Below, one piece after another: positions 1-64,000 of a stretch of DNA of 64,000 nt (position 1 is its first letter; each line of letters starts with the position of its first letter). Source of the DNA: Ailanthus altissimus (taxonomy: Eukaryota > Streptophyta > Magnoliopsida > Sapindales > Simaroubaceae); the NCBI GenBank assembly GCA_946807835.1, contig OX327710.1, positions 10,404,501 through 10,468,500 on the forward strand. The letters run 5' to 3'. The notes under the pieces were generated by a model. That model was not told the origin of the DNA. It searched no databases and saw only the letters and a list, made by a program, of their open reading frames with translations. A program made the translations under genes and the position numbers.

Positions 1-588
1 TTGTGGATGCTTATTTTGTATACTCTTCCAACTAACTGTTGCACCGTTGAGAAAAAACATATATCCAGATTGAAAGTCTAAATTAGTATATCCCTTCACT
101 TGTAAGTTACTTTCTCCATAAATTAAAAACTTATCCTTTATACCATTAAGGTATTTCAAGATATGTTTCATGACCATCTAATAGTCATTACCTGAATCAA
201 ACTAATTACCAGCTCATAACACTTACTGTCATATTGATGTCAGGTCTCGTACATAATATGACGTATATTACACTACTTATAGCTAATGCATATGGTATAT
301 TAACAATCTAACTATTTTATCTTCGTTCTAAGGACACATCCTTCAATAATGATAAATGTCATATTTGAAACATACATTAACTGTCTTATAGTTACTAAAG
401 TTATACCTTTTAAGAACACTTTTTTATGTATGAGGATTGGAAGAGTAATATCAACCTCATAACTTTATCTTTATAAAGTTTTATACTTAATATCTAGGAT
501 GCCTTTCCCAAATCCTTTATGGAAAAATTCTTACTCAAATACTCTTGTTTAACTATAACATATTTATATCATTTTCGATAATGAATAT

Positions 589-603
589 GTTATCTACATA
601 AAG
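589..603 (-). pseudogene. Copia reverse transcriptase active-site relic
   Basis: The minus strand reads LYVDN at the place of the Copia catalytic motif (Y/F-V-D-D), flanked by recognisable RT-like residues from about 640 down to 300. The second catalytic Asp has become Asn, and stops on both sides confirm that the copy is dead. Confidence 0.6.
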
Positions 604-1279
604 AACAAAAAAGACAATTATGCTACCATTAATTTTTTTTAGTATAAACACGCTTCTTTTTCATTTTTGATAAAACCACACCCTTTGATTAGTTCATCAA
701 AATAAAGATCTACCTTCAAAAATTATGTTTAAGTTTATAAATGAACTTCTTCAGTTTGCATACTAGATTAGAAGTTAAGCTGGATGTAAAACCTTCAAGC
801 TGCTCTCTTCCTTGATATATCCATTCAAGAAAGCCATCTTTACATCCATATACTAGATCTCAAAATTATAGTGTGCAACAATAGCCAATAATATTCTAAT
901 CGACTTTAATATGGCTATTGGTAAAAAGATTCCTCATAATAGATTCCAGATCTTTGAGTATAACTTTTTGCAACCAGTCGAGTTTTAAAGTCTCTACCTC
1001 TCCATTGAGTTCATACTTTTGCTTGTAAACCCATTTACAACCAATCAAAACTTTTTCTTCAGGAAACTCAACCAAGTCCTAAACTTAATTGACAAGCATA
1101 GAGTCAATTTTGAATTTTATAGCTTCTTTCTATTTTCCTGAATCGATGTCCAATATTGCCTCTTTATAAGTTATAAGATCATTTTCTTCAACTAAAAAAA
1201 TTTCAAACACACCTTCAGGTATAATATCATACCTAATAGGCAGTTTTGAGATAATTTTCAAATTACGCGGAAGGTGTGT

Positions 1280-1588
1280 CTGTAAGAGTGTGTGGAGCCC
1301 ACCCAACACCTTGGGTCTACCAGGATATCAACTGGTGCACCACTCATCCCCCTGTAGGTAATTTATGCTCCCAACCAATGTTGAACCTGGGATCTCATCC
1401 CTTATAGGTCTTTAAGGTTCGATGGGTTGTACCTATCGAACCTTAAAGACCTATAAGGGATGAGATCCCAGGTTCAACATTGGTTGGGGCGTAGGTAACC
1501 TATGGATTGTGTGCTAGGACGTTAGTGGTCCTGAAGTGTCACCCAGCTAGTAGACTAAAGAGTTAGTAGGTCTCACACACTCTTACAG
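1280..1588. mobile_element. 309-bp foldback DNA element (MITE-like)
   Basis: The ends are inverted repeats of at least 15 bp (CTGTAAGAGTGTGTG at 1280-1294, its complement at 1574-1588). Inside, two arms of about 55 bp (about 1369-1423 and 1434-1488) are near-perfect inverted copies around a loop of about 10 bp, so the transcript would fold into one long hairpin. It has no coding capacity. I could not find a clear target-site duplication, so the superfamily is open. It sits between the RT and integrase relics of the Copia fossil and is therefore younger than it. Confidence 0.65.
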
Positions 1589-2180
1589 TTGCAACGGTAT
1601 CTCATTCAATTGAGCCTGATGTTTCATCATTAGTTCATAAATTTCTTCTACAATCCATACGACCTATAAGAAATTGTTTCTCTGGGAAAGTGGCATTATG
1701 AACAACGAACACGTTCATTTATTAGGATTATAGAACTCATATCCCATTGAGTGTTTGAGATATCCAATGAACTGATACTTATACCACTTGGGTGCAAGTT
1801 TATTCTATTACATAACTTTTATGTAAGCAAAAGAACTCTAAATCTTAACATACTTAAAACTTTTCTCCTAGTTTATATCTCATACGGAGTAGTAGATACA
1901 ACTTTTGATAAAACTTTGTTCAACAAGTGAGTAGCAATTTTCAAAGCATAACCTTATAGATATTTTAGAAGATCAGTGAAACTCATTATCAATTGAATCA
2001 TATCTAATAAAGTTCGATTCTGCCTCTTTGAAACATTATTATGTTAAAGAATCCCTAGAGGAATATACTAAGCAAGAATCCTATTTTCTTTCATATGATT
2101 CTCAAATTCACTGCTTATGTATTTATTGCCTCAATCTGATTAAAGGCATTTGATATACATATCAGTTGGTTTTTCTACCT

Positions 2181-2390
2181 TCAGTCAAAACCCTTTGAAC
2201 ATTTGAAAAAGTTTTTGACTTGTGTTTCGTAAAACAATTGTCTATATTGTGACAAATAATTGATAAAAACAATGAAGTAGAAAAAACCACCTATAATAGT
2301 ATATTTCATTAGACTATATACATTACTATGTATTACTTCCAATAAATTAGTGGCATAGTGTCCAATTCCCGTAAAATGAGATTTGGTCAT
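2181..2390 (-). pseudogene. Copia integrase N-terminal fragment
   Basis: The 69-residue frame begins with a stretch typical of the Copia integrase core start (TKSHFTGIGHYATNLLEVIH, then GGFFYFIVF). The first core Asp (normally HTD or HSD) reads HSN here. The frame closes soon after, so only a piece of the rve domain is left. It lies upstream of the RT relic on the minus strand, the gene order that defines Copia. Confidence 0.7.
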
Positions 2391-3028
2391 CTTCTAATTG
2401 AATACAAGATTTATAAATTAAATAGGATTCTATGGTAAGATCAACTATCTGACCATCCCTAATTAGATGGGTTAGGCGTTTCACGCCTATATGACTTAAT
2501 CTCATTTGCCAAAATTATGTACTATTCACAATTCACAAACTACTACTTGTTCTATTTACGTATGCATTCAAGACATTTTTTATTGTATCTTAAATATAAT
2601 GGTCATTCATCAACTGATAGTCAGCTTAGTAAAACATTATCATTATTATTTGAACATAAAGAATTATTCCTAATGTATACATGATAACCCTTTCCGTCTA
2701 ACACAGAGAGTGATATGATTTGCCTCATAATGTTTGGCATAAAATAACAATTATACAACATAATGCTTCTGTCAAAAGGGAGAGATGACTTAAAAGTCCT
2801 AACAGCTTCAACGTATTGAAAATCTTCATTTCTTATGCAAAGTTGTCTTTCTCCTTCTATAGCTTCCTAACATTGCTCAAATCATACAACAAATTGCAAA
2901 TATGAGATAAACATGTGGTATCTAATACTTACTCATTACTAGCATCATATACTAATGAAATGCCAGTGATTGGCAAACAGACACCTAAGAGGTTTTATCC
3001 TGTCTATGGCAAGGTACTTTGTACTGTA

Positions 3029-3064
3029 ACATTTGTAGTGTCCAATTGCACCGTAATGAAAACA
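3029..3064 (-). pseudogene. Copia gag zinc-knuckle relic
   Basis: The minus strand reads CFHYGAIGHYKC, the Copia nucleocapsid CX2CX4HX4C box with the second Cys changed to Tyr. It lies about 0.65 kb upstream of the integrase fragment, the expected spacing for a gag to integrase order. Confidence 0.6.
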
Positions 3065-4598
3065 CTTTCCTTTATTTTTGATTTGACTCTCAAATCATCC
3101 TTTATAATCACATGCTCCCGCTGAATATCATTAGATATTAAGGCCATGATATTTGATTTGACTCTTAAATCATCCTTTATTCATTTCTAATAATTTTTCA
3201 CCTCTTCTGAAGAAGTATTATCAGAAACACATCTTGTCATCTTTTGATCAACGATATATATAAGTTATTTAGAATCTAATATAATTCTCAGATTCATTAG
3301 CCAATTATTATTTTTTCGATGCCCTGTAGTTTATGTGCATTTAATATATGTATGTAATGGATTGCTCGTACTCTTCTTATCTACATAAGACAAAATAAGA
3401 GATGTTTAGCAGAATATTTCTAATTGTCAATAAAAACACTTTAAATCATGGATATAATGGTTATATATTTTTATTCTAAAGACACCTTTTCATTGCTTTA
3501 CATATTCCTTTTAATCTCTTAAACAGGAAAACTAAAATTTAAACGCTTTAAATTTTAGTGTGAAGTAGATCCAATTGGCATTCTACTCCGGCCTCATACT
3601 TTAGCAATATTGGCCTTTGTAAAAATTCAAAAGGTAGATAACTCTTATCAATTACATCTTATGCAACTCTTACCACTAATCCTAAATACACTTTATCCTT
3701 ATGCTTTAGTAATATTAGGAAGTGTGTTCCAAATTAACTCATCAATGATCTAATATAAGTTACTGATACTACCCTCATACTTTATCAATATTAGATAATA
3801 CTTTCGCCTTATATTTGTCTCATCTTGTGTTTAACTAGCATAGTCCAAATCACACTGACCAGTTCTTCATGCTTTAGCAATATTGGAAAAGACCGAAGTG
3901 ACTTGTCTAGTACCATATTAACAAGACCAACCATGTATAATATTATCTCATAATGATAGACATTTTCAATCTGACTAAGAAAGATTTTTGTAATTTATCT
4001 ACGTCTTATGAGGATGTGATTCTCAATTAGAGCATTTGTTTCACTCAAACATAACTAACTCCCATCAGTAGGGCTCTCATTGTGGTTAGTAGTACAAATA
4101 AATGATTAATAGTTTATAATACAATAATATAACAATTATAATAGTGCATAAATTAAATTTCATATACATATAACGCAAAATAGAGTGACCTATTTGGAAC
4201 GTCGTAGCATTACACACTTCAACCCTACGACGTTATCACATAATGCCCTAGCATCAATAAGCCCAACACCCCAGCGATTTGTATGGACAACACTCTAGCT
4301 TGGCACACTACACCGCTGTAAAATTATCATATAACGCCCTTACAGTGACAAGCCAACGCCCCAACATTTTAACCTGCAAATAGCATGACGAACACCTTGA
4401 TATTACATGTCCAGTGCCCTAGTATTTATCCATCCTTAATGAACACTATAGTGTTAAACACGTAATGCCTCAACATTACTTCGAGCAATGACCTGATTCT
4501 ACATTTTCAACACTTGAAAATACAAAATGCATCGTTTCTTAGCATCCCAAACAACTCAAGAACAATTCATTAATCTAGAAACACACAAAAATATATTC

Positions 4599-4607
4599 TG
4601 ATACCAT
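4599..4607 (-). other. Primer binding site of the Copia element (tRNA-Met type)
   Basis: The minus strand reads TGGTATCAG, the start of the initiator-Met tRNA complement used by most Copia elements, three bases past the end of the LTR at 4611-6389. Confidence 0.65.
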
Positions 4608-4610
4608 TCT

Positions 4611-6389
4611 TGAAGTAAAATAAAGATACATACATGTGATTGTGTACATGTTGATTAATTTTGAAATGCATGTTTAACACACATTAGACAGTGGAATTAT
4701 ATATAATTAGTCAACAAATACACTTAGGATATGAAATCAAATATAGTAATAGTTACAAAATTAGAAAACATACCCTTGAAGACGATTTGGTGAAGATTCA
4801 AACTTCCAGAGCTCACCCAAAATGATCTCGTTGATCAATTCTAGTCCGTAACAATCAGGTGGGATTACAGAGCTAGAATAGTAGCGTTTTAATCTCCAAC
4901 AAGATCAATTTTCGTGCAAAATAGTTCAACATTTGAACTTTTCTCTCAAATGGCCAAATATGAAAAATAGACTTATTGCAATATTTGTAAACCTTAGTTT
5001 ATATATGGCCAAAAAATGGGGACCTATTTGTAACATTTGCAAAGTTTAAAATACTTAGCCAATCAACACTTGACACTTGTCTTCTATACATCCTATGCAC
5101 GAAGACAAGTGTCCCACTTTACTTGCCACTCGTCATCTATTAAATCCATGCATATGACATATGTCATTCATGCATCAAATGCAATTGCCATGTGTCACTC
5201 ATGCATGATATGTATTTGTCATGTGTGACATTTTAATTAATTAACTACTTTAACTAATAAAATATAGGTTTAATTGTTAAACCTTGACACATATATTTTC
5301 TAAGAAATCTTGGAAGAGATTTTGGAACAAATATTGATTTTCAATTTTTTTGTAGATTTAATTATTCGATCCGGTTCGCTACCCTACTACTAAATTAGTA
5401 CACTTTATATTATGAGTCTTTTTAGGTTCATACTTATTTATCTTATAGAATTTTTTTGTAAGTCCATGAATGATGCCTCACATACAAAATTATGGATATT
5501 ATAGAACGACACATTGAACTATACAAACTGAGGTCAATCATATTCATATAATCCTTCCGTCCCCTATATCATAGAATAGCATAGATATAGATCATCACCG
5601 TCAAATCTCTATATGCTCGACTGTGAATTTATCCCAAGATTTGTATTCTCATATACAATATTTGCAAACTCATTATGATATTTTTTAACCTTAGAGAAAA
5701 CTCTTTTTCAATGTTTATGTTTGTGATCATAAGACTTCATAAAATACAATTCTTGGAGTATCAGGATATACAACTCACCCATATGAGTTGGTGGATCCTA
5801 TATCTATGTACACCAAACTGCATGAGCATCAAACAATACCCAATGACACGTAGAGGTCAGACATGCATGAAATCAAAGCATGGTGGCTCATAAGCCACAA
5901 TGGCGCTAAAGTCAAATGACCATGAATACTACTCAACTCAATAAGACTCTCTATTGACGGCACTATGGGATCTCTATTAGAGATCTTTATGATTCTGTTC
6001 AGTGGCTAGTCTTTTCTGAATACCTGTATGCTTATATGAGCTTTTTGGTAAGATTAACAAACTAGACAATTCAAATATAGACATATACTGATCCAGAAGA
6101 AATACCGATTGACCCGTATGACAACCATAGATCAAGAATGATGTTTTAAGAATATATTATACAATGACATATCATAACACCATTTACAACTCTTTACAAC
6201 TATGTCATTACTATTATATTTTTAAGTCTTTGTTTCATTTTAGATAAGGTTCTAACTCTTAAAATTGTTGACTCTTAACGCTAACCCAATTTTCATTAGA
6301 TCAGATATAAACTCCTTTAAATATACAATACCTTAAAATGTAACAAGCTTACTATCATTTAATTAAGTACTATTGATTATATTGTAACA
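4611..6389 (-). repeat. 5' LTR of the Copia fossil
   Basis: On the plus strand the segment begins TGAAGT next to the primer site and ends GTAACA where MULE coding sequence resumes. Long stretches (about 5450-6330) align by eye, though well diverged, with the solo LTR at 21927-24164, including matching short runs around the 'aactcaa..aagactctc' and 'gatcataa' segments. There is no credible gene in it; short frames at 5037-5228 and 5675-5893 are chance. Confidence 0.55.
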
Positions 6390-6597
6390 AACCTAAGAAA
6401 GAAATATCCCTATGCTATATATAAGAAATTATTTTGGGCAGCAACTAGAGCTATAAGTGAAAAGGAATAGGCCTTACATATAAAGCAAATCAAGACAGTA
6501 AGGAAGGATGATAAAGGTGTGTATGAATATCTTTAAAATATTGACAAAATAGAGTGGGCCTTGCATACTTTTATTGATGAAGCCAAGTGTGACCATA
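6390..6597 (+). pseudogene. MULE (Mutator-like) transposase, first fragment
   Basis: The plus-strand translation reads YAIYKKLFWAATRAISEKE and then EYL, a stop, and NIDKIEWALHTFIDEAKCDH, the MULE transposase segment that follows the catalytic core. The N-terminal part was cut off by the Copia insertion at 6389/6390. The reading continues at 7911 on the far side of an inserted LTR. In-frame stops show it is a pseudogene. Confidence 0.7.
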
Positions 6598-7910
6598 TGA
6601 TAACGGCGTAAAAGCACTAGTGTTATTTACATCTAACTTTCATATTTTACTCTAAATCATAAATATTTGGCTATTTAATTATAATTTTTTTTATCATAAA
6701 TAGATTCACGATGGAAAATGTGACGCATATAAACAAATGAGAGTCGAATCAGACGTCAAATGAAGAATTACGCTCAAAATACAAAAGGGACACTAGGGCT
6801 GGGTGCCGCAGCGCCCAGCGACTTAGTGCCACGGCGTTCGTGGCGGTGAACAGTAACTAATGAATAGTATTTTACTACAGTAACCTTTGAATAGTAATTT
6901 GAAGACAAAAAAACCTATGAATAGAAGGCCAAAAATCCTAAGAAATGAGAGGAGAGAAAAAGAGAAAAAGAGAAAAAAAATAGGCAAAAACTTAGAGAGA
7001 ATTCACAACACAAATCGAAGATCAAAGCCAAAGATTAAAGAACCAAGATCAAGATTCAAGTTTCAAGTCAAGATTGAGGAAGAAGCACATCAAGGAGTCA
7101 CTTTAATTAGTTTTTCTTCTCTTTCTTTATCATGATGTTTTTTTTCTTGTTAATCTTTATAAATTGGTTTGATACTTTTAGTTTTGTGATAGGTTAATTT
7201 GTTCATCTAGGGTTAGACTATGTGAACTTAGTATGGATTTAGATTATGTTAAGTTTTAGTTTATGAACTTGATACATTCAATTGATTCATTTTATCTTAT
7301 GTTTAATGCTTTTATTATACCTGATCAATATTTTGAATGATTGAGGAATCATGATGAACTCGCTAGAGGGATTCATGTGTTTAGTTTAGGGTAGTTTGAT
7401 GTATGATCATAGGGTAACAACTATGAGTTCCATCTAGGATAGACATATACCTAGGTAGCATGTGTGGTATAATTTAGACTTGATCTTAATGAATTACATT
7501 CTAATTTGATTTTCATAGACATATAGATGATTGTTAGAATGCGTAATATAGTCACTTGACAATTGACAGAGGTTTGTAATGAGATTAGTGTCTAAGCCAA
7601 TAATTAGTATTAAAAGATTAACTAAGTGGTTAATGAGTCCAATGAAATACTAGGGGATGAGTCAAAACCATAGATTATTTTTATTTGTGAATTCTACTAT
7701 TTACTTTTATTTAGTTAATTGAGATAATTAGATTAGTTAAATAAATTTCAGATTTAAGTTTTCTGAATAAAAGTTAAGTAGGTACAATTTTAGTACTTGA
7801 TTTATAGAATTAGACCGCATAGTCTTTATAGGATCGATACTTGGACTTAAAATCCTATATTACTTGATATGATAGCGTGCACTTGTGCTTAACTAGTATA
7901 GCACCAATCA
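6598..7910 (+). repeat. Single Athila-type LTR (copy A, 1313 bp) inside the MULE
   Basis: It starts TGATAACGGCGTAAAAG and ends ACCAATCA, and matches the LTRs at 26866-28180, 33292-37380 and 41076-42124 along its whole length. No internal region remains; only AGTTTT, the first bases after an LTR of this family, precede the resumed MULE frame. The flanking pentamers (CCATA and AGTTT) do not match, so this was not a clean LTR-LTR recombination or the junctions have decayed. The 82-aa frame at 6887-7135 is chance. Confidence 0.8.
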
Positions 7911-8575
7911 AGTTTTGTAACCAACAACATAACTGAGTCATGGAATGGTTGGTTGAATATTTACAGAGACAAGCATGTATTAACTACTTTAGAGTTCATT
8001 AGGAGGAAAATAGAGACAAGATTGCCTAAGAGGTCAGAACAAGGTCAAGAAGTGGATGGCATCTGAATACAATCTGCCATTAGTTGTAAACAGGAAATTG
8101 AAGGCAACTAGAAAGCAAGAGATATGTGAAACTGTTAAGAGAAAGTGACTAGGAATTTAAGGTCATTGATGAGCATTGGGCAACTTAAATAGTTGATTTG
8201 GAGAATAAGGTATGTGATTGTGGAACATATCAACTAAATTCCATGCAAGTATGTCATGTCTTACATTACAATGAGGAATGATGATCCAGTTGATTATATT
8301 GATCCCAAGCTGACTATGCAAGCATATTCGACCACTTATTCAAAAATTATCCATCCCTTTCCAAATCATAATGCTTGGCCTATTGTGGAAGGGCTTACAA
8401 TCAATACTCCTAATGTTAAAGTAAGATGGGAAGGCCAAAGATTAGTAGAATGAGATAGTAAGGTAAAAATAGACTTGAGTCTAGAAAATCAAACCAGAGA
8501 ACAATGAAATATGGTCAATGTGGTCAATTTGGACATAAGAAAAGAGAATGTAAGAATGCACCATCATTATAGGTA
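7911..8575 (+). pseudogene. MULE transposase, second fragment with SWIM and zinc-knuckle relics
   Basis: The frame resumes with VTNNITESWNGWL, typical of MULE transposases just upstream of the SWIM domain. SWIM-like residues (VCDCGTYQLNSMQVCH) follow near 8210-8255, then the linker at 8256-8453, and a terminal knuckle at 8510-8551 (QCGQFGHKKREC) in which the first Cys is now Tyr. Stops and frameshifts are frequent. The two MULE pieces join across the inserted LTR, which makes the MULE older than the LTR. Confidence 0.75.
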
Positions 8576-8782
8576 ATTTAATTATCTTAATGCATATTCT
8601 TTTAGTATTAATTTACTTGTAAATAACAAGACTAACTACAAGCTCAATTTGTCATGCAAGTGTTCAATGACAATCAAATGCTGAACCAAGATAACTTAAT
8701 CAACCAAGATAACCTAATCAATCAAGACAGCCCAACAAAAGACCATTTTAGAGAGTTGGGATTCCTAAAATCAATTTGATAG
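8576..8782. other. MULE 3' flank, no gene seen
   Basis: Short AT-rich sequence with a tandem-like run of 'aaccaagataac' near 8685-8730. I see no coding signal. Confidence 0.4.
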
Positions 8783-8787
8783 CAAGG
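8783..8787. repeat. Target-site duplication CAAGG, left copy
   Basis: CAAGG abuts the left LTR here and the right LTR at 20796-20800, marking one clean insertion of the 12-kb element. Confidence 0.85.
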
Positions 8788-10225
8788 TGACACGTCCAGA
8801 ATATAGAAGTTATTCTCAAGTGCAGGATTGTCGAAGTAATAAATAACCCGATGAGAACGGGGTCGATCCACAGGGAAGTAGAATTAAAATTACAAATTAT
8901 AAACACTTTAAAGATAATTAATGCAGTATAAGATGTTTGTAAATATTATTTCAATTAACCAATTCAAATAAAAAGCTAAGGTTACGGGGATTCACTCTTG
9001 GCATAAGAAGTAAGAATATATTTAACTTTTTATTTTTTTATAACTCAATTGGAATCCTCACACAAAGGAGGTTCCAACCGGAAAATATAGCAATTAAAGT
9101 TCATTATCATTTATATATTGATTAGTATTTATTTCTTTCAATTATTATACACCAAATCTTATAAATGGGTTCAAGTATTTATTATGCCAATCTTTATATT
9201 TGTCTACAATAAATTAAGACTCCCACTTTATAAGAAAGGTTATATAAACCAAATCTTGTAAATGGTTTCAATAATTTATTGTGCCAAGTATTAAGTTTGT
9301 CAATAATAAATCAAGAATAACCACTTTAGAAGAAATGGTATTAATTCTACAAACAAAATAAATACATCATATATAAATTTACATAACTTAAAAATGAAGC
9401 ATTAAATTCATGAATAAATATTAAACATATCTTATTACCTTGCCAAGAGCTTCACCCTTTTACCTTAGCTTAAACAAAATTATTTGGACATAATAAAACT
9501 AAATAAAAAGAAAAGAAATGGAAGAAGAAATAACATGACTTAATAGTAAACAAGAGAAATAATAGTACAAGGAAATGGATATAAAGGAAAAGTATTTTGA
9601 ACTAAATTCTAACTTTCTAATTATATTATTTAGGCATAAACAAGCCACCTATTTATAGAAAAACATGGATAAATCGAGACAAATTTGGAGGGAACTACTT
9701 GGTTGATGAAAGTCAAGAATGGTGGCAAAATAATTTGCATTCATTATCACTTGGGCACCCACTTGATTATCCAATTTGGAATTGATGTGATCCGAATTAG
9801 CTGTCACTCAAAACATAAAAGTTATAGATAAGTCTCTTATCTTTCCAAATTGAGTGATCTCATACGTATTAGATACGTATTTCTATAGTTATGGGCCAAA
9901 TACTGATAACTGTTCAAACTGGGCCTGTACTGCAGATCAATTCTGTTCTAGGCTAATTTTCACCATCTAAACACTCGAATTTCCAATGCTTTGTGAAATA
10001 CAATATGTTAGCCCATTGAGTCCTCTCTGTACAGGATTAAGAATCACCTCAATTGGATCTTTAGGTAGAAAGTTATGCCCATTTTACCGAACCTGCCACA
10101 AAACAGTTATAAGATAATTAAGTACAATATTGTAAACATACTTAAGTTAAGAAAATTAAATACACTAGTAATACAAAACAATCATGTAAAACTCTTATTA
10201 AATGTGTAATTTCAAGCGTTCATCA
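8788..10225 (-). repeat. 3' LTR of the LOG element
   Basis: 1438 bp, TGATGA..TGTCA in sense. It carries a TATA box (sense TATAAATA at 9650-9657) and, about 205 bp further upstream, two ATACGTAT palindromes at 9862-9869 and 9873-9880. No coding frame of note. Confidence 0.93.
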
Positions 10226-10240
10226 CACCCCCCAACTGGC
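10226..10240 (-). other. 3' polypurine tract of the LOG element
   Basis: In sense GCCAGTTGGGGGGTG ends directly at the LTR start TGATGA, the expected place of the plus-strand primer. Confidence 0.8.
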
Positions 10241-10242
10241 TT

Positions 10243-10261
10243 ATTGCTAGTCCCTAGCAAT
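10243..10261 (-). other. Hairpin next to the polypurine tract
   Basis: Perfect 8-bp stem (sense ATTGCTAG / CTAGCAAT) with loop GGA, two bases upstream of the polypurine tract. The other Athila element has a stem of different sequence at the same place (41036-41055), which hints that the structure is conserved. Confidence 0.65.
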
Positions 10262-11437
10262 TCGAGCATAAATAAAATTTGAACACTACCTAAGTATTTC
10301 AAACAAAACGTCAGTTTTAAAATCACAATCGCTATAAAGGTTATTTCAATCATAACTTCCAAAAATATTTTTGTGTGTGTGTGAATTAAGCCAAAGCCTT
10401 CTTACCACTAACCACAACATATATAGCCTTAAAAATGTTCCAAGTAAAAGCCTCAACTCAATATCCTTACAGGTGAATAATTTGTTTAATGACTTAGGAT
10501 TTCACTCATGGAGTTGGAAAACAGATAATCGCTCAAGAAAAAGTTACATTTAAGGACAGACAGATAAACTAACATTGATCCAAAGATAGGAAAATCAAAT
10601 ATTTAGAGTCAAACCATTATTGTCAAATGCCAGCTTCAAGACTTTAATTATTTAATGCGAATCTTACGAATATAGAATTCGGTGATAAGATTGCTTCCTA
10701 ATGACTTTAGTCTTCTAAAATTGAATGAAGACTTTATTGAACTGAATTGACTTCTTTTCTTTCTTTTTTTTTTTTTTACTCTTTTTTTTAAAGACATAAG
10801 GAATCATTATAACATAAGAGCAATTTATCACCATAATACTTTTCTAATTTTTTTTTTATCCTTCAGCTAAGCAACCAAATCATTCATCATCCTAAATAAT
10901 GTCATTCCAAATAAAAATTAACCATTTCAAAGGATCAATGAAAGTTCGTAAGCTGTTATCTCAAACCTCTCCACTCACTCACAAAAGATATGTGAGTTTA
11001 GAAAATAATATATATACTTAAACATGGAAATTCTTTTGGCTATATATATTGAATCATCCATCTTACCACAAGGCTTAGTATTGTTCTCAAGAAATAATTT
11101 CAGAAGTTATTCTTTAGTAACCTAAATAGAGAAAGTGATTTAAACTAAACAATTTTGAAATCATACATCGATAGTAAAGCAAATTTATTTACGCAAGAGT
11201 TACCAAAAACTTAAGCAACAAACAATTATACATAAAATGCATTAAAAATAAACCAATTAGAATGTGTTTCAAAAGTTTATAATGTACTCTTTACTCTGCC
11301 ATTCTAGAACTAGAATGCGTCTCAAGAATACATAAATGAACATTTTACTCACGCCATTCATGATAATTTTTTTTTTGACATAACAAAGTGATAACAACAA
11401 CAAATAATTAACACTAACATTATATATCAACTATCCT
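10262..11437 (-). other. Untranslated 3' region of the LOG element, no gene
   Basis: About 1.2 kb of AT-rich sequence between the internal G-run and the terminal polypurine tract. I find no frame with coding character. Long untranslated stretches here are usual for Athila elements. Confidence 0.6.
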
Positions 11438-11472
11438 CCCCCCAACCAGATTGAGACATTGTCCTCAATGTC
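11438..11472 (-). other. Internal hairpin plus G-run (second polypurine-like module)
   Basis: In sense GACATTG-AGGA-CAATGTC (11472-11455) forms a perfect 7-bp stem with loop AGGA and is followed by CTGGTTGGGGGG. The pol-less Athila element has the same module at 39704-39740. The layout repeats that of the terminal polypurine tract. Confidence 0.65.
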
Positions 11473-11595
11473 AAAATATAGAAAGAGTAAAATATAGAAG
11501 ATATCACCTGAAACATCTTTTATTGAAAATTAAACCTGCAACAAAATAAAACAAGCCACACAAAAAAAGCTTAAAAATATATAGAAATAGATAGG

Positions 11596-12249
11596 CTACA
11601 GACGAAGCGTCAAATCTATCCTGCGTTTCTTTTCACTGTTATCAGTATACCAATCTATCCGACTCATTGTTGGATCAGATAGAGGTGTAAAAGCTTGTAG
11701 TTCATCGAGTAACTGATCAACAGTTGAAGCAGAAATGAGGATCTGTCGTGCTGCAGATGAGACGAATTGTTTTTCCACCGCATAGTCAAGAAAAGATAAC
11801 AACCCATTATAAAAACCATCAACGTTTAACAAACCAATGGGTTTTTTATGGATTTGCAATTGTGCCCATGAGACAATTTGAAAAATTTCCTCCAATGTTC
11901 CGAAACCTCCAGGTAGAGCTATGAAGGCATCAGCATTACGAAGCATAAAAGAAATTCGTTCATGCATTGATGATACCTGTAACTCATCCCCAATTGTTTT
12001 TCCTACAATGTCTCCAACAGCTAGAGCTTTTGGTATGATACCCAAAACTCGACTGCCATTATTTTGTGCAGCGGTTGCCACACGTCCCATTAATCCAAGA
12101 CTACTTCCCCCATATACTAAATGAATATTGCGCTCAGCTAACATCTTACCAAGGGTTTCTGCTGCTTCTATAAACTCACTAGTTTTTCCAGGGCTGGATC
12201 CACAAAAGACACAATTTTTTGTGAATTTACGAGTTGATGATCCTTCCAT
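11596..12249 (-). CDS. LOG-like: LOG-type cytokinin riboside 5'-monophosphate phosphoribohydrolase
   Basis: The 217-aa enzyme would split cytokinin nucleotide monophosphates into free active cytokinin and ribose 5-phosphate, the one-step activation route of plants, in cytosol or nucleus. Visible family marks are CVFCGSSPG (residues about 13-21), VYGGSSLGLMG (about 45-55), MHERISFMLR (about 98-107) and the nucleotide-binding PGGFGTLEE (about 114-122), followed by SWAQLQIHKKPIGLLNVDG. The length is normal for the family. I chose the ATG at 12249 because homologs start just before the CVFCGSS block; the frame is open upstream to 12312, but those 21 residues look like leader. Two oddities: the usual GGG of VYGGGS is GGS, and the Lys after the motif Arg is Ile. 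It is one uninterrupted exon, whereas plant LOG genes normally have several introns, so a processed copy was probably captured. It is in sense with the retrotransposon and has its own TATA box 66 bp upstream. Confidence 0.92.
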   Translation of the reverse strand: MEGSSTRKFTKNCVFCGSSPGKTSEFIEAAETLGKMLAERNIHLVYGGSSLGLMGRVATAAQNNGSRVLGIIPKALAVGDIVGKTIGDELQVSSMHERISFMLRNADAFIALPGGFGTLEEIFQIVSWAQLQIHKKPIGLLNVDGFYNGLLSFLDYAVEKQFVSSAARQILISASTVDQLLDELQAFTPLSDPTMSRIDWYTDNSEKKRRIDLTLRL

Positions 12250-12314
12250 GATTACACTCACCCTTTCTCTTGAATGATTTTGAGTTTGTACAAAGATGCA
12301 GAAATAATGCAATG

Positions 12315-12322
12315 TATTTATA
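12315..12322 (-). promoter_or_regulatory. TATA box of the LOG gene
   Basis: In sense CTCTATAAATACA is a consensus plant TATA box, 66 bp from the LOG start codon, placing a start near 12285 and giving a short leader. A CCAAT motif (AAGCCAATAGCC in sense) lies about 40 bp further upstream. No other ATG falls between the presumed start and 12249. The signal suggests expression independent of the LTR; no transcript data were available. Confidence 0.65.
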
Positions 12323-12606
12323 GAGCCAAAAGTTATTGCAAAGTTAAATCACATGGCTATTGGCTTGAAATACAAGATTCAATACCTTTTACTAATTTTC
12401 AATTTGTTAGCTGGAAAAGTCACATGGGTTGTCGGCTTAAAATGCAAAATTTTCAAAAAGGATTATAGGTGGTTGATTATTGAAAAGACATTTGAGTTTG
12501 AAATGAAACATTTAAAAATAACAGCTATAGTAAATATATACAAGTAGTTGTGATTGTGGCTCACATCTTCCTCTGATTTTACGTCCAGTAACGGCTTAAA
12601 CGCCCT

Positions 12607-13155
12607 CTATGGGTCGGGGATAGGCTTCCCATCCAATTTTCTTATAAATTGGCAAACAGGGTCTTTTAAAGTCAGATTCCCGAGACTGTACCGCTCATGT
12701 TCTTTTAGGAATATGTCCCATAATTCATGAATTGCAATATGCACATATCCACTAGGATGCGTCTCAAGAGTCGATAAGATATTATCTAAAGACTCCTTAC
12801 TCAGGCCATCCTTAATGAACCTAATTTTATCTTCACGATTTACAGACACCATTCCTAAAATGCGGCAACGTGTGTTGCAAGTCGTGCGTGCACACTTGTA
12901 ACAAACATTTAATCGTTTTGCTCTTCGTTTTTTTGAAAAAGAGCTTTTACCTAAGCCAGGCATGTAGGAAATTAATGAGTCTGAAAATTCACCTGTCAAT
13001 CTAACTTTGGCTTCAATTAACCAACGTAAATCAACAGGTATATTCATAATCATTAATAACCTTAATCTTTCACATCTTGCTTGGTAAATTTTCTTCAAGG
13101 AATTTTGAGGCAATGAGGGAAAACGCTTTTTCAAATTTTTTAGAATGTCATCCAT
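12607..13155 (-). CDS. Accessory protein 1: basic Cys-rich, putative nucleic-acid-binding protein
   Basis: An intact 182-aa frame of unknown function. It starts at an ATG in ideal plant context (AAAAAATGG) that is the first ATG after a strong splice acceptor at 13299. Residues about 76-86 are very basic (KKRRAKRLN) and run straight into CYKCARTTCNTRC, a CX2CX4CX3C cluster able to bind zinc. About 20 residues on comes KIRFIKDGLS. This order (arginine/lysine patch, Cys cluster, then a short F-I-(K/R)-x-G block) resembles the small Cys-rich nucleic-acid-binding proteins of carlaviruses, which act as silencing suppressors and pathogenicity factors. That likeness is at motif level only and judged by eye. 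The C-terminal 80 residues match nothing I know. It is not an env protein: I see no signal peptide or membrane segment. It sits between pol and LOG, same strand. Confidence 0.75.
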   Translation of the reverse strand: MDDILKNLKKRFPSLPQNSLKKIYQARCERLRLLMIMNIPVDLRWLIEAKVRLTGEFSDSLISYMPGLGKSSFSKKRRAKRLNVCYKCARTTCNTRCRILGMVSVNREDKIRFIKDGLSKESLDNILSTLETHPSGYVHIAIHELWDIFLKEHERYSLGNLTLKDPVCQFIRKLDGKPIPDP

Positions 13156-13298
13156 TTTTTTTTTAAGAAAAGGGGGAAGAAGAGAAGATATCAGTAATTA
13201 TGGGAAACTGACAAAACCGATTTAAAATATCACGGAGTACCGTTATCCGCCGCTTAACCGGGGTGCAAAATAAAACTTTAACAAAACTACTAAATTAA

Positions 13299-13330
13299 CC
13301 TGCAAGTAAAAAAAAAAAATGTTAGAAGAA
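13299..13330 (-). promoter_or_regulatory. Predicted 3' splice acceptor upstream of accessory gene 1
   Basis: In sense the order is TTCTTCTAAC (branch-site like), a run of 12 T, then ACTTGCAG with the exon starting at 13299. No ATG occurs between the acceptor and the gene start at 13155. The arrangement would give a spliced subgenomic RNA for accessory gene 1, as env is made in retroviruses. The matching donor was not identified. Confidence 0.55.
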
Positions 13331-13370
13331 GAATAAATATATATAAATATGTAAATATATAAAACAAAGA

Positions 13371-13697
13371 TTAATTGGTCTCGTAACAAGGATCCGACAA
13401 GAACGTAAATTCTTCATGAAAAGCTTGGTTTTCTAGAAACAGCTTGAGTCTTTGCCCATTTACCTTAAACACATTCCTATTTCTAGGATTTTCAATGTCA
13501 ATTGTTCCATAAAGGTACACATGTTTCACAATAAAAGGGCCACTCCATCTTGATCTTAATTTTCCAGGGAATATGTGAAGTCGAGAATTATAAAGCAAAA
13601 CCTTCTGACCAGTGTCAAATGTTTTTCTCTGAATTTTTTTTATCATAAAAGGCTTTAATTTTAGCTTTATGAATTTTTGAATTCTCATATGCATCAT
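13371..13697 (-). pseudogene. Integrase C-terminal part, shifted frame
   Basis: This frame carries the GPY/F-type tail of integrase (TGQKVLLYNSRL, then FPGKLRSRWSGPF) and ends pol. It overlaps the integrase frame 13615-14994 and takes over after a one-base slip at a T8 run near 13633-13640, so a homopolymer indel separates it from the rest of pol. Confidence 0.8.
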
Positions 13698-14994
13698 TTC
13701 TCAATTCTTCAAGTTCATTTATTTGTAATTTACGTATGTGTCCAGCAGAATCAAGATTTTCATTGAAAGTTTTAATAACCCAGTAGGCTTTATGCTCAAG
13801 TTCCACAGGTAAGTGACAAGGTTTTTCATAAACTATCCTATAGGGAGACATACCCAATGAAGTTTTAAAAGCAGTTCTATAAGCCCACAGTGCATCATTT
13901 AGTCTTAAAGACCAATCTTTGCGATTTGGGTTTACAGTTTTTTCTAAAATTTGTTTTATCTCCCTATTTGCTAATTCAACTTGTTCACTTGTCTGAGGAT
14001 GATAAGGGGTGGCAACTTTATGAGTAATACCATATTTTTTCACTAATGTTTCAAATGGTCTATTACAAAAATGCTTACCCCCATCACTTATAATGGTTCG
14101 AGGGATTCCAAATCGACTTAAGATATTTTCTTTCAAAAATTTCATAACTGTTTTATGGTCATTATGTCGACATGGAATAGCCTCAATCCATTTTGAGACA
14201 TAATCTACTGCAACTAAGATATACGTAAATCCAAATGATAACGAAAATGGTCCCATGAAATCTATCCCCCAACAATCAAAGATTTCAATAACAAGAATGG
14301 GGTTCAAAGGCATCATGTTTCGTTTTGAAATTGATCCCAACTTTTGACAATTTTCACAAGTTATACAAAATGCATGTGTATCATTAAATAAAGTAGGCCA
14401 ATAAAATCCACACTGTAAGATTTTTGCAGCTGTTTTCTTTGATGAGAAATGTCCCCCACATGCTTCAGAATGACAAAATTCAATAACTTTATTTACCTCA
14501 TTGTCGGGTATGCATCTTCGAAATATTTGATCACGACAATATTTAAAGAGATAAGGATCATCCCAATAAAACTTTCTCACCTCCGTTAAAAATTTTCTTT
14601 TGTCTTGAGCATTCCATTGAGGTGGCATTTCTCCTGTTATAAGAAAATTAACAATATTAGCATACCAGGGCATTGTAACAGTAGAAAATAAAAATTCATC
14701 GGGAAAAGAATCATTAATAGGTGTTATTTCTGTTGATGAATCTGGTGTGAGTCTTGATAAGTGATCTGCAACAACATTTTCAGCTCCTTTCTTATCCTTG
14801 ATAGTGATAATAAATTCTTGAAGCAATAGAATCCATCGAATCAGTCTTGGTTTTGCATCCTGTTTTGACATTAAGTACCTTACAGCAGCATGGTCAGTAA
14901 ATACAATAGTTGAAGAACCAATTAAGTAAGAACGAAATTTGTCTAATGTAAATATTACAGCAAGTAGTTCTTTTTCAGTTGTTGTGTAATTCAT
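13615..14994 (-). pseudogene. RNase H end and integrase of the LOG element
   Basis: It is in the same frame as the upstream gag-RT reading frame and separated from it by one stop codon (15055-15057) and 20 sense codons. It holds the rest of RNase H ([20 protein letters not shown]), the zinc-binding HHCC region ending in CITCENC, and an integrase core with all three catalytic residues visible: [15 protein letters not shown] and the Glu of QVELANREI. The domain itself looks intact; the frame then breaks at 13615 by a one-base shift. Confidence 0.85.
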
Positions 14995-15054
14995 TTGTGC
15001 ACTGTTTAATGTTCTACTCGCGTAATAAATTACATAGGATTTACCTTCCTTTCT

Positions 15055-18000
15055 TTATCCTAATACAGCACCAACAGCGTAGTCACTAGCATCACACATG
15101 AGCTCAAAAGGTAAAGACCAGTTAGGAGATTGTATGATAGGAGCAGATGTTAAGAGGCCAATTAATTTTTCAAATGAATTTTGACACTCTTGAGTCCACT
15201 TAAATGATACATCTTTTGCTAAGAGGTTACAAAGAGGTTTAGATATAGCACTAAAGTTTTTTATGAACCTCCTATAGAATCCAGCATGTCCTAAAAAGGA
15301 TCGGACTTCTCTGGCTGTTTTTGGTGGAGGCAAATGTGTAATGAGTTCGACTTTTGCCTTATCCACTTCAATTCTTTTAGAAGATACTATATGTCCCAAA
15401 ACAATTCCAGAAGTAACCATGTAGTGACATTTTTCCCAGTTCAATACAAGACTCTTTTCTTCACATCTTTTTAAGACCTTTTCTAAGTTTTCAAGACAAT
15501 TATCAAAAGAATTTCCAAACACAGTTAAATCATCCATGAAAACTTCTAAATAATGCTCAATCATGTCACTAAAAATGCTTAACATACATCTTTGAAATGT
15601 TGCTGGGGCATTACAAAGTCCAAAGGGCATTCTTCTAAAAGCAAAGGTTCCAAAAGGACATGTGAATGTAGTCTTTTCTTGGTCTTCTAGTGCTATAGGA
15701 ATTTGATAATAGCCAGAGTAACCATCTAGAAAGCAATAGTAGGGATGTCCTGCTACTCTTTCTATAATCTGATCAAGGAATGGTAAAGGAAAATGGTCTT
15801 TTCTAGTGGCCAAGTTCAATTTTCTATAATCTATGCACATCCTCCAACTAGATGAGACTCGAGTTGGTATTAACTCACCTTTTTCATTTTCAATGACTGT
15901 GATTCCAGATTTTTTTGGTACTACCTGAGTAGAACTTACCCACTTACTATCTGAGATCGGATAGATAATTCCTACTTCAAGTAATTTGAGAACTTCAGCT
16001 CTCACTACCTCTTTCATATGTGGATTTAATCTCCTTTGAGGTTGTTGGGAAGTTTTGGCATTATCCTCTAGGTGTATTCTATGTGTGCAAATCAAAGGAT
16101 TAATACCATTTATGTCTTTTAAAGTCCACCCAATTGCATTTTTATGCATTTTCAATAATTCAATCAACTTATCTTCTTGTTCACTTGTGAGTGTAGAAGC
16201 GATTACCACCGGGTAAGTTTGTTTCTCTCCAAGAAATGCATATTTCAGTCCTTCAGGCAGAGGTTTTAACTCCAACTTTGAAATTTTGTTCTTTTTATCC
16301 TCATTTTCTCCCAATTCTTCAAACTTTAGTTTCCATCTTTTATTTTCAATCACCTGTGCACAGTCAAGTAAAGAACATATGTCAGAGATTTCAGGATCTA
16401 ATTGTATATTTGACTCAAATGAATTTATTAAACACATTTCTAAGGGATCGGTAGAACTCCCTTTTTGAATATGATCCTCCACAATCGTTTCAATCATGTC
16501 ACCTTCTTCACTTTCATCCTCCTCTTCATATGGTTGCTTACACATATTAAAAACATTGAGTTTAAGTGTCATGTTTCCAAATGAAAGCTTCATTACTCTA
16601 TTCCTGCAATTAATCAAAGCGTTAGAAGTTGCTAAAAATGGACGACCTAAAATAACAGGTATCGGATTACATCCTTTGACAGGTTCTGTGTTCAAGACGA
16701 TAAAATCCACAGGATATATGAATTTATCAACTTGAACTAAGACATCCTCCATTGTCCCTCTTGGTACTTTTATTGATCTATCAGCAAGTAAAAGAGTTAC
16801 AGATGTTGATTTTAACTCCCCGAGATTGAGCTGCTGATAAACTGAATACGGCAATAAATTCACACTAGCACCAAGATCAAGTAAGGCTTGTTTAATTTTA
16901 TGACTTCCAATAATACATGAAATTGTAGGACAACCAGGGTCTTTATATTTCAAAGAATTATTGTTTTGAAGAATGGCACTTACTTGTTCAGCTAAAAATG
17001 CTTTTTTTTTCACATTCAGTTTTCTTTTTACTGTGCATAAGTCTTTCAAAAATTTTGCATAAGATGGAACTTGTTTAATAGCATCCAGTAAAGGAATATT
17101 AACTTTTACCTGTTTGAAGATTTCAAAAATTTCAGGATTGTGATTCATCTTCTTAGTATTACGTAATGCATGAGAAAATGGGGGTGGAGGTGAAGGTTTG
17201 GTGTTTTCTTCATTAAGTGTAGGTTCAACACTTTCCTTGCCCTTAGAGATTGATTCATCGCTCTCATGAGGTTCAGGAATTTTTTTTTCAACAATTTTAC
17301 CACTCCGAAGAGTGATAACTGCTTTAACTTGATCCATGTGTTGGCTTCCTGAACTACATGCATTTGAGTTATGTTGTCCTTTGGGGTTTGGCTGTGGTTG
17401 AGAAGGAAATTTTCCTTTCTCATGAATGTTCAGTGCAGATGCAAATTTAGCAAGAGTATCTTTCAAATCAGCAAATGTTTGAGCATTTTGAGAATTAACA
17501 GACTCTTGTTTTTCAATGAATGTATGCAAGGTTTCTTCAAGATTTTTCCTAGGAGGTGGGACATATGGTGCATAACCTTGATGATTTTGAAAGTTTTGGT
17601 GTGGTTGGAAAGGTGGTTGCGAAGCCTGTGCTTGAGTGTCATTCCTCCAACTAAAATTCGGGTGATTTCGCCATCCAGGATTATAGTTTTGTGAATATGG
17701 GTTATTGTTTGACCATTTGAACGTGTTTAAAACATTGGCTTGTTCATGGAGACATTCCCTAAATGCAGGCAAAGTTGGGCAATCATTGGTAGGGTGATCA
17801 TGGGTTTCACAAATGTGACACACAATTTCTTGAACAGATTTTATTTGACCACTCTTTTTCATTTCTAAGGTTTCGACTTTTCTAGCAAGGGATGCTAATT
17901 TGGCTTGAAGGTCATGGTCTTCCTTAAGATGATAAATACCCCCACTAGATGTAGTGGTTTGATTTTTGCTAGGTGCCTCACAGGTACCAGCAGTGTTCCA

Positions 18001-18804
18001 ATTTTGAGCATTTTCTGCTAGTAAGTCAAGATAGTTCATTGCCTCTTCTGGGTCTTTTTCCTCAAATGTTCCATTACACATCATTTTTACCATTTGCCTA
18101 ACTTGGGGTGTTAAGCCCTCATAGAAATTTGAGACTACTCTCCATGTTTCAAAACCATGATGGGGACAGGTATTAAGTAATTCTTTATACCTTTCCCAAC
18201 ATTGGTAAAGGGTCTCTCTTGGTTTTTGGGCAAAAGTGGTGATTTGTCTTTTGAAAGAATTTGTTCTATGGGAGGGAAAAAACTTTTTCAGGAATTGTTG
18301 TTGCATCTCGTCCCATAAAGAAATGGATCCTGGCCTAAGGTTTTGTAGCCATGTTTTAGCTTTATCTTTTAAAGAAAAAGGGAAAAGCTTAAGTCGAATT
18401 GTGTTCATGCTACAATTTTGATCATTATACGTGTTACACACTTCTTCAAATTCTCTTAGATGTAGATAAGGGTTCTCTGCATCTAAGCCATGAAAAGTGG
18501 GTAAAAGTTGGATAATGTCTGGCTTAAAATTAAAATGCGTTGCATCCGGTGGAAAAATTAAGCAAGATGGTGCACCGGTTTGTGTAGGGTTCATATAGTC
18601 TCTAAGTGTCCTAGGTCGGTTATGGTCATTATGTTGGGACTGATTGTCCCCTGGGTCTATGAGTCCCTCAATTTGATTTTCGCTCATGGTGTTACTTGGT
18701 GAAGAATGAGAAGATAAAGGAGAATCTAACAAATTATCAAAGGAAGTTTTGAAATTACCTTTTACTAAACGATGAGAATTAGGATCTCGAAACCAACCGC
18801 TCAT
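15055..18804 (-). CDS. Gag-protease-reverse transcriptase polyprotein (Athila)
   Basis: The open frame runs from 18885; I take the ATG at 18804 (MSGWFRDP) as start because the 27 residues before it are a run of hydrophobic translation from the AT-rich leader. In order: the Retrotrans_gag region (FHGLDAENPYLHL to about residue 270), a knuckle CHICETHDHPTNDC (CX2CX4HX4C), an aspartic protease with DLGASVNLLP, and a reverse transcriptase with the FMDD catalytic box and PFGLCNAPATFQ. The RNase H start (CDASDYAVGAVLG) is followed by a TAA where relatives have a Gln codon, so one C-to-T change ends the frame. Apart from this stop and the later frameshift pol looks competent. Confidence 0.9.
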   Translation of the reverse strand: MSGWFRDPNSHRLVKGNFKTSFDNLLDSPLSSHSSPSNTMSENQIEGLIDPGDNQSQHNDHNRPRTLRDYMNPTQTGAPSCLIFPPDATHFNFKPDIIQLLPTFHGLDAENPYLHLREFEEVCNTYNDQNCSMNTIRLKLFPFSLKDKAKTWLQNLRPGSISLWDEMQQQFLKKFFPSHRTNSFKRQITTFAQKPRETLYQCWERYKELLNTCPHHGFETWRVVSNFYEGLTPQVRQMVKMMCNGTFEEKDPEEAMNYLDLLAENAQNWNTAGTCEAPSKNQTTTSSGGIYHLKEDHDLQAKLASLARKVETLEMKKSGQIKSVQEIVCHICETHDHPTNDCPTLPAFRECLHEQANVLNTFKWSNNNPYSQNYNPGWRNHPNFSWRNDTQAQASQPPFQPHQNFQNHQGYAPYVPPPRKNLEETLHTFIEKQESVNSQNAQTFADLKDTLAKFASALNIHEKGKFPSQPQPNPKGQHNSNACSSGSQHMDQVKAVITLRSGKIVEKKIPEPHESDESISKGKESVEPTLNEENTKPSPPPPFSHALRNTKKMNHNPEIFEIFKQVKVNIPLLDAIKQVPSYAKFLKDLCTVKRKLNVKKKAFLAEQVSAILQNNNSLKYKDPGCPTISCIIGSHKIKQALLDLGASVNLLPYSVYQQLNLGELKSTSVTLLLADRSIKVPRGTMEDVLVQVDKFIYPVDFIVLNTEPVKGCNPIPVILGRPFLATSNALINCRNRVMKLSFGNMTLKLNVFNMCKQPYEEEDESEEGDMIETIVEDHIQKGSSTDPLEMCLINSFESNIQLDPEISDICSLLDCAQVIENKRWKLKFEELGENEDKKNKISKLELKPLPEGLKYAFLGEKQTYPVVIASTLTSEQEDKLIELLKMHKNAIGWTLKDINGINPLICTHRIHLEDNAKTSQQPQRRLNPHMKEVVRAEVLKLLEVGIIYPISDSKWVSSTQVVPKKSGITVIENEKGELIPTRVSSSWRMCIDYRKLNLATRKDHFPLPFLDQIIERVAGHPYYCFLDGYSGYYQIPIALEDQEKTTFTCPFGTFAFRRMPFGLCNAPATFQRCMLSIFSDMIEHYLEVFMDDLTVFGNSFDNCLENLEKVLKRCEEKSLVLNWEKCHYMVTSGIVLGHIVSSKRIEVDKAKVELITHLPPPKTAREVRSFLGHAGFYRRFIKNFSAISKPLCNLLAKDVSFKWTQECQNSFEKLIGLLTSAPIIQSPNWSLPFELMCDASDYAVGAVLG

Positions 18805-19333
18805 AAAAAGAAACAAAACAAAATACAATAACAATAATACAAATAAAATATTAAACACAGGTAAATAAAATAAAATATTACACACAAGTAAATAAAATAT
18901 GTAAAACTAAAAGCAAAATAAAGATAAATAATTAGAAGTTAGATTAGTGATGTTAGATTATATAATAAAAAGTTAATAAATAAATAGTAGGAGGCTTAGC
19001 CTTCCATTAAAATAAAAAGCGAAAATAAAAGGCGAATAATAAATAAAGTAAAGTACGTTAGGAGGCTCGGCCTTCCATGAAAATTAAAAAAAAAAACTAA
19101 AAGAAAAAGTAAAAAAAATAATAAATAAACGAAATAAAGAGTAGGAGGCTCAGCCTTCCGCGAAAATAAAAACAGAATAATAATAAAGTACGTTAGGAGG
19201 CTCGGCCTTCCATGAAAATAAAAAAAATTAAAAAATAAAAAAAACGAATAATAAATAACGAGTAGGAGGCTCAGCCTTCCATGAAAATAAAATAAACAAA
19301 CAAACAATAACAAAACAAAATATTAACGTTACC
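18805..19333 (-). other. 5' leader of the LOG element with five hairpin repeats
   Basis: An AT-rich leader between PBS and gag. Five copies of an 18-bp unit lie at 18990-19007, 19061-19078, 19144-19161, 19196-19213 and 19265-19282. In sense each reads close to ATGGAAGGCYGAGCCTCC, which folds as GGA(A)GGC/GCCTCC with a three-base loop. Two copies spell ATG followed by five codons and a stop (MEGRAS), two spell MEG and stop, and one has lost the ATG (GCGG). A packaging, dimerisation or translation-control role is possible. Confidence 0.7.
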
Positions 19334-19351
19334 TCCCCGGCAATGGCGCCA
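19334..19351 (-). other. Primer binding site, tRNA-Asp type
   Basis: In sense TGGCGCCATTGCCGGGGA lies six bases after the 5' LTR. It differs at one base from the tRNA-Asp complement typical of Athila elements. Confidence 0.8.
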
Positions 19352-20219
19352 AAAACTTGACACGTCCAGAATATAGAAGTTATTCCCAAGTGCAGGATTG
19401 TCGAAGTAATAAATAACCCGATGAGAACGGGGTCGATCCACAGGGAAGTAGAATTAAAATTACAAATTATAAACACTTTAAAGATAATTAATGCAGTATA
19501 AGATGTTTGTAAATATTATTTCAATTAACCAATTCAAATAAAAAGCTAAGGTTACGGGGATTCACTCTTGGCATAAGAAGTAAGAATATATTTAACTTTT
19601 TATTTTTTTATAACTCAATTGGAATCCTCACACAAAGGAGGTTCCAATCGGAAAATATTGCAATTAAAGTTCATTATCATTTATATATTGATTAGTATTT
19701 ATTTCTTTCAATTATTATACACCAAATCTTATAAATGGGTTCACGTATTTATTATGCCAATCTTTATATTTGTCTACAATAAATTAAGACTCCCACTTTA
19801 CAAGAAAGGTTATATAAACCAAATCTTGTAAATGGTTTCAATAATTTATTGTGCCAAGTATTAAGTTTGTCAATAATAAATCAAGAATCACCACTTTAGA
19901 AGAAATGGTATTAATTCTACAAACAAAATAAATACATCATATATAAATTTACATAACTTAAAAATGAAGCATTAAATTCATGAATAAATATTAAACATAT
20001 CTTATTACCTTGCCAAGAGCTTCACCCTTTCACCTTAGCTTAAACAAAATTATTTGGACATAATAAAACTAAATAAAAAGAAAAGAAATGGAAGAAGAAA
20101 TAACATGACTTAATAGTAAACAAGAGAAATAATAGTATAAGAAAATGGATATAAAGGAAAAGTATTTTGAACTAAATTCTAACTTTCTAATTACATTCTT
20201 TAGGTATAAACAAGCCACC

Positions 20220-20227
20220 TATTTATA
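20220..20227 (-). promoter_or_regulatory. TATA box in the 5' LTR
   Basis: In sense TTCTATAAATAGG is a consensus TATA box, conserved in both LTRs (9650-9657 in the 3' copy). Confidence 0.65.
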
Positions 20228-20431
20228 GAAAAACATGGATAAATCGAGACAAATTTGGAGGGAACCACTTGGTTGATGAAAGTCAAGAATGGTGGCAAAA
20301 TAATTTGCATTCATTATCACTTGGGCACCCACTTGATTATCCAATTTGGAATTGATGTGATCCGAATTAGCTGTCACTCAAAACATAAAAGTTGTAGATA
20401 AGTCTCTTATCTTTCCAAATTGAGTGATCTC

Positions 20432-20450
20432 ATACGTATTAGATACGTAT
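20432..20450 (-). promoter_or_regulatory. Paired ACGT-core palindromes in U3
   Basis: ATACGTAT-TAG-ATACGTAT, two palindromic boxes 11 bp apart, unchanged in both LTRs. TACGTA is the A-box form of plant bZIP sites; one helical turn of spacing would put two dimers on one face. Confidence 0.45.
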
Positions 20451-20795
20451 TTCTATAATTATGGGCCAAATACTGATAACTGTTCAAACTGGGCCTGTAC
20501 TGCAGATCAATTCTGTTCTAGGACAATTTTCACCATCTAAACACTCGAATTTCCAATGCTTTGTGAAATACAATATGTTATCCTATTGAGTCATCTCTGC
20601 ACAGGATTAAGAATCACCTCAATTGGATCTTTAGGTAGAAAGTTATGCCCATTGTACTGAACCTGCCACAAAACAGTTATAAGATAATTAAGTACAATAT
20701 TGTAAACATACTTAAGTTAAGAAAATTAAATACACTAGTAATACAAAACAATCATGTAAAACTCTTATTAAATGTGTAATTTCAAGTGTTCATCA

Positions 20796-20800
20796 CAAGG
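20796..20800. repeat. Target-site duplication CAAGG, right copy
   Basis: Matches 8783-8787 exactly. Confidence 0.85.
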
Positions 20801-21921
20801 CAAAGACAATTATTGCAATAATCCTTAAGCCAAGTTCAACCATAAGTAAAACCAAAGATACATCTACCTTATTGTAACTATTGCAATTTAAAGATTTCCT
20901 TTAAATTTACATTTAATGCTACCAAAATATACATTTTTTGCACGGTATTTTATGATATTTTATTACAATAATACAACAAGGAAGGTTTTTTGCAAGTTAT
21001 TTTGTATAGTTGTTGACATTTTCAAATAATGATATAATTTTATTCCATGTCTTTCAATAGTTTATTAGTTTTGGTTACAATGTTATTTGTTGACATATTT
21101 AATTCATGGTAAAATTACAATACAGTGTATGAATTCTATTTCTTTATAAATGATTTATACAATTTTATCTATTTTTTCATTTACCACTACAACAAACACA
21201 TTGACTCCTTGTAGTTAACCTTAGGCAATAGCCTATAATTATAACAATCAATATTACAATTGGTTGGATTGCATGATGAATTCTATTTTGGGTCTTCACA
21301 TTTCTTGTATAGATATTGGTACTAATCTTATCTTCGGTTTCAAATCTTGGTTAGTGGTCACCTTGCATTGATACAATGCTATTTAAAGAATGAGTAAATA
21401 TGTTTAAAACACTTGCATTAAGTTTCGATTGGATTGTTTTCTAGAATCTATAAAATGAGCACTATTTCCTAAACCCCTATAGTAAAGCATGTTAGAAATT
21501 TTTTATGATTGCAAAATGCCCACAAATGCTCTGAGGTTGCAATCATATTTCTTAAAGTTTTATCACCATGCGATTAATTTCATTAGGAAAAACTAATAGC
21601 TTTTATGCATGGATGCACTTCATTTGATTCTAAATGCCATATTTGATAATATTCACACTTACCTGTCATGTAACAAAATAGTAGTTTATCTGGTTCATAT
21701 TTGGACTCAGATATCTCTACAGAGGCCTTTTGATTGTATTGACACTAAAGATTCTTGAATTTTATCAAATTTCCATTCACTCTAGCTATTGCACCTTGCT
21801 TTTGTATTGTTATATCTATTATGTTTCGTTTTCCTGGATTTTGGGTGAATTTTCTTAGATTTTGGGTGCCCTTTTTTTAATAAATTTTAGGTGGTGTTTT
21901 TTTTCTTCTAGATTTTAGGTG
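20801..21921. other. Flank of the LOG element, no gene seen
   Basis: AT-rich DNA that was contiguous with 8782 before the insertion, so it is probably the outer part of the MULE or its flank. Near 21834-21920 a motif of the form GATTTTRGGTGRTGTTT recurs several times. Confidence 0.4.
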
Positions 21922-21926
21922 ATGTT

Positions 21927-24164
21927 TGTTACCGAGGGATCTAGTACATATGGGTGTAAGCATATGCAATTGTGTCTATTGCCTAAAATACACATCAAAT
22001 ATGAATTTAATGTAGCGAAAGCGTAAAATTACAATAAATAAAATATATTAATCACATTAACATATTAGTAGTATAGAGAACTCACCTCAACGTATAACAT
22101 TATATACGTAATTCTTCAGAGCCCGTATGGAGACCAACTCGTGTGCAGTTCTAGTCACCAACTTGGTAGGCTTGGTAAGCTAGAACAACAGTCCGATATT
22201 CAGCACTGGATTAATTCTTAATCTCCAAAATGGTTGGGTGTGTGTTTTTCATCATTTTCTCTAAAAGGATAAGAAATGGAGAATTTGAAGCAATTCACAA
22301 TTGTTCCAATTGAAACCATAGAGAAAAATGAAACAATTTTATTTTATTTTATTTTTTCTTTCTTCTTCCTCCGTTTCCCACTTCTTTCTCTCTTCGTTTC
22401 CTCCATTTTCGTTTCTTTCTATTTCTCTTTCTCAGCACCAGGAGAATGAAAATGAAACACTTTCATTTTTATTCCCATTTTATATCACACACAAAACACA
22501 CACTCTTTAATATTTCATCTCTCTCTCTTTCTTTATATATATATATAATATATTAAAAAAATAATATATTATATAATATAAATAATAATAATGGGTGCCA
22601 ACTATTTGGACCTAAATAAAATATTAATATATATAATATCATGTAATAAAATATTATATGATATAATATAATAATATAAGATAATAATTTGTATAAATAT
22701 ATTATAATGATAGATATTTTGATTATTTAACTATTAAATAATCAAAGTGTAAAATGACCATTTTACCCCTCGTGAATAGTTACTAAGTCTACCCTTAATG
22801 GGTCCCACTAAATTTCACACTTGGTTAAACTCAACCGAGGATCCACAATGCGTCACGCGTCATTATACAACTAATAAATAATAATTATTGACTAATTATT
22901 ATATTTAACACTTAAATATAAATAAGCACGCATTTTCATGGTTGTGCTGAATATTGCTGGATTAAACACTTTAATTCAGCACGCTACCCCAGTACACAAT
23001 GAATACACTCTATATCGCATGACTCCCTAGGTTCTATGCTCAATTCTTCAAATGAAACTATTCCATGAATCCGTGAGCAATGCCTCCCACACACATCATA
23101 GTATACAATCAGCGCGTTAAACCATGCAAGTTGAGGTTATAATACATACATATAGTCTTTCCGTCATGATATCCTGGATATGCGGGGATATAGATTATCA
23201 CTTTCAAATCTCCTAGTACTCATCTATGTCTTTATCTCCAGACTTATGTCTCACTAAACAATATACGCAAACTCTTTTGCTATATTATTCCACCTTAGCG
23301 GAACTCTTTCCCGGGATTTATGCTTGTGGCCACAAAAATTTTTTAGATACAATCTCAAAGTATATGGATATTTAACTCTCTATGCGAGCTGACGAATCCC
23401 ACATCTGTACACACTAGACTTCATAAGTATCGGACCATACCCAGCGATACTCAGCGGTCACACCATGAAAGGTCTGTGACATGCGTGAAACCAAAGTATA
23501 GTGGATGACTTACAAGCCCACTGTGGCACTCAGATCAAAGGACCACGTATACTGCTCAACTCGAGAAGACCCTCCGTTGATGGTTTACATAGTGTTTATC
23601 GAAGGCCCTTGTGAGTCTGTCCAATATCTAGTCCTAACTGGATATCCATATGTCAATATAAGCTCCAAGATCACGGTCGGCTAGGAACAACCACCTATAC
23701 CTTATAGGTACGACATATATTGATCTATATATAAAGGTATCCACCGACAGACCCGTATCGGTAGGAATAGATCATGGACAATTATTCGAGAACATACTTA
23801 CATAACTAGCATTTCTTGGCACCCAATTGCAACTCTTGCAACTATACAATTACTAGTATATTCCGAGGTCTATGTCCCATTACAGACAAGGCTTCAACTC
23901 TTGGATTTTCACTGAGTATTATAACCAGCTAACACTTGACTGTGCTAACATTTAGCATTTATATCTCTCAGCGTGGCTAACTATAAGCCCTGATCTAAAC
24001 TCTTTTAGATCTAATCTGAACTCCTTCAGATCGTACAATGCCTGTAATGTTACATTGCATAGTACCATATAAATGGGTATTAGCGATTTAATGAGAATGT
24101 ACACTTGTATAAATACACAAGTATATGTACATTCAGGGATGACATGTAATCATCGACCTTAACA
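21927..24164 (-). repeat. Solo LTR, 2238 bp, Copia-like family
   Basis: TGTTACCG..CTTAACA with an exact duplication ATGTT at 21922-21926 and 24165-24169. Much of its right half is a diverged relative of the Copia LTR at 4611-6389, so it probably belongs to that family. It interrupts a run of GATTTTRGGTG repeats that continues on the other side (24237-24310). The frame at 22328-22510 is low-complexity. Confidence 0.75.
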
Positions 24165-24169
24165 ATGTT

Positions 24170-25349
24170 TACTTGGAATTTAAGTGCCATTATATTTGAT
24201 TTTAGATGCTTGGAATTTATGTGATGTTTTCTTCAATTTCAGGTGGTTTTTGTTTTTTGGATTTTGGGTGTTGTTTTGATAGATTTTGAGTGTTGTTTTG
24301 ATAGATTTTGAGTACTATTCTTAAACTGATAGATGTGCTTTGTGATGTGATAAAAATTTGATAGGTTTCATATGGTAAAATTGGGATGTTGTGTTCAACT
24401 TGATGGTTAGGCTGTTTTTTCTGCAATTTTCTTGATTTTGCAATTTATATTTACTGAGTTTAAAGATAAAAATCACTGAAATATAATGACTATTTTTTGT
24501 GGAATTTTTGTTGGAAAATTTCCTTGTTTTCAAGCTTGAATTAGTTTAAATGGAGATGAAATGGTTGAGGAGAATAAATGGAGATGAATTGGTTTAAATC
24601 TCATTTAAAGTAATCTGCATTTATAAAGACAGAACCAACGTTACAAACAACTACTAAAAATGATAACTAATTAAGAGCATTTCGATGATTTCCTTAACAA
24701 TTGAAAAGTCAAAAAGGGGCATATATTGAATGAATATCCCTTTTAAGAGTTTATGGGTAAAATGGTTATTTCATTCAACACCAACAGTAAATAGACAAGC
24801 ACAAATCTATTTAATTTAATATAAGGGCATTTTGGTACATTATTGATTTTTGACTAGTAAACCGTTAATTTAAATGATTTCCATCATCTAACAAGGGTTT
24901 TTATATCCCTTTTGAAACTTCGAGAGTCTTTCAGTCTCTTTTGTCAAACTTCGAAGGTTTGTGTGTCATTTACCCTAAGATATATGTTTATGCCACAAAT
25001 GCTGGTGCACATTATTTTAGCTTCACATGCACGCACCTTAGAAGCGTGTAGTAGTACTATTTTCAATTGAAATTTTTTTTTTTAAGATTCTTCTCAGTTG
25101 TAATTAAAATGTTAATACATTAACACTTATATATATTTCCCACTACCACTAGTAAAATCATAAAAAGTTCTATTAAAAGACGATTTTCTCTTAATAAAAT
25201 TTGTGCAAAATTGCTATCGAGAATTAGTTTAAAATGATTGAAATGACATTAAAGTATATAAGTTATAGCAAGAGGTTTAGTAAGCACATTTCTTTATCTA
25301 CCCAAAAGATTAGTTTGAAACTAAAACGTCCAGTTAAAAAATGTTATTT
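24170..25349. other. Intergenic, short tandem repeat at 24254-24310
   Basis: Starts with three imperfect 22-bp units (ATTTTGGGTGTTGTTTTGAT type). The rest is AT-rich with no coding signal. Confidence 0.5.
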
Positions 25350-25354
25350 AACCT
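25350..25354. repeat. Target-site duplication AACCT of the Tat element, left copy
   Basis: Matched exactly at 47310-47314, 22 kb away. Confidence 0.75.
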
Positions 25355-26146
25355 TGTTCCACCTCAACCCCAAGGGCCTAGAAGGCAAAACTCAAGGCAG
25401 GCCCAGAAACAATGGCCAATGGGCCTAAACCCGACAGCAACAAAATCGGTTTGGATGCGAAGAATCTGGTCGGCTAAATAATAAAACTTGTTCGGCATAT
25501 GCTGACTCTATTACAACTACGGAGGAGTAGGTACCAACCCAGGGCCAACTAACACAAGCCTCACTTAAACCAAAAACACTGATGGAGACGAACCCGAGGA
25601 ATATGCTTGACACATTAAAAGTGACATTTGACAGAGGGTATGAATGAAGACAGAAAATCTATGGAAGGATATTTGGTGAATGTCAGGGGAACAATACGAA
25701 AGTATCTGGCGTATGTCAGAAGTACAACAGAGAATATCTGGTGTAAGACAAAAATACTATAGGAAAAAGCCCAAAAGAGTCCCTAAAAGGCCATCACTAT
25801 ATAAGAAAAAAGAGGAAACACGACGCAGGATGATAAAAAATTTTCAGAAAAGAAAAAATGAGAAGATTTTACTCCTTAACCTGTCATATTTCATTTATCG
25901 AGAGAAAAAAAATCCTTTTTTTTTCTTACTTAAGTATCATAGCGGCTTCGCTGGAACCCACCCCGGTGAGACCTTCTTTGAGCTTGTATGTGTGTCGTTA
26001 TTGCAAGCCTCACTTCTATAGTTCATGAGAAATAGGGAATCCAATCCTGTATCCACTGATCTAGTTCAGATGAAACTGGAAGTTTGATTCCCCTTTCAAA
26101 AACTTTAAGGCTCATTGGTTAGGGGAACCACTTCTTCAAGTCAATA
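25355..26146 (+). repeat. 5' LTR of the Tat element
   Basis: 792 bp, TGTTCC at the start. It aligns with 46533-47309 along its full length but with many substitutions, so the element is old. The last bases AATA correspond to AACA in the other LTR, one C-to-T change in the terminal CA. Frames in it are chance. Confidence 0.85.
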
Positions 26147-26151
26147 GTTTT

Positions 26152-26169
26152 TGGCGCTATCTGTGGGAA
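26152..26169 (+). other. Primer binding site of the Tat element
   Basis: TGGCGCTATCTGTGGGAA, five bases after the LTR, begins with the TGG shared by tRNA 3' ends. I do not assign the tRNA. Confidence 0.6.
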
Positions 26170-26208
26170 TCAAACAAAAAGCTTTATCGGGAGAAGCGAC
26201 GTGCCGAA

Positions 26209-26865
26209 ATGGTTGAACGATCATCTGTCAGCAAAAATTACATTGTCGGAGAGCGAAACCTAAACCAACCTCTCCCTCGAACAGATAACTCTCTGCACCC
26301 TAAAATAACGACAAAGTTGAGAACCCTGAGGGAGGAAATGGAGGAACTAAGACAACTTATGACTGAGTTAATTAGGGACAAGCGATTGAGAGCAGGAAAT
26401 CGTGGAAAGGAATCTCAGGAAGAGATTCAAAGATAGATGAAGCAAAGGGAAAGATCGGAGACTCTACACAATTTAACTGGGACAAATAGGCTAAGTTAGG
26501 CGACCCCAAAAAGGGGAAAGACGGAGCCAGAAGAGTCAGAGCAGTCAGCGAAGAGAGAGCCGCCAACAGAGCCGCGAAAGCATCAACGAAGAGAACTGGA
26601 CCTTGAGAGCAAGGTCTGTAGTTTGGAAGGAAAATTGGAAAGCGTCTTGGCCGGAAGGAGGGAGAATGACCAGCCTCTTGAGAAGGGGACAAAAAAGGAG
26701 AGAAGGTCATTGCTAACGGACAAGGTGAGAGATATGGAGCTCCTAGGCGGGTTTCGACTCCCAAATTTGCCCACCTACAAAGAGGTCGTTGACTCTAACC
26801 ATTACGTAGATTAGGTTACCGACCTATTATCCATAGCAGGACTGAGGTAGGACTAAATGTGCTAG
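26209..26865 (+). pseudogene. Tat gag, N-terminal part
   Basis: A frame from ATG 26209 (MVERSSVSKNYIVGER) runs into charged, coiled-coil-like sequence and, after stops, reaches ELLGGFRLPNLPTYKEVVDS, the segment that precedes the gag core in Tat elements. It is cut at 26866 by a solo LTR and continues at 28181. Confidence 0.65.
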
Positions 26866-28180
26866 TGATAGGGGCCTAAAACCATTAATATAATTTATAC
26901 CCAACTTTCGTATTTTACTCCAAATCATAAATATTTGGCTATTTAATTGTGGTTTTTGATCATAAATAGATGCACTATGGAAAATGTGACGTATAAGAAC
27001 AAACGGGAGGTGAATCGAATGTGAAACGAAGAAGTTATGCTCAAAATACGAAAGAGGCATCAGGCCAGCGACTGAGCGCCGCGGCGCTCGTTATGGTAAA
27101 TAGTATCTGGGAATAGCATTTGCTACCGTACCTATGAACAGTATTTTTGCTACAATAACTCGTAAATAGTATTTTGAAGACAAAAACCTATAAATAGAAG
27201 GCCAAAAACCCTAAGAGGAAGGAGAAGAGAAAAAGAGAGAAAATAGAGAAAAACTAAGAGAGATAATTCACAACACAAGATCAAAGATCAAAGCCAAAGA
27301 TTGAAGAACCAAGATCAAGATTCAAGCTTCAAGTTAAGATTGAGGGAGAAGCACATCAAAGAGTCACTTTGATTAGTTTTTCTTCTCTTATTTTTATCAT
27401 TATATTCTTTTTCTTGTTGATCTTTATGAATTGGTTTGATACTTTTGGATTTGTGATGGATTAATTTGTTCATCTAGGGTTAGACTATGTGAACTTAGTA
27501 TGGATTTAGATTGTGTTAATTTTTAGTTTATGAACTTGATACATTCAATTGATTCATTCTATTTTGTGTTTAATGCTTTCATTATACCTGATCAATATTA
27601 TGAATGATTGAGGAACCATGATGAACTCGACGGATGGATTCATGTGTTTCGCCTAGGATAGTTTGATGCATGATCATAGGGTAACAACTATGAGTTCCAT
27701 CTAGGATAGACATATACCTAGGTGGTATGTATGGTATAATTCAGACTTGATCTTAATGAATTACATTCTGATTTGATTACCATAGACATATAGGTGATTG
27801 TGAGAATGCGTAATACAGTCACTTGACCATCAACAGAGGCTTGTGATGAGATTAATGTCTAAGCCAATCAATTGGTATTAAGGAATTAACTAAGTGGTTA
27901 ATGAATTCAATGAAATACTAGGGGACGAGTCAAAATCCTAGATTATCTTTATTTGTGAATTCTACTATTTACTTTTGTTTAGTTAATTGATAGACTTAGA
28001 TTAGTTAAATAAATTTCAGATTATGATTTTTTGAATAAAAGTTAAGTAGGCATAATTTTAGTACTTGATTTATAGAATTAGATTGTATAGTTCCTGTGGG
28101 ATCGATATCTAGACTTAAAATCCTATATTACTTGATATGATAGCGTGCACTTGTACTTAGCTACTATAACATACCAATCA
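26866..28180 (+). repeat. Solo Athila-type LTR (copy B, 1315 bp) in Tat gag
   Basis: TGATAGGGGCC..ACCAATCA, full-length member of the family of copies A, C and D. The flanking pentamers are GCTAG (26861-26865) and GCCGG (28181-28185); they differ by C-to-T and G-to-A at one CpG, as expected when a methylated duplication decays. Removing LTR and duplication restores the gag reading across the junction. Confidence 0.85.
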
Positions 28181-28980
28181 GCCGGCTCTTCCACATGAAC
28201 TTGGAAGGACTAGCGTTACTCTGGTACAGGGGGCTAAAATAGTGCAACATTGCCTCCTATAATGAGCTGACCAAAAAATTCGCCCATCATTTTCAGGGTT
28301 CATGCGAAGTAGCTAGGGATCCAGAATAGCTGAAGTAGATTAGACAAGGTCAGGAGGAGAGCCTAAGGGACTACGTTCGGAGGTTCCACAAGGAAGTGAT
28401 AGCGCTGGGGGCATTCGACCAACCTATCGCCCTAGACGCCGTAAAGGTAGGGCTATGACTGAACCTTTTGTAGTTTCACTTGGCAGAAGGTAGTACCGCC
28501 CTCCACAGGGAAGAAATTTTGCAAGTTGGCACTATGCGCCAGATGACAGAAGAAACAACGTTCCAAACAACAGACCTCGAGAACAAGGGGAAGGGTCAAA
28601 CTGTTTCCCAATAGATGGCCCTCCGGAGGCACCTTAGAATTTGAGAAACAACGAACCACTAGGTATAGGAAAATGAGTGGCACGAGTTAAGGATTTTGTC
28701 TCTTTGGTCGTGCCACTCGAAGATGTCTACAAGACTATCTGGGATAAGGGATTGTTACAGAAGAATTTCAAAGAGAAGGGAGAGGAACGGCGAATTGATC
28801 CTAAAAAATGATGGGACATGCACAAGGGTCCTGGGCACACAATCAGAGAGTGCATCGAGCTAAGAAAATAGGTCGACCACCTGATGAGGAATGGGTATCT
28901 GAAAGAATTCTGAGAAAACTAGAAGACAATGGCCACCAGCCTGATTGATACGTCGAACCCTAACTCTTTGGCAATTATTT
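28181..28980 (+). pseudogene. Tat gag, core and C-terminal part
   Basis: The plus strand reads LEGLALLWYRGL, then SYNELTKKFAHHFQGSCEVA and QGQEESLRDYVRRFHKEV, the classic Tat/Retand gag core, with several stops. A possible knuckle relic follows near 28800-28860. Confidence 0.75.
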
Positions 28981-29060
28981 TATGGGGACCCACGCTAGCG
29001 GGAGACTTGAATACGCAACGGAAGAACTACTCCAAGTACTCAATGGTGGCACATTAAGTC

Positions 29061-29540
29061 ATGTGCAACACCCCTTTAGCCATGAAGCTGAGGCTACCGC
29101 AAGAAGTGGCGATTATGTTCACGGAGGAAGATGCTCAAGGGGTCATTTACCCCCACGATGACGCACTCATAATCAAAGTAGTGGTAGCAGGAGAAAGAAT
29201 AAACAGGGTATTCGTCAACCCGGGCAGCTCGGTTGACATAATTTTCAAAGAAACCCTAGATGATCTGAAAATCAAGAATCTCCACATAGGAGAAATCCAA
29301 ACGGCGCTACAAGGATTCAGGAAAAGCTGTGTGATGCCAGTCAGAGTGGTAACCCTCCCCTTTGCCATCGGACGAAGGCCTTATGAGAAGACAATGATAA
29401 CCAGGTTCATGGTGGTAGACTGCCCATTCCTGTATAAAGTCCTCATTGGGCGACCATTCATGGTGAATACTAATGTAACTTTGTCCATCCATTACTTGAA
29501 GCTAAATTTCCCCACGGGAGAAGGGATTGGGGTTGCGTAG
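29061..29540 (+). pseudogene. Tat aspartic protease relic
   Basis: A 159-aa frame with the retropepsin fold pattern: VVAGERINRVFVNPGSSVDI, the flap region and VLIGRPFM near the end. The active-site Asp of the D-x-G-S box is replaced (V-N-P-G-S-S), so it would be inactive even if made. Confidence 0.75.
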
Positions 29541-29702
29541 GAAGATCAAAAAGTAGCAAGGAGCTGTTACACAGTCACTGCAAAAAGGGCATTTTATATT
29601 TTCACCATCGATCCAAGAGATGGAATCCTCGAATCCTAAAAGCCAGGGGAAAAGATTATAGAACTTCAGGTCAGGGTCGGGGAACCAAGGAAGGCGATCA
29701 GG

Positions 29703-30760
29703 ATGGGGACCCGGTTGGGGCCAGGAGTCGAGCAAGAGTTGACCCGCTTAATTCGGGAGTTCTTGGACATCTTTGCTTGGTCTTACTGGGACATGCCTGG
29801 AATTGACCCAACGCTGGCAGCCCACAAGTTGACTGTCTGCCCCACGTCTCGACTGGTAAAGCAAAAAGGAAGAATCTTTAATCAGGAGTAGAACAGAGCT
29901 ATAGCGAAAAATGTGGAAAAACTGCTGGCGGCCCAATTTATTAGGGAGGTCCATTATCCGGAATGGTTGTCCAACGTGGTAATGGTAAAAAAGACAAGTG
30001 AAAAGTGAAAGATGTGTGTTGACTTCACTGATCTGAACAAGGCGTGCCCCAAAGACAACTTCTCACTCCCTAAGATCGACCAACTAGTGGACGCAACGGC
30101 AGGGCACGAGTTACTGAGTTTTATGGACGCCTTTTTTTTACTATAATTAGATCATGATGTTCCCCTCCCCCCCGATCAAGAAAAAATATCCTTAATCACC
30201 CATTAATGGACTATTGTTACCGACTGAGATCGTTCGGATTGAAAAATGCAGAAGCCACCTATCAAAGGTTAGTAAACAAGCTTTTCAGAAGACTGATTGA
30301 TAGAAATATAAAAGTATACGTGGATGAGATGATAGCTAAGTCAGTAAAAGTGGCTGACCACGTGGCCAACCTCAGGGAAGCCTTCATGGTATTAAGAGAG
30401 AACGGAATGAAGCTGAACTCTGAGAAGTGCGTCTTTAGAGTAAAATTCAAAAAATGCTTAGGCTTTATGGTGAGTCAACAGGGAATAGAGGCCAATCCAA
30501 ATAAAGGTTGAGCTATTTTAGAAATGAAATCCCCAAGTATAGTGAAGGAGATCCAGCAGCTAACTGGTAGAATTGCGGCACTAAACATATTCATCTCCAA
30601 GGCCACCGATAAATGCTTCACCTTTTTTCAAGCCATCAAGAAAAGGGAGAAGGATCTATGGACCGGAGAATGCAAGCAAGCCTTTCAATAGCTGAAGACC
30701 TACCTCTTCGAACCTGGCAATACCAATACAAGGAGAACTATTGGTAGTATATCTAGGAGT
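29703..30760 (+). pseudogene. Tat reverse transcriptase relic
   Basis: It begins DIFAWSYWDMPGIDP, the usual entry to Tat RT, continues through TDLNKACPKD-like sequence, YRLRSFGLKNAEATYQRLVN and the catalytic box KVYVDEMIAKS, in which the second catalytic Asp is Glu. Several stops and shifts. Confidence 0.8.
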
Positions 30761-30799
30761 TTCAAAATCGGCGATCAGTTCAGTCTTCGCAAAGAACAA

Positions 30800-31490
30800 T
30801 GGTGGATACAATGACCAATGTACTATACACATAGGCCCTCATCGGGGCAAAAACCCGATATCCTCCCCCTGAAAAACTGGCTTTTGTGCTAATCATGATT
30901 GAGAGGAAGCTGCGACCCTATTTTCGAGCGCATACCATCGTGGTGATAACCAACCAATCACTCAGACAAATCTTGTATAAGCAAGACCTCTCGAGCTGAT
31001 TGGTCAAATGGTCCATAGAGTTGAGCGAAATCGACATTCGTTATGAACTGCCATTAAAGGGTAGGCCTTGGCCGATTTCATGGCTAAAAGTACCTATGAG
31101 ACAGCCACCGGTTAGGAAGTCCTCGAGACAAACTCAGAAGCATGAGTTCTTTACATCAACAGGGCATCTAACTTGCACGGAAGTGAGGTGGGGATCGTCC
31201 TCATTAGCCCTAAGAGAGAAGAGATCAGGTACGCTATTGACTTCAATTTCAAAGCTTCGAACAACGAGGCAGAATATGAAGCTCTCCTAGCTGGGTTAAG
31301 AGTGGCTCAAGTGTTAGCCGCTAAGGTAGTGCTAGTCAAGAGCAATTCTCAATTAGTGGTAAACCAGGTCAATAGCGAGTTCAATGCAAAAGAGGAAAGG
31401 ATGGCCGCCTACCTCGCGAAGGTACGAAAGTTGACCAGACAATTTAGGGAGATAAAAATAGAGCTGATCCTGAGAAACAAGAACCATTAA
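30800..31490 (+). pseudogene. Tat RNase H region, including the second (archaeal-type) RNase H
   Basis: After a poorly preserved first RNase H, residues from 31173 read SEVGIVLISPKREEIRYAID, NNEAEYEALLAGLRVA and SNSQLVVNQV, the pattern of the extra RNase H found in Tat elements. The Glu is kept; two Asp positions are changed (for example SNSQ for SDSQ). Confidence 0.7.
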
Positions 31491-31619
31491 GTGGATGTCA
31501 TTGCTCGAATGGCCTCGACAGAAGATGCCAGTATCTCTAGTATGGTACCCGTGGAATTCTTGTCAAAACCAAGCGCTTAAGAAGGCGAGTAGATCGCATA
31601 AATAAAATCAACACCGAGT

Positions 31620-32802
31620 TGGATGAACCCTATCAAAGACTACATCTTGAACGGAATAATTTCGGGAGACAAAAAGGAAGCCCGAAGAATTAAATACCAG
31701 GCTGCGAGATACTCGGTGATCGAGGTGGTATTGTACTGGAAGGGTTTCTCTCACTCTTACATGAGGTGCCTGAACCTCATAGAGGCAGAGCAGCTTTTAA
31801 TGAAAATCCATGAAGAAGTATACGGCAATCATTCAGGGAAGGAAGCTTTAGCCCATAAAGTCTTCCAAATTGGTTATTATTGGCCCATGGTCTTTCATGA
31901 CGCTAAACACCTTGTTCAGCGCTGCGACGCATGTTAGAAATTTACAGACAAGATTCAAGCACCCGCAAAAGAGCTAACCACAATAAGCGGGCCATGACTA
32001 TTCCCCAAGTAGGGGCTCGACTTGATCGGACTATTTCACAAAGTAGATCGAGGCCGAGCTACTATCAAAGATCACGGAGAAGAATATTCGTGATTCTATA
32101 TGGAGAAACATGATATGTCAGTACGGTATTCCCCACTCCATCATCACCGAGCACGGAAAATGGTTTGACAATAACAGCTTTAAGCAATTCTGTGAGCAAT
32201 TAAGAGTAAGACTATTTTTCGCCTCCTCAACGCACCCTAAAATCAACGGTCATGTCGAATCCTCCAATAAGTTAATCAAAAAGCTGCTCAAGAAGAAGCT
32301 GATGAAAAGAAAGAGACTATGGATAGAAGAGCTACTAGAAGTACTATAGGTGCTCCGAACGACTAATAAGACAGCCACTGGCGAGATGTCCTTCTCCTTA
32401 GCCTTCGGAAGCAAAGCGGTGATCCCCGCGCAGATTGGAACCCTAACCCACCGGGTACTAAAATTCTCCAAAACAATCAACAATGACCTGATGAAAGGAG
32501 GGTTGGACTTGATCGAATAGATTCGGGACTAGGTCCAGATCCAAGCAGCAGCTTACTAGCAAAACGTGGCCAGGTACTACAACAAAAAGGTCAGGGCTCG
32601 AAGTTTCAAAGATGGAGGCCTGGTGCTACGTAGGGTGGTGATCAACACCAAGAACCCCGTAGACAGAGTCCTGGGTCCCATTTGAAAAAAGCCGTATAAG
32701 ATTCTCAGGCGTGTAGGAGGGGCATATGAACTCAAAGGAATAGACGGGCGAGTCGTCAGGAAACCATGGAACGCCAAACTACTAAGAAAATACTATCTCT
32801 GA
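31620..32802 (+). pseudogene. Tat integrase relic
   Basis: Zinc-binding region (HEEVYGNHSGKEAL ... QRCDAC), a damaged core (IITEHGKWF where SDNG is normal, and HVESSNKLIKKLL with the Glu), and a C-terminal tail ending LKGIDGRVVRKPWNAKLLRKYYL at the stop at 32800. Stops split it into several frames. Confidence 0.75.
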
Positions 32803-33047
32803 AGCTTTTGTTTGTAACCCCTCCCTGTATGAACATCATATTCAAATGAGCCCTTGTTTATTTTCTTTTTGTTGCATGGACATTCACGATGAGCAAATTG
32901 ATCGGAACACGGAATGAGCTGCCAAAGCAGGCGTACTCAAATTATTTGACAAACGGTTTTGCATCGAACCACCTAAAATAGCATGTCGCGTCCCATATCA
33001 GGATCCACGCGATGCCATCATCACAAAGACAACAAGGCATCACCGTG

Positions 33048-33291
33048 TCTCAAGGAATACTCACCGTCACCGGTTCGACGCTAACAGAGCTATTCACCGT
33101 GATTGGTTCTACCTTTGCTTTATTTTCACCATCACCGTCTCGACGCTCCATAGCAATTCGCCGTGATCGGTTCGACCTTCGCTTTATTTTCACCGTCACT
33201 AGCTCAACGCGTGTGGAGCAATTCACCATGATCGGTTCAACCTTTGCTTTATTTTCAACATCACCGACTCGACGCTCACAGAGCGATTCGC
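33048..33291 (+). repeat. 65-bp tandem repeats in the Tat 3' region, left part
   Basis: About four units of 64-65 bp with core CGTGATCGGTTCGACCTTCG and TTTATTTTCACCGTCACCG. They continue at 42125-42290 and were one array before the inner element landed. Variable tandem repeats after pol are common in Tat elements. Confidence 0.8.
33287..33291. repeat. Target-site duplication TTCGC, left copy
   Basis: Exactly matched at 42125-42129. Confidence 0.85.
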
Positions 33292-36200
33292 TGATAGGGA
33301 CGTAAAAGTATTATTATTATTATTTGTACTCAACTTTCGTATTTTACTCCAAATCATAACTATTTGACTATTTAATTGTAGTTTTTGAACATAAATAGAT
33401 GCATGATGAAAAATATGACGTATAAGAACAAATGGGAGGCAAATCGGACGTTAAACGAAGAAGTTACGCTCAAAATACGAAAGGGGCAACAAGCCAGCGA
33501 CTGAGTGCTGCGGCACCCAAGTCAGTATCTGAGCGCCGCAGTGCCCACATGTAGTAACCAGTATCCACGACTGGTAAGAATAAGTATTTATATATGTATA
33601 AATATACGTATTTTATTTGTATGTTGGTGATACTTGAATTATATATTGTTATTAGTAATGTTTTTATAGGTTAAGGATATACGATTAGTATTGGGTTTAT
33701 TTGTATGACTTTAGATTTATTTTAGGGACCAAATTGTTATACTTTGAAAATTTTAGGGGCAAATTTATAAATACCAAAAATTAGCCTCTTAGTATAAAAA
33801 TACACTTTTGAACCCTAATTTACCATTTTTAGGTTGAGCTACCCATTTTAAGAGAGAGAAGAGAGAAATAGAGGAGAGAGAAAGAGAAGAAGAAGAAGAA
33901 AAAGAAGAAGAAATTGGAATTTTGGATCTTTAGAGGTATATCACAACTAATTATCAATTTATTGGTGTTAATTAAGTTAATTTCTTTAAGTTTTGATTTC
34001 TGGAAATATGTATAATTGAGGATTTGATGTGTATTTCGTTTGATATTGTGAGAATTGATAATGATCTATAAGATAGCTTGATAAATCATGATGAATTGTG
34101 AAATTTCTGCTTGATAGTCTCTTGATCCAGGAATTTTATAAATTTTTGTAATTCGATTCTGGTTTTGAATTTTGAGTATATGAAATTAGACAAGTTTAGG
34201 ATCATCTGAGACTTTGAATCGATTCAAAATTCTGGAAATTGAATTTGTTGTGAATTTACCAAAATGACCCTGAAATTCTGGAAATTTCTTGTGTAAACAG
34301 TATAATACAGTGGAAAATAATTTTTGACCTACTGAATGATCTTTAAAAATTACGAATTTATGGAATATGATAGGTTTATATGTCTAATGTGATATACTCG
34401 AAAATGAGAATTTAGATCAATGTGGTTGAAGTGTTATGATTTTATAAAGTGTATCAGCTCATTGCAGTATTTGATTAACAGATTTTTAAAGCTATAGAAT
34501 AAAATAGTTTTAAAATACTTTTGGAAGTGATTTGAAAGTGAAATATTTATCATGGACTGAGATATATGGTGAGAGTGATTATGTGGTATTTTTATAATTT
34601 TTGAGTTAGTATATGATTTTATAAAATTGGGAGATTGAATACTGTTTAGTAAGTATCTTGATCATGTCAGGTTAGTAGTTTGGATTCGATGATGTGTATG
34701 GAATGGATTGTGTAGAAATTTTGATAACATAATCATATATAATAAGGATATATGAGTCAAGAATGGTATATTCTGATTTTGGAGTAATTGGACATCATTT
34801 GATGTATTAGAAAATTTTGTTAAGTGTAAGTGGTCAGAATGACAGGTTTTGAGAAACCAAGTATTTAGACCAATTTGATGTGATAAATGCATTGTGTATA
34901 AGTTTGTAAGCTATTTAAAGTATTTTGTGTGAATTGTGAGGCTTATGAAAGGATTAATCTCCATTGATAGGTTAAGGAGATTTAAGCCTTGTAGCTGAAA
35001 GTGTTAAGAGGTAAGTATACTAGACTTTTTACTGAAATCACAATAAACGTAGTAAATGTTTTGTATGATTTTGTAAATGTGGTTAGGAATATGTTTATGT
35101 TATGTCAAAGTATATTTTGATATGAAATGTAAAGATATGTATTTATGAATGTGAGCATGGACATACATGACATACATGTGTTTTTGAAAGTGAGCTTTCA
35201 AAATAAGATATGTTTAACAAAGAAAGCTTTTGAAGTATAATATGTCTATGAGAAATATTTTGTGTTTTGAGGGTACTTGAACTCACTGTTAACTTAGTAG
35301 GCATTTTATGTAATTTGTGGAGCCTTTATGTGTGGCCTTTCCTTCGGGATTGGTATATGTTATGTGTTCCGTATGTAGGGAGGATCCTATTGGTACCTAA
35401 AGGAAGAGTGAGTCATCACATTCGTGTGGTGGCGTATTGGTGCATGTGAGAGGACTCACCGATGATCAGGGTGAGGGTTTGGCTTTTACCTTCGGGCATG
35501 AGCATTATATATGTGTAATTTAAAGGCCTCACTTGTACTATTCCTCTCATACGGTATGTCACCTACGAGTGACATTTGGCTCATTATGTGATATGTGATA
35601 TGTAAGTCCTACTAAGTAGTAGTTGAGTGATGGTATTCTTATTATGTGTTTTGAAAGAATGTGTAAGCGCTTACATGATATGTGATTTGATAAGATTATG
35701 ATTTTGATTGATCACAGCATATCATACATATGCATTGTATACATATATGTATTTGTATTTGATATATGAAAAACTAGTATGCTTACTGAGTTTTATACTC
35801 ATTATAGTTTATGGTGATTTCAGGTAAATAAGGTGCATGTGTGCTTAGCGGATTTGGCAAGGCTTCTGCTGTTTCTTGGGTTCCCTAAGTTGCTAGGTTA
35901 CCGAGTGTTTCATTTGGGGACACGTGGGATATGATATTTGATTTGTCCCTATTGAATAAATACTTATGTATTATTTCATTGTGTGTGGATTGGATTTGGT
36001 TTAAGTTTTATAAAATGTGGTTATTGGATGATTTTAAGTAAGAATTTGCAATGGATATATTCTGGGCTCCCGGTAACAAAGTTGCTACTGGTGACGTAGT
36101 AGAGTGTTAATCTCTGAGAAAACTCTGCGTATCTCCGGTTTAATAATTGTCCCAGTCATAATTCAATTGCTATAATTCTGAAAGAAATTGAAATGAATGT

Positions 36201-37380
36201 TTAAATATTGTCAAGAGAAGTTTATATTTATATGTTAGGTTATGGTTGATTTTAGTGTTGAACGTACTAGCAACTTGCTAAGGATTCCTGTGTTGAATGA
36301 AAGTTGAAAATTTTGTGTAATATTATTTATGAGTGCACATGCAGTGAATGAATGTAAGTGATGTCGTGTGTCGGATCTTTTGGGTCTGGGGCGTGACACC
36401 ACAACCCAGTGCCGCGACGCTCACGGTGGTGAACAGTATCAAAAAATATTATTTTGCTACAGTGACTCGTAAACAGTATTTTGAAGATAAAAACCTATAA
36501 ATAAAAAGTCAAAAACCCTAAGAAAGAGAAGAAAAAAAGAAAGAAAAGAGGCAAAAACTTAGAGAGAGAATTCACAACACAAGATCAAAGATTGAAGAAC
36601 CAAGATCAAGATTGAAGCTTCAAGTCAAGATTGAGGGAAAAGTACATCAAGGAGTTGCTTTGATTAGTTTTTCTCCTCTTTCTTTATCATTATGTTCTTT
36701 TTCTTGTTGATCTTTATGAATTGGTTTGATACTTTTAGTTTTATGATGGGTTAATTTGTTCATCTAGGATTAGACTATGTAAACCTAGTATGGATTTGGA
36801 TTGTGTTAAATTTTAGTTTATGAACTTGATACATTCAATTGATTCATTCTATCTTATGTTTAATGCTTTCATTATACCTGATCAATATTTTGAATGATTG
36901 AGGAACCATGATGAACTCGACGAAGGGATTCATATGTTTAGCCTAGGGTAGTTTGATGCATGATCATAGGGTAACAACTATGAGTTTCATCTAGGATAGG
37001 CATTTATATAGGGTATAGTCACTTGACCATCGACAGAGGCTTGTGATGAGATTAGTGTCTAAACCAATTAATTTGTATTAAGAGATTAACTAAGAGGTTA
37101 ATGAATCTAATAAAATACTAGGGGACGAGTCAAAACCCTAGATTATTTTTATTTGTGAATTCTACTCTTTATCTTTGTTTAGTTAATTGATAGAATTAGA
37201 TTAGGTAAATAAATTTCAGATTGTGATTTTCTGAATAAAAGTTAAGTAGGCATAATTTTAGTACTTGATTTATAGAATTAGATTGTATAGTCCCCGTGGG
37301 ATCGATATCTGGACTTAAAATTCTATATTACTTAACACGATAGTGTGCACTTGTGCTTAGCTACTATAGTATAACAATCA
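33292..37380 (+). repeat. 5' LTR of the pol-less element (copy C), interrupted
   Basis: Starts TGATAGGGACG and ends AACAATCA. A foreign solo LTR occupies 33550-36398; without it and the 5-bp duplication this LTR is 1235 bp. It also lacks about 125 bp near 37010 compared with copy D. Confidence 0.85.
33550..36398 (+). repeat. Solo LTR, 2849 bp, chromovirus-like
   Basis: TGTAGTAACC..GGGGCGTGACA with exact duplication CCACA at 33545-33549 and 36399-36403. The 'gggtctggggcgtgaca' end and the size suit the Tekay/Del branch, judged from general likeness only. A GA-rich run lies at 33855-33910. No coding frame. Confidence 0.8.
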
Positions 37381-37386
37381 AGTTTT

Positions 37387-37404
37387 TAGCGCCGTTGTCA
37401 GGGA
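37387..37404 (+). other. Primer binding site of the pol-less element
   Basis: TAGCGCCGTTGTCAGGGA differs from the tRNA-Asp complement at three places, all C-to-T or G-to-A transitions, as in decayed methylated DNA. Confidence 0.7.
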
Positions 37405-37539
37405 CTAGTTTTATCTATTTTTTAGATCAATACTAATACTAAGCTACTTACTTTTAATTCAATTTTTTATTTTTATTTTTATTTTATCTTCTTCTTTTTA
37501 CTTTGATTTTCTTTTTATTTTACTTTGACAGTTCATACC

Positions 37540-38700
37540 ATGGAGGGAAACAACGATCACATCAACAATCCTGTGTGTTGAGCCCATGATACCACAGAAA
37601 GCTTTAAAAGAGCATGTTATCCCAACTACAAATAGTGTTCAATCTAGCATTCGGTGACCAACCGTCAACGTTAATAACTTTGAGATCAATCCGAATATTA
37701 TTCAGATGTTGAAAGAAACTGTACAGTTTAGCGTAGTCCCAATGACGATCCTAACATGCATATCATAAATTTTTTAGAAATATGTGATACCTTCAAATAC
37801 AACGGAGTTTCCGATGATGCCATTAGATTGAGATTATTCCCTTTCTCCTTAAGGGACAGAGTTAAGGGTTGGTTGATGTCATTACCGTCAGAATCCATAT
37901 CGACGTGGGAAGATTTAGCACAGAAAGTTTTAGCCAAGTTCTTTCCACTAGCAAAGACAGCAAAGATGAGGAATGACATCACCTCATTCAGTCAGATTGA
38001 TGGAGAGTCATTGTATGAGGCATGGGAGCGCTTCAATGACATATTGAGAAAGTGTCTTTATCATGGAGTCCCTAAATGGCTATTAGTCCAAACGTTCTAT
38101 AATAGATTAGTTGGCCATTTGAGGACTATTATAAATGCCGCTGCTGGAGGAGCTTTGATAAATAAGTCTACAGATGAGGTTTATTATTTATTAGAAGAAA
38201 TGACATCAAATAGTTACCAATGGCCACCAGAGAGAGTTACACCTAAGAGAGTTGTTGGTATATATGAGATTGACGCATTCAATGCATTGGTAGCACAAAT
38301 CAATTCATTATCCAAGAAGTTTGATGCAGTGAATGCCATCAAAACTCGACAAGTGATATGTGACTTTTGTGGTAATAATCACATGAATGGGTGATGCATG
38401 AAAGCAGCAAATTATGTGGACAATTTCAATCGTCAACAACCTATCCCACAATTAAATTCCTACAATCCGAGGTGAAGAGATCATCCTAACTTCTTTTGGC
38501 ATTACAACCAAGAGGAGCCATTTCGACCAATGAATCCCCCAGGATTTCCACCACCACAAGAAAAAAAGCCGACATTGGAAGACATATTTATGCAATATAT
38601 AAAATCCAATGATGCCATCCTACAGAATCATTCAACATCTTTGAAGAATTTAGAGGTTCAAATAGGACAACTTTAGGAGACCTCATGGCACTTTACCAAT
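37540..38700 (+). pseudogene. Athila gag relic
   Basis: ATG at 37540 (MEGNNDHINNPV) is followed by a stop at codon 14. In the same frame 37756-38394 stays open and reads DAIRLRLFPFSLRDRVKGWL, SFSQIDGESLYEAWERFNDI and a knuckle start CDFCGNNH. More stops follow to about 38700. It is homologous to gag of the LOG element but clearly a different subfamily. Confidence 0.8.
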
Positions 38701-38971
38701 CGATACTGAGACAAATTCAAAAGAGAATGTAGAGCTATGCCAAGCCATCAACTTGAAGTGTGGTGAGATTTTATAAGAAAACACATCCATACCACCACAA
38801 CCAAGTATAGAGGAGAAGGATGTACAAAAAAATAAAGTACAACCATATAGACCGCCTATTTCTTTTCTTCAAAGGCAACAGAGGTGTCAAACAAGTGTTG
38901 AAACAAATAATCAGCAGCATCCCAGTCCAAAAAATAGTACAGAATCTCAGAAAAGTGCAGAATTCTCAACA

Positions 38972-39418
38972 ATGAAACGTGCAGAAACTGGTATTAAAGT
39001 ACAACATTCTAAGGTTCAAAAAAGTGACAACACAGTAGAAAATACCAGTAACAAAGAACAGAATCAGCCCATGCGCACTACATTACTTGACTGTTGTAGC
39101 ATTAATATTGTACCATCAAACATCGAAAAGCTCAAAGACATGGAGATGTTGAATTATCACATCAAAAAGAATGTGTTAAGGCATAGAAAGAGAAAAAATA
39201 AGAAGAAGAAGAAGCAGCACAATGATAGGATCAAAGAGAATGGCACAAAAGAGACATTTTACCGGTCTAAAGTTCAAGTCTTTTCAGAGAAACATGAGGA
39301 GAAAGAGGAACAAGTTGATGCTCAAGATCTAATAAATAAGATGTGGAAGCTAAAAGAAAAAAAGCCTAACAAGAGCACATATAAATATGCTTTCACCATT
39401 GACTTTGATCCTCCATAA
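38972..39418 (+). CDS. Lys-rich frame of unknown function in the pol-less element
   Basis: Open for 148 codons; the real frame may have begun upstream, since related sequence with stops extends from 38700. It is hydrophilic with a strongly basic patch (RHRKRKNKKKKKQ near residue 70) and ends YKYAFTIDFDPP. It lies between gag and the conserved noncoding block where pol would be expected. I recognise no domain; it may be the joint of an old internal deletion that fused gag to later sequence. Confidence 0.4.
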   Translation: MKRAETGIKVQHSKVQKSDNTVENTSNKEQNQPMRTTLLDCCSINIVPSNIEKLKDMEMLNYHIKKNVLRHRKRKNKKKKKQHNDRIKENGTKETFYRSKVQVFSEKHEEKEEQVDAQDLINKMWKLKEKKPNKSTYKYAFTIDFDPP

Positions 39419-41035
39419 GAGTAGAAAAAGTCCCGCCAAGCCGACGGCGTTAAATTAAGCGCTTATTGGGAGACAACCTAAGTAAATTTTTATTTTTTAT
39501 TAGTTTATTTTTAGTTTTAGTTATGTTAGTTTCTTTGTTTCTTTTAGGAATAAAATAAGCAAGTCAAGCATTCAAGAAAGCAGCTCAAGCAATTTCAAGC
39601 ATTATAAGTAAAGGAATACCACAATCTAATCAATGGACAACAATGTTGCATTGTTTCAACTTCATCTACTAAGGGAGTTTTTCTTACTTTTAAGTTTATT
39701 TTTAGACATTGAGGACAATGTCTAATTTAAGTTTGGGGGTGAAAAACACACTTTCTTGTGTCTAATTTTACTGCTTATATTAGTTGGTTGTCTTGTGAAG
39801 TAAATTTTTTTTAGATTGTTAAGTTTTGGTTGAGAGGATGATCATTAATCCATGATAAGAAATAAAATATTTGCTGAATTTATTTTCACAAGTTTTTAAG
39901 AAATAATAGATGCTTGAGATAACTCTTATATCATGATTTTTAGATTGAGTTCAAACTTATTTTTGAGCACATTGAAAGAAGCATGTATTAGTTGAATTTT
40001 TTGCATAAAGTTATTCATGCTTAAGTAGTACACCACAGTCTCGAAGATCAACACTCTAGAACTTGCTTGATTACTACTTGAGGCGAAATCCTATAATTCA
40101 TATGCTTAGGGAAATGACATTAGGCCATCTTTGGACCGTTTGAGTCTTTTCGAGCCTACCTTATATGTATATTTATCCCTAGTCACCTCGTTTGAGCCTA
40201 ATTATCCTTTTTTTTCTGTTTAACCACATTACAAGCCTAAAGACTTTGAGTTTACTTACCCTAAAATCTACCGGTAGCACCATAAACCTTGAGTTTACTT
40301 AGAAATATTCTTAAAATAAAAAAGGTTATAGATGTATGAAAGAAGGGTACTGCAATGGAAAGCAATAAATCTTGAAGGTGCATATCAATCTAAGTTTGGG
40401 GGTACATAAAAAAAAATGTTTAAATGCATAATACCCCTAGCTTAAGAAAAATAAGAAATTCTTTGCAAAAATGTGATTGAAAGAAATATGGGAATAGCAT
40501 AAGTTTGGGGAAAGAGATGAATAATCAAGGAGGAGAAGGAATCAAAGGGGTTTCTAAGTAAAGTTTAGGTGTTAATGGTGTGATTTGCACTTTATATATA
40601 TCTTTATATCCCACCTTTACTTTAGCCTTACATTACAAACTAATTAAAGTCATAAACAGATCCCTAAACATGTGTATTTCTACATTAGTGGAGAGTAGTA
40701 TGAAAAGCAAGCTTATGAAAGTGTTATAAATTTAAATATGCCGAGATATCATATTTATGTACTTTCTTAAGTATTGAGTAAATCTATGTTCTATTTAGCT
40801 AATTACTTGCTTATTACACACACGCACAAGTGATCATTTATAAAGGAAAATAAAGTACTTGATCAATGGTATGAGGATTGTTAAAAGTTGTTTATTGATT
40901 TCTGAAGAGCCTTGTGCTATTTTTAACAGCCTTAATTTGAGACTATGATGATGATTGTTTAATCAACTAAAACTTATTTTTAGTTTTTAAATTTTATTTT
41001 TGAGTCATGAATAAGTTGTGAATGTTTTTCTTTAT
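39419..41035 (+). other. Untranslated 3' region with repeated G-run modules
   Basis: Contains the Athila-typical block AAGCGCTTATTGGGAGACAA (39457-39476), a perfect 8-bp hairpin AGACATTG-AGGA-CAATGTCT (39704-39723) followed by TTTAAGTTTGGGGGTG (39727-39742), and further AAGTTTGGGG runs near 40391 and 40500. No gene. Confidence 0.65.
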
Positions 41036-41075
41036 TTTGCTCGAGGACGAGCAAAGTCTTAAGTTTGAGGGTATT
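41036..41075 (+). other. Terminal hairpin and polypurine tract
   Basis: TTTGCTCG-AGGA-CGAGCAAA (41036-41055) is followed by TTAAGTTTGAGGGTATT and the LTR start TGACAGG at 41076. Confidence 0.75.
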
Positions 41076-42124
41076 TGACAGGGGCGTAAAAATATTATTA
41101 TTATTTGTACCGAATTTTGTATTTTACTCCAAATCATAACTATTTGGCTATTTAATTGTGATTTTTGATCATAAATAGATGCATGATGAAAAATGTGACA
41201 CATAGGAACAAACGAGAGGCAAATCGGACGTCAAACGAAGAAATTACGCTCAAAATACGAAATAGGTACCAGGCCAGCGACTGAGCGCTGTGACGCCCAG
41301 GTCAGTATCTGAGCACCGCGGTGCCCACAACCCAGTGCCGCAGCGGTGAACAGTATCAAAAAATAGTATTTTGCTACAGTACCCATGAACAGTGTTTTGA
41401 TATAGTGACTCGTAAAACAGTATTTTGAAGACAAAAACCTAGTATAGATTTGGATTATGTTAAATTTTAGTTTATGAACTTGATAGATTCAATTGATTCA
41501 TTCTATCTTGTGTTTAATGCTTTCATTATACCTGATCAATATTTTGAATGATTGAGGAATCATGATGAACTCGATGGAAGGATTCATATGTTTAGCCTAA
41601 AGTAGTTTGATGCATAATCATAGGGTAATAACTATGAGTTCCATCTAGGATAGACATATACCTAGGTGGCATGTATGGTATAATTTAGACTTGATCTTAA
41701 TAAATTACATTCTGATTTGATTACCATAGACATATAGGTGATTGTTAGAATGCATAATATAGTCACTTGACCATCGACTGAGGCTTGTGATGAGATTAGT
41801 GTCTAAACTAATCAATTAGTATTAAGAGATTAACTAAGTGGTTAATGAATCCAATAAAATACTAGGGGATGAGTCAAAACTCTAGATTATCTTTATTTGT
41901 GAATTCTACTATTTATTTTTGTTTAGTTAATTGATAGAATTAGATTAGTTAAATAAATTTCAGATTGTGATTTTCTGAATAAAAGTTAAGTAGACATAAT
42001 TTTAGTATTTTATTTATAGAATTAGATTGTATAGTCCCTATGGGATCGATATCTAGACTTAAAATCCTATATTACTTGATACGATTGTGTGCACTTGCAC
42101 TTAGCTACTATAGTACAACAATCA
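41076..42124 (+). repeat. 3' LTR of the pol-less element (copy D, 1049 bp)
   Basis: Same family as copy C. It lost about 290 bp between two AACCTA-like sites (junction near 41436-41445), where copy C still has the transcribed 'ccctaag..gagagaa' stretch. No gene. Confidence 0.85.
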
Positions 42125-42290
42125 TTCGCCGTGATCGGTTCAACCTTCGCTTTATTTTCACCGTCACCGGCTCATCGCTCGCGAAGCAATTCGCTGTGAT
42201 CGATTTGACCTTTGCTCTATTGTCACCATCACCGAGTCGATGCTGATAGAGCAATTCACCGTGATCGGTTCTACCTTTTTAGAGCATCAC
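42125..42290 (+). repeat. 65-bp tandem repeats, right part
   Basis: Two to three further units of the array at 33048-33291, starting with the duplicated TTCGC. Confidence 0.8.
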
Positions 42291-43104
42291 ACCTGGACAG
42301 CTCGGTGGGGCGAGGGCTGTGGCTCTTCCACAGCATTACCATGGGTTACACCGTAGCGCCCATTGAAGAGGGTTGAACCGTGGCTTTTCCATTGTATCAC
42401 TGTGGCCTTTCTACAGCACCTATGACACACTGTTCAACGTTATTACACCGAGACGATCCTTCAAGAGTATTGAAGATCCCCATCTGACATGGCTCAGATT
42501 ACCCATTTTGGATTGCACCAATGATTGGCACACACTAGGGGCAGCCCGGCTACTCAATTGAATACGACACCGCCCTAAGATGCCCCAAGTAGCTTCTACT
42601 TCAAACTACTCCTAAATTACAGTCCAAATAAATGCGCCCACGTAACCGTGCCGACCACAAAAAGCTGTTTAGCCATTGTTTTTGGGTCCATGAGTTGAAA
42701 ACGATTAATTGCTAGTCGGTCCTAACTAAAGCCATTCGAAAGACCAGTCAATCCATTTTTATTATTATTATAAGTTTATTCTCATTCATGAAATATCAGT
42801 TAGAAACGACAATTATAACTAACGGTTCAGTTTTGGAAGTACGTTTTATAAGCGGTTCGACTATCTCAACAAACCACGTTGTGAAGAGAAAAATCTACTC
42901 TGAGCAGGTAAAGAAGAACGAGCACACATTGGAAGAAAATTAAATAGTCTATTCATTAAAGATTTGAGTACATCAGTCAATCACCACAAAAAAAAAGATA
43001 AGATGAACAAACGACCAAAGACAAGAATAAACAAAAAAAAAACTCTAGAGAAATAACTATTGAGAGACGACTGTAGAGAAGTAGCTGTTGAGGAACCAAT
43101 CCAT
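42291..43104. other. Tat 3' region, no gene seen
   Basis: About 0.8 kb without coding character between the tandem repeats and the antisense gene. Frames here are short and unlike known proteins. Confidence 0.5.
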
Positions 43105-45617
43105 TTATACAATAGGAGCAGAATCGTGCCTATCCAGGCCCACGATGGGACCTGCCACAGGAACGTTGCTGATCAGAGGAACTGCAGCAGCGGGCGAGTC
43201 GACCGAGACATTTGCAATTCCTTGTGGTTCAGCGGTGGCAATGCCACTGATTTGCCCATGGTTGGTAAGAGGGGTCACCTCACCACTGCTCACAACAACA
43301 CTTCCAGAACGGGCGAGCACGCCAGCCAAAGGGGGTTCATCGCCACCAGCGTCATCAGGTACCGGTGGTCATCATCATGGGCTTCGGAAGTATCCCCTTC
43401 ATGGAAAGTGCTACCAGTTGCCAAGGACCACAATCATTGGAGGTCAATTTCTGGGTAATGCTCCTCAAAAAGGGCGATGGACCTCTGAAACCCTTCCATC
43501 GCGCCTTGATGAAAGCCCTCCTTATGACCAACCAACCACTGGTTGTGCTGCTACTCAAGTTGGGCCACAAGAGAGGATCGACTCTACTCAACCAACTCCC
43601 TCTCCTTTTGTGCGGCCCCGAGTTGCGCTTCAAGTTCTTCATTTTAGCACGTCAGCTCACTAATTCTAACCCCTGCCACCGCTAGGTTGTTCGTCATCGT
43701 CTGCTCGACCAACTATTTTTGGTGCTCAAGCTCAGACAACCTGCTCTCCGCCTCGGCCCTAGCGATCATCATCTCCTCGAGTTTGATCCCCGCCTCATCG
43801 GCCATCTTCCACTCCTGCTTGGCAATCCTCTTCGCACGCTGAGTCTCTACCTGAGACCGAGAAAGATCATCCTTCGCTTTTTGAGCACAAGTCATGAAAC
43901 TAGGGATCTCGACTCGGAATCGAGAAATAAGGAAAATGGACTGCCAAAAAAAAAGTCAAAAGCAAGCAAAGTATAAAAGAGAAACAATCCAGTTGTTAGG
44001 TAACTTACATCAAGAGCCGATCCCAGTGCGACGTTGAACCCCATGGCGGGATCTAGGGAGGACACTTGACCCGCCCAGGTGGGGGTCACATACCTCTCCA
44101 TGTTCTTCATAACTAGGAGCAAAAGCCCAAGTCTTCTCTGGCCTCTGGGGCCAGAGCGAAGGAGGACACTCGAGACGGCCCCTCGCGGGAGGACCTCTCT
44201 TTCTGCCTCAGAGAGCTCGACGAAAATGCGGCTAGCCAACTAGTACAGCCTAAGTTGAGGAAGAAGCGAGGGTCTTGCCTTTTGCTCGACGTTTGGATGG
44301 AAAGAGAGTCCTGATGCAGAGTTTCAGTGGAACCCCTCTCCCGGAGAGTCAGACCCGGGGAAGGCCTATCCTCACCGGCCCAATCACCAGCAGACGGTGA
44401 AGACGACCTTCCCCGAGAAGGCCCCCTCCCCCGGCCCCTCCCGGAACTAAACAACATTCCCATAATATTATCGGGGTTTAAAGGCCCCCGTCTACCAGAG
44501 GAATAGCCTTTCTTTCGGTTCCTCTTCCTCCTCTCGCTACCTCCTTATTAAGACATTCATAAAATTTGCATTATCATAAGAATCAAAAAAGGGGAGGAGG
44601 GGAAGAGAGAGTAAAGGGAGATGGAAACTTACTTCAGGTTCGAGGCAGAGACGGAACAGATGGTACTAGTTCCGATTCGACAAGGCTGGACGAGGATAGC
44701 AGCTCATAAACTGGGCAAATGTGTTACAGTGCAGCGTCGATCCGAATGAGAGTCTATTCAGAAACTTCCACATCGGTCACCCAGGTAACTGCAAAAAGGG
44801 GCAAGCAAAGTCAGTCGTGCCGAGCAAATCAATTGAGCCCAACTTAGTAATACAAGAATCAAGACCTGCATCCGCAGAAAAGACAGCGGGGACGACCCAC
44901 TCTCCCCTATCCCTCTTGGGGACCCTTTAACCTTACTCTCCACTATCCTTCGACCGACCCGGATTAGGTTCTGAAGGCTGTGAAACAAGAGGTAATAGAA
45001 ACCTCTCTGACTTTTAGCATTGCTCCTGAAATGGTACAGGTAGCATAACTCTCGAAAATGTGAGGGACTACCCTGCCTTTGACCACAAAACATACAAGCT
45101 TGCAAGCACTCTTCAAGAGTTCGGGCCTAGTTGGGAGGGGTTATCCTGAAGCAGGCCAACATTTTGGCAAAATATCATTGTATAGGAAGCCTGAGTCCTA
45201 GCCTCAAGAATTCAACATGAATGGCCACTTTACCATCATGAGGGCTGCTCAGATAATCCTCCTCGGAGGGCAGCCTAAGGGTGACCGACTCAGTAATATC
45301 ATAGGAATACCTGATCAGGGTCAGGACATCCTCGCTAAGGAAAGAAGTGCGGTATCAAGTATTCATTTCATACGTCACGCCCTCACTTTTTACAGTGTCC
45401 TCGGGGTCGTTGCCTTCATCCTCTTTGGAGTTCGAGACCGGTTCGGCCTCATGTAAAGATACTTCAGGCAAGGGAACTCCACCCACAGAGGTGGATGCTC
45501 CCTCATTCGCCCTAATTCCCCTGACCCATTTAACCAATGGGGGTCTGGGGACTGTTCCCCTTCCTTAACCGCCATGTCTACGATTGGAAAGTCCGGAATG
45601 ACACTGGAGGCCATCAA
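43105..45617 (-). pseudogene. Antisense accessory gene of the Tat element (gypsy-transposon domain plus coiled coil)
   Basis: Runs against the element. From ATG 45617 (MASSVIPDFPIVDMAV) the reading shifts frame and gives DVLTLIRYSYDI, HVEFLRLGLRLPIQ and CFRITPPN, then FRELCYLYHFRSNAKSQRGF. This is the pattern of the 'putative gypsy type transposon' domain (Pfam Transposase_28), seen in antisense accessory frames of Tat elements. Downstream, 44239-43892 holds a likely intron donor (GATGTAAGTTACC) with an acceptor near 43896, and 43895-43713 encodes a charged coiled coil (KDDLSRSQVETQRAKRIAKQ). Stops at several places mark it as dead. Function in the family is unknown. Its TATA box is at 45976-45983. 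Confidence 0.6.
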
Positions 45618-46506
45618 CTAATGGAAGGTATTTTCTAAATGAGGACACGACTTATTGGGCAAAGGTAGCAAGAAATCAACCACGCCTAAAAATGGCAAAA
45701 CAGACAACGACTGTCAAGACCAAAAACACACAAAAGAAGAAGAAAGCCAGGATAGAGAAAAATACAGGCAAATAGAAAGTAAGAAAATAGTCCAAAAAGG
45801 GAGAATACGAGGGCGTACCAAAAAAAATTCAAAGAGACCAGGATGAGGAATGACGGAGAATGAAGTCATCGGATAAGAACACACGTTCAACAAAGAAAGC
45901 AACGGAAACATGGCAAGAAGGGAGCAAGAAATCAAAAGTGCATAACGAGAGGAACAAAACGAAAGAGAGGGTGACTATTTATAAGCAGTAGTGAAGTAAT
46001 TTAGGCCATTCAAAATAGAAGAAAATGAACAAATAAGATCGATAAGAAAGGTGAAAAGGCACTGGCACCAGAGACGCAACGCTTTGGATTCCCAAGTGCA
46101 ATAAAGGTGCGCCTCTTCAGATTGTTGCAACCCAATCCATTGGATTCAAACAGATAAGACGGTTTGGGAAACTCCAATCAGATAACGTCATTCAAAAAAA
46201 GGAAACAACGTGACGTTTGAAAAGACCAGCCATTAAAATTCAAAAATCTTAGGGGAAACTGCCACTACGTGGCAACGACTTTTTCAGGTCGCCATGATGA
46301 CGCCGCAACAATTCCACCCGCTTTTTAACTTTGTTAAATTCAAACCTAATCACAAAGCTGTTTAGAATGAATAAACTGGGTCGACACGGACGGAGAAGAC
46401 AACCACAAACAGTAGGGGACTCGAGTAGCAATGCAGGCCGACCAGACCAGAATAAATTTTTCAGTTCTGATAAATCAAAACTAAAAACTAGTGGACTTCT
46501 ATTCCT
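45618..46506. other. Leader and promoter side of the antisense gene
   Basis: About 0.9 kb without a gene. In the antisense direction it holds the TATA box at 45976-45983 and about 340 bp of presumptive leader. Confidence 0.5.
45976..45983 (-). promoter_or_regulatory. TATA box of the antisense Tat gene
   Basis: In antisense CTTATAAATAGTCACC, a consensus TATA box about 360 bp upstream of the first ATG of the antisense gene. It shows that the gene was expressed from its own promoter. Confidence 0.5.
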
Positions 46507-46533
46507 CCCCCCCCCCCCCCCCCCCCCGGGGGG
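46507..46533 (+). repeat. C21G6 run at the 3' end of the Tat internal region
   Basis: Twenty-one C followed by six G, directly before the 3' LTR where the polypurine tract should be. The length of the C run may be imprecise in any assembly. Confidence 0.7.
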
Positions 46534-47309
46534 TCTCACGCCCCTCAGGCCTAAGAGCCTAGAAGGCAAAACTCAAGGTAGGCCCAGGAACAATAACCAA
46601 TGGGCCTAAACCCGACAACAATAGAACCGGTTCAGATGCGAAGAATCTGGTCAGCTAAATAATAAAACTTGTTCGGTATATGCTTACTCTACTGTGACTA
46701 TGGACGAGTAGGTACCGACCCGAGGTTGATCAACATAAGCATCACTTAAACCAAAAACACCAACAAAGACAAACCTGAGGAATATGTTTGACACATCAGA
46801 AGTAAGTCTAACAGGAGGTATGAACGGAGACAAAATCTATGGAAAGATATTCGGCATATGTCAGGGGGACAGTACGAAAGTATTTGGCGTGTGTTAGAAG
46901 TATATCAGAAAATATCCAGTGCAAGACAAAAATACTGTAGAGAAAAGCTCAAAAGAATCCTTAAAAGGTCATCACTATATAAGGAAAAAGAGAAAACACA
47001 GCGCAGGATGATAAAAAATTTCTGAAAAAGAAAAAAAGAGAAGATTTCACTCCTTAACCTGTCATATTTCATTTATCGAGCCCATTTTTCTGACTTAAGC
47101 ATCAAAGCGTCTTCGCTGGAATCCACTCCAATGAGATTGTCTTTGAGCTTGTATGTGTGTCGTTATTGCAGACCCCTTCTCTTCAATTGTAGGAAATAGG
47201 AAATCCAAGCCATATCCCCTAATCCAGTCCAGACGAGGCTTGAAATTCGATTCCCCTTTTAACAAATTTAAGACTCGTTAATCAGAAGAACCACTTCTTC
47301 AAGTCAACA
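46533..47309 (+). repeat. 3' LTR of the Tat element
   Basis: Pairs with 25355-26146; ends AGTCAACA followed by the AACCT duplication at 47310-47314. The exact first base is uncertain because it follows the G run. Confidence 0.8.
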
Positions 47310-47314
47310 AACCT

Positions 47315-48390
47315 TATATATATATATATATACACTTTTATTTCGAATGTAAAATGTGACACTAATCATGATTCCTGTGACATTCTTTGAATTTCTTATT
47401 TAAAAGCTTTAATTCATATTTCTATTATGTTGAGTTTAAAATTAATAAGAAAATTTTATTTATCAACTTAATCATAAGTGAATACTTGTTTTACATGTTC
47501 CCTACTTAATAAAATTGTTGTATACCACATGTTGGAGGGTTCGAGTTTATATATTTAATGAATTTGTTGATTTTTCATATTTGTTTTATGTAATGTGTTG
47601 TAAATGTTTAGTATTATACATATATAATTGAAATATAAAATTCGTATTTCAAATGATATATCACTAATTAATGATTATTATTTATTAGATAATTGTTAAT
47701 TTTTTACATTTTATTAATATGTAATTATACAATATTAATCAACAATTAACACATTAAATATCACATCACTTAAGATACAAACTTTGTATTTAAATTATGT
47801 ATGCATAACATTACTCAATTAATTATATTTAGTATTGTATTGTGTTTGATATATTATGGGATTGGATTGAATAGTATATATAATCATGTTATTAAAATAA
47901 TTAATTATTAAAAAATATAAAACAATTAATTATTTAAATATTTATTTAATTACTAATTTTGCAACTATGCAAATGAAAACTAATTAATACTTAGTTTTAA
48001 TTAAATATTTAAATAATTTTTATTTATAATAATAAATGTTTATATATATTTACTTTGAATATTTGATTTTGCTTATAAAATTGATTTTGTTATCTTTTAA
48101 TTTGTATCGTGTTTTATTATTTATTTTTTAAAATAAATTATTCATTATTTTAACCCAAATAAAATTCACACTATTTATCCCTATCTATTTTCGTAACCGA
48201 AACATGAGATTAACTATTCCCATCCAACATTCTAATGATTTAGGTGTTGTGTTTGTAACTTTCAAAAAGAGAGATCAACAATTGCACTAAAGATTTATTT
48301 ATTATTTTATTCGTGCACGTTAATTAATCCCAAAATATAGGCTGAGGGAAAAAAAAATGCGTAAAACACTCTCAATTTTAAAGATAAAAA
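47315..48390. other. AT-rich intergenic DNA
   Basis: Starts with a short TA run (47314-47331); very AT-rich with no gene seen. Confidence 0.6.
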
Positions 48391-48861
48391 TCTTAGCGTT
48401 GCTCTCAGCTTTTCTCAACTTCCATTGGAGAGGAAGCCTCCTTCCGGTGGATAGCCTCTTTTCCCCCCTATTTCTCCTCTTTTCTAATGGTCGTTAGATT
48501 TCCATTTGGCTCCTCGGCGAGCTTTGCTGCACCTCGGCTCTTTCTCTGTCGGCCTTTGTCGATATTACCAGTCTTTGCTGCGCACTGCATACTTTCCTAA
48601 GACTCTGCTGGCAGCTAAGCTCCATTAGCCTTCCTCGTGTCTCCACCAGGGAGTCGTTGCCCTTGGCTTCCTCCAGCAAGCCTATGGAGCCTGTTGTTGT
48701 TGCCGTCCACCGCAGGGCAAACAATTCCTACTTCCCAAGTAACCACAGCTCATCAACAGCCTAGTTTGCCAAACTCTAGTGAAAAGTATCAAAAATACTC
48801 ATTCTTCCCTCGACCACTAGAGTTGAACAGATCCGGCACCACGTGTGATAACCAAGTCTAA
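48391..48861. other. GC-richer island of unknown origin
   Basis: About 470 bp that stand out from the AT-rich surroundings by high GC and many CT-rich words. Frames exist on both strands (48494-48724 minus, 48637-48861 plus) but neither resembles a protein I know. It could be a transposon or gene fragment. Confidence 0.35.
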
Positions 48862-49923
48862 ACTGTTAATGTCATATTTTATTGTTGACGGATTGTTATA
48901 GTTTGAAAAGGTTAATTATTATAAACGATAAAAGATGTTAGAAATAAATTTGTTTGTATCTTTTTTAATAATAAAATTAAATTTGAACTACCTCAGTAGA
49001 ACTATCTTGTATAACCACCCAATAATCAGTCTAATTTTATATCATTAGTTATAATATGTAACATTAATGACTTTAATAAATAATATTACATTTGTCGTTT
49101 AAAAAAAAAAACCGAACATGTAAACGAATAGGCCAAGATCGACTCGTACAATTACAATTAGGTGTCAAATCATTTTTTTCTCAAAGCTTCAATGTTATTG
49201 TTAGTACATCTTGTCGAAACACTCACCATTTCAAATAGTATATGGATCGTAATCTCATCCATTGGGATTAAAGGAGTAATCTCTTCCTTTTCCAAATACA
49301 TGGCCATTGATTATTGCATAGAGGACCAAAATGGATTTTCCTTTTCGTGTATACCATTAGTAAATTTCATCATTTAAAAGGGGGGGAAATGGCAAGAAAT
49401 TTCCTAAAGAAATGACCATATCTTTCATTTTTTGACCGTTTCAAAAAGCGAGAACAGGAATACAAAACCTAAGTGCTTAGAATTCTTTTGTTTCTTCTCA
49501 TTCTTCTTCAGTCAGTCAGGACCAAGAAATTTACATAACCCTAAAGACCTCCTTGCTAACTGCCTGTTCTTCATTTTCCCTCGAACTCTGCCCTCCAAAA
49601 CATCCTGCCAAGAATCCATTTACAGCACCAAATGCACAATGTCAAGCGACCTACAACTTTGACAGCAAAAATTGTAATCAGTTTCAAAAAACCATATTTA
49701 CTATCTGTTAAAATAGATTTACACATACAAAAACCCGATCATCAGTTGTAAATTTCTAGATTATTCGAGTTTTTGATACAATCATCAGCTGTGAAACCTC
49801 ATTTCTCACAATAGTTGCTCTTGCTCCTGCTCATACAACAATGGATGTAACCAAACACATGCTCAAACACAAAGTTTAGATTTAAGTACCTGTAGGTGAA
49901 GTGCACCAAATCGACCCCATCTT
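48862..49923. other. Downstream flank of the epimerase gene
   Basis: AT-rich; the part nearest 49923 is the presumptive 3' UTR of the minus-strand gene. No other gene seen. Confidence 0.5.
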
Positions 49924-52900
49924 TTAATAACTTTGGAACACCATACGCGGGTCAAGTTGTCCACTACAATAACTGGAAGGAACAGCAGAAAGCTCCTGCC
50001 TTCCTCTCCACTCCTCACCAGGTTTCAATATAATGGGCTTTTCCACACATGCAGCCTGTACACACAGCATCTGCTTGTATTCATCATCACCAAAATCAGG
50101 CATTGCCTTTGCTTTCTTATCCCAAGGATTCCAGACCCCTGCAGAGAAATAATTGCAACAATGACCACTATATGTAATTGTGTTTTGCAATGCCATAGCT
50201 ATACATTAACTGGAAACATGTTGTAACATATATTCACTTAATTTAGTACATATTTAGCCACAGCACACTCACTCAACTGGCAAGCACTTGAAAGATATGG
50301 TTGGCAATTAAAAGAAATGTGGCACAAGTTATAAGAAAAATAAAGAAGTTTGCTTTCTTTGTAATAACATTAAAATGTAAAAAGAAAGACCTTGACCATG
50401 ATTTCTTTAAGACAAGAAGACAACTGAATAATTCTTTTGCAGCACATAAAATAGCAAATCTGCTTACAAGTTTGAAACCAAAGGCCTCTCAGATTGAAGG
50501 GCATATACACTATAAACAAGGAAAATTAATTGGCAGCTACTGGAAGTAAAAAATCACAACTAACATAGAATAACATTCTCTTCATAGGTTTCTCAAAATT
50601 CATGTTTCTAGCAGAAACGTATTTCATTTATGCAACTTATAGAATCATCAAATGGAAGTGAAGATATACGGAATGCCCACAATACAAAAAAAGCATGACA
50701 TCACAGTTGAGGAGCTGGCTAGTTCACACATAGGATAAGCAGTGAAACCACTTGAGGCAGGAAACTACATAAACTTGTATTTATTTGGTTTATTGTTCTT
50801 CCATGTGTAAAACATTAATTTAGCTAGTAGACAAATAGAAGTTAAAGATTTCCTGTTCTAAGCACTTCATGTTATGCATGCAAACAAGCTACATTTTAGA
50901 AGAAACAATAACTTCCTAAGGCAAATTCATGACACACAAACTTTTCTGCAGAAGGGGCACAACAAAGGGACTGTCAGCAACAGAAATCTCTCCATGTAGC
51001 AATTATGCAGAGGTAGGGTAAAACATACTCGACAGGCCTTCCAATATCAACCTAGTTATTATTTCACTTCTGTAATAAATGGTGACCCTTTCGCATCCAT
51101 GACTGGCTTAAAGTTGCAGAAACACTTCCCAGAAGCAAATACAAGAAGTTTATACACTAGCGAACAGATTGTTATTGCACTCTCCCTCCCATTCTAACAA
51201 TGGAATTTCTGTCTCCTTAATATGATCTAACTTGTATTGGCAAACTAATAGACTGAAGGACAATATAGTCATAGCCAACTTACCAGCATCTGGTAGTCCA
51301 TCCTTCCGCAAGACAAAAGTCCGTTTCCTCTCATGGTCCAGAATAGCAATTTTTGTAGGTGTACTCAGATATGTTTTGTCTACCTTCAACATGAAATGAA
51401 TATTAATTGTTACGACAATAGAACATATAAAACACAAGCATAAAACTATTGTCATCCACATTTTAGAAAATACTAACTTCTGATTCAAATGTTATTGCAT
51501 CCCCTTGTTCAGTAAATCGCTCTCTATTCTTCAAGTTATCCAGATAATCCAGCGTCTCTAATCCCTCTACCCGCACTTCACTGAACAAAAGAAAAAAGAT
51601 TAAAAGAAAATAAGGCAACATGAAAGTTAGGTTGGTGAAGAATACATCATTAATTATCCACAAATTTAGGGCCATCTCTACTACAAATAACCGCTGCCCT
51701 CGGGTCGTTTTCAAAGATGAATTTTGAAACTTCTGATTCCATTAAAGCCCTCAAAATTATTAATTATAATTCCTGGAATTATTTTCCGGCAAAGGGTATT
51801 ACAAAAAATTGACAATTTTTACAACGTTTTTGTTAACTCTCCCTGCCCACTAACTCCCACCACTAAGACACATTTCTTTCCCCATTATCGAACCCATTTT
51901 TGTTCTTATATCATCTATGTTATAAAGTTTCTAGTTGATTTTAATTCCTAACAAACAAACCCATTACAAAATAAAATACCTAAGATACCCAAAATAAAAT
52001 GTGTTTCAATCCATTTTTTCTCTTAATTTTAGGCTTAAGAAGTAAGAATTGTTCACTCTATGTCTTCAAATTTTCCCAAATTCATTCATCACATTGAAAT
52101 TTCTTCTTGATTTATGTTTTCTCTATATTTACATTTATTGGTGTCAATTATAAATAGCCAACACTTCATTGCTTTGATGACTTCTTCCCAAACTTTTTGA
52201 TCTCCCATAAATCTTATCAGATCAACATATATTAAGATATCAAAAAGAAATAGTAAAGAATCATTAAGAAGGGACAACAATTCATCACAGTAATTAAAGC
52301 TCAAGACTAATCTAATATAGTAGATCCTTCCCAACAGAATTCAATCAATATGACTGAGCAATAGACATTTGTACATCTGTTGTTCAATCAAATAAAATAT
52401 ATGTTTTCTAACAGAAACTTCAATTTTACTCACTATCAAATGATATACTAGACCAGAATTGCAGGGCTCATTTCTCAGCATTGTAAGATAAATTCTCTGA
52501 CATACAATACATATAAAACTTCTTTAGGAAGATTGTCACATAGGTAATACTCAACACAATACCCAGGTACACAAGTGTCTGATGCTTGTTTCAACACTTA
52601 TTGAGGTGCCAAAATTCATTTATGTGAAACAAAGTATACAGTAAAGTAAATGACAGTTGCAATCAGGATGTGGCACATTTTGAACTATTTGGAAAAATAT
52701 TCAAAAGATAGCTAAGCAGAACATTCTCATTAAAAACCTGATATCAGAAAGAAAAAAATAGGTGTTGTAGGCAAATGTGAATGCAAACGATTTTCCATCA
52801 GTATTTGTGTTTCGAATACGAGACGTCAACATCAAATCTCCTCCAGGCCCCAAAGTTATCCTTAAGCGAAACTCATATCTGCAAAGAGTTATTATATGTT

Positions 52901-55684
52901 ACAAATCAATGAATTCAAAAAAAGTAGGTGGTGAAAATATACAGATACGCATTTCTCTTTAGACACACATATTCTAGTACAGGCTCTTAGTTCACTCTGG
53001 ATCACAAATTAAAATCGATTCGTGGACCAAAGATTCATTAGCCCAAATAATAAGAGAGATTAAGTCTCTATATCGCTAAAACACTTCCAAATTAAAAGGA
53101 ATAAAAACAAGGAATCATAGAATAAATTGCCAAACAATCAAACTGAGTTGACATGTAACCCTCAAATTAGAATCATGCACCTGTGAGGCCAGATCTTAAC
53201 ATCTTCTTCAGAGTGCTTAAGAATTAAATCAACAAAGGCCCTGCTGGAGCTATTTGTCTGAAATGGTGGGGGGTCATGATCAATGCTCCACAATCTGTTC
53301 CTTGCAAATCCATGCTGTTCAAGAGAACCATGACTTCCAAACTGCATATGCCAAAACAATTTATTTCAGAGAAAAAAAAAACCAAATAAAATTGGGAACA
53401 AAATAAATAGCTTAGCAAAGTGAAGCACATACTTGAGGAAAACATATTGGTATACCCCCACGGATAGGCTTTGGAAGCTTATAAGTAGCCTGCATAATGC
53501 AGCAGAAAATTTATTTTATAAATCAGAAAACTAAAGGTAGAAACTCTCCTAAAGAAATAAAATCTAGGCAGATATGTGTGATCTTTCAGCATTATCAACA
53601 CCAAAGTGATCATAAAACAAAGGAAGCAGACAGCAATATTAGGAACAGATATCAAATTAATTTAATAGTCTTAAGTAAATTCGGAAGAAAGAAATTTCAT
53701 ATTGGCTTCAAGGATGTATGAAAGTTACAAATGAGCCTTCCCGGGTTAAACCAAGATGAGACTCCAAATAGGAAGAAAAGCTACAATTCTATAAATTTGA
53801 GCTTGGCTCCGTCCCACTCTCCATCTCTATCTTACTCCCATCCTTATCCTCTTCCTTTTTCTCTTATAATTAGAATATTTTGTGTCCACAATATTATTTC
53901 AGACATGATGCAATGAAGTACACCTTTACACATTTAACCCAGATAAAACCACATCCATAAGCATGCACAACAATAGATTTTTTTTACTACTTTTCCTTGA
54001 GTGAGAATGACCAGGTGAAGTTAGAGTTACATAAGAAGACATGTCATCATAGCAGCATTTGGTCAAAACTTGTACAAAATTTATCCAGCCTAATGGCAAA
54101 ACATCTACATTTTGGAAACATAGCTGTACCAAATAAACTGGTACATCAATACAGATCTGCAAGTCAGCACACATCAACATGTAACCTAACTGTCTGGCCA
54201 TGTCAGTCAAATGAAACACCGAATTCCTACCCTCTAGTGGATAAGAAGTTCTTAAAAAGAGAGAGAGGAAGAGACGAAGAGAGGGAGAATTAGAGGCTGA
54301 GTTCACCAACACCCATGTTCAACAACTGGAAGTTTGTAGCGGGGAGAGAGGCTCCACTCTCCTTTTCTTTTTTCGGAATACTTTTTTCAATAAGAATGTT
54401 AAACGTATATTTGCCAGCATGCTCTGACACAAAAATGTTTCTTTAAGGCAATTTGAATCCATGTCTTCACTCAGTAGTTAATATAATATCCACATACTCG
54501 AAATTCGTAAAACCAATGGAATGGGTAAGAAAAATTATTTTGGTAAGACTATAGATAGAGAACAACATCCTGATAATATAAAGTTTTAATTAATGCGCTA
54601 CCTTGATGAACAGATTCTTAAGGGAAAAAAAAGGTTAAATGTCATACCTTACTGCTAACAAAAAGTAAATCTTCTCCATATTCATTCTTCCAAGACGTTA
54701 CTTGTCCCCCATAGAGATATACCTGTAGTCAACCCCATAAAACAAGAAAAAAAAAGTATAATGGTTAGAAGTGACCAACCAATTATAATTTTCTTCATAA
54801 GGTAAAGACAACTTCCTTAGCACTAACAAGAAGAAAATCACAAACAATGTTTTCAAAGGTACCAATCACGAAACCAATCCCTTTAGAAGAATGAACCAAC
54901 TTGAAGGCTTTAAACAAAGGAAATGGAAAAAGAACGCATGAAAGAAGTCATCAACAAAGAATAAACCAAAATCATCCACACAAACTTCAAGCAGTTAGCA
55001 TATTAGAACTTATCCCATAGATTAATTCCTCAAGGAGTTAGCATTAAAGAATTTACCCCACAGAAACATTCTCATGATAATGTCAACAATGTAAAATAAT
55101 CATTTATCATTTGCATTAGCGTCAATTTCGAAAGTACTACATAAACAAGGAAGCAGATTATAAATATACCAGTCAAAGGAGCTTATACTGACCAATAACA
55201 TTACCACACGTGTAAGTAATTGGTAAATGTTACAAAGTCCTCCATTTTACCATTACAAATTTCACAAATTATTTAATTATACTCGTCTTCATCATAGGTT
55301 CCTTATTCAAACGCAGTGTTAACAATTATTAGCTTTTCACCTTACACGTGCCATCATTAACAATTTCACGCCTTCATTTCATTCCACGGCTTAATGCTTT
55401 CGTATTGTTCATAAATCACATTAACTATTGGTACAGATCTAGTGAAACGAATTGAAATTCAATAATTCATTCGAAATTAAGGAACAAATCGTAGAATTAC
55501 AGCTCTACAAATGCGAAGGAGAATGATTATGAACAAATCGTAGAATTACGAAGTCATTTTTGTGCGGGCAATAAATTACCTCGGCGGAGCAGCCACGAAC
55601 CTCACGCAAAATGACTTTGTCGAGGCCATTAATGCCTTTACAATGCTCTACAAATAATTTCTCCTGCGCAGAGGACATGGACAT
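49924..55684 (-). CDS. Glucose-6-phosphate 1-epimerase-like protein, eight exons
   Basis: Joined coding exons: 55684-55580, 54722-54648, 53489-53433, 53341-53181, 52878-52738, 51580-51478, 51383-51284 and 50138-49924. All introns are GT-AG and phases fit, giving 318 aa. The family (galactose-mutarotase fold, aldose-1-epimerase superfamily) interconverts alpha and beta anomers of hexose 6-phosphates, probably in the cytosol here since no transit peptide is seen. Marks: YLYGGQVTSWK, PIRGGIPICFPQFG (about 72-85), QHGFARNRLW, LGPGGDLML, VEGLETLDYLDNL, VWNPWDKKAKAM and LKPGEEWRG near the end. The position of the catalytic His (His-Thr-Tyr) reads NTYF here, so activity should be tested. The gene looks single-copy and intact. 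No retrotransposon is inserted in its introns; the longest intron is about 1.1 kb (intron 7). Confidence 0.9.
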
Positions 55685-55773
55685 CTCTCTCTATTTTCTC
55701 TTTTTATTTTTAAATTTTTTAAAAATTTTATTTTTCTGGATCGAATCGAAATTGAATCGGATCGTGGGCGGCC

Positions 55774-55780
55774 TTTTATA
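55774..55780 (-). promoter_or_regulatory. TATA box of the epimerase gene
   Basis: In sense CTCCTATAAAAGGCC, about 95 bp upstream of the start codon. The leader between it and the ATG is purine-rich. Confidence 0.6.
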
Positions 55781-55799
55781 GGAGATGGGGACAGCGGAC

Positions 55800-58700
55800 A
55801 GGGAGAGAGAGAAACCATTTCTTTTATAATTTCTCTTTTGAATAAGGATTATTTTGGTTTTGGATAATCCTACCGCTTTTCGTTCTTTTTCTTTTGTTAA
55901 TTAGATAGGGAATATTTTATTTTGATATTTAATTATTTCACTTACAGTTGCCACCACCTGTGAAATTCTTGGATGTTCCCAAAATTTTTAAATTGTTTAT
56001 TAATATCTATTTAATTCAATAAATCTAATATCTTAAATAAAGAATCGATAAAGACAGCTAGACCCACAAGAAATTTGATGAAAATGACAATTTTCACTCA
56101 CAAAATTTAATATACGGCCCCCAATTCATTAAAATGATAAAAATTAAAGGGTAAAGTGATAACTTTATCACGAACATAAATTCAATTTGAATGACAAGTC
56201 TGCGTTAAAAGAAATATTTCTGAACACGTGGCAAGTGAGGATTGATTATCCCAATTTAGTGTACAAAAGACATGTGCCTTAATTCAATTCATCATCTTCC
56301 ATTGTATTAAAAATGATTAAGATAAAGGCAACAAAACTAGAGTAGATAAAAGAAAACAAAATTAGAATTTGAAAATATAAAATAAATTTTTATATAAACT
56401 TTAAATTGACATAAATAAAAAAGGTAAAATATATATAAGAAAATAAAATATAAAATATAAATAATAATTATATTATAAGATTTGATTGTCTTGATTTTTG
56501 TGTATTTTTAAAATTTTCCTCAAAATAAAAATTGTAAAAGTTTGAATTTGAAAAGATAAATTATTGGTTACGATAGTGCATTTTGATATAAAACTAATGT
56601 TAAAAAATGACAACTATTATTAGAGAGAGGCAATTGTTATCATAGAAGGGCAACAATTATAAGCGAGAGACAGCCATTGTAAAATAGAGGCAATGTTGTC
56701 AACAAGAGACAATGTAATCAACGAGTGACAAAAAGTTGAGAATGTCAACCACTAAAAATATAAAAAGTGTTAATAAAAAAATAAAAAATCAATCGTTGCG
56801 AGTGCAAATATATTGAGAGATAACTGGCACCCAAATGTGACCAAAAAATTACAAAAAAACTCTAAAAAAATAAAAGTAGAATTACCTAAAAAAATAAAAG
56901 TTACAAAATAACTCCAAATTTATCTAAGTGACAAAATAACCTTATAATGTTTGTAAACCATAAAATTACCCTAAAATTTATTAAAAATATAGAATAACCC
57001 TAAAACTTATAAAAAATTCAAAATGACCCCAAATAAATTACTAATTGTAAGATACCCAAAACTTCTAAAAATTGCATATTGATCAAAGAAACTTCTAAAT
57101 AATTTGCAAATACACCCTTACTCATATCGAAGAGCTAATCAGACAAAATGATAATATATATTAATAGATTCAGTGAAGATGAGTCAAATAGTAGTGGTGA
57201 TGACGATCAACTCGCTGTAAAATGATTGAGATCTAAGTCAGATGGTGAATGGCATCAATGACATTTGGTGACATGTATAAACGTGTCCAAATTTCGATTG
57301 ACATGATTCTAATGATGGTGTAATGGCTGGCATCATTTGAACAACAAGGTCTGGGTAGTGTTCATTAAGTCATTGAAAAATAACAACAACAAGTAAAGAA
57401 GGATAATTCAGATCGTAGCAGTTTACGACAAAGGGCGATGTGTGGAGGACATCATGGAGATCAACGACAATTTCTAAGTTTGATGGTGGTATGGTTGATC
57501 AGATTGAGGTGGTGATTGGAGACTGACGACGGTGAACAATAACTGACAACAATGAAACTATTTCAATCTTGTTAAAATATGAGTCAATGAAACTTGCACG
57601 GCTGATTTGAGGCTGACAATAAAATTTTAGCAAACAAAAATGAAAAGAAAACTCTAATAATGACAAAGAAATTAAAAAAAATGACTCTTAAAAATAATCA
57701 AAATGCTCTAATATCATATTAGAAAAGATAAAGACAACAAAATTAGAAAAAATAAATATAGTAGAATTATAAACAAAATAATACTCCTGAGACAACATTT
57801 TTACTATATTATATTATATCTCAGTTGTTATAAAATAAACTTTTATATAAGCTTTAGGTTGATATAAACAAGGAAGGTAAAATATATATAAAAATAAATA
57901 TAATATATTAATTATAAACTATAAATAGTAATTATATAATAGAAATTGATTGTCTTAATTTTTGTATATCTTTAACACATTGAAATAGAAACATAGCTTT
58001 ACAGAGAACAATCTTCGATTTTGTTATAAGATTGAAAGTGGCAATTTTCAACTTTGTTACAAGAGTGAAAGTAGCTTGACAACCGGTGATATTTTGAAAG
58101 AATAATTCTCGGAAGCATGGGCAAATTTATTTGATATTGGTAGAAATCTTAATTTTTTTTTCTGGGCAAGATAGAAGACATTTTTTTATAGAATTTTATT
58201 GAAATAATATTACTACGATATGGATGAGGATGTATTGTCATTCTTTTAATATGATGAGGTAATTAATTGGATTTTATGTTGTTGAATTCATTTATGTTTT
58301 TTTTTAAATTAAATTAGTGAAATTTTTTTGATACATTTTATATCAATAACTCAATATTTGCCTACAAAATAGTTTCAGGTGCTTGGAAGACAAAATGGTT
58401 TTTGATAGTCGGGAGATAAAATATGATGGCGGTTGATGTTTTTAGAGAAAAGGGTGATGAATTTCTGAATTTCTAGACACAATTAAAATAGAGACGGCAG
58501 GAAAAATTTAAAAAATAATTATATCTATTTTAATTTAACAATAAGATGGTATAAAAAAATATTTTAATTGTGAATTTTTACGAATATTTTTGTTAATATT
58601 AACAAATCTTTTATACTTATCTTCTACCAATAGATTACTTGTATGGGCGAGTTGATAAATTATAGAAGATTTAATTCTGTGTTTTTAATTTTTCTCTTTA

Positions 58701-58800
58701 AAAAAATTTAACCAAAAAAAATATAATGAAAAATACGTAAAAGTGGTTTTAAAACTCTTTTTTATAGTATAAGAATTTTTATATTATTTAAACTCTTAAT
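55800..58800. other. AT-rich intergenic DNA with a 1.4-kb spaced direct repeat
   Basis: Diverged direct repeats at about 56310-56520 and 57720-57990 (sharing AAGGTAAAATATATATA and TTGATTGTCTT words) bracket about 1.2 kb without coding frames. They could be the ends of a small LTR-type element, but no termini or duplication could be fixed. Confidence 0.35.
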
Positions 58801-60420
58801 CCTAATAAGATTAGGATAAAATAATATTTTTATATTATTTTAATTTAGATAATTAAAAAATTAAATATAATATTTAATATTATCTTTAATTAAATAATTT
58901 AGATAATTCATAATTATCTATTTAAATTAATTAAATAATCTAATTATTTAAATTTAAATAAATAATTTATAACTATTATGGATTGAACTAGTAATTGATT
59001 GAGTCCATGAAATTTAATCAAATTAAACATGAGCCAATAAAATTAATTAATTGGTCATAATAAGTTTAATCAAATTAAACTTTGGCCAATTAATATTTTA
59101 AATTTAACAATTAATTCAATAGTCCATTTTAGTGTTTATGGAGCCAACATGAGGACTTGATGAACCTACAAAATTAAGCTCCAATAAATTAAATCATTTG
59201 ATTAAACTCTTTAATCAACATAATTTTATTTGTTAACTTTATATTACTCTATTAAAAATATAAAACTGAACTTTTAATTTTACAGATAAATTATAAAATA
59301 AATAATTGTCTTTTTTCATTTAATAATAATTCTATATAGATTAATCCTCCACAAATATTCATAATGAGAGTTAGGTCGAATGTCCATTAACCTCTCTAAC
59401 TACATCTTTATCCTTGATACACATTGATTCTCTTTTAAACATTTAATTTGTAAAATTTACAAATTTATTATTATTTTTAACTCTTAAAGAAAACTGAACG
59501 CTCATAATGTTCAAGATTAGAATTAATTATCAAGGGAACACTTATCTAACTTCCTTTTGAAAAGAGTGAATTCCATATTTGTGAAAAATGTTCTCAACCA
59601 TCCATTTTGTTACATTTATAAAATACTTAGTAATTAATTGAAAATCTTTTACAGTATTTCATTTATAAATTAATAAACATAACTCAATTAATAGGAGTTC
59701 ATTAATCACTTAGGATTAAAATTAATTTATATATTATTATATTGTGATAAAATAAATTCTCTTTACTAACAAAGATTAACAGAGAATTAATTTTATCGTG
59801 ATCCAGTCCTATATAATCAACATTATACAAAGCGCTTCAATTTTCTATGTCATCACATAGAATGATCCGGATAAAACTATTCTATACAATATACAAATGG
59901 ACCGCACTTATAGTCTATCAAAATAAAGTTTTCGTCTTCATTCAGGTTAAGGACAAGTTTAGATTATTACACTTAAACTTAATCATCTCTTATATAACTA
60001 TTATATACTAAGTTTAAGGTTACATATAATAATCAAGAAATTTTTATAATATTTAAATAAAAATAATCATAATTATAAATATAATATTGAATGAATAACC
60101 TCTATTAATTATTTTAGTAGTATCTAAATACAAATAATTATGCTTTTTCTCTTTTCCAATGTCATCTAATAAAAGCTCTACATATAGACATATTCTGTTG
60201 TATTATTGCATCAGATGCAGGATAGCTTGGCCTACAAATTGATGCGGCATCAACTCTGGCTAAAGTATAGAAGATAATAAAGTAAACTAATACATATATT
60301 TTTTTTATTAATAATCACATGCTACATAGTTTGCAGACAAGTTCTTTGTACATGTAGTGTTTCATTGAAGTTGGACTTTATTATTACTCATTGCAAAATA
60401 AAAATTTATTTGTATACATG
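58800..60420. other. AT-rich intergenic DNA, possible old LTR
   Basis: About 1.6 kb, very AT-rich. The stretch 59340-60020 (for example 'catcacatagaatgatccgg') has the look of a decayed Copia LTR, but I cannot set ends. No gene. Confidence 0.3.
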
Positions 60421-60615
60421 AGTGGAGTCAAAATTTAAAATGAGAAAAGCTCAGATATTAAAATTAAAAATTAGATTTAAAATCTTAGAGGGACTAAATC
60501 ATAAAAATACATATTTTAAAAGATAAAAATTTAAAAATATATTATTTAATTAAAAAGATTTAGGGCTTGAAGGCCTGACTCCCTAAGCTCCTATGTGGCT
60601 CCGCCACTATTTGTA
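60420..60615 (-). repeat. Short dispersed repeat ending in GTGGCGGAGCC
   Basis: Read on the minus strand it begins AGTGGCGGAGCCACATAGG, a start common to many short plant transposon remnants. Only general likeness; ends not resolved. Confidence 0.35.
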
Positions 60616-60932
60616 CAACTTAAAAAATTGTCTTGTTGAATAAAATAATCCTCTTATTTATCTCTCCTTAATTAAAAGATGTAAGACTCTAAACAAAAAT
60701 AAATAAAAAAATTAATTAAACATTTGTCAATGATTTTTCATTCATAGGTTTTTGATATATTTTATATGTATAGAAAATTTGAGAAAGTCCAATAAAATTT
60801 CAATAGCAAATTTTAAAGAATTTTCTAAGCAATAAAAATTGTTTATATTTTAACCAAATACTAGGGAGGTTAACAACACCTAAACTTTTTTTTCTATGAT
60901 AAAATTGTTTGATTTTACTAATTATCTTAAAC

Positions 60933-61031
60933 ACATTAACACGTAGTAGTCCATCACAAATTTATCAATATAATTCTTTATATTGCCGTGATATGACAAT
61001 AGGTGATTGTGATGGACTACTGTGTTAATGT
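60933..61031. repeat. Inverted repeat, 25-27 bp arms
   Basis: ACATTAACAC(GT)AGTAGTCCATCACAA at 60933-60959 returns inverted at 61007-61031 with a 47-bp spacer. It may be a small foldback element. Further copies of a nearby 50-bp word (GTTAAGTAATACTRCTTA) lie at 61091, 61142 and, more diverged, near 61286 and 61675. Confidence 0.6.
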
Positions 61032-63290
61032 ATCACTGAGGTAGTAGGAGTACTACGTGTTATGGGTGTCATGACTCAAAAGATAAATTTGTTAAGTAAT
61101 ACTACTTACTCGTCTATATATATTCAAATATGAGCTTGACCTGTTAAGTAATACTGCTTATCCGTTCATATATACTAAAATAGGTAATTGTGACAAACTA
61201 TTATGTTAATGTATCACTATTAGGAATACTATGTGTCACGAGTGTCATAGGCGAGCGCTTATTATTGATCAAAAAGATTAACTTGTTAGATAATATTGTC
61301 TACTTGTTTATATATATCAAAGATCCTCCCAATTTCTATTTGAAGTGGGATGTGACATTCTCTCCCACTCAATCACGAGACGTCCTCATCACGATTTGGT
61401 CTAAACTCAAGAGCTAACCTGGTTCGTATTGTCTATCACTCGGAGCTAAATACCCATTACCTACGTGACAATTTTTATTAGAGCTCAAGACAAGATTTTC
61501 AAAGTTCACTTAACTAGTAATACCCATCCTTAAGGAGCATAGGGGACTCACAAACTACGTTGCAATCTTCATTAGAGTAATTTTAGAGACCTGCATACGA
61601 ATGAAAATTCGAGTCTGTTTTAATACCATTTGTTATAGGCTGAGCGCTTACTATTAATTCAAAATATTAGCATGTTAAATAATGTTATCTATCCACCCAT
61701 ATATATTCAAAATCTACTTAATTTTTATTCGACGTAAAATTTAACATGTGGCCAAGTTGAAAATAGTGTTAATTATGTAACTACAAGTCATAGAAATGCT
61801 ACAAAGTGGGTATTTGTGCGATATTACAGACTTGAGCTCCTTGAGTTTAAGTCTTCTCATCGGTTAGGTTCATAGAGTAAGGCCTATAAAGTCTTTGACG
61901 TTCTCTTGGTTCAGTGTTTTTTTAGTTGAAAATATATAAGATTATAACTTATTAGAATTGTTAGAGTAGGAATGGGCAACGAACAATCAATGGCTGAAAA
62001 CATGTAGGACTTTAATTTATAAGAGGTGTGAGAATAAGAATGTACAACAATAATTTAAAAAAAAAAACACACAGACACACTAGTTAAAGATATTATAGTT
62101 TTGTTTAGGTTCATCTGAATTAGATAGGCCTAGGTTTTTGACATGTATTAATAGTATAAGATTGGCCTAATTTCTATATAAGGTAATACTGGTTATGCAT
62201 TTATATATTTAAGATTGGCCTAATTTCTATATAATATAAGACGTGTTGGGTGAGTTGGTATCTCAAATTAGTTAGAAAAAGATTGATGCTTGGGTTTATA
62301 AAGGAGAGGATCACTTTACCTAAAGGTTAATTTTTTGAGTTAGACACTTGAATTCTATGATAATTCTTTATATGCCCAGGGCTCCTAAAAAAGATGGATA
62401 CAGTCTCTTTTAAAATTTTTAAAGAGATCCACGTTTTGCTGCTTACTAGAGATAATATATATATATATATATATATATATTAATGTAATATAAGTTGTTG
62501 GAATGAACATAATAATAAAAGATACGTTATGAGAGCTTGTTGTTATGTTAATAAAAAAAATAATATACTTACGTAGTATTTAGGGGTTGAGACAGAGTTC
62601 AGGTTAAACATTCTTTTTGGCCTCCAATTCTATTAAAACTCAATCTTTTCATATATTTTTCATAATCTATTTGATGAAGAACATATTTCTTTAAAATAAA
62701 TACGTAAAAGTAATATAAATATATTAGTTTGGTCTAAATAAATCACCTAAAAATGATTTTGGATAAATATATATAAGAATGATATTGGTTACTTTGAGAC
62801 AACAAGTAACTTTAGAATTTTATTGATAAATTGATTCCTATGGGGCCAAAAGGTTATTTGGATTTCGTGTTTCTCTAACCCACTTACATAAGTCTACCCT
62901 CTTATGCTCTAGTGACAGTGTGACACCACCCTTACAATAATATGTAAACTTGTAACGTAAAATATAAGACAGAGAAATGTGAGTCATCATCTTATAGTAT
63001 TGAACAAGTGACTTTGAAACAAACAGAGGGTAAAATAAAATGCAACTTTAGCAATTTTAATCATGAGATGCCCAGTAGTTACAAGTATCACGTTTAGCTA
63101 GCTAAAGGGTCCAATAGCATGAAAAGACCTTTAAAATGTGCATAGATAATAGATAGCTGATTACAATTGTATGTCCAAATTTGGTAAGCAGTTTAAAATG
63201 TGCCTTCAGGTCCAAGTTAGCTCTGAATCTCATTTTAGGCGCCAAGAAATGGATATTTTACCAAATCCTCTGCCATGATTAACCTCTGCA
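61032..63290. other. Intergenic DNA with short tandem duplications and an AT microsatellite
   Basis: Includes a repeat of AGATTGGCCTAATTTCTATA at about 62159 and 62211 and an (AT)n run at 62455-62482. The 75-aa frame at 61190-61417 covers the repeated words and is not a gene. Confidence 0.5.
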
Positions 63291-63295
63291 TTCTC

Positions 63296-63304
63296 ATTAT
63301 AAAC
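63296..63304 (+). promoter_or_regulatory. TATA box of the small-protein gene
   Basis: ATTATAAAC lies 75-83 bp upstream of the start codon at 63379. Confidence 0.5.
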
Positions 63305-63378
63305 TTGTCCCAACACTTTTTTTGAGTTGCAAAATCTTCCACTGCCATCTCTCTCTGTCACTAGCGCAGAAAACAAAT

Positions 63379-63639
63379 ATGGAGGGTCTCATACCTTTCA
63401 TTTACAGGGCCATTATTCAGTACAGAGCTGCTGCTGCTGCGCAACCGACAATGGCAGGTTCTTGGTTTAGTGAATCACCTCCTATTCCATACATTAGACT
63501 TCCTGGCGATTCTTGTTATTTTGGACTGCTGCCAGAAGCTATAACTAGTCCTCCGCCTAGTTCCCGTCCCATTGTCACTCCTGGGTTGTTATCAGGTCTT
63601 CGCTTTTCTGTTTCTCCCGCAGCTTTTTCGTGGTGGTAA
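63379..63639 (+). CDS. Plant small protein of unknown function (MEGLIPF family)
   Basis: 86 aa, single exon. The frame opens at 63322, but I start at the internal ATG because MEGLIPFIYRAIIQYR is the conserved N-terminus of a family of short plant proteins of unknown role, as I remember it. Further on it has GSWFSESP, YIRLPGDS and a Pro/Ser-rich tail. No signal peptide or clear membrane segment; a short hydrophobic stretch at residues 4-12 only. TATA box upstream, polyadenylation signal AATAAA at 63708-63713. Confidence 0.75.
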   Translation: MEGLIPFIYRAIIQYRAAAAAQPTMAGSWFSESPPIPYIRLPGDSCYFGLLPEAITSPPPSSRPIVTPGLLSGLRFSVSPAAFSWW

Positions 63640-63707
63640 ATGAATTGAGCACAAATATGTTTGCTTCACAATGTATAGTTTTCTATCTTTTGTCTGTGGT
63701 CTTGATG

Positions 63708-63713
63708 AATAAA
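63708..63713 (+). terminator. Polyadenylation signal
   Basis: AATAAA 69 bp after the stop of the small-protein gene. Confidence 0.5.
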
Positions 63714-63857
63714 AAAGCATAAGCTCCCAAAAGGGCATTGTACTAACGTTTTCATGTGTACCCAAGCATGACTTGAGATGTCTTCAGTCAGTTAAAAGTT
63801 TATAATAAGAAAGCAATAAGAGCTTGAATGGTCTTGTAACAAAACCTGGCTGATCAT

Positions 63858-64000
63858 TCAGAAACGCTCTTAGATGAGGGAGGAAGCTGAGCAATCCGAT
63901 CTTCAAGTTCATCTGTACAACATGATTGAATACTTTTGGGTCTCACAAATTCTACAATAGACTCGGTTGAACTAAAACCAGATGAATTTTGTAAAAGCAA
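63858..64000 (-). CDS. 3' end of an unidentified gene, cut by the window edge
   Basis: On the minus strand the frame is open from the edge to a TGA at 63858-63860 and reads SSTESIVEFVRP, then CCTDELEDRIAQLPPSSKSV. The composition looks like real coding sequence (Ser/acidic tail) and unlike the AT-rich surroundings. 47 codons are too few to assign a family. Confidence 0.4.

Follow-up and report, generated by a model that had tools for sequence, protein, structure and literature searches.

A LONELY GUY-like gene and a homologue of flexivirus nucleic-acid-binding proteins carried by an Athila-type retrotransposon of Ailanthus altissimus

Introduction

Plant LTR elements may contain additional ORFs, which are often heterogeneous and of unclear use. 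Ty3/gypsy elements of Citrus and Populus contain YgdH/LONELY GUY domains (Steinbauerova 2011, as cited in PMC9289625). Moreover, Ty3/gypsy elements of orchids carry an AlkB-type m6A demethylase that is active in vitro (PMC9289625). One large survey applied a length filter under which an extra ORF had to span 250 codons or more. Such a filter is blind to both of the cargo genes described here and, therefore, cassettes of this type may be common and overlooked.

Here, we describe an LTR element located in a 64,000-nucleotide stretch of the Ailanthus altissimus genome (contig OX327710.1, positions 10,404,501 to 10,468,500; hereafter the window). Its two cargo genes encode a LOG-like enzyme and a Cys-rich protein (NABP). 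A LOG-type domain on a plant Ty3/gypsy element is shared with the Citrus and Populus cases, as these are described in the passages of PMC9289625 devoted to them; the same passages mention neither a viral-type NABP, nor an own promoter, a pocket change, selection or a family devoid of gag-pol. With the orchid elements, as presented in that source, the common point is a flexivirus-like accessory function as cargo of plant Ty3/gypsy, whereas the enzyme and the element lineage differ and activity was shown in vitro there. Thus, LOG cargo on plant Ty3/gypsy elements is already known, whereas a sequence-only reading of the window was aware of no described Athila family with this cargo. As to the viral-type partner, among open-licence PMC papers, none was found that links Carla_C4/Viral_NABP to retrotransposons in a relevant way.

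Structure and lineage of the element

The element is 12.0 kb long and lies on the minus strand (Table 1). Its LTRs are 98.3% identical in an ungapped alignment, with 24 differences over 1438 bp (16 transitions and 8 transversions; K80 divergence 0.0169). A TGGCGCC primer-binding site, putatively of the tRNA-Asp type, is situated 6 bases internal to the 5′ LTR. In the window copy, and unremarked in the sequence-only reading, pol is broken by one in-frame stop separating the RT and integrase parts and by a frame change close to its end. Unlike pol, both cargo ORFs are open. The LOG ORF reaches upstream of the likely ATG, to position 12312 (ORF 11596-12312). Because their positions fall in sense between pol and the polypurine tract, both cargo genes are inside the element. 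This agrees with the sequence-only reading, which had placed them within a single element bounded by matching LTRs and an exact CAAGG duplication, as cargo and not as neighbouring host genes.

Table 1. Coordinates of the element and its parts in the window.
Feature	Position	Strand	Basis
Target-site duplication CAAGG, left	8783..8787	.	exact
3′ LTR	8788..10225	-	LTR-LTR comparison
3′ polypurine tract, adjoining LTR end 10225	10226..10239	-	read from letters
Second, internal polypurine-like tract, directly past LOG	11435..11449	-	read from letters
LOG-like phosphoribohydrolase, 217 aa from likely ATG at 12249, intronless	11596..12249	-	PF03641
CTCTATAAATAC, conserved TATA box of LOG	12314..12325	-	upstream alignment
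Cys-rich protein (NABP), 182 aa, Viral_NABP/Carla_C4 homologue	12607..13155	-	ORF + Pfam
22-nt leader block, conserved in families A and C	13230..13251	-	upstream alignment
ORF in different frame, read as final part of pol (frame change)	13371..13697	-	without own Pfam match
RNase H (end) and integrase (zinc-binding and core domains)	13615..14994	-	ORFs + Pfam
Gag, protease, RT and RNase H (start)	15055..18885	-	ORFs + Pfam
Primer-binding site TGGCGCCATTGCCGGGGA	19334..19351	-	read from letters
5′ LTR	19358..20795	-	LTR-LTR comparison
Target-site duplication CAAGG, right	20796..20800	.	exact

Pfam searches identified gag, protease, RT, RNase H, H2C2 and rve domains, in the order gag-PR-RT-RH-INT; RNase H and H2C2 are some 100 residues apart. 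No Pfam match in the element was obtained for a chromodomain, for the second (archaeal-type) RNase H that marks Tat elements or for the Athila ORF-1 domain PF03078. Since PF03078 is an optional feature, present in 16% of Athila elements, its lack is not disqualifying. By its domain order and content, the element fits an Athila-type Ty3/gypsy retrotransposon.

Copies, families and selection on the cargo

Three families were distinguished: A, to which the window element belongs; C, which is diverged and has a gag-pol of its own; and B. Both cargo genes were found in 40 of 40 LOG-anchored copies of family A, and 9 of the 10 copies anchored on NABP also contain LOG, the sampled copies being drawn from best-scoring lists in which intact ones are favoured. 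All of the 150 NABP matches scored were full length and 139 were without stop. Family C, whose gag-RT is 58% identical to that of the window family, has the cargo genes in the same order as family A. The occurrence of the block in all the sampled family-A copies anchored on LOG and in family C excludes a one-off retrogene insertion, the outcome that the sequence-only reading had considered fatal to its proposal. In family B, LOG is kept and the Cys-rich gene is absent, and no gag-pol was detected at 3 loci; the NABP and LOG pair is thus not obligatory. A 397-aa ORF of family B, which has no Pfam match, was set aside as an orphan (one match only, 98% identical). It can be noted that the flexivirus-type NABP, the LOG TATA box and a family that has LOG only, without detected gag-pol, all go beyond what had been noticed in the window sequence at first.

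Between families, both cargo genes are under purifying selection, with dN/dS of 0.19-0.21 for NABP and 0.16-0.32 for LOG in comparisons where dS reaches up to 1.8. The pN/pS ratio is 0.23 for the family-B LOG and only about 0.5 within family A. Close pairs from a single family, with very few differences, show no constraint (for example, window copy versus L012, LOG 1.76; L074 versus L075, NABP 1.98 and LOG 0.90). It could be imagined that the two genes are passengers, derived from the host, trapped in the 3′ region and functionless for the element. The family-A ratio, the uncertain use of extra ORFs in general and the interruption of at least one cargo ORF in 13 of the 40 sampled copies (script's criterion) would be in line with this. 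However, the low between-family ratios at such dS values, the maintenance of LOG in family B in spite of undetected gag-pol and the conservation of the LOG TATA box argue against such passengers, an explanation that is already disfavoured and appears very unlikely. The TATA box is common to families A, B and C, and the remaining upstream region aligns poorly. Because this box is conserved across three families, it suggests that LOG probably has its own TATA promoter.

The Cys-rich protein

The window NABP matches PF05515 with 30.9 bits (cut-off 23) over residues 39-125 and scores below the cut-off of PF01623. The family-C protein exceeds both Pfam cut-offs (33.5 and 28.5 bits). When the window NABP and 36 chosen relatives were considered, 31 of these 37 proteins matched each Pfam family at E≤0.01. 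Some relatives fall under one or both cut-offs. The protein has a basic stretch and then C-x2-C-x4-C-x3-C. The order is that of the flexivirus NABP/CRP proteins (Carlavirus, Allexivirus, Mandarivirus; PF01623, PF05515), in which a four-Cys motif also comes after a basic stretch. The loop of the finger is shorter than in the carlavirus Potato virus H (C-X2-C-X9-C-X4-C). In contrast with its viral counterparts, the element protein sits on a retrotransposon, and its suppressor activity is putative.

The AlphaFold model of NABP is of low confidence (pLDDT 61.8). Among 30 Foldseek matches obtained from this model, six were named flexivirus NABPs or silencing suppressors, none significant alone. The top row was a flexivirus 15-kDa protein, presumably the NABP of that virus. 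No match at E≤0.001 was found in the Foldseek viral search, none at E≤1 among solved structures, and a scan of IMG/VR with the NABP alignment returned zero relatives. As judged from its Pfam matches, the Cys-rich protein is a homologue of the flexivirus nucleic-acid-binding family. Upstream of the gene, an RNA hairpin in the conserved 22-nt leader block was without support, and a splice-acceptor-like string was dropped: family C lacks it, and copy L012 has it in altered form.

Several viral members of the family are reported RNA-silencing suppressors, and p12 of Chrysanthemum virus B is a transcriptional activator that causes hyperplasia. Alternatively, the similarity to viral proteins may reflect nucleic-acid binding only, NABP serving the element directly, either as a chaperone of its RNA or as a nucleocapsid-like factor that packages it, and not as a suppressor. 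The presence of Cys and basic residues in the conserved core of the NABP alignment and the weak score of the family-C gag for a zinc knuckle would fit a packaging role. Against it speak the extension of the viral similarity past the finger, the suppressors reported among viral members and the existence of family B without NABP; we consider it unlikely.

The LOG-like enzyme

The window LOG matches PF03641 (E 4.7e-40); the element enzyme is over the PF03641/TIGR00730 cut-off and contains PGGxGTxxE and the catalytic Arg and Glu. These motifs, the fold family and the pocket Trp are common to the plant enzymes AtLOG3 and AtLOG8, from which the element LOG differs in being intronless and element-borne, in forming its own clade and, in the window copy, in the replacement of Lys100 by Ile and of Glu125 by Gln. 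A phylogeny with only three host rows groups the element LOGs in one clade separate from host LOGs (support 99/97).

The sequence-only reading took this LOG to make free cytokinin. If the element LOG were an ordinary cytokinin-activating enzyme, free cytokinin would go up and element-bearing cells would divide, the Cys-rich gene being secondary. The catalytic residues are indeed kept in most of the 123 element LOG rows (Arg in 117, Glu in 121), Trp129 is kept in all of them, the identity to AtLOG3 is 50% and the gene is under purifying selection. Moreover, both Lys100 and Glu125 are retained in 11 rows, including all seven named Xanthoceras entries among the matches listed. Against this, both charged pocket residues are replaced in 111 of the 123 rows, window included, whereas the five reference LOGs all keep them. 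The score with the NCBI cytokinin-LOG equivalog model, taken without a host LOG as control, is 126, far under the cut-off of 300. We regard an ordinary LOG as rather doubtful; the catalytic residues are kept but, because of the 111 rows with both charged residues replaced, the designation 'cytokinin-activating' is not established. CgLOG lost nearly all of its activity upon alanine changes at what the source passage calls 'these crucial residues' for the binding of AMP; the binding residues include Lys100, the individual mutants not being spelled out in that passage. The altered pocket could mean that LOG activity was lost.

Discussion

The explanation that we favour, with a probability of roughly 45%, is that an Athila-type lineage inherited a two-gene host-manipulation cassette made of NABP and a re-tuned LOG. 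In such a cassette, NABP would most likely bind nucleic acid; its basic stretch may direct nuclear entry, and the protein may weaken RNA silencing and/or alter transcription. The intronless plant-type LOG, probably transcribed from its own TATA promoter, has kept the phosphoribohydrolase catalytic pair, and its base pocket would be re-tuned. Therefore, its substrate would probably be another nucleotide, N6-modified or otherwise, or its preference would be altered. The joint effect would benefit the element by bringing about a cell state more permissive for its transcription, for instance through less silencing together with an altered cytokinin/nucleotide status of dividing cells. The gene content, the number of copies, the selection, the promoter motif and the residue changes are observations; the suppression of silencing, the substrate and the benefit for the element are inferred from them.

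In the usual view, retrotransposons depend passively on lapses in host silencing and on host development. The present data suggest an element that manipulates the host cell in a virus-like way. A more speculative reading, which we consider less likely than not, is that plant retrotransposons and plant RNA viruses share an anti-silencing gene pool. In this reading, the Athila lineage would have a flexivirus-type suppressor together with an own-promoter LOG of new substrate preference, and a derived family lacking its own gag-pol would persist via LOG, acting on hormones or nucleotides to help the element and not the host. With a lineage in which purifying selection maintains both a homologue of viral suppressors and a hormone/nucleotide enzyme, active host manipulation by plant transposons would become directly testable via two small proteins, and the coupled pocket change offers a natural experiment for LOG substrate specificity.

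Anatomy of the element

The window contains an Athila-type Ty3/gypsy LTR element of 12,008 bp (family A) on its minus strand, bordered by CAAGG at both ends, with primer site and polypurine tract at the expected places. Using Pfam, the order gag-protease-RT-RNase H-integrase was recognised, the protease weakly, and the pol of this copy has one in-frame stop and a frame change close to its end. The two cargo genes named in the sequence-only reading, a LOG-like phosphoribohydrolase gene (LOG) and a Cys-rich gene (NABP), are real: both are in sense orientation, placed after pol and before the polypurine tract, and both ORFs are open. At usual plant substitution rates (~0.5-1.3e-8 per site per year), an age of roughly 0.65-1.7 million years follows from the LTR divergence. 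The element is enclosed by an older repeat pair (85% identity between the two). These repeats are probably the LTRs of another element that was the target of its insertion; partial copies of this repeat are also found elsewhere in the window. A sub-threshold snoR71 match antisense to gag (33.5 bits; gathering score 40) is probably due to chance.

Features of the window
Feature	Position	Strand	Remark
LTRs of the element	8788-10225 and 19358-20795	-	24 differences in 1438 bp, K80 0.0169
LOG	11596-12249	-	no introns
GGTGAG before the LOG ATG	12257-12262	-	splice-donor-like
NABP	12607-13155	-	
Block in the NABP leader	13230-13251	-	22 nt
snoR71 match	18152-18260	+	
Hairpin array, primer site to gag	18990-19280	-	five copies (GGAAGGCYGAGCCTCC)
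Older repeat pair	6598-7910 and 26866-28180		
Partial copies of the older repeat	between 33292 and 42124		

Copies in the host genome

The host genome (939,062,666 bases, 37 contigs) was searched with both genes; 150 of 4943 LOG candidates and 150 of 4890 NABP candidates were scored, so that copy totals are lower bounds. The 150 scored NABP matches all cover the full length with 98-100% identity; 139 contain no stop. The search for the block in other copies, proposed from the sequence alone, recovered the pair repeatedly. NABP is carried by each of the 40 type-A copies fetched from the best LOG matches. Both genes are open in 26 of these, only LOG in 10, only NABP in two and neither in one; in the remaining copy NABP is open and LOG is open from its ATG. 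One "broken" NABP in this sample is free of stops but contains an out-of-frame stretch. In a second sample, anchored on NABP (10 matches not on the LOG list), LOG is in place in nine copies (four open, five broken) and was not found in the tenth. In four of the ten (L076, L081, L082, L083) the LOG reading frame breaks at a common point near codon 156, which suggests that a subfamily with a broken LOG has multiplied.

Related families and selection on the cargo

Family C, represented by the two loci L074 and L075, possesses a gag-pol of its own, pieces of which are about 58% and 72-73% identical to the window's, and carries the cargo in the same order as family A (NABP 75%, LOG 63% identical). 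Family B carries LOG (about 72% identical) and a 397-aa orphan ORF; neither NABP nor gag-pol was found when three loci of 9.9 kb were compared with the window's proteins. Of 19 further family-B copies, 15 have an open LOG, and none shows NABP within the 2.2 kb fetched. The LTR-type loci with this ORF and LOG (L009, L010 and L013, the last a tandem array) have terminal repeats longer than 2 kb; at two loci, the 2.2 and 2.6 kb compared are 99.8-100% identical. In the LOG tree, A pairs with B (98/97), whereas the 3' non-coding region is 79-82% identical between A and C (LOG about 74%). Thus, modules were probably exchanged between families.

The leader of the window element carries five copies of a small hairpin ahead of gag. 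At the corresponding place, family C (L075, about 250-800) has an array made up of different letters. Of five hairpins folded, four share a shape of three pairs, a one-base bulge, three pairs and a triloop; taken singly, the hairpins show no unusual stability. The array may serve packaging or dimerisation.

Ahead of the LOG ATG, families A, B and C have an identical CTCTATAAATAC, at -76, -71 and -63 respectively (one copy compared from each), in a region that otherwise aligns poorly. A 13-mer common to A and C was reached in none of 500 mononucleotide shuffles, and one common to B and C in two of 500. TATAAATA is found at 71 of 74 LOG starts (loci fetched by then, some overlapping). Conservation of a TATA box amid poorly aligning sequence suggests that LOG is transcribed separately. 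The GGTGAG string is present in most aligned copies of the three families.

For LOG, dN/dS is 0.16-0.18 between A and C, where silent sites are near saturation, 0.27-0.32 between A and B, and 0.20-0.29 between B and C; for NABP it is 0.19-0.21 between A and C. Close pairs inside families scatter from 0.12 to 2.0, with few differences. Among frames picked for being open, pN/pS is 0.23 for LOG inside family B (136 pairs), and 0.52 for LOG and 0.47 for NABP inside family A, where recent differences make weak evidence. A rival reading is that LOG and NABP are passenger cargo.

The LOG enzyme

The window LOG belongs to PF03641/TIGR00730 and shares 50% identity with Arabidopsis LOG3. In a tree of 27 rows, one branch (99/97) splits 22 element-type LOGs (three from the window and loci; 19 chosen from the 120 matches listed and classed by similarity) from three host and two bacterial LOGs, the separation that the sequence-only reading had proposed to look for. 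Two Xanthoceras proteins, P0126 and P0127, absent from this tree and assigned to the element clade by similarity, are gene models with a fused piece of gag-RT polyprotein, which indicates that they are element-borne.

The residue comparison covered 123 rows of element type: 119 from the 120 matches listed, a Thalictrum host LOG being set aside as a reference, and four from the window and loci. Of the catalytic residues, Arg is present in 117 and Glu in 121; Trp129 is present in all, Lys100 in 11 and Glu125 in 12. Both latter residues are replaced in 111 rows, both kept in 11, with one mixed; all five reference LOGs have both. In the portion consulted of work on CgLOG, these two residues are assigned to the adenine/prenyl pocket, and activity is almost lost when the AMP-binding residues are changed to alanine (PMC4979012). 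Judging from these residues, catalysis looks kept and the base pocket re-tuned. Ordinary cytokinin activation is a rival reading; the gene had been called cytokinin-activating, and the catalytic residues agree with this, but with Lys100 and Glu125 replaced such activation is not established.

The NABP protein

The window NABP (182 aa) scores 30.9 bits with Viral_NABP (PF05515; curated cut-off 23) and 18.4 bits with Carla_C4 (PF01623), under the cut-off of 20.9; the family-C protein is above both (33.5 and 28.5 bits). Each profile is matched at E<=0.01 by 31 proteins in a scan of 37, made up of the window NABP and 36 relatives chosen from the 120 matches listed. The conserved core includes a Lys/Arg-rich stretch followed by C-x2-C-x4-C-x3-C. 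A Foldseek search with a low-confidence model gave no match at E<=0.001; six of its 30 rows named flexivirus NABPs or silencing suppressors. The top row, also short of that threshold, was a 15-kDa protein, the NABP of Cherry mottle leaf virus. A 22-nt block in the NABP leader is strongly conserved between A and C, with no support for an RNA fold.

In the extracts consulted, nucleic-acid binding and RNA silencing suppression are described for the NABPs of Potato virus H (PMC3689765), mandariviruses and others (PMC12172455). Chrysanthemum virus B p12 is a transcriptional activator in the nucleus and a suppressor in the cytoplasm (PMC7588395), and induces hyperplasia (PMC12172455). Because this viral relative itself drives cell proliferation, the pairing with LOG is suggestive. 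Alternatively, NABP may be an RNA chaperone.

Possible role of the pair

Anatomy, multi-copy inheritance, selection, the TATA box, and catalytic residues kept with pocket residues replaced are what the analysis shows. In the likeliest reading of the mechanism, NABP would weaken silencing or alter transcription, LOG would act on a nucleotide monophosphate, possibly other than the usual cytokinin precursor, and both would help the element to be expressed or to spread.

Ty3/gypsy elements with LOG-type (YgdH) domains are already on record from two Citrus species and from Populus (PMC9289625, citing a 2011 paper). In Neumann 2019, extra ORFs were, according to the part consulted, counted only from at least 250 codons (PMC6317226), a threshold that would exclude both LOG and NABP here. 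Among the papers listed by a search of open-licence PMC articles, none reported a viral-type NABP partner. LOG-type cargo is known in kind; the NABP partner is surprising and testable, and the LOG enzyme is apparently re-tuned.
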